32,346 nucleotides of DNA from the NCBI GenBank assembly GCA_012519455.1, contig JAAYQE010000008.1, positions 1 to 32,346 on the forward strand, written 5' to 3'. The notes beneath the pieces were generated by a model. It did not search any database, had not been told where the DNA came from, and was given only the letters and a program-made list of their open reading frames with translations. Shown one piece after another: positions 1 to 32,346 of the stretch (position 1 is the stretch's first letter; the number at the start of each line of letters is the position of its first letter). Source of the stretch: Syntrophomonadaceae bacterium (lineage in GTDB: Bacteria > Bacillota > Ch66 > Ch109). Position numbers and translations under genes: made by a program.

Positions 1-409
1 AAGCACAGGAGGCCCCGATCATGGCGGTAATCTCCGGTGGGTTGTCCTGATCAACCGATAACACGGTAGCTACCACATGCACATCATTACGGAATCCTTT
101 TGGAAATAGAGGACGAAGCGGCCGGTCAATTAAACGGGCCGCCAGGATCGCTGCCTCTGAAGGCCTTCCTTCCCTTTTAATAAACCCGCCGGGTATCTTG
201 CCTACCGCATATAACCTTTCCTCATAATCGATGGTCATAGGGAAAAAATCGATTCCTTCCCGAGGTTCAGCTGAGGCTGTTGCAGCCACTAAAACTACGG
301 TATCTCCATAACGAACCAATACCGCTCCGTTGGCTTGTTTAGCCATTTTTCCAGTTTCTATTACTAGTGGTCGTCCGCCTAAAATCGTGGAAAATGTATG
401 CACTGACAT
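1..409 (-). CDS. pnp: Polyribonucleotide nucleotidyltransferase (PNPase), N-terminal part, truncated by window edge
   Basis: Minus-strand translation from ATG at 409: [106 protein letters not shown]..., typical PNPase N-terminus. SD AGGAGG at 413-418. Not in the ORF track because it has no stop in the window. Confidence 0.95.
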
Positions 410-480
410 TTTCCTCCTTTTTAATCCATACTTAATTAAACCTTTTGTCTACTTATTTTCTATTATGCTATTCTTTTCTA

Positions 481-510
481 AGTATAGTCATCGTAAAATT
501 TAACTGTAAC
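481..510 (-). promoter_or_regulatory. Candidate sigma-A promoter for pnp (GTTACA-18-TATACT)
   Basis: Minus strand: -35-like GTTACA (505-510), 18-nt spacer, -10 TATACT (481-486), upstream of pnp and downstream of the rpsO terminator. Confidence 0.5.
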
Positions 511-526
511 ATTTTTTCTAACAATC

Positions 527-552
527 AAAAAGAGCGGCCATCCGCCCTTTTT
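527..552 (-). terminator. Intrinsic terminator after rpsO
   Basis: AAAAAGGGCGG-ATGG-CCGCTCTTTTT on the minus strand, 6-bp GC-rich stem (one G-U pair) plus A5/U5 flanks, 18 nt downstream of the rpsO stop. The wobble is a G-U pair only on the minus strand (A-C on the plus strand), supporting minus-strand direction. Confidence 0.85.
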
Positions 553-569
553 GTTATCCGCCTCATTAT

Positions 570-839
570 CTAACGACGCAAGCCTAGTCGTTGGATAAGC
601 GCGCGATATCTCTCAATATCAGAATCCTTTAAGTAATTCAACAAACCTCTCCGCTGACCAACCATTTTTAATAAACCCCGTCGCGAATGGTGATCTTTAC
701 GATGGGTCCTTAAATGATCAGTTAAACTATTAATCCGTTGAGTCAAAATGGCAATCTGAACTTCAGGTGAACCGGTGTCATTTTCATGAATACGATAAGC
801 TTCAATAATATTCTGTTTCTCTTGGGTACTGAGTGTCAC
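570..839 (-). CDS. rpsO: 30S ribosomal protein S15
   Basis: 89 aa; [71 protein letters not shown], canonical S15; strong SD AAGGAGGTG upstream. Confidence 0.98.
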
Positions 840-972
840 GCGTTTGTCACCTCCTTCTAAACTAAATCGCCAATGGCCAAGAATACCGTCGGAGAATCGG
901 TAACCCTAGCGCATGGTTCAAATCTCTTTTAACCTTTATATTTACCAAGATTCGGGATCTTTACCGAACATC

Positions 973-1001
973 ATTTTACCACAGGGGACAAGAATTGTAA
1001 A
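973..1001 (-). promoter_or_regulatory. Candidate sigma-A promoter for rpsO (TTTACA-17-TAAAAT), overlapping the end of ribF region
   Basis: Minus strand TTTACA (996-1001), 17-nt spacer, TAAAAT (973-978), giving a leader of about 130 nt before rpsO. Confidence 0.65.
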
Positions 1002-1004
1002 CTA

Positions 1005-1955
1005 TCAAGCCTGCTGAAACAAAGCGTTGTTTTTTAAGGTCTGGACCGCTTCGATATCTCTTTTAATTTGGGAAATCAGCTCGTTAATACTGGAAAATTT
1101 AGCTTCACTCCGGATCCGATGTAAAAGAGATAATTCTACCCACTCACCGTAAATCACCTGGGCAAATTCTAAAATGTGTACTTCTACGGAAGGGGGTAAA
1201 TCCGGTCCGATCGTCGGCTTAACCCCAATGTTCAAGACTCCATCAAAAATTTGATCCCGGACGCGCACCTTAGCCATATAAACTCCCCGGGCTGGGATTA
1301 AAACATCGTTGCCAATATCCAGGTTAGCGGTAGGAAAACCCATCTGTCTCCCTCCCCGCTGGTCTCCGTACACTACCCTTCCTTCCAGGATCGGCCAGTA
1401 TCCAAGATAGCCTCGAGCCCGACCAATATCTCCCTCTTCTAAAACCTGACGTACCGTTGAACTACTGACTACGGTTTCTCCTACCTGGATCGGAGGAAGC
1501 ACTTCTACGTAAAACCCTAATTCTTTTCCTAAACGTTGCAACAATTCCGGAGTCCCAGCTCCCCGATGGCCAAAAGTACAATTAAATCCAACAAAGACGG
1601 CTTCAACCCCTAATTGGCGAACTAAAAGATCATGAACAAAAAATTCCGGGTTTAACCGGGCTAGATCACGATCAAAAGGAAGCATTAACAGGGCATCTAC
1701 TCCTAGGCGGGAAATTAATTCCGCTCTACGTTCGGGACTGATTAACAAACGGGGTGCCCGATCCGGAAATAAAACCTGTAGGGGATGAGGATGAAAAGTA
1801 AATACCACTGGAGCTGCTCCGATCTTACGGGCATAACTAACCATATTACGGATAAGCCGCTGATGTCCAACATGGACACCATCAAAATTACCTAGGGCGA
1901 TAACCACACGCCCTAATTTTTTAGCTACCTCTGAGGGATCCTTCAGAATTTGCAT
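1005..1955 (-). CDS. ribF: Bifunctional riboflavin kinase/FAD synthetase
   Basis: ORF 1005-2018; likely start at internal ATG MQILKDPSEV (1955). ALGNFDGVHVGHQRLI, VGFNCTFGHRGAGTPELL, RGGRQMGFPTANLD are FAD synthetase/riboflavin kinase motifs. Confidence 0.95.
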   Translation of the reverse strand: MQILKDPSEVAKKLGRVVIALGNFDGVHVGHQRLIRNMVSYARKIGAAPVVFTFHPHPLQVLFPDRAPRLLISPERRAELISRLGVDALLMLPFDRDLARLNPEFFVHDLLVRQLGVEAVFVGFNCTFGHRGAGTPELLQRLGKELGFYVEVLPPIQVGETVVSSSTVRQVLEEGDIGRARGYLGYWPILEGRVVYGDQRGGRQMGFPTANLDIGNDVLIPARGVYMAKVRVRDQIFDGVLNIGVKPTIGPDLPPSVEVHILEFAQVIYGEWVELSLLHRIRSEAKFSSINELISQIKRDIEAVQTLKNNALFQQA

Positions 1956-1969
1956 CTTACTTATTCGCC

Positions 1970-2941
1970 TCACCTTATTAATGCGTTTCGAGAAACCAGA
2001 ACTTTTTCTGGTTGACAATAGAGGTGGCCCTGCCGGTTTTCTTTCATCAGACCCACCGCCACTAATTCTCCTCCAGGCATTTGGAGAAATCCTCTGGTTC
2101 CTGGTTGAACGGCCTTTACCTCTGAATTAAGGAAACATTCACTACCTAAGGATGCACCATTTTCTACGCCAATTAAGGCTTCTGGCCTAACTACCCATAC
2201 CGGCCAATCACTTATTCCCATCTGCGGTGATAATAAAAAACTCATATCTGCTCTATTCCAGGCAGCTTCTATTTCCTCACAGGTCCAGGCTCGTTCTAGG
2301 GTTAACGGACCACACCGGGTACGTACTAAAAAGGCCATCGTTCCACCACAGCCCAATTTTTCTCCCACATCGGCACACAAAGTGCGAATATACGTTCCTT
2401 TGGAAACCGTAATATCAAATAATACTCGGGGACAGTTGGGCATAGTCATAAATGAAGTATAATTAATCCGCTGAATCTTTAACTTCTGTATCCTTACCGT
2501 TCGAGATTTTCGTTCTACGATCTTTCCTTCCCGGGCTAATTGGTACAATCTTCGTCCTTGATGTTTCACAGCTGAAACCATAGGTGGTACTTGTTCATAA
2601 ACGCCAACCATCTGCTCTAGGACGTTTTTAATCTGCGCTTCCGTTACCTGGCAAGCCTTCTGGTTAATTTCAATAATCTTACCCATAAGGTCTTGACTAT
2701 CGGTTTTAATTCCCAGGAGCATTTCCGCTCGATACTGCTTGTCCCATTCCGACATATATTCAGAAAGTCGCGTAGCTGATCCTACACAAAGCGGCAAAAC
2801 CCCAGCCGCGCCGGGGTCTAAAGTACCCAAATGACCTACCCGCTTAATTCCTAGCAACCGACGTATCCAGTTTACCATATCGTGCGAAGTAGGCCCCGGC
2901 GGTTTTAACAGGTTAATCATACCCATTACCACAGATGCCAA
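1970..2941 (-). CDS. truB: tRNA pseudouridine(55) synthase
   Basis: MINLLKPPGPTSHDMVNWIRRLLGIKRVGHLGTLDPGAAGVLPLCVG: TruB catalytic GxLDPxAxGxL motif. An in-frame later start (MGMINLLKPPG) is possible. Confidence 0.96.
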   Translation of the reverse strand: MASVVMGMINLLKPPGPTSHDMVNWIRRLLGIKRVGHLGTLDPGAAGVLPLCVGSATRLSEYMSEWDKQYRAEMLLGIKTDSQDLMGKIIEINQKACQVTEAQIKNVLEQMVGVYEQVPPMVSAVKHQGRRLYQLAREGKIVERKSRTVRIQKLKIQRINYTSFMTMPNCPRVLFDITVSKGTYIRTLCADVGEKLGCGGTMAFLVRTRCGPLTLERAWTCEEIEAAWNRADMSFLLSPQMGISDWPVWVVRPEALIGVENGASLGSECFLNSEVKAVQPGTRGFLQMPGGELVAVGLMKENRQGHLYCQPEKVLVSRNALIR

Positions 2942-2976
2942 ATTGATACCATCCTTCAGAAAATCGTATTGTTCCC

Positions 2977-3942
2977 TTATGCTAATAGTTTTTGGGCTTC
3001 CTCTAGTACCTTTGGTACTACTTCCTTCATATTACCTTCTATAATGCAGCCAGCAGCGCGTTGATGGCCGCCTCCGCCGAAGAAGCCGGCTAATTGATTT
3101 ACATTCACCTTACGCTTGGAGCGTAACCCCACTTTGATCTTACCGGGGGTAATTTCCCGGAAAAGAATAGCAATTTCCACGCCCATTACGGAACGCGGAT
3201 AATTAATTATCCCCTCACAATGCTCATCTCTGGCTCCGGTTTGATGCATTATTTCCTGCGTGATTTCTACCCAGGCTATTTTACCGTCCGGAGTCAGTTG
3301 GAGGAGCCGTAGGGCCTCCCCGATTAAACGCAACATTGATACCGTACGGGTTTCAAAAAGCACATTCCGTACCTGATCTAAGTCAACATCTTTTTGTAAA
3401 AGATAGGCAGCAGACCGATGCGCCGCAGGGGTAGTATTGGAATACTGAAAGCTACCCGTATCCATTACTAACCCGGTGTACAAAGCCGTGGCGATGTCTT
3501 TATCTGGTTCTATCTCTAATAAAGGTAGTAACCTCAGGATAATTTCCGCGGTAGCCGCTGCGTTAGCGTCAACTAAATTATAATGTCCAAAATAATTATT
3601 GCTTACATGATGGTCAATGTTGATCAATACCGTTGCCTCTTTTAAACGCTCCGCCAGCTCGGTACCAACCCGCTCCAGATCGGTACAATCAACTAAAACA
3701 ACTGTTTCCGGTATGCTTTCAATCTCCTTCGGACAGTGAATGCGATTAGCTCCTTTAAGAAATTTAAACATTAAAGGAGTCTCATCGCTATTCACCATGA
3801 TTACTTCTTTACCCAAGGATTCTAAAGCCAGACCCAAACCAATTAAGGTGCCAATACTGTCCCCGTCTGGATTTACGTGGGAAGCAATTAAAATCCGTTC
3901 CGCCTTCTGAAGGGCCTCGATCAGAGCCTCAAGATTCTCCAT
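2977..3942 (-). CDS. nrnA: DHH/DHHA1 bifunctional oligoribonuclease/PAP phosphatase (NrnA type)
   Basis: ORF 2977-3978; likely start at MENLEAL (3942, SD GGGGGT). Motifs NPDGDSIGT, VDCTDLERVG, IDHHVSN, DTGSFQYSNT, and C-terminal GGGGHQRAAG (DHHA1). Confidence 0.92.
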   Translation of the reverse strand: MENLEALIEALQKAERILIASHVNPDGDSIGTLIGLGLALESLGKEVIMVNSDETPLMFKFLKGANRIHCPKEIESIPETVVLVDCTDLERVGTELAERLKEATVLINIDHHVSNNYFGHYNLVDANAAATAEIILRLLPLLEIEPDKDIATALYTGLVMDTGSFQYSNTTPAAHRSAAYLLQKDVDLDQVRNVLFETRTVSMLRLIGEALRLLQLTPDGKIAWVEITQEIMHQTGARDEHCEGIINYPRSVMGVEIAILFREITPGKIKVGLRSKRKVNVNQLAGFFGGGGHQRAAGCIIEGNMKEVVPKVLEEAQKLLA

Positions 3943-4345
3943 CCTGACTACCCCCTGATCCGGTTTCCGTTTCTGCACTCGTTCCTTTTACCTGTTCTTT
4001 TATAATGTTAGCAATTCTTACTCCGTATTCAATCGATTCATCTAGATGAAAATTTAATTCCGGCATATAACGTAAACGGATACGCCGAGCTAATTCTGAA
4101 CGGATAAATCCCCCGGCCTTTTTAATAGCGGTTATAGCCTGTCGCCGTTCTTCCGTGCTGCCCAGGACACTAACAAATACCCGGGCATAGCGCAAATCCG
4201 AAGAAACCTCCACCCGAGTAATACTGGCAAAGCCAACCCGAGGATCCTTGATTTCCTCCCTGAAGATTTGGGAAATTTCTTTTTTCATTTCTTCGGCTAA
4301 CCGATGGGCACGGTTAAAACTCATTGTCCCCACCTCCTGATTCAC
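3929..4345 (-). CDS. rbfA: 30S ribosome-binding factor A
   Basis: 138 aa; RAHRLAEEMKKEISQIFREEIKDPRVGFASITRVEVSSDLRYARVFVSVLG, RbfA KH-type signature. Confidence 0.96.
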   Translation of the reverse strand: MNQEVGTMSFNRAHRLAEEMKKEISQIFREEIKDPRVGFASITRVEVSSDLRYARVFVSVLGSTEERRQAITAIKKAGGFIRSELARRIRLRYMPELNFHLDESIEYGVRIANIIKEQVKGTSAETETGSGGSQDGES

Positions 4346-4364
4346 GCTATCTCCTCATGCTTGA

Positions 4365-7094
4365 TTACAGAGTACGTTCAACTTTTTCCATGATATAGGC
4401 CTCAATAACATCGCCTTCTTTTATATCATTAAAGTTTTCGATCCCTACCCCGCACTCAAAACCTTGAACTACTTCTTTAACGTCATCCTTAAAACGGCGC
4501 AGGGAATCAACTTTACCTTCTTGAATTACGATCCCATCACGGATTACCCGAGCTTCTGCTCCTCGAAGTATCTTGCCATCTAAGACATAGCCTCCAGCAA
4601 CAATTCCTATCTTAGGTACCTTGAAAGTAGCCCGTACTTCTAACCGTCCTAAAATGACCTCCCGCCAATCTGGCTCAAGAAGACCGCCCATGGCCTTACG
4701 TATATCTTCTACCACTTCATATATAACCCGGTACAGCCGGATATCTACCTGCTCATTTTCTGCAGCTCGACGCGTATTTTGATCTGGACGAACATTAAAA
4801 CCAATGATAATGGCGTTAGAAGCGGAAGCTAGCATTACATCACTCTCGGTTATGGTCCCTACCCCGGTATGCACTAAACTAACTTTAACTTCTTCGGTGC
4901 CTAATTTTTCTAATGATTGGCGTAGAGCTTCAATCGAACCTTGTGCGTCACCCTTAATAATAAGGTTCAATTCCTTGATTTGACCCTCTTTGATCTGTTT
5001 GAATAAATCATCTAAAGTGACGCGCGTAGTTTTACTAAACTCTTCTTCCCGACGCTGATCCTGTCGACTCTCCGTTATCTGACGGGCAATCTTTTCCTCG
5101 GATACTACCTGCATGATATCGCCAGCCATCGGCACCCCATCCAGACCTAATACCTCAACCGGTGTTGATGGCGTTGCTTCTTTTAGCCATTGGCCATGAT
5201 GGTCAACCATGGCCCGTACTTTACCATAGTTAACCCCTACTAGTACCGAGTCACCAATGCGCAAGGTGCCAAAGCGCACCAGAACCGTAGCCACCGGCCC
5301 CCGTCCTTTATCTAATTGGGCTTCGATTACCGTGCCCTCAGCAGGACGATCCGGATTGGCTTTAAACTCGGTCATTTCCGCTACTAGTAAAACCATCTCT
5401 AGTAACGTATCCAGTCCTTCGCGCGTGTGAGCGGAAACGGGTACACAGATAGTATCTCCTCCCCAATCTTCCGCTAACAAACCATATTCCGTTAATTGTT
5501 GTTTGATCCGCTCCGGATTAGCGGTTGGCTTATCCATCTTATTGACCGCGACAATTATGGGCACCTCAGCCGCTCGAGCGTGATTAATAGCCTCAATCGT
5601 CTGAGGCATAACGCCGTCGTCGGCGGCTACAACCAGAATAGCAATATCCGTAACCTGTGCCCCCCGGGCGCGCATCGCTGTAAAGGCCTCATGCCCTGGA
5701 GTATCAATAAAGGTAATCTTTTTATCATTAACCTCTACCTGATAAGCCCCGATGTGCTGGGTAATCCCACCGGCTTCAGTAGCCGTTACGCGGGTACGGC
5801 GAATCGCATCCAGCAGTGATGTTTTTCCGTGATCTACGTGACCCATTACTGTAACTACCGGTGGACGCTCGACCAAATTAGATGGGTCATCCACAATTTC
5901 AGGCAATAAAGCTTCTTCCTGCGATATTTCCGACTGGGCCTCCACCCCTAATTCGTCACAAACGAGGGCCGCAGTATCAAAATCTATCGCCTGCGTAGCG
6001 GTCACCATAACCCCCATCATCATTAAGCGCTTAATTAAATCAGCGGGAGTTCGGTTTAACACGCTAGCCAATTCTTGGACCGTGACACTTTTCCCAATCG
6101 TTACTACCTTGGGTAAAATAGGTGCCGGCGGCGGTGCAGCTTTACCTTTTACTTTTTTACTTCCCGGTCGTCCTGGCCTTTTACGACCCCGACCAACCTT
6201 GGCTTCATCGTCTTGAATACGCGGAGATCCCGCATGGGGACGAATCGGCGGTTTCTTACCTTCGCCCTTTTTAGGAACCCCTTTAACCGCACCCCGAGTA
6301 GCAATATCATCATGGATTTTAGTTTTATCGCGCTCCATAGGTCGTCCGGTTTTAGGGGAAACTGGGGTTGCGGCGGTCGAGAGAGCATTGCTTAACCCTG
6401 CTCCGGAGGCACGCCCGGTTGAACGTTCACCGGTTCTTCCTCCTGGCCGATCAAATGGAGTCCGACCAGGGGCCCGGTCGCCGGATCGTTTTGTGGTTCG
6501 GTCTCCCGGAGGACGACTTGATGCTCTATCTCCCGGAGGACGGCTTCCCGGCCTATCTCCCGGTGGTCGACTCGGCGGTCGATCTCCGAATGGTCGGCCT
6601 GGGGCTCTATCTATCTGGGGCCGATTCACCCCTTGCGGTCGGCTCGACGGAGAACGATCCCCCGTGGGTTTTCCAGTATCAGACCCGCGATCTCGAAAGT
6701 CACGTCGACCCTGGCTACTCGTGGGGGCTCGATGAGCACCGCCGGCATTAGGAACACCGGCCGGTTTCCGCTGATTTTTGCGATCAAATCTATCGGTTGG
6801 ACCGACTTCCGGCTTACTTCTACTCTCTTCACTATTCTTCGGTATTGACTTTTTTTCCAGACCCTTCATGGCTGAACGAGAATCAGCCGGTTTTTGCACC
6901 CTATTTTCAGTTTTTGTTGCATCCGGCAATGGTTTATCGGTTTTTCTTTGACTCTTTATTTTAGCCACTTCTGATTCTTCTAGGGTGCTGAAATGATTTT
7001 TAACCTGAATCCCTAAATCTAGGAGCTGATTTACTAAATCTCGGCTATTCATTCCCAATTCTTTAGCAAGCTCATGCACCCTGATTTTTGCCAT
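4365..7094 (-). CDS. infB: Translation initiation factor IF-2
   Basis: 909 aa; N-terminal IF2N domain [29 protein letters not shown] domain [32 protein letters not shown]; long R/G/P/D-rich linker. Confidence 0.98.
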
Positions 7095-7116
7095 CCAATC
7101 ACCCCCGCAATACTAT

Positions 7117-7446
7117 TTATTTTCCAGGCATATCCGGTCGAATTACCCTGAGAATAGCTCTGGCTAACTGATGATCGATTATCGCCAACACAGCTCGGGG
7201 TGATTGACCTGTACATAATCCTAAAATTTCCTTTTTGGAAAAAACTATCCAATCAACACCATTTTCCTCACATACTTGTGTAAATTCTCTTTGGGTCCGT
7301 GGGGATGCATTCTCCGCTAGCCAAACTAATCGTGCCTGCCCCTTTTTCAGTAAGCTACGCGTGGCCTCGGTTCCCGTAATCACTTTACCGCTACGAAACC
7401 CGAATCCCAGTAAAGCTCTCCATTTTTCTGCTGTATGGTTACCCAT
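7117..7446 (-). CDS. ylxQ: L7Ae/L30e-family putative ribosomal protein (YlxQ type)
   Basis: 109 aa between ylxR and infB; LGFGFRSGKVITGTEATRSLLKKGQARLVWLAENASPRT, L7Ae-like fold and position match YlxQ. Confidence 0.88.
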   Translation of the reverse strand: MGNHTAEKWRALLGFGFRSGKVITGTEATRSLLKKGQARLVWLAENASPRTQREFTQVCEENGVDWIVFSKKEILGLCTGQSPRAVLAIIDHQLARAILRVIRPDMPGK

Positions 7447-7447
7447 C

Positions 7448-7717
7448 TTAGGTCACCACTTTTTCCTTAAGGGACTCCAAGATTTCCTGGCTTACCGAAT
7501 GGCTCAGCGCCTTTTCTAAACGCTTTCCTTTGATGGCCTGGTTCAGACAATCTGCCGATGGGCATATATAAGCCCCTCTCCCAGACTTTTTACCGGTTGG
7601 ATCAATAAGTATTTCTCCTTCCGGGGTTCGAACCACGCGTACCAATTCTTTTTTATTCTTCATTTCCTGGCAGCCAAGACACATCCGTTGGGGAATTTTT
7701 CTAACCCGGGCCATCAA
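7448..7717 (-). CDS. ylxR: YlxR family RNA-binding protein (DUF448)
   Basis: 89 aa; RKIPQRMCLGCQEMKNKKELVRVVRTPEGEILIDPTGKKSGRGAYICPSADCL, typical YlxR. Confidence 0.94.
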   Translation of the reverse strand: MMARVRKIPQRMCLGCQEMKNKKELVRVVRTPEGEILIDPTGKKSGRGAYICPSADCLNQAIKGKRLEKALSHSVSQEILESLKEKVVT

Positions 7718-7730
7718 ATTTCACCCCCTG

Positions 7731-8900
7731 TTAATCTTCCAAATAGTCCGTTTCTTCATCGTAATCCGTTTCTTCTTCGTAATCCGTTTCTTCGTCGTAG
7801 TCTATTTGTTCTTCGTAATCCGTTTCTTCTTCCTCTTCTTCTATCTTATCATCAGTATCGTCAAAAGGATAACCCGCCTGGGATTCACTTTTGATATCAA
7901 TTTTCCATCCCGATAGCTTAGCCGCCAGACGAGCGTTCTGTCCCTCTTTGCCAATAGCTAAAGATAATTGATAATCGGGGACAATGACGCGTGCAACCTT
8001 TTCTTCTTCTAGAATTTCTACCAAAAGAACTCGCGCCGGGCTTAAAGCATTAGCTACAAATTGGGCCGGATCAGAACTCCATTTAATAATGTCAATTTTT
8101 TCACCTTTTAATTCACTAACAATAGCCTGGACCCGCATACCTTTTGGTCCCACACAGGCACCTACCGGATCAACATTTTCATCGCGGGAATGAACCGCAA
8201 TCTTGGACCGATTTCCCGCCTCCCGGGCCACACTTTTTAACTCTACGATACCTTGAAAAATTTCGGGTACCTCAAGTTCAAAAAGGCGTTTTAATAACCC
8301 TGGATGGGTCCTCGATACCAAGATTTGTGGACCCTTAGTTGTCTTTTTTACCTCCACAATGAAAACTTTAATCCGTTCTCCGATTCGGTATTCTTCAGCG
8401 ATCTGTTCTGAAGGACTTAACGTGGCTTCGGTTTTTCCTAAATCAATCATGATGTTCCGCTGCTCTTGACGTTGTACTACCCCGGTAACAATGTCCCCTT
8501 CACGGTTAGAAAACTCTTCAAAAATTAGACCTCTTTCCGCCTCACGCAATCGCTGTACCACTACCTGCTTAGCTGTTTGAGCTGCAATCCGGCCGAAATC
8601 CCGTGGGGTAACCTCTATCTCCACGATATCCTCTAAATTATAGCGAGAATTGATTTTACGGGCCTCCGCCAGAGAAAGCTCTATTCGTGAATCTTTTACT
8701 TCTTCAACTACAGACTTGCGAGCTAAAACCCGAACCTTGCCGGTTTCCGTATTAATATCTACCCGGACATTCTGTAAAGATCCAAAATTCTTACGATAGG
8801 CTGAAACTAAAGCTCCCTCTATTACTTCCAGCAGGATCTCTGCTTTTATTCCTTTCTCTTTTTCCAAATCATGCAGAGCCTGGAAAAACTCCTGATTCAT
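7731..8900 (-). CDS. nusA: Transcription termination/antitermination protein NusA with acidic repeat tail
   Basis: 389 aa; MNQEFFQALHDLEKEKGIKAEILLEVIEGALVSAYRKNFG, S1 domain, KH region DPVGACVGPKGMRVQAIVSELKGEKIDII, VVPDYQLSLAIGKEGQNARLAAKLSGWKIDIKS. Confidence 0.97.
   Translation of the reverse strand: MNQEFFQALHDLEKEKGIKAEILLEVIEGALVSAYRKNFGSLQNVRVDINTETGKVRVLARKSVVEEVKDSRIELSLAEARKINSRYNLEDIVEIEVTPRDFGRIAAQTAKQVVVQRLREAERGLIFEEFSNREGDIVTGVVQRQEQRNIMIDLGKTEATLSPSEQIAEEYRIGERIKVFIVEVKKTTKGPQILVSRTHPGLLKRLFELEVPEIFQGIVELKSVAREAGNRSKIAVHSRDENVDPVGACVGPKGMRVQAIVSELKGEKIDIIKWSSDPAQFVANALSPARVLLVEILEEEKVARVIVPDYQLSLAIGKEGQNARLAAKLSGWKIDIKSESQAGYPFDDTDDKIEEEEEETDYEEQIDYDEETDYEEETDYDEETDYLED
7744..7833 (-). 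repeat. Five degenerate 18-bp tandem repeats in the 3' end of nusA
   Basis: Plus-strand units TAGTCCGTTTCTTCATCG / TAATCCGTTTCTTCTTCG / TAATCCGTTTCTTCGTCG / TAGTCTATTTGTTCTTCG / TAATCCGTTTCTTCTTCC; encode ETDYEE/QIDYDE/ETDYEE/ETDYDE/ETDY on minus strand. Confidence 0.9.
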
Positions 8901-8947
8901 GACAGGAAGTCCTCCTTATTCGGTTTTTAATCCTAAATCGACTATAA

Positions 8948-9481
8948 TTAAAATTCAACCATGAGACGAGCCGAAGCGAGTTGATTAAACGGTATGGCAA
9001 CCGGTCCACTCTCTCCTTCCAGAAGCACCTGATTATCTACCAAGCCTTTTAAAATTCCGACAAAAACTTTCTTACCCGCTACTGCCGCATAGGTATTAAT
9101 CTGAATTTTATGTCCCTGATAACGCTGAAAGTCCGCTTCCTTTTTTAGCGGACGTTCCAAACCGGGACTGCTTACCTCAAGAAAATAATTGCGAGTAATT
9201 AAATCAGCTTCATCTAAAAGAGTTCCCAGGTGATTACTAAGCGCCTGACAGATTTCCAAGTCAATACCCTCGGGCCGATCAATGAAAACACGCAGAAACC
9301 AGTTTTGACCTTCTTTAACATACTCAACATCTACTAATTCTAGACCGTGTTCATGAACTAAAGGTTCAACTAATTTAGTTATCTGGGTTTCCACCCTCTC
9401 CCGAACTACCTTAGTTTCCCGATCTCCTATTTTTCTTTTTGTACCACCGGCCCTTGGTGATCTCTTTTTAAGCTGATTCAT
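8948..9481 (-). CDS. rimP: Ribosome maturation factor RimP (start uncertain)
   Basis: ORF extends to a GTG at 9535; conserved part begins near VVRERVETQITKLVEPLVHEHGLELVDVEYVKEGQNWFLRVFIDRPEGI...; EVSSPGLERPLK motif. ATG at 9481 (MNQLKK) is one candidate start. Confidence 0.93.
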   Translation of the reverse strand: MNQLKKRSPRAGGTKRKIGDRETKVVRERVETQITKLVEPLVHEHGLELVDVEYVKEGQNWFLRVFIDRPEGIDLEICQALSNHLGTLLDEADLITRNYFLEVSSPGLERPLKKEADFQRYQGHKIQINTYAAVAGKKVFVGILKGLVDNQVLLEGESGPVAIPFNQLASARLMVEF

Positions 9482-9543
9482 TAAACATGCGCTGAAGACT
9501 CCTTTTACTAAAGGAAACCAAAATGCGCCCTTCACCTCCTGGT

Positions 9544-9588
9544 CTACATTGGGTAGAATTCATAAACAAAGAGTGGGTCTTTACCCAC
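9544..9588 (-). other. Candidate 14-codon upstream ORF (leader peptide) in the rimP-nusA leader
   Basis: GTG-GGT-AAA-GAC-CCA-CTC-TTT-GTT-TAT-GAA-TTC-TAC-CCA-ATG-TAG preceded by GGAGGAGG (9595-9602) with 6-nt spacing. Confidence 0.4.
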
Positions 9589-9593
9589 TCTTT
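9568..9593 (-). promoter_or_regulatory. Perfect 11-bp hairpin in the rimP-nusA leader
   Basis: Minus strand AAAGAGTGGGT-AAAG-ACCCACTCTTT, followed by GTTTAT; contains the uORF start codon. Confidence 0.8.
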
Positions 9594-9631
9594 ACCTCCT
9601 CCAGGAATATCTACAAATTCTCACCAGACGT

Positions 9632-9660
9632 ATTATATCACAGGTATTTACGCTTGACAA
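9632..9660 (-). promoter_or_regulatory. Near-consensus sigma-A promoter for the rimP-nusA-ylxR-ylxQ-infB segment (TTGTCA-17-TATAAT)
   Basis: Minus strand TTGTCA (9655-9660), 17-nt spacer, TATAAT (9632-9637), in the intergenic region between polC and rimP. Confidence 0.85.
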
Positions 9661-9753
9661 GAAGCAGCCCCAAAATAGCGCCTATGGACCCCTTAACCCT
9701 TATTGAGAGTAACGGAGAGGGCCTTAGTTTTAGTGTAAAGGATATCTTTTTCT

Positions 9754-12700
9754 TTAAAATAAACTAAGCTGATCTGATTCAGGTAAACCGTTAAAACATC
9801 CATGTTCCCGCATAACTTCTATAATATTCTTGCTCACCCGGGTCCGACTATGCAGGTCCTCTACGGAGGTAAAAAACTGCTTTTCTCTAGCTTCAACAAT
9901 ACTGGCCGCGGCGGTCTGGCCTAATCCCTGTAAAGCAACTAAAGGAGGTAACAATCCCTGAGGCGTAATAATAAAACGGTACGCATCTGATTTTTCCAAA
10001 TCGACATTCCGGAATTTCAATTTTCTTTCGTACATCTCTAGAGCTACTTCGAGGATCGCTAATAGACTTTTTTCCTTAGCGGTAGCCTCATTTCCCTTTT
10101 GTTCTAATTCCTCAATTTTACCCTGAACCTTTGCACTGCTCCCTACAATTAATTGGGCGTCAAATTCGTCAGCCCGTACGGTAAAAAAACTGGCATAAAA
10201 AGCTTCTGGATAATTTAATTTAAAATAGGCGATACGAAAAGCCATGGTCACGTAAGCTACGGCATGTGCTTTAGGAAACATATATTTTATCCTTTTACAG
10301 GAACCAATATACCAGTCCGGGATTTGCTGGCCACGCATTTTTTCTTCAAACTCGCTTTTTACCCCTTTCCCTTTACGTACGTCTTCCATGATTTTAAAAG
10401 CTAAGGAAGGCTCTAGGTCTTGCTGAATCAAGTAGGTCATGATATCATCTCGTGTCGAAATGGCTTCGCTTAGTTTAACGCGGCCACTTTTTATCAATTC
10501 CTGGGCATTATTTAGCCACACATCGGTCCCGTGGGAGAAGCCGCTGATCCGGACCAGATCGGAAAAAGTTTGCGGTCGGGTGTCTTCCAACATCTGCCGC
10601 ACAAACCGGGTACCGAACTCCGGAATACCGTAAGTACCTACTTCCGAACGAATTTGCTCCGGGGTAACACCCAGTGGTTTTACACTAGAAAACAGCTGCA
10701 TGGTCTGAGGCTCGCCCATCGGTATCTGCCGCGGGTCGATACCGGTCAAATCCTGAAGCATGCGGATGACCGTTGGATCATCATGACCTAGAATGTCTAG
10801 TTTAACTAGTTGACTACTAATGGCCTCGTAGTCAAAATGGGTGGTAACGGTCTCGGATTTTGCATCGTCTGCTGGTCGTTGTACCGGTGAAAATTGATAG
10901 ATATCATTACCTTTCGGGACCACCATTAATCCTCCTGGATGTTGCCCGGTAGTTCGTTTAACCCCGGTACAGCCTTTAACCAGGCGGGCTATTTCCGCTT
11001 CCCGGGCGCGTACCTTATGTTCGTCTAGATACTTTTTGACAAAACCGTACGCCGTTCGTTCCGCAATGGTAGCAATGGTCCCCGCGCGAAAAACATGTTC
11101 CCGGCCAAATAGTTCCTCAACATAGCGATGTGCGCGCGCCTGGTATTCACCCGAGAAATTAAGATCAATATCGGGTACTTTATCTCCCTTAAACCCCATA
11201 AAAGTCTCAAAGGGAATTTCATGTCCGTCTTTATTCAGCGGGGTCTGGCATTGGGGGCAGTTTCGTTCGGGTAAGTCTGCGCCACAGCCTACGGATCCAT
11301 CGGTAATAAATTCATTATAATGACATTTAGGGCAAAGATAGTGGGGGGATAGCGGGTTAACCTCCGTAATCCCGGTTAAAGTTGCGACCAGGGAAGAGCC
11401 TACAGAGCCCCGCGAGCCGACTAGATATCCATCTTCATTAGATTTACGGACCAATTTATGGGCAATTAAATACAAAACCGCAAAACCATTATTAATTATT
11501 GCGTTTAACTCTTTTTCAATGCGGTCTTGTACTAGCGCCGGCAGCGGATCTCCATATAGTTCCCGTGCCCGTTGGTAAGTCATTTCCGTAACCTGGCTTT
11601 CGGCGCCGTCAATTACGGGAGCGTGTAGATCTTCGGGTACCGGGCGTACTTCTTCTATCTGGGAACAAATGTGCAAAGGATTATCAATTACGACCTGGCG
11701 CGCAATATCTTCTCCCAAATAACTAAACTCTTCTAACATCTCTTCCGTCGTTCTAAGATAAAGAGGCGCCTGTAATTCAGCATCCTCAAAACCTTTACCA
11801 GTCTGCAAAATCCGGCGGAAATGCTCGTCTTCCGGATCAAGAAAATGTACATCTCCGGTCCCTACTACCGGCTTACCCAGTTTTGCTCCCAATTCCACCA
11901 AGGTACGATTAATTTTACGCAGATCATCCATGCTTTCTAATTGCCCATTTCGCATCAAAAATTCATTATTACATAAGGGTTGAATTTCAATAAAATCATA
12001 GAAAGAGGCGATCTCTTCCACGTTTTCCGGGGAATCCTTGCGCAGCAAGGCTTGCATTAACTCGCCGGCTTCACACGCCGTTCCCAAAATTAAACCCTCC
12101 CGGTAACGTTGAATTTCCTGACGGGCAATCCGGGGATGACGATAAAAATTATGGAGATGAGAATTACTAATCAATCGATAGAGGTTATATAGACCAGTCT
12201 GATTCCGGGCCAAAATAATGATATGATAAGTCCGTTGACGAACTTTTTTCTTTTTACTTTCAGCTGCACTTAATTCTTCCGTAAGATAACCTTCGACACC
12301 GTAGATTACTTTGATCCCGTATTTCCGACCCCACTCATAGGCTTCGGGAAAAGACTGTACAACCCCGTGATCGGTTATCGCTACCGCGGGATGACCCCAA
12401 CTGGCTACCCGCTCCATCAAAGCTTTGATCTCTACTAATCCATCCATGGAACTCATCTTCGTATGCAGATGCATTTCCACTCTTTTCCGGGGTGCCTCAT
12501 CTTTACGGATCGGGGCTACTCCAGCGTTTATATCCTGAGCCAGTAAAGTCAGCTCTTGAGAATAGCGATCTACCTGTGCGGCTCCCCGAACGATAATCCA
12601 AACCCCGTCGTTCAGGTGTTCCAAAAGCTTTTCTCGCTCTTTTTTTTCTACAAAGATTTTTACGGTGATAGAATCTTTATTATCCGTTAAATTAAAGATA

Positions 12701-13503
12701 ATTAGAGTACGGTGGCTCCGTAGTTCGCGAATCGATAGATCAAAAACTCGACCCTGTACGGTTACGGATTTTTCTTCATCGATTAATTGATTAAGGGGTA
12801 GCGGGGGCGTATTGATCTTTTTACCCAGCCAAACTGCCCCCGAAGTTGCCTTTTTCTCCTTTATCCCCCCGTTGGATCGACTTGCTTCGCTCCCTTGCTC
12901 CGTAACCGCATTAAAGCCTCGCTGCATAACCAACGGTTCTTCTTCAACTGGGGTTAAGGCTGACGCGGTTGTTTTCCAGGTAATTTGCGGACACCAAGCT
13001 AAATTATGCTCTAACCACTCCGCTAATAACTTACGCGCCCCTTTACCTTCTAACCATTGTACGGCCATGGGGCTAGATAAGAGAATACAAAGACGATCGG
13101 TATCCGCTAGCTGAATGGTTGAAGCCTCTAACCAGCCGCGTAAATAGGGGTTGGCCTCAATGATCTGGGTAACATAAGACGACCAGTTTTCGCGCAAAAC
13201 CTCCGGCGCTCTAAGAGGGCCATAATGGTAACGAACTTTCCATTCTACCTTACGCAGTCCAGAAACCTGACCTTGCCAGATGGCACTGATCTTTTGTAAA
13301 CACCCTACATCTACGGGTCCATTTAATAAAATATGTATAATCCAAGTTTGCTTGGCGCGATCTACTTCTACCTGTTCAATCTGGGCTTCTTTTAGGACTC
13401 CCAGAGCCGCAGCCGGTAAGGATAAATTATCAAGCCAGTGACTAAGGTCCCTGGCTTCTTCCCGGGATTCAGGCCCGGTCCTGATCATGTTATCACTCCT
13501 CAA
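9754..13503 (-). CDS. polC: DNA polymerase III subunit alpha, PolC type, apparently lacking the exonuclease insertion
   Basis: 1249 aa; OB domain, PHP motifs (EMHLHTKMSSMDG, ITDHGVVQSFPEAY, GTGDVHFL), PolC core GSRGSVGSSLVATLTGITEVNPLSPHYLCPKC, DKVPDIDLNFSGEYQ, C-terminal ESDQLSLF clamp-binding motif. About 190 aa shorter than B. subtilis PolC as I recall it. Confidence 0.97.
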   Translation of the reverse strand: MRSDNMIRTGPESREEARDLSHWLDNLSLPAAALGVLKEAQIEQVEVDRAKQTWIIHILLNGPVDVGCLQKISAIWQGQVSGLRKVEWKVRYHYGPLRAPEVLRENWSSYVTQIIEANPYLRGWLEASTIQLADTDRLCILLSSPMAVQWLEGKGARKLLAEWLEHNLAWCPQITWKTTASALTPVEEEPLVMQRGFNAVTEQGSEASRSNGGIKEKKATSGAVWLGKKINTPPLPLNQLIDEEKSVTVQGRVFDLSIRELRSHRTLIIFNLTDNKDSITVKIFVEKKEREKLLEHLNDGVWIIVRGAAQVDRYSQELTLLAQDINAGVAPIRKDEAPRKRVEMHLHTKMSSMDGLVEIKALMERVASWGHPAVAITDHGVVQSFPEAYEWGRKYGIKVIYGVEGYLTEELSAAESKKKKVRQRTYHIIILARNQTGLYNLYRLISNSHLHNFYRHPRIARQEIQRYREGLILGTACEAGELMQALLRKDSPENVEEIASFYDFIEIQPLCNNEFLMRNGQLESMDDLRKINRTLVELGAKLGKPVVGTGDVHFLDPEDEHFRRILQTGKGFEDAELQAPLYLRTTEEMLEEFSYLGEDIARQVVIDNPLHICSQIEEVRPVPEDLHAPVIDGAESQVTEMTYQRARELYGDPLPALVQDRIEKELNAIINNGFAVLYLIAHKLVRKSNEDGYLVGSRGSVGSSLVATLTGITEVNPLSPHYLCPKCHYNEFITDGSVGCGADLPERNCPQCQTPLNKDGHEIPFETFMGFKGDKVPDIDLNFSGEYQARAHRYVEELFGREHVFRAGTIATIAERTAYGFVKKYLDEHKVRAREAEIARLVKGCTGVKRTTGQHPGGLMVVPKGNDIYQFSPVQRPADDAKSETVTTHFDYEAISSQLVKLDILGHDDPTVIRMLQDLTGIDPRQIPMGEPQTMQLFSSVKPLGVTPEQIRSEVGTYGIPEFGTRFVRQMLEDTRPQTFSDLVRISGFSHGTDVWLNNAQELIKSGRVKLSEAISTRDDIMTYLIQQDLEPSLAFKIMEDVRKGKGVKSEFEEKMRGQQIPDWYIGSCKRIKYMFPKAHAVAYVTMAFRIAYFKLNYPEAFYASFFTVRADEFDAQLIVGSSAKVQGKIEELEQKGNEATAKEKSLLAILEVALEMYERKLKFRNVDLEKSDAYRFIITPQGLLPPLVALQGLGQTAAASIVEAREKQFFTSVEDLHSRTRVSKNIIEVMREHGCFNGLPESDQLSLF

Positions 13504-13517
13504 AACTCTAACCGTTT

Positions 13518-14195
13518 TTAATCCTGATGTTCTACTTTAAATACGCCGGAAACCCCGTAAAGTTTATCCGCTACCACTTTAGGCTTGATAAAAGGAGGAA
13601 TCCTAAGCATTAGATCTAATACTAATTGTTCTTCTTCAGCATGACTCAAAGTTAAATTCTTGATATGCACGCCATCTTCCCCCAGAGCGGTACCTACTTT
13701 TCCGATTGCCCCAGGCCGATCGTGGACGATAACCTTAAAATGTTTATACTCCCGCATACCGCTAAATCGTTCTTCTACTTTAAAGAAGTAAACCAACACC
13801 AATAGAATAAAACCGGTAGTCGCTACAGCGGCCATATATAAACCGGCCCCACAAGCTAAACCAATACAGGCCACCACCCACAAACCCGCCGCAGTAGTTA
13901 AACCGGTGATATTAGCCCCCTCCCGCATAATAGTGCCGGCCCCTAAAAAGCCGATGCCACTAATTACTTGTGCAGCTATTCGTCCGGGATCAGCGGTGAC
14001 CATGCTTTGATATTCATAAAATATTTCCTGGGAAATAACCATGGCTAAGGCTGACCCTACACAGACCAGGGTATAGGTTCTCAAACCAGCCGGTCGGGCT
14101 AAACTTTCTCGTTCTAACCCAATTAAGGCTCCCAGGAAACAGGCTAGGGCGAGTCGAATAATTATATCGTATTCATTCATAATTTTAATCGCCAC
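13518..14195 (-). CDS. mgtC: MgtC/SapB family protein with C-terminal ACT-like domain
   Basis: 225 aa; RLALACFLGALIGLERESLARPAGLRTYTLVCVGSALAM, ISGIGFLGAGTIMREGANITGLTTAAGLWVVACIGLACGAG; C-terminal VHDRPGAIGKVGTALGEDGVHIKNL. Confidence 0.93.
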   Translation of the reverse strand: MAIKIMNEYDIIIRLALACFLGALIGLERESLARPAGLRTYTLVCVGSALAMVISQEIFYEYQSMVTADPGRIAAQVISGIGFLGAGTIMREGANITGLTTAAGLWVVACIGLACGAGLYMAAVATTGFILLVLVYFFKVEERFSGMREYKHFKVIVHDRPGAIGKVGTALGEDGVHIKNLTLSHAEEEQLVLDLMLRIPPFIKPKVVADKLYGVSGVFKVEHQD

Positions 14196-14218
14196 CCTTT
14201 CTGGGCTGGTTTATCCAC

Positions 14219-15952
14219 TCACACAAAACCATGTAACTGGCTGTGGACTTGATCTGCTAACCATTGTACAACTTCTTCAATCTTAAGTCGAAAATCTTCC
14301 CCGGTAATCCGGCACCGGACCTCCACTTCTCCATCTTTCAACGCCTTAGGTCCTATGGTAATCCGATAAGGGTAACCAATCAAGTCTGCGTCCTTAAACT
14401 TAACTCCAGCTCGATCCAACCGGTCATCTAGGATGGCCTCGACCCCTACCTTAAGAAGCCCATTATACAACTTTTCAGCTACCGTTCTTTGCTGTTCATC
14501 CTGAAAGCTGACCGGAACGATAATAACATGATAAGGAGCTATCGCTACCGGCCATTTAATTCCATTGGCATCGTAATTTTGCTCGATGGCTGCGGCCATG
14601 GTCCGACTGACCCCGATTCCGTAACAACCCATAACAATTAATTGCTCTTGACCTTTTTCATCCAGGAACCGGGCCCCCATAGCCGAGCTGTACTTAGTTC
14701 CTAATTTAAAAATATGTCCTACTTCAATCCCATGTGACTGCACTAGAGAATTTCCACAATGAGGACAAGGCTCGACGGCTTCAACCATCCGCAGGTCCGC
14801 AACTTCGTCTAGGGGAAAATCCCGACCCGGGTCCGCATAGCGATAGTGGTAATCATCCTGATTAGCTCCTACTACTGCTTGTACCATGAGCGGAACTTCG
14901 GTATCTACCAAAATCCGAATTCCCTTTAAACCAATAGGACCTACAAAACCCGGAGAAGCTCCGGTGGTTTTCTTAATCAGCGTATCGGAGGCTAATTCTA
15001 ACCGCAGACATCCTAGCCGGTTAAGCAGCTTGGTCTCGTTAATATTTCTATCTCCCCGTATAACGACCGCAATCAATTCGCGGTGCGTCGTAAACTCCGC
15101 TTCATAAAATAAAGTTTTAAGCACTTCCTGGGCACTGATCCCTAAAAAAGTAGTAACCTCAACTACCGTACACACGCCTGGAGTATGAACGCGTTGCAGG
15201 GCCCCCGGTTCCAGGCCTTCTTGCAATAATTCAGGGGATGCTTCTGCCTTTTCTACATTAGCGGCATAGCCACACTGGTCACAATGTACAACTAGGGCTT
15301 CTCCAGAGCCGGCCAGTACCATAAACTCATGACTGGCATTCCCTCCAATTGCTCCTGAATCCGCTTCTACGGCCCGAAACTGCAAACCACAACGTTGAAA
15401 AGCCTGACTATAAGCATTATACATTTTCTGATAACTAACCTCTAAGCCAGCCTCATCGCGATCAAAAGAATAAAGGTCCTTCATGATAAATTCTCGGCAA
15501 CGCATTAAACCAAAACGAGGCCGTCTTTCGTCGCGGTACTTGTTTTGTATTTGGTAGAGCAGCAAAGGAAGCTGTTTATAGGAGTGAACCTCATTTCGTA
15601 CTAGATCCGTAATGATTTCTTCATGGGTTGGTCCCAAGCAAAAATCCCGCTGGTGCCGGTCTTGTAAACGAAACATCTCATCTCCATATACAGCCCAGCG
15701 ACCACTTTCCTGCCATAACTCAGCTGGTTGCATAATGGGGAGTCCCACTTCCAGACCTCCGGCCCGGTTCATTTCCTCTCGTACAATCGCGGCGATCTTT
15801 TGCAGTATCCTCTGAGCTAAAGGTAAATAGGTATAAACCCCAGAGGTGGTTTTTCTTATCATCCCGGCCCGGAGCATTAAACGATGGCTGATTACTTCCG
15901 CCTCTGCCGGTACTTCCCTTAGAGTAGGCGCCAATAACTGCGTAACACGCAC
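14219..15952 (-). CDS. proS: Prolyl-tRNA synthetase (bacterial type with editing domain)
   Basis: 577 aa; [49 protein letters not shown], inserted YbaK-like editing domain with [25 protein letters not shown]. Confidence 0.97.
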
Positions 15953-16016
15953 CAGCTGATTCCTCCCTTGTCTTATTATTTTTTATCTATAATAATATTC
16001 GGAAAATAAAATGAAT

Positions 16017-17117
16017 TTACCTGCTATCCCGGATTGTTTCTTGTTCTATTTTCTCTATTTCGTTGATCAGAGCTTTAACCAGTTCATCCTCTTTAACTTT
16101 ACGTACCGGTTGTCCATCTTTAAAAAGAAGGCCAACCCCCTTACCGCCGGCGATTCCAACATCAGCATGCCGGGCTTCACCGGGGCCGTTTACTACACAA
16201 CCCATAATGGCTACGGTAAGAGGGGTCCGATAATTGCGAATCGCTGCTTCAACCTGCTCCACTACTGATAAGAGGTCAATCTGACATCGACCGCAGGTCG
16301 GACAGGAAATTATTTCGGGCCCTCTTTCGCGTAAATTTAAAGCTTTTAAGATTTCATAACCGACCCGTACTTCTTCATTCGGCGGGCCGGTTAAAGAAAC
16401 CCGAATCGTATCTCCTATTCCTTCGGACAGTAAGGTCCCGATACCAATAGCCGATTTAATCGTTCCGTTATAACGGGTTCCGGCCTCCGTTACGCCCAGA
16501 TGTAAAGGATAATCTACTTTCCGGGCCAGATTACGGTAAGCCTTGATCATCAGAGGAACCCTAGAAGCTTTTATGGATACTTTAATATCGTAAAAACGTA
16601 AATTTTCTAAGATGCGGATATGTTTTAAGGCACTTTCGACCAGCGCCTCCGGCGTTACCCCTCCATATTGCTCAATTAAAGCTTTTTCCAAAGATCCGGC
16701 ATTAACCCCAATCCGAATCGGAACCCCGATATCCTGGGCCTTACGGGCTACCATTTCGACACGACTTCGGTCCCCGATATTACCTGGATTAATGCGTAAG
16801 CCGTTAATTCCGTTCTCCAAGCATGCTAAGGCTAAACGGTAATCAAAATGAATATCCGCAATTAAAGGTACTCGCGTTTGCTGGCGTATGGCTTTTATGG
16901 CCGTTGCGGCTTCAGTATCCACTACCGCCAAACGTACGATTTCACAACCCAAGCTTTCCAGTTCATTTATTTGCTGCACGGTAGCTGCAATATCCCGGGT
17001 ATCGGTTTTGGTCATGGATTGTACCGATATCGGACTATTTCCTCCAATCATCACCCCTCCTACCCGTAAAGGACGGGTGGAACGCCGGGGTATAACAGAC
17101 ATTATTCCCGCCTCCAT
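16017..17117 (-). CDS. ispG: (E)-4-hydroxy-3-methylbut-2-enyl-diphosphate synthase
   Basis: 366 aa; VQSMTKTDTRD, ADIHFDYRLAL, SCPTCGRCQIDL, MGCVVNGPGEARHADVGIAGG, GcpE/IspG signatures. Confidence 0.97.
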   Translation of the reverse strand: MEAGIMSVIPRRSTRPLRVGGVMIGGNSPISVQSMTKTDTRDIAATVQQINELESLGCEIVRLAVVDTEAATAIKAIRQQTRVPLIADIHFDYRLALACLENGINGLRINPGNIGDRSRVEMVARKAQDIGVPIRIGVNAGSLEKALIEQYGGVTPEALVESALKHIRILENLRFYDIKVSIKASRVPLMIKAYRNLARKVDYPLHLGVTEAGTRYNGTIKSAIGIGTLLSEGIGDTIRVSLTGPPNEEVRVGYEILKALNLRERGPEIISCPTCGRCQIDLLSVVEQVEAAIRNYRTPLTVAIMGCVVNGPGEARHADVGIAGGKGVGLLFKDGQPVRKVKEDELVKALINEIEKIEQETIRDSR

Positions 17118-17164
17118 AAATTAAAGGTATGTTCTGAAAATAGATCTTACAGATGCCTATACTC

Positions 17165-18205
17165 CTAGCCCTTTTGGGTAAAAATCCGCATTACATCCTG
17201 ATAGGTAAGAATTAAAACCAGAGCCATGAGCAAAGCAAAGCCGATTAGGTTAATTAATCCTTCTTTTTCTGGTTCAACCCCTCGACCACGAACTTTCTCG
17301 AAAAACAGAAAGACTAGCTTACTTCCATCCAGGGCTGGAATAGGCAAAAGATTCAAGATGGCTAGGTTAATACTGAGGATCCCCGCAAAATATAATAAAT
17401 AAGCTATTCCTCCCTGGGCCGCTTCGCCAATCATCTGGTAAATACCCACCGGCCCGGCTAGATCCCCGGGCTCTACTCCCTCCGTAACCATTTGCCCTAA
17501 TCCCTGAAGCATGGCCCAAGTTAATTGTACCGTCTGCGTAAAACCAAGTTTAATTCCGGTTAACAACCCTACCCGCTCATAATTAATTTGGGGACGAATA
17601 CCGATCATTACTCTCTGTTGATTGATTTCCGGGGTTATCTGAAACTGTAAATATTGTCCCTCTCTTTCTACTTCCAAAGTTATAGGGTCTGAGACGGCTT
17701 GGTGCGTCTGAATGACGCTAACTAACTCTTCCCAATTAGCTACTGCTTGATGGTCAATACTCAGGATACGGTCTCCCGGCATTAGACCCGCCTTGGCAGC
17801 TGGCCAATCGGGTAAGGTTTCTCCAATAAGGTTAGAATTAGTAATCGTTGGAATTCCTATTACGGAAAAAACCAGTATAAAGAGAACCGCGGCCAGAACT
17901 AAATTCATCAGCGGACCGGCGGCCGCCACTTGCGCCCGTTCACCTGTGGTTTTGTTTTGATAAGCACCTTCGAGATTCTCTTCTCCTTCCTCTCCCCCGG
18001 CCATTCGAACATACCCGCCCAACGGAAAGAGGCGCAAAGAATACAAGGTATTATTGCGGTTGAAACTAAATAGTTTTGGTCCAAATCCCATACTAAACTC
18101 ATAAACCGTTATCCCGACCCTTTTAGCCGCCACCAGGTGCCCCGCTTCATGCACCATAATTAGTAACCCAAAGACGAAAACTACCGCAAGAATGGTTATT
18201 AACAA
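17165..18205 (-). CDS. rseP: RIP metalloprotease RseP/RasP (site-2 protease)
   Basis: 346 aa; VHEAGHLVAAKRVGI (HExxH), PDZ domain, NLAILNLLPIPALDGSKLVF. Confidence 0.96.
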   Translation of the reverse strand: MLITILAVVFVFGLLIMVHEAGHLVAAKRVGITVYEFSMGFGPKLFSFNRNNTLYSLRLFPLGGYVRMAGGEEGEENLEGAYQNKTTGERAQVAAAGPLMNLVLAAVLFILVFSVIGIPTITNSNLIGETLPDWPAAKAGLMPGDRILSIDHQAVANWEELVSVIQTHQAVSDPITLEVEREGQYLQFQITPEINQQRVMIGIRPQINYERVGLLTGIKLGFTQTVQLTWAMLQGLGQMVTEGVEPGDLAGPVGIYQMIGEAAQGGIAYLLYFAGILSINLAILNLLPIPALDGSKLVFLFFEKVRGRGVEPEKEGLINLIGFALLMALVLILTYQDVMRIFTQKG

Positions 18206-18251
18206 AACAACATCTCCTCCTGTTAGGAGTATTTAGAAGTCTCCCTGGGTT

Positions 18252-19403
18252 TTAACGGTGCTCTCGAACCCAACATCGCGCCCATTGATCTACCGCCAGC
18301 AAGGTATCCAGGTCTGGATGATCAATCTTTTGATGCTGGCCAAGGGCCCCTTCGACCAAGCGAGGGATATCTAAAAACCCAATTTCCTTACGTAAAAAAA
18401 GGTTCACGGCCTCTTCGTCTGCTGCACTGAGTACCGCGGGCATGGAACCGCCAATTTGTCCGGCCCCATAAGCTAGTTCTAGACAGGGGAAATTGCTATA
18501 ATCCGGTTCCTGAAAAGTTAACTCCCCTACCTGGGCTAAATTAAGGTGCGGCCAGGGACCTCCCCAGCGCTCCGGGTAGGAGAGAGCATACTGAATAGGT
18601 ATTCGCATATCCGGCTGACCTAGATGAGCCAATAGGGAGCCATCCCTAAATTCAACTAGAGAATGTACCATCGACTGAGGATGAATTACGACCTCAATCT
18701 GGGCATAATCGACCCCAAAAAGCTGATGGGCTTCTATCACTTCTAAGCCTTTATTCATTAGAGTCGCTGAATCCACGGTAATCTTGGGTCCCATCGACCA
18801 ATTCGGATGACGAAGAGCCAATTCTGGATTAACTGTAGCTAACTGTTCCCGGGTCCAACCCCGGAAAGGCCCCCCCGAGGCCGTAATAATGATCTTATTT
18901 AAGAAGCGTCCTTCTTCCCGCATACATTGAAAAATAGCCGAGGGCTCACTATCAATGGGGAGAACCGGAGCCCGGTGACGCCGTGATTCCGCCATAATTA
19001 AAGGTCCCGCCGCCACCAGGGGTTCCTTATTAGCCATAGCCACGGGAATTCCTCGCTGTAGAGCTTTTAAGGTTGGCGGCAGACCGGCAAAACCGCTCAT
19101 TGCATTAACCACTAGATCAATTTGAGGTAGCTCCAGCAGATCTAAAAGTCCACCTGGTCCGCTTAGAACCTTAACTGGCTGATTTTCTAAAACACTGGCC
19201 GCGATCTGTGCGGCCTCTATATCTGCCAAGGCTACTAATGGCGGCGAAAACTGACGGTACTGCTGTAATAGTAAAGTAAAATTGGACCCTGCGGCCAACC
19301 CAACCACTTCCAGGTGGTCAGAATGCGCCCGCACGACTTCTAAGGTTTGTTGACCAATGGAGCCGGTGGATCCTAAAAGGATAATTTTCTTTTTCGCTTG
19401 CAT
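18252..19403 (-). CDS. dxr: 1-deoxy-D-xylulose 5-phosphate reductoisomerase
   Basis: 383 aa; ILLGSTGSIGQQTLEVVR, NAMSGFAGLPPTLKAL, ANKEPLVAAG, LPIDSEPSAIFQC, VDSATLMNKGLEVIEAHQLF. Confidence 0.97.
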   Translation of the reverse strand: MQAKKKIILLGSTGSIGQQTLEVVRAHSDHLEVVGLAAGSNFTLLLQQYRQFSPPLVALADIEAAQIAASVLENQPVKVLSGPGGLLDLLELPQIDLVVNAMSGFAGLPPTLKALQRGIPVAMANKEPLVAAGPLIMAESRRHRAPVLPIDSEPSAIFQCMREEGRFLNKIIITASGGPFRGWTREQLATVNPELALRHPNWSMGPKITVDSATLMNKGLEVIEAHQLFGVDYAQIEVVIHPQSMVHSLVEFRDGSLLAHLGQPDMRIPIQYALSYPERWGGPWPHLNLAQVGELTFQEPDYSNFPCLELAYGAGQIGGSMPAVLSAADEEAVNLFLRKEIGFLDIPRLVEGALGQHQKIDHPDLDTLLAVDQWARCWVREHR

Positions 19404-20524
19404 TATCTAATCTCCCAATTTTTAGGTATATGGGGGATCATGCCGGCCCGTTGTAATGATTGTAATAACACGAGCAATAACGGCCCTAGAAACATCCCCA
19501 CGATGCCGCCCGCTTGAAGACCTACGTAGAGACCGATTAACACCGCTAAAGGATGTAATCCCAGGCTATCAGCTACAATTTTAGGTTCGAGCATCTGGCG
19601 TACTAAAACAATAATAGCATATAAAACCAGCAATCCACAACCGAGAGATAGATTTCCCGTAGCCAATAACCAAAGAGACCAGGGCACTAATAACAGACCT
19701 GGACCTACTAAGGGTAGAAGATCCAAAAGACCGGTAAGTAAACCTAGACTTAAAGCGTAATTAACCTTTAAAATTATTAGTCCGACTCCGCTTAACACCG
19801 CGGTCATCGATACTAAAATCGCCTGCGCCCGAATAAAACCAACGAGGGCCCCTCCTACCTCCCGGATTAGTCCCCGTACTTTAATTCTCCACCCCGGTGC
19901 CATCCAATTAAAAAGTAGACGTCCAATTAACTCTCGGTCACGACTGAAAAAAAAGGTAGCTAGCGTAGCGATAAAAAAAATAATAACCACTTCCGGCAGT
20001 ACCCCAAAAAAGTTAAATACCGCATTTAAGCTCTCTTGAATCAAAAATTGCACTTTAATCAACACGCTTCCCATATAAAGACGTAAGGATTCAATGATTT
20101 TGGGGGGGATAGATAGCTGGTCACAAAAGTTCGAAAGGTTAGTAGATAAGGCTAACAAAGTCTGATTTATGGTATTAGAGGTTTGGGTAAAAGTACGGTA
20201 TAACTGCATTAATTCTCTTACAAGACGACTAAGGAGGACGAAAAAAAATAAGGCAATGCTTCCCCAAAGTACGGTTAAGGAAAAAAGGACGGAAGTGCCC
20301 CGAGAAACCCGAAAGCGTTTTTGAAAACTACGTACTAACGGTTCGATTAACCAAGCCAGGATAAAAGCAAGAAAAAAAGGAATAAAAAAAACGGGGACCC
20401 TTAGCAGTACCTGAAAAAAATAGGGAACGACATAATATAGAGCCAGGTATCCAGCCAAAAGACCCACCGTAATTATACTCAGACGCACTAAAAAAATGAT
20501 GTTTTTCTGGAGAGTTGGATCCAT
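19403..20524 (-). CDS. AI-2E/PerM family permease, YtvI-like
   Basis: 373 aa multi-TM protein; FILAWLIEPLVRSFQKRF, LVGFIRAQAILVSMTAVLSGVGLIIL, GLLTGLLDLLPLVGPGLLLVPWSL, LEPKIVADSLGLHPLAVLIGLYVGLQAGGIVGMFLGPLLLVLL. Confidence 0.88.
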   Translation of the reverse strand: MDPTLQKNIIFLVRLSIITVGLLAGYLALYYVVPYFFQVLLRVPVFFIPFFLAFILAWLIEPLVRSFQKRFRVSRGTSVLFSLTVLWGSIALFFFVLLSRLVRELMQLYRTFTQTSNTINQTLLALSTNLSNFCDQLSIPPKIIESLRLYMGSVLIKVQFLIQESLNAVFNFFGVLPEVVIIFFIATLATFFFSRDRELIGRLLFNWMAPGWRIKVRGLIREVGGALVGFIRAQAILVSMTAVLSGVGLIILKVNYALSLGLLTGLLDLLPLVGPGLLLVPWSLWLLATGNLSLGCGLLVLYAIIVLVRQMLEPKIVADSLGLHPLAVLIGLYVGLQAGGIVGMFLGPLLLVLLQSLQRAGMIPHIPKNWEIR

Positions 20525-20562
20525 TTACTTCACCTCTCAACTCTACCAGTCTAGAGTTTTGA

Positions 20563-21375
20563 TTAAACAAAAATTTTAACTAAAAAATAAACTACGGGTA
20601 CCGTAAATAAAAGACTGTCAAAACGATCCAAAATCCCTCCATGACCCGGAATAAGGGTGCCGGAATCTTTGACCCCCCCCAGTCGTTTCAAGCCAGATTC
20701 AACCAGATCCCCGGCTTGAGCTACGGACCCTACTACCAGGCCGAGAAGAATGGCGGTAGGCGGGGATAAACTAGGTCCTCCCCAGTAAGGAAAGAACCGA
20801 CTGAAAAGCAATGACACAACAAAACAAAATAATAAACCGCCATAAGCTCCTTCTCGGGTTTTGTTCGGACTTAATTGGGGCCAGGGTCGATGCCTTCCCC
20901 ATTTCCGGCCGACCAAATAGGCGCCAGTATCGGTCGCCCAAGTTAGAAAGAAGGTTAATAGAATCCAGTAAAAGCCTTCGTCTAAATGGCGTAACCAGAT
21001 CCAATAACTAAATAACCCTCCGGTATAAACGATACCCCAGAAAGTAGCGGCCATATCGGCCAAACTTCTTCGCGGATAAACCCCGATAAAAATAAAAGCC
21101 ATACCGATTAGGCAACCCAGATATAACTGAAGCGATAAACCCCAAAATAATTCTCTACTCTCAAGATATGCTACCAGAGGAAGGATTAGGACAAACAACC
21201 AACCCCATAACGTAAATACCTGTAAACCGGCTGCCTGAGCTAGATTCCGAAACTCCCTCCAGGCAAGACCGGCTAATAAGGCTACCCCAGCCACTAAGAA
21301 CCAGTGCCCCGCCCAAACTAGGGACAACAATATCGGTATCCCTATTAAGGCGCTTATAATTCTCAGCTTCAACAT
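20563..21375 (-). CDS. cdsA: Phosphatidate cytidylyltransferase
   Basis: 270 aa; TDTGAYLVGRKWGRHRPWPQLSPNKTREGAYGGLL, VESGLKRLGGVKDSGTLIPGHGGILDRFDSLLF (CDP-archaeol/CdsA signature). Confidence 0.96.
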   Translation of the reverse strand: MLKLRIISALIGIPILLSLVWAGHWFLVAGVALLAGLAWREFRNLAQAAGLQVFTLWGWLFVLILPLVAYLESRELFWGLSLQLYLGCLIGMAFIFIGVYPRRSLADMAATFWGIVYTGGLFSYWIWLRHLDEGFYWILLTFFLTWATDTGAYLVGRKWGRHRPWPQLSPNKTREGAYGGLLFCFVVSLLFSRFFPYWGGPSLSPPTAILLGLVVGSVAQAGDLVESGLKRLGGVKDSGTLIPGHGGILDRFDSLLFTVPVVYFLVKIFV

Positions 21376-21433
21376 TTTTATCTTTTCCTTATTAAAATAC
21401 TAAACTAAATTTATAGGATACATATCAATGCGG

Positions 21434-22210
21434 CTATAATCCCCCATAGCGACGGTTTCGCTTTTGATAATCCCTAATAGCTTCCAATAAATGCTGTTTA
21501 CGAAAATCCGGCCACATTACGGTACTGGTCCAGAATTCAGCGTAGGCACATTGCCATAAAAGAAAATTACTTAACCTTTGTTCCCCGGAGGGTCGGATGA
21601 CGAGATCTGGATCCGGTAAACCAGCGGTATAAAGACAATGACTGAAAAGGGCTTCATCTATCTGTTCTAGGTCCACTTCGCCGGTTTTAACCTTTTGCGC
21701 GATTTGTCGTAAAGCTTGAAGAATTTCGCGGCGGCCTCCATAATTTAGGGCGATATTAAATTTAAGGCCGGTATTCTTACGGGTCATCTGTTCCGCTTTA
21801 TTTAAGGCTTTTTGGGCTGCTTGGGGAAGCTCTGCAAGTTCTCCTATAGCCCGTACCTGTACACCTTTCCGATGTAGTTCCGCTAACTCTTTTTCCATAT
21901 ATTCTACGAGTAAATGCATTAAATAGCCTACCTCATCTACAGGTCTCTTCCAGTTTTCGGTTGAAAAAGCATATACGGTAAGAATTTGTATTCCCAATTC
22001 ACCGCAGGTAGTTACCAACTCCTTCAAGGCTGACATTCCAGCTCGATGACCAGCAGTACGCGGCAATTTACGGGAAACAGCCCAACGACCATTTCCGTCC
22101 ATGATTACCGCGATATGCTGGGGCAGATTCGATAAATCAATAACCTCCCAAGGCGAATCATCCGCGATGGGCTGAGCTTTTCGACCAGAAAAAAAATCCA
22201 GCCTTAACAA
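21434..22210 (-). CDS. uppS: Isoprenyl transferase (undecaprenyl diphosphate synthase); start placed at TTG 22210
   Basis: ORF track start 22261; downstream TTG at 22210 has GGGGAGGGG 7 nt upstream and avoids an embedded terminator-like hairpin. Motifs HIAVIMDGNGRWAV, VYAFSTENWKRP, NYGGRREIL, DLVIRPSGEQRLSNFLLWQCAYAEF. Confidence 0.95.
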   Translation of the reverse strand: MLRLDFFSGRKAQPIADDSPWEVIDLSNLPQHIAVIMDGNGRWAVSRKLPRTAGHRAGMSALKELVTTCGELGIQILTVYAFSTENWKRPVDEVGYLMHLLVEYMEKELAELHRKGVQVRAIGELAELPQAAQKALNKAEQMTRKNTGLKFNIALNYGGRREILQALRQIAQKVKTGEVDLEQIDEALFSHCLYTAGLPDPDLVIRPSGEQRLSNFLLWQCAYAEFWTSTVMWPDFRKQHLLEAIRDYQKRNRRYGGL

Positions 22211-22231
22211 TGTACAACCCCTCCCCAGTGG

Positions 22232-22253
22232 AAAAACCCCCGTTTTATGGGGG
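22232..22253 (-). terminator. Short intrinsic-terminator-like hairpin upstream of uppS
   Basis: Minus strand CCCCC-ATAAAAC-GGGGG-TTTTT: 5-bp all-GC stem directly followed by T5, just after the PASTA-like ORF. Confidence 0.5.
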
Positions 22254-22270
22254 CTCTTCAAAGACCTTGC

Positions 22271-22495
22271 TTATACATCAACCATAGGTGCAACCAATAT
22301 TTCTACTACTCCCGGTTCCACAGACTTTAACCGGACCACCCGCCAGGCCTTGAACTCTCTACCTTTTTTAAAAGGCAAGGTTTCAACCTGGACCACCTTA
22401 AAACCATCATTGGTTAATATAGTTTTGGCTTCATTCATTTCCCACGCTAAAACATCGGGTATAGGGAAACTAACCTTCTCTTGACTAACTACCAT
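22271..22495 (-). CDS. Small free-standing PASTA-like domain protein
   Basis: 74 aa: FPIPDVLAWEMNEAKTILTNDGFKVVQVETLPFKKGREFKAWRVVRLKSVEPGVVEILVAP resembles one PASTA domain (vPdv.g....eA...L...G..v...........vv...P..G..v.l.v). Confidence 0.6.
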   Translation of the reverse strand: MVVSQEKVSFPIPDVLAWEMNEAKTILTNDGFKVVQVETLPFKKGREFKAWRVVRLKSVEPGVVEILVAPMVDV

Positions 22496-22497
22496 GA

Positions 22498-23055
22498 CTA
22501 CACTTCCATGATTTCCTGTTCTTTGTTCTCTACTATTTTATCAACATTTTTGATATAATTATCTGTAACTTTTTGTAATTCATCCTGCTCTCGACGCAAA
22601 ATATCTTCTGAAATATCGCCCTTTTTCTCAATCCCCATCAACCGATCCATCGTATCCCGACGAATATTACGTACCGCGACCCGGGCCTCTTCGCCTTTTT
22701 TCTTAACAACTTTGACTAATTCTTTGCGTCGTTCCTGCGTTAATTGCGGAATCGCAATCCTTATTACATTTCCGTCACTCGCCGGGGTAATCCCTAAATC
22801 CGATTTTAAAATTGCTTTTTCAATCGCTGGAATCAAGCTGCGATCCCAGGGTTGAATCACCAACAGACGGGGTTCAGGAACCCCAATATTACCAACCTGA
22901 TTAATTGGGGTCGGGGTACCATAATAATCAACCTGAATTCGTTCTAGTAGGGCAGGGTTCGCTCTCCCGGCCCTCAGAGAAGCGAATTCTCTTTTTAAAG
23001 CTTCCACGCTTTTTTGCATTCTCTGTTCCGCATCATTAATATATTCACCCGCCAT
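22498..23055 (-). CDS. frr: Ribosome recycling factor
   Basis: 185 aa; [59 protein letters not shown]. Confidence 0.98.
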
Positions 23056-23059
23056 AAGC

Positions 23060-23776
23060 TTACCTCCCTACATAGGTGCCTACTTCCTCACCTTGAATTA
23101 CTTTAATAATGTTATCATCTTCATTAAGGTTAAAAACAATGATCGGGATTTGATTGTCCATACACAAAGAGGTTGCCGTAGAATCCATTACCCCTAATTG
23201 CTGATTAAGTACATCAATATAGCGGAGATCTCGATATAATTTAGCTTCCGGATTTTTGATCGGATCTGAATCATATACTCCATCTACTTTTTTGGCCATT
23301 AAAATGACTTCTGCTTCTATCTCCGCAGCCCTTAAAGCAGCAGTAGTATCCGTAGAAAAATAAGGGCTACCCGTTCCGCCAGCAAAAATAACCACTCTTC
23401 CTTTTTCTAAATGGCGAATCGCTCGTCTCCGAATGTATGGTTCCGCTATCTGCCGTAACTCAATCGCCGATAAAACCCGGGTTACCACCTCCAGTTTTTC
23501 TAAAGCATCCTGCAGAGACAAGGAATTAATTACCGTGGCCAACATACCCATATAATCGGCAGTTGCTCGATCCATACCTTTGGCACTCCCAGCAACCCCA
23601 CGCCAGATATTCCCTCCACCAACAACAATCGACGTTTCTACTCCCAGGTCCTGGATTCCTTTAATCTGACGCGCTATCCGATTTACCGTATCCTGATCAA
23701 TACCAAACCCTCGTTCTCCGGCTAATGCCTCTCCACTAAGTTTTAGGACGATACGTCTATACCTAGGTTCGGCCAT
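23060..23776 (-). CDS. pyrH: Uridylate kinase
   Basis: 238 aa; [54 protein letters not shown]. Confidence 0.98.
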
Positions 23777-23835
23777 AAATCGGGACTACCTCCATTCTCC
23801 ATTTCAAAACAATATAAAAATATAAATAAGATAAA

Positions 23836-24489
23836 CTAACCTTTGTTAACCTGCGCCATAACCTCTTCGGCAAAATTATCTTGCTTTTTTTCTACCCCTT
23901 CACCTAGTTCATAACGGACAAATCTACGGATTTCTATATTTTCTCCCATTTTACTTATTTTATCATGGATAAGCTGCTGTACCGTTATATCTGGATTTTT
24001 AATGAAAGGCTGTTCTAAAAGACAAAACTCCTTGAAATACTTTTCTAAACGCCCTTCTACCATCTTTTCCACAATCTTCTCCGGTTTACCTTCATTTAAG
24101 GCCTGAACTCTTAAAATGTTCTTTTCTCTTTCTATCACCTCACCCGGTACTTCTTCCCGTTGAACATATTCCGGACGCGAAGCAGCAATCTGCATCGCTA
24201 TATCACGGCAGAATTCCCGGTATTCTTCGGTCTTCGCTACGAAGTCTGTTTCACAATTAACTTCTACTAGTACGCCTATCCTACCTACACCGTGAATATA
24301 AGACTCTACCCTTCCTTCAGCCGTAACCCGCCCGGCTTTTTTCGCCGCTGCAGCCAGACCTCTTTCCCGTAATATTTCTATTGCCTTTTCTATATCTCCC
24401 TGGGCCTCAGCAAGGGCTTTTTTGCAATCCATCATACCTACGCCGGTACGTTCCCGCAGTTCCTTCACCATTGCTGCGGTAATTTGCAT
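23836..24489 (-). CDS. tsf: Elongation factor Ts
   Basis: 217 aa; [64 protein letters not shown]. Confidence 0.98.
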
Positions 24490-24548
24490 TAATCGACACC
24501 TCCACCTATATTTCCTTAAATTTATCGTATAAAAATAAGTACTTAAAC

Positions 24549-24594
24549 AAAATAGGGATGAGAGTTAGGGAAAGCTTCCCCCTCAACATCCCTA
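24549..24594 (-). terminator. Terminator/attenuator-like hairpin between rpsB and tsf
   Basis: Minus strand TAGGGATG (24587-24594) ... CATCCCTA (24553-24560) enclosing GGGAA-GCT-TTCCC, followed by TTTTG. Confidence 0.6.
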
Positions 24595-24606
24595 CCCCTT
24601 AACACT

Positions 24607-25332
24607 TTATTCGGCTCCCGCTGCTTGTACTTGTACTTCGGCCATTTGTTGGCCTTGCCGGGCCTCTAGTACTGCTTCGGCCATCTTACCGGTTAATAGT
24701 TTAACCGCTCGAATAGCATCATCATTACCAGGGATAACATAGTCAATCTCATCGGGGTCACAATTAGTATCTACAATGGCCACGATTGGAATTCCTAATC
24801 GACGCGCCTCTGCTACCGCAATGCGTTCCTTTCGAGGGTCGATAACAAACATCGCTCCAGGTAGTTCTCTCATATCCTTTATGCCCCCGAGAAATCGATT
24901 GAGTTTATCCTTTTCTCCCATTAGGCGAGCGACCTCTTTTTTCGGAAGAACTTCAAAGGTACCATCCTCTTCCATTCGTTCTAATTCCCGAAGGTATTGA
25001 ATTCGCTTCTGGATGGTATTGAAATTAGTCAACGTACCGCCCAACCAACGTTCGTTAACGTAAAATTGTTCGCAACGCTGCGCTTCTTCTCGTACTGCCT
25101 CTTGGGCTTGTTTTTTTGTTCCTACAAATAGTATCGATTTATTCTGCGACACGGTTTCCCGTACAAAAGAATAAGCCTCATCTACCTTGCGTACTGTTTT
25201 TTGTAAATCAATGATGTAGATCCCATTGCGCTCAGTAAAAATATATGGCGCCATTTTAGGATTCCATCTTCTTGTTTGGTGACCAAAATGAACACCAGCT
25301 TCTAAAAGTTGCTTCATTGAAATAACCGCCAT
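24607..25332 (-). CDS. rpsB: 30S ribosomal protein S2
   Basis: 241 aa; [46 protein letters not shown], canonical S2. Confidence 0.98.
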
Positions 25333-25446
25333 TGCCCCACCTCCTTCCTGGTTTTTCCTCCGCCCCCTTCATCTTCAAGCACTACTCTCCGGTGGAAAGC
25401 ACCAGACTTAAAATCAGAGAACGTGTGTATTTTTACGCCAAAATTT

Positions 25447-25475
25447 AGTATAGCATAGAACCTAAATTGAGGCAA
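25447..25475 (-). promoter_or_regulatory. Candidate sigma-A promoter for rpsB (TTGCCT-17-TATACT)
   Basis: Minus strand TTGCCT (25470-25475), 17-nt spacer, TATACT (25447-25452), about 115 nt upstream of rpsB. Confidence 0.75.
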
Positions 25476-25495
25476 CGATTTTTATAAATCCTGCT

Positions 25496-25789
25496 TCACA
25501 CCGCTTTATACCACATTTTACGATATATATTTAATACTAAACGTACTTCCCCCTGCCCGATTCCTAATTTTTCGGCAATCTTTAAAACCGAACAACCTTG
25601 ATCAGCCAATGTACATACCTGGTCATATAGAGCTGAACGGCCCCCCTGATTAACCACCTCTGGATATAACAAGACTACCGTATTAGATCGATCACTTTCT
25701 GATGGCTGCACTGGCTTGTCTTTATCAATTAAAAACGGCGGAACTAATTCTACCGTTTGCGGTTTTTCGTATTTTTCTACAGATGGATC
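25496..25789 (-). pseudogene. C-terminal part of SwrB/DUF6115-like protein (frameshifted from 25788-26138 ORF)
   Basis: Frame is open from 25789: DPSVEKYEKPQTVELVPPFLIDKDKPVQPSESDRSNTVVLLYPEVVNQGGRSALYDQVCTLADQGCSVLKIAEKLGIGQGEVRLVLNIYRK; C-terminal HTH-like segment typical of this family. ORF track starts at internal GTG 25711. Confidence 0.6.
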
Positions 25790-26138
25790 ATTTAGAAACC
25801 TCTTCTAAAGGCATCCACTGCACCGGTGAAATGAAGACCGGGTTATCCACAACCTCTATATTTTGCTCATCGTTTGGCTTTACTAAACTCTGCACTTCCA
25901 TTAATTTATCAACAATCCCTTGGGAAACGCACGTTACTTCGGTTAATAATTTTTCCAGGTCCTCTCGCACTAGGACGCTTTCTTGTAAAAGTTGTTCTAG
26001 ACCGGTTATTTCGTGGTGGGTCACCCGATATTTAGACGTTTTAATTTTTTCTTTTCCTAATAATCCCCACAACACCCCGGTTAGACCCAAAATAAGCAGT
26101 ACCCAAATCACCACACAACCCTCCAGTATGGTTGCCAT
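25788..26138 (-). CDS. N-terminal part of SwrB/YlxL-like (DUF6115) protein: TM helix plus coiled coil
   Basis: 116 aa; N-terminal hydrophobic helix CVVIWVLLILGLTGVLWGLLG, then coiled-coil; syntenic with swrB between sigD and rpsB in B. subtilis. Confidence 0.6.
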   Translation of the reverse strand: MATILEGCVVIWVLLILGLTGVLWGLLGKEKIKTSKYRVTHHEITGLEQLLQESVLVREDLEKLLTEVTCVSQGIVDKLMEVQSLVKPNDEQNIEVVDNPVFISPVQWMPLEEVSK

Positions 26139-26461
26139 TATACTGTAATATCAATCCTCTTACCTAATCGAGGGTCTTTTGCTAAACCGGCCTCATCACT
26201 TTGGCTTTCCTCTTTTCTTTGTTTCTTCTTGGCATCAGTTTCTCTTTTACTTCCCTGGTCCCCTTCGCGCTCGCGTATTTTACCTTCTTCATTACGCGGC
26301 GTTTCTTGGACGCTATTCTGCCGCTGTTCTGCCTCGCGGGCTAATTGATTGGCGGTAGAAGCTTGCTGATTATTTGACCCTTGCTGCTGAATTTGTTGCG
26401 TTCTGGCAACCTCCTGAACTTTGGGAATAAGCACCTGCATGTCTACCATTTTAATGGACAT
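26138..26461 (-). CDS. Small hydrophilic protein of unknown function in the chemotaxis/flagellar cluster
   Basis: 107 aa, Q/N/E/K-rich, low complexity middle, C-terminus DPRLGKRIDITV; stop/start overlap with the 25788-26138 ORF suggests translational coupling. Confidence 0.65.
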   Translation of the reverse strand: MSIKMVDMQVLIPKVQEVARTQQIQQQGSNNQQASTANQLAREAEQRQNSVQETPRNEEGKIREREGDQGSKRETDAKKKQRKEESQSDEAGLAKDPRLGKRIDITV

Positions 26462-26521
26462 ATTACTTCCCCCTTCAGGAATCCAAGCACCGAAAAAATG
26501 ATAACCTACATACTAACCACT

Positions 26522-27916
26522 CTATTTATAAGGATAAATCTTTATATCATCTTCTTCAACTACTAGTTGACAAAATTCGATCGCATCATTCACCGTCATG
26601 GTAATTTGCCCAATCATCACCGTTACCCCGGGGTAAATCGTCCCCTGCACACAAATTTTACCGGTTCTTAATGTAGATAATTGTTCTTCTAAAAGCTCCT
26701 TTCTTCTTTGTTTTTCAGCAATTTCCTGTTCCAGTTGCTGTTCTAAGGGTCTTAAACGATTTAGCGTTTCTCTTTTATCCTCAGGAAGTTCCCCTCTGGT
26801 TTTTTCTAGATTAGACAATAAGTCGATTATTTGCCGGGTTTTCTCTAGATCTTTGGCTTTATCCTGTAATTCTTGATTAAGGTGGCGATATTCCTCTTTT
26901 CTTTCCGGTTTTATGCCCACCTCTATCTGGGTGGGTGGAGCTAAGGAAGAACCAATATTTTTGGCCCTGATCTCTCGTGTGGCTCGGGTCACGCCCCCGA
27001 CGATCGTACCCCGCCGGCCTTCTACAACTAATCTCCCACCGCTGCTGACCAAACTATGCAATATGGCATCGGTAATGTTAATATCGCCCCGGGCCTGTAT
27101 ATTTCCGTTTTCCACAAATTGTGCTTGTATGTTCCCTCCCGCTACTACCGTGCCTTTTCCCTGGCCCATAATACCTCGTTTAACCACGATGGAACCGCTG
27201 GCTAAAATTGAGGCCCCCTCAATATTACCAAAAATTTCTACATTGCCTTCAGTACGAATCGCAAAACCGGGTTTTACATTACCCCGAACCGAAATATCAC
27301 CAATAAAGCTAATATTACCCGTACTAACATCGACATCGCCGTTTACTTCCAAAACCGGTAATACATTGATTACGCCAGCACCCGTCAATACTACATGTCC
27401 ATCACAGGTGGCTATTAATTTTAAGCCATTTTCTTCCAAAATGGTATTTTTACCTCTACGTAAAGGTACATTCTTTCCCTGTTTACCTTTAATCAATTGT
27501 CCTTTTACGGTGATGCCGGGACTACCAGGAATGGCCGGAACTTTGGTCGCGATTAATTCACCGGCTCGGACATTGTGAATCAAATTAAGATCAGAAAAAT
27601 CGACTGTTCCATCCTCCCGTTCCCGGGGTCGACCGGATTCCTCATCTAAATGATGATAGATTATTTGGGCATCTGCCCCCATTTCCACCGGTTTGCCCGT
27701 CGCTACTTGTACTCTCTGCCCTCTGCGGATGGTAACAGCGTCCTTTACGGCAACTTCATCGATGCCATACTTTACGCCAGCTTTTTCTAACTCCTGCATA
27801 GCTACTTGAAATAAATCCGTATTCGTATTAACCTCCAAATCTACCTGTAAATAAGCAGCCATATTATCCGGTTGAATTTCCACATCTAACCCTAAACGAT
27901 CATCGTCAAGGCTCAT
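26522..27916 (-). CDS. FapA/DUF342 family protein (polymerase beta-barrel-like repeats)
   Basis: 464 aa; GDVDVSTGNISFIGDISVRGNVKPGFAIRTEGNVEIFGNIEGASILASGSIVVKRGIMGQGKGTVVAGGNIQAQFVENGNIQARGDINI is a DUF342 beta-helix pattern. Confidence 0.9.
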   Translation of the reverse strand: MSLDDDRLGLDVEIQPDNMAAYLQVDLEVNTNTDLFQVAMQELEKAGVKYGIDEVAVKDAVTIRRGQRVQVATGKPVEMGADAQIIYHHLDEESGRPREREDGTVDFSDLNLIHNVRAGELIATKVPAIPGSPGITVKGQLIKGKQGKNVPLRRGKNTILEENGLKLIATCDGHVVLTGAGVINVLPVLEVNGDVDVSTGNISFIGDISVRGNVKPGFAIRTEGNVEIFGNIEGASILASGSIVVKRGIMGQGKGTVVAGGNIQAQFVENGNIQARGDINITDAILHSLVSSGGRLVVEGRRGTIVGGVTRATREIRAKNIGSSLAPPTQIEVGIKPERKEEYRHLNQELQDKAKDLEKTRQIIDLLSNLEKTRGELPEDKRETLNRLRPLEQQLEQEIAEKQRRKELLEEQLSTLRTGKICVQGTIYPGVTVMIGQITMTVNDAIEFCQLVVEEDDIKIYPYK

Positions 27917-28004
27917 AGATTACCCCCCCCAACTACCATGCTAGGTTTCGGAACCAAATCTAAATAACCGGATTATCCCGTAATAACTGGTCCAAAAGCT
28001 CTTC

Positions 28005-28787
28005 TTACTCCCCGTAAATTTTCTTTTTCCGGCGACTTAATCGACCACGGAGCCGTAGAATAGCCTTGGTATGTAATTGCGAAATTCGAGATTCTGATAA
28101 GCCTATCACCGCTCCAATTTCTTTAAGTGTTAATTGTTCATAATAATAGAGCGAAATGACCAAGCGTTCTCTCTCGGGTAGTTTATCAATTGCTTCTATT
28201 AACAGGGCTTTTGTTTCTTCGTACTCTAAGCGCACGGTAATTTCTTCTAAACGAGAATCCTCTATCGTATCCATTATGCGTAACGAATCATTCTCAGATG
28301 CCTCACCCGGCCATAAATCTTCCAGGTAATAAAGGGAGGTATAACTAACTTCTTGCAGCATCTTTTCATATTGATTCAAAGATAAATCTAAAGCTTGGGC
28401 CATTTCTTGATCTGTCGCGCTTCGACCCAAATCCTGTTCTAATTCAAGATAAGTTCTTTCCAACATACGAGTTTTCTGCCGAATCGATTGGGGTACCCAA
28501 TCCATAGAACGTAGCCCATCTAAAATGGCCCCACGAATCCGGGTGGTTGCATAGGTTTCGAACTTTACGCCTCGAGATAAGTCGTATTTTTCAATCGCAT
28601 CCAGCAAACCAAAAACGCCAAATCCTGTCAAATCATCCAATTCTACGCGCGTAGACAAACGAAGACTTAACCGACCGGCTACTCGATGCACCAGGTAAAC
28701 ATAATGAATAATCAGTTTTTCTCTCGCTGCCACGTCCTTCTGTTGTTTATAGCGTAGCCATAATTGTTCGATTTTAGGTTCACCCAT
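28005..28787 (-). CDS. sigD: FliA/WhiG family RNA polymerase sigma factor (sigma-D)
   Basis: 260 aa; DDLTGFGVFGLLDAIEKYDLSRGVKFETYATTRIRGAILDGLRSMDWVPQSIRQKTR, and LKEIGAVIGLSESRISQLHTKAILRLR. Confidence 0.95.
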   Translation of the reverse strand: MGEPKIEQLWLRYKQQKDVAAREKLIIHYVYLVHRVAGRLSLRLSTRVELDDLTGFGVFGLLDAIEKYDLSRGVKFETYATTRIRGAILDGLRSMDWVPQSIRQKTRMLERTYLELEQDLGRSATDQEMAQALDLSLNQYEKMLQEVSYTSLYYLEDLWPGEASENDSLRIMDTIEDSRLEEITVRLEYEETKALLIEAIDKLPERERLVISLYYYEQLTLKEIGAVIGLSESRISQLHTKAILRLRGRLSRRKKKIYGE

Positions 28788-28790
28788 AAT

Positions 28791-29276
28791 CTAAACAATC
28801 CTCTCACCATGCTCGATTGTACGAATCGAAAGTTTACCGGTCTCGGTCCAGAAATGAATCGTACGACCATAGCTGCCTCCAACATCGGTATAAATTAATT
28901 TAATCTTTTCCTGCCTGAGTACCTCTTGTACTGCCTTCGCATTACGCTCTCCAATCCGCATGATATCACTAGAACCAGGGAAACTAAACATTTGGGCTCC
29001 ACCAGCAATTTTAGCTACCACTCTACTTAAATTAGCGCCCATCCCCGACATCTCTTTTAATAACGCTAGAATAGCGGTATCGGCAAACTTAGCTTTATTA
29101 TCGGTTTTGCGCGCCTGTTCGCTTGAAGGCAACATCACATGCGCTAATCCTCCTATCTTGGTCACTGGATCCCAAAGGCAGACGCCTACACATGACCCTA
29201 AACCAGCGGTCATTAAAATACCTGGGTTGATTGCGGTTTTATAATCAGCCATACCTACCTGAATCACTTTCGACAT
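28791..29276 (-). CDS. cheD: Chemoreceptor glutamine deamidase CheD
   Basis: 161 aa; TAGLGSCVGVCLWDPVTKIGGLAHVMLPSS, AKIAGGAQMF. Confidence 0.96.
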   Translation of the reverse strand: MSKVIQVGMADYKTAINPGILMTAGLGSCVGVCLWDPVTKIGGLAHVMLPSSEQARKTDNKAKFADTAILALLKEMSGMGANLSRVVAKIAGGAQMFSFPGSSDIMRIGERNAKAVQEVLRQEKIKLIYTDVGGSYGRTIHFWTETGKLSIRTIEHGERIV

Positions 29277-29896
29277 TAAACATTCACCCCAAGTCGTTCC
29301 AGAATCGTGTTTAAAGAACCCGGTTCCGGTAGTAAAAAAAGATGGCCTACTACCTGCTGATTGTCTTCGCTAAACTCGGTTTCAATTACCAGAGCGTGAT
29401 CGCCAATCACTCCCAGGGTATAAATCACCGCGCTTAAAATTGCTCCGGCCATATCAGTAGCTAGAGAAGGAACGGAAGGATAAATGTCTAGACCAGTAAA
29501 CATCGTCAGCGAATTAAGATAAGTTGCGACCAGGATATTGCCCACTTCTTTAAGGGCGGAATGTTCCATTTCTCCTAATTTTTGTGTCGATCCAATTGAT
29601 AGCCCCATTAACATATCAGCAAGAGTAAGAGCACTGCTCAAGGGTAAAACGAAAAGCATACCACCAGGCGCTTCCCCATGTAACTGTAAGTAAACCCCGA
29701 CTACCAGTTTTTCTGCTCCACCTATCACCTCGGCCACTTCCGGAAAGGGTAAAATTTTTAATTGAGGAACACTCATTTCAATCCGACGATTAATCATCAT
29801 GGATAATGAAGTAGCTGCATTCCCCGCACCTATATTCCCAATTTCTTTGAGAGCATCCATCTGTAAATCGCTTAATTGCATAAACTCATCTGCCAT
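29276..29896 (-). CDS. cheC: CheY-P phosphatase CheC
   Basis: 206 aa; two phosphatase motifs, DALKEIGNIGAGNAATSLSMMI and SALKEVGNILVATYLNSLT. Confidence 0.96.
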   Translation of the reverse strand: MADEFMQLSDLQMDALKEIGNIGAGNAATSLSMMINRRIEMSVPQLKILPFPEVAEVIGGAEKLVVGVYLQLHGEAPGGMLFVLPLSSALTLADMLMGLSIGSTQKLGEMEHSALKEVGNILVATYLNSLTMFTGLDIYPSVPSLATDMAGAILSAVIYTLGVIGDHALVIETEFSEDNQQVVGHLFLLPEPGSLNTILERLGVNV

Positions 29897-29930
29897 GTAT
29901 GTTTAACACCTCGCTCCCCATTAACGAGGA

Positions 29931-30392
29931 TTATTTAAAACCTTCTATTCCAAGGACCTGGGCAATGTCCAACAAAATCAACAATTGCCCTTCTTTCTTA
30001 CCTATCCCTTGAATATACTGAGTTTTCATCGTAGTTACCACCGACGAAGGAGGTTCGATATCGGATAAATACAGGCGCTGTACTTCCCATACGCTGTCTA
30101 CCACTATCCCTGCGGTAATATCTTGTACTTTTACTATAATAATTCGGGTCCGGTCGGTATTAACCCGTGCCGGTAGATCAAAAAGTTTATGTAGATTAAT
30201 CACTGGGATTACATTGCCCCTTAAATTAATAACCCCTTCTATAAAGCTAAAAGCTTTAGGTACTCGCGTAATGTTTAACAAACGCTCAATCTCTTGAACT
30301 ACCAAAATATCTAGGGCATAAATTTCTCGTCCTAATTCAAAGGTCACTAGTTGTACTTCCTGATCCACAAATCTATCCTGTTCGATATCCAT
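29931..30392 (-). CDS. cheW: Chemotaxis coupling protein CheW
   Basis: 153 aa; LVTFELGREIYALDILVVQEIERLLNITRVPKAFSFIEGVINLRGNVIPVINLHK. Confidence 0.96.
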   Translation of the reverse strand: MDIEQDRFVDQEVQLVTFELGREIYALDILVVQEIERLLNITRVPKAFSFIEGVINLRGNVIPVINLHKLFDLPARVNTDRTRIIIVKVQDITAGIVVDSVWEVQRLYLSDIEPPSSVVTTMKTQYIQGIGKKEGQLLILLDIAQVLGIEGFK

Positions 30393-30410
30393 TTTATCCC
30401 CCCTACCATA

Positions 30411-32346
30411 CTAAAATAAAGTTCCAACATCTAAAATTAAAGAAACTTGTCCGTTCCCCAGGATAGTAGCTCCGGTGAGACCAGGAATACCGCCGAGTAG
30501 TTTGCCAAGAGATTTAATCACGATTTCTTCCTGCCCAATTAAGGCGTCAACTACTAAACCGGCCTGGCCGTCTCCTTTACGTACGACAACTACGTAAAAT
30601 ACGTCTAAATCTGACGTATAGTCTGGCACCTCTAATAATCGATGCATACGTACAATCGGTAAAACATTACCTCTTAAGATGACAACCTCCTGGTTTTGAA
30701 CTAGTTTTATATTAGCAGAGGATATGGCCATCGTTTCGTCTACCGCAGCCAAGGGTACGGCATATGTTTCTTGGCCTACTTTAACTAGTAAAGCTTGTAT
30801 AATGGCTAAGGTTAAGGGTAAACGAATGACAAATCGAGAACCTAGGCCTTTTTTGCTTTCTACCGAAATAGTTCCGCTGAGTGATTCAATCTTAGAGCGA
30901 ACCACATCTAGGCCAACTCCCCTTCCGGATAATTCGGTTATCTGTTGCGCAGTACTAAAACCCGGTAGAAAGATCATATTGATAATGGTGTTTTCATCAA
31001 GTTGATCGGTTTCCTTCGTTATTAAACCCCGCTCAATGGCCTGCGCCCGAACTCGCTCCACATCAATTCCCCGGCCATCGTCTTCAACCTCGATAATTAC
31101 GTTATTACCCTCGTGACAAGCGGATAAGCGAAGTAAACCTACTGTGCCCTTGCCTAACTCTCGCCGTTGATTCGGATGTTCAATCCCGTGGTCTATCGAA
31201 TTGCGTAATAAATGTACTAATGGATCACCGATTTCATCTATAACCGTACGATCCAATTCTGTCTCTTTACCCTCGATAACAAAATTTATCTCTTTGCCTA
31301 ATTCCTTAGCCAGATCCCTTACCATACGCGGAAAACGATTAAAAACTTGCTCTACCGGTACCATCCGTACTTTCATGACGATAGTATGTAAGTCGGTTAA
31401 TATCCGATCAAATTGCTCTACGGCCTCACTTAACTCTCCTAGATTATTCGCCTGACCGATTTGCCCTAAACGCGTTTTGTTGATCACCAATTCGCCCACT
31501 AGATTCATCAATTTATCCAAGCGTTCTATATCAACACGAACCGTTTGTCTCACTTTGGAGTTAAAACGAATTTCTCCAGGATGTTCTTCCGGTAAATTTT
31601 CATTAACCTCCGTGTCTACCTCTGGTAAGGTGTTTGAACCCGGAATTTCCTCTTTTTCTAAGATAAATAAGGAACACTCCCTAAGGGTAACCTCCGAGAT
31701 AATATTAATCCTTTGATTAACGGCAGCAGCATCTTCTCGCGTTACCAGAAGCAATTCAAAGCCTTCCTCAAATTGCCCCTCATCAATCTCCTGAGCCGGC
31801 GGAATACTTTTAACGATTTCCCCAATTTCCTCCAGATTGCGAAAGACCATAAAGGCACGTACCGATTTCATTAACGAATCTGGATCAATCTCCACCTTTA
31901 AATGAAAAATGTTAAACCCAGAAAGCGTAGCTTGCTCGATAACATTTAATTCAAAATCATTCAACTCTAGGGAACGAGAAGCTGAAATGACCACTTCCGG
32001 ATCTTCACTTACCGCTGCATCAACCGTTACCTTCAAATTATCGGTAGTTGCTTCCTCCAGTAACTTAACTAATTCGCCTACAGGAAGGTCATCACTTCCC
32101 CGAGCCTCTACATTATCAATCATACTCTGTAAGGTATCGAGGCACTGAAACAGGAGATCAATAATCGTATCACTTACCTCAACTTCATGCGTACGTAATC
32201 CAGAAAGAATATTTTCCATGGCATGGGTTAAATCCGCTACTTTCTCAAACCCCATGGTAGCGGCCATCCCTTTTAAGGTATGGGCCGCACGAAAAATCTC
32301 ATCCAACACCCCCACGTTTTGCGAATTACCTTCTAGTTCTAACAAC
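30411..32346 (-). CDS. cheA: Chemotaxis histidine kinase CheA, N-terminus truncated by window edge
   Basis: Hpt RAAHTLKGMAATMGF, H-box region, N-box HLLRNSIDHGIEHP, G1 VEDDGRGID, G2 LSGRGVGLDVV, C-terminal CheW-like domain. The listed start is a TTG at the edge, so the gene continues beyond. Confidence 0.96.
   Translation of the reverse strand, partial: LLELEGNSQNVGVLDEIFRAAHTLKGMAATMGFEKVADLTHAMENILSGLRTHEVEVSDTIIDLLFQCLDTLQSMIDNVEARGSDDLPVGELVKLLEEATTDNLKVTVDAAVSEDPEVVISASRSLELNDFELNVIEQATLSGFNIFHLKVEIDPDSLMKSVRAFMVFRNLEEIGEIVKSIPPAQEIDEGQFEEGFELLLVTREDAAAVNQRINIISEVTLRECSLFILEKEEIPGSNTLPEVDTEVNENLPEEHPGEIRFNSKVRQTVRVDIERLDKLMNLVGELVINKTRLGQIGQANNLGELSEAVEQFDRILTDLHTIVMKVRMVPVEQVFNRFPRMVRDLAKELGKEINFVIEGKETELDRTVIDEIGDPLVHLLRNSIDHGIEHPNQRRELGKGTVGLLRLSACHEGNNVIIEVEDDGRGIDVERVRAQAIERGLITKETDQLDENTIINMIFLPGFSTAQQITELSGRGVGLDVVRSKIESLSGTISVESKKGLGSRFVIRLPLTLAIIQALLVKVGQETYAVPLAAVDETMAISSANIKLVQNQEVVILRGNVLPIVRMHRLLEVPDYTSDLDVFYVVVVRKGDGQAGLVVDALIGQEEIVIKSLGKLLGGIPGLTGATILGNGQVSLILDVGTLF

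Follow-up and report, generated by a model that had tools for sequence, protein, structure and literature searches.

A natural PolC without the DEDDh exonuclease domain and the repeated loss of this domain in Bacillota

The window (the whole 32,346-nucleotide stretch of contig JAAYQE010000008.1 from a Syntrophomonadaceae bacterium) encodes a PolC replicase that lacks the DEDDh exonuclease domain and has an uninterrupted PHP domain with all of its metal ligands. Comparative analysis revealed that the DEDDh domain has been lost repeatedly in PolC. Judging from sequence comparisons, the PHP domain of exonuclease-less (exo-less) PolCs is most likely an active exonuclease that proofreads.

The polC gene and its uninterrupted PHP domain

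The gene was found within a minus-strand block that we take to contain rpsB, tsf, pyrH, frr, uppS, cdsA, dxr, rseP, ispG, and proS, followed by an MgtC-family gene, polC, rimP, nusA, ylxR, ylxQ, infB, rbfA, nrnA, truB, ribF, rpsO, and pnp, an arrangement typical for Firmicutes. Gene names were assigned from ORF translations and general knowledge, except MgtC, which was assigned by Pfam. The proS-polC-rimP-nusA surroundings indicate that polC is in its ancestral place. The gene between proS and polC (window 13518-14195) encodes an MgtC-family membrane protein with a C-terminal ACT-like region. The features of polC are as follows:

9754..13503, minus strand: polC coding sequence (exonuclease-less PolC), 1249 aa, frame intact, TTG start as listed
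13237..13434, minus strand: PolC N-terminal domain I (PF14480), residues 24-89 (Pfam, 7.3e-05)
12529..12765, minus strand: OB fold (PF01336), residues 247-325 (Pfam)
11686..12483, minus strand: uninterrupted PHP domain, about residues 341-606 (Pfam, solved-structure alignments, and model)
11845..12471, minus strand: nine PHP metal ligands, H345, H347, D354, H379, E404, H427, C477, D551, and H553, all intact
12226..12291, minus strand: 22-residue loop, residues 405-426, GYLTEELSAAESKKKKVRQRTY, between PHP ligands 5 and 6
10120..11592, minus strand: polymerase core, residues 638-1128, with zinc-finger cysteines and catalytic motif DKVPDIDLNFSG
9757..9771, minus strand: C-terminal clamp-binding motif QLSLF of PolC (sequence)

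An alternative in-frame ATG start is located five codons downstream of the listed TTG. The PHP domain extends over residues 344-502 in Pfam (PF02811) and over 341-606 in alignments to solved structures. The protein is of the PolC type, scoring 1482 bits against TIGR01405 (cut-off 1043) and 1615 bits against NF001688 (cut-off 873). Alignments to these NCBIfam models are split into two segments, with the exonuclease domain bypassed (e.g., protein residues 411-1249 against NF001688 599-1444). Pfam detected the NTD-I, OB, PHP, Pol3 alpha, finger, and HhH domains, in the PolC order NTD-OB-PHP-Pol3-HhH.

The first-pass annotation had proposed that the exonuclease domain is missing at 12200-12310, a region which spans the PHP junction, and this was confirmed. 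No Pfam match to the RNase_T/DEDDh exonuclease family (PF00929) was found anywhere in the 1249-aa protein, even at E<=1, and ligands E404 and H427 are separated by 22 residues, compared with about 205-239 in most exonuclease-bearing PolCs. The protein therefore does not have the typical architecture of a DEDDh domain inserted in PHP. A family search of the genome (G000; 2.37 Mb, 277 contigs, 97.6% complete) identified one PolC and one DnaE-type polymerase and no second polC. The PHP domain is likewise uninterrupted in three genomes of the same family or order (G001, G002, and G003), which makes loss of the segment in assembly very unlikely. Considering that this is the sole PolC of a 97.6%-complete genome, lies at the usual locus, and is matched in independently assembled relatives, it is neither an artefact nor a spare copy. 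An assembly or sequencing artefact, which the 277 contigs might suggest, has a negligible chance of being the explanation, given the intact frame and the same architecture in these relatives and in single-contig genomes.

This PolC belongs to an already described class, the Exo-less PolCs of Clostridia and Negativicutes, which answers the earlier question of whether the variant is new. Timinskas et al. reported in 2013 that 86% of PolCs have the DEDDh-in-PHP architecture and that 6% lack Exo, nearly all of them from Clostridia and Negativicutes (16% in PolC+DnaE1 systems); such variants are still classed as PolC (PMC3919608). As in those proteins, we found NTD, OB, PHP, Pol3, and HhH, no Exo, and a co-occurring DnaE1, a label that rests here on domains, PHP, and C-terminal OB. 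Exo-less PolCs are common among its relatives, and the state is far commoner in our sample than in the 2013 survey. Among 398 genomes of the phylum, spread over families, PolC was present in 282 and absent in 116 at the threshold used. About 120 exo-less PolCs were recognized among the matches listed from spans and frame lengths, and about 15 more were confirmed, so that their share is of the order of 45% by an approximate hand count of the matches listed. The higher share is presumably due to the many uncultured families covered by our sample.

The protein resembles PolCs of the Bacillus subtilis/Geobacillus kaustophilus type in domains, motifs, and locus, and its core is about 55-60% identical to Bacilli PolCs; the B. 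subtilis type differs in carrying a DEDDh domain of about 213 aa between PHP ligands 5 and 6. The nearest solved structure, G. kaustophilus PolC (3F2B), is that of a construct engineered to lack the exonuclease (PMC3656037). This delta-N delta-Exo protein has the same uninterrupted PHP and was the top sequence and fold match, but it is man-made and also lacks the N-terminal domain, whereas the PolC of the window is natural. A fold search with an AlphaFold model of OB+PHP (built from seven sequences) returned 3F2B first; mean pLDDT of this model was 79, with low values around segment residues 120-130 and 325-356, where several metal ligands lie. Exo-deleted constructs of G. kaustophilus and Staphylococcus aureus PolC are active (PMC3656037), and the motifs of the polymerase, zinc finger, and clamp-binding segment are conserved here, so that the protein is very probably a working polymerase, as had been suggested.

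The sequence SKKKKVRQR within the loop had been regarded as a possible excision scar. This was rejected, as no Lys-rich motif is shared by the exo-less PolC loops compared; those of relatives are acidic, Gln-rich, or Pro-rich, with 12-22 aa in most. In the DnaE1-like polymerase of this genome, the corresponding loop has 20 aa, and the SKKKK stretch belongs to a variable loop of about DnaE1 length. Another exo-less PolC (L202, G069) has an 84-residue low-complexity linker rich in Ala, Pro, and Asp at the former insertion site, perhaps representing a young deletion.

The PHP site and candidate proofreaders

The PHP ligands of this PolC (HHDHEHCDH) form the nine-residue set HHDHEH[C/H]DH. In Mycobacterium tuberculosis DnaE1, 3'-5' exonucleolytic proofreading has been demonstrated for the PHP domain, whose nine ligands form a trinuclear zinc site (PMC5636811). 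All nine ligands of this proofreading site are kept, and the earlier view of a replicase "without a built-in proofreader" is thus unsupported. Proofreading is proposed to rest on a PHP with the same nine-ligand set in both cases; the mycobacterial enzyme is not a PolC, and activity was measured there whereas it is deduced here.

We compared PHP and DEDDh states in the 201 PolCs in which each of the nine PHP positions could be read, a sample which includes a few near-duplicate loci (e.g., L005 with that of the window, and L225 with L178). The PHP set was perfect in all 117 PolCs without an active DEDDh (113 with the domain absent and 4 with a dead domain), implying that no sampled PolC lacks both sites. 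Among PolCs with an active DEDDh, it was perfect in 67/84 and changed in 17/84, ten of the latter having only a D to N change and being Bacilli-like. Fisher's test gave 1.3e-7 for PHP versus DEDDh state, and 1.4e-4 outside Bacilli (changed in 0/117 vs. 7/49); both values ignore relatedness and are descriptive only. Four PolCs from outside Bacilli (L065, L067, L068, and L264) have a broken PHP metal site and an intact DEDDh, the mirror image of the PolC in the window. It is about as plausible as not that the two proofreaders of PolC back each other up, so that either may be lost repeatedly and never both, and that PHP is the sole replicative proofreader across many anaerobic Bacillota, often in genomes without any DEDDh.

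The PHP site is also kept in most exonuclease-bearing clostridial PolCs, and its conservation is thus partly the default. The ligands may persist for structural reasons or another activity; a pyrophosphatase activity is reported for the E. coli DnaE PHP (PMC4822814). The intact ligands and DnaE-like loop length suggest, as the most economical reading, that the PHP of PolC took over together with that of DnaE1. We consider it probable as a whole that DEDDh was lost in an ancestor and that the PHP of PolC, helped by the DnaE1 PHP, proofreads. The PolC of the window would then be a normal clostridial-type replicase whose DEDDh was lost from PHP in the ancestor of the group. After the excision, the PHP fold would be continuous, with E404 and H427 connected by a short loop on the surface, as in DnaE1, and the metal-dependent nuclease in the PHP of PolC would proofread, aided by the intact PHP of its partner.

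The main alternative is that PolC has been demoted: DnaE1 would perform bulk replication and its own proofreading, and the exo-less PolC would be an accessory enzyme on its way out. This was raised by Timinskas et al. (2013), since some Clostridia have DnaE1 only (PMC3919608), in line with the absence of PolC from the 116 genomes mentioned above. The DnaE-type polymerase of this genome has DnaE1-like domains, an intact PHP with HHDHEHCDH, a C-terminal OB, and a QLSLF clamp motif (PHP set and clamp motif read by eye). Families f15, f35, and f71 include genomes with and without PolC, with PolC-bearing genomes being exo-less among the matches listed. On the other hand, the PolC core is under strong constraint (dN/dS about 0.05-0.10 within family f22), clamp, zinc-finger, and catalytic motifs are intact, the gene still occupies the ancestral locus, and nearly all sampled genomes of f15, f22, and f51 retain polC. 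We therefore regard demotion as unlikely.

Somewhat less likely still is proofreading in trans by a separate DEDDh exonuclease, either DnaQ-like or the nuclease half of a DinG-like helicase. Trans proofreading is known in other replicases (PMC12926913), and stand-alone DEDDh ORFs, about 180-325 aa long, are present in the exo-less genomes G005, G017, and G040. The sole PF00929 match above cut-off in the genome of the window comes from a DinG-like helicase of 971 aa, which carries the nuclease, with an intact DEDDh, at its N terminus; no link between DinG and replication fidelity speaks for its involvement. A stand-alone DnaQ was not detected above cut-off in this 97.6%-complete, 277-contig assembly, and of 42 genomes rechecked at E<=1, 38 with exo-less PolC show no PF00929 match above cut-off, bearing in mind that this profile can miss divergent DEDDh proteins. 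Six of the 38 are single-contig genomes (G018, G024, G098, G125, G168, and G192). If fork proofreading occurs in such DEDDh-free organisms, PHP is the obvious candidate.

Repeated loss and decay of the DEDDh domain

On the tree of the shared core, the Exo state changes at least 9-10 times, with 6-7 changes forced by well-supported branches; under the Dollo criterion, 17 losses were counted after midpoint rooting. The AU test (48 rows) rejected a single origin of the exo-less state, with p 1.7e-30 for grouping the exo-less PolCs in a single clade. Distances of the exonuclease domain and the core agree in clostridial exonuclease-bearing PolCs (Spearman rho 0.81), which favors joint inheritance over re-acquisition. 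Two PolC matches were detected in each of G331 (L211 and L212, both exo-less) and G294. In f15, f35, and f71, some species have no PolC, as if loss of Exo comes before loss of PolC.

Among the matches listed from family f22, the domain is kept wherever the junction is complete, with the sole exception of G101. In genus g91, two species (G129, L232; G246, L233) retain 198 residues of the domain, but none of the five catalytic residues is preserved, DEDHD reading AAGGE and AGGAE, respectively. In the third species (G101, L225; terminal branch 0.029), the domain has been excised in frame and only its ends remain (39 residues). The dead g91 domain has a dN/dS of 0.37 versus 0.10 for the core, compared with 0.084-0.107 versus 0.054-0.060 in three control pairs with active domains, indicating relaxed constraint. 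A second dead-domain lineage was found in Clostridia (L064 and L099), with a 210-aa exonuclease domain whose catalytic set is SRSTE or SRTFE. For Pol III alpha subunits it has been stated that PHP, and not DnaQ, is inactivated (PMC12926913); the dead DEDDh domains of G129, G246, L064, and L099 are exceptions that contradict this. A reasonable course of events is that DEDDh became dispensable, was catalytically inactivated, drifted, and was finally deleted in frame.

It has also been considered that PolC originally lacked Exo and that some lineages gained DEDDh by later insertion, as the PHP of DnaE is uninterrupted and several clostridial clades contain exo-less PolCs. This is very improbable in view of the intermediates of loss (both the four dead domains and the remnant ends in G101) and of the agreeing exonuclease and core distances. 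In addition, with a single split rejected, a late gain of DEDDh would require that identical insertions, or transfers, happened more than once, and our trees show no exonuclease-bearing clade nested among several basal exo-less branches. In one basal lineage, the domain may have been missing since a deep ancestor.

Implications for replication in anaerobic Bacillota

Beyond the class described previously (PMC3919608), our analysis adds the repeated loss of the domain, the intermediates of its decay, and the pattern in which the two sites are never both lost. The dead and excised domains found side by side in g91 offer a natural before-and-after comparison. If PHP proofreads, a large group of anaerobic Bacillota would copy its chromosome without DEDDh, the usual presumed source of fidelity, and the role of PHP in PolC would be directly testable in organisms that have no masking exonuclease.
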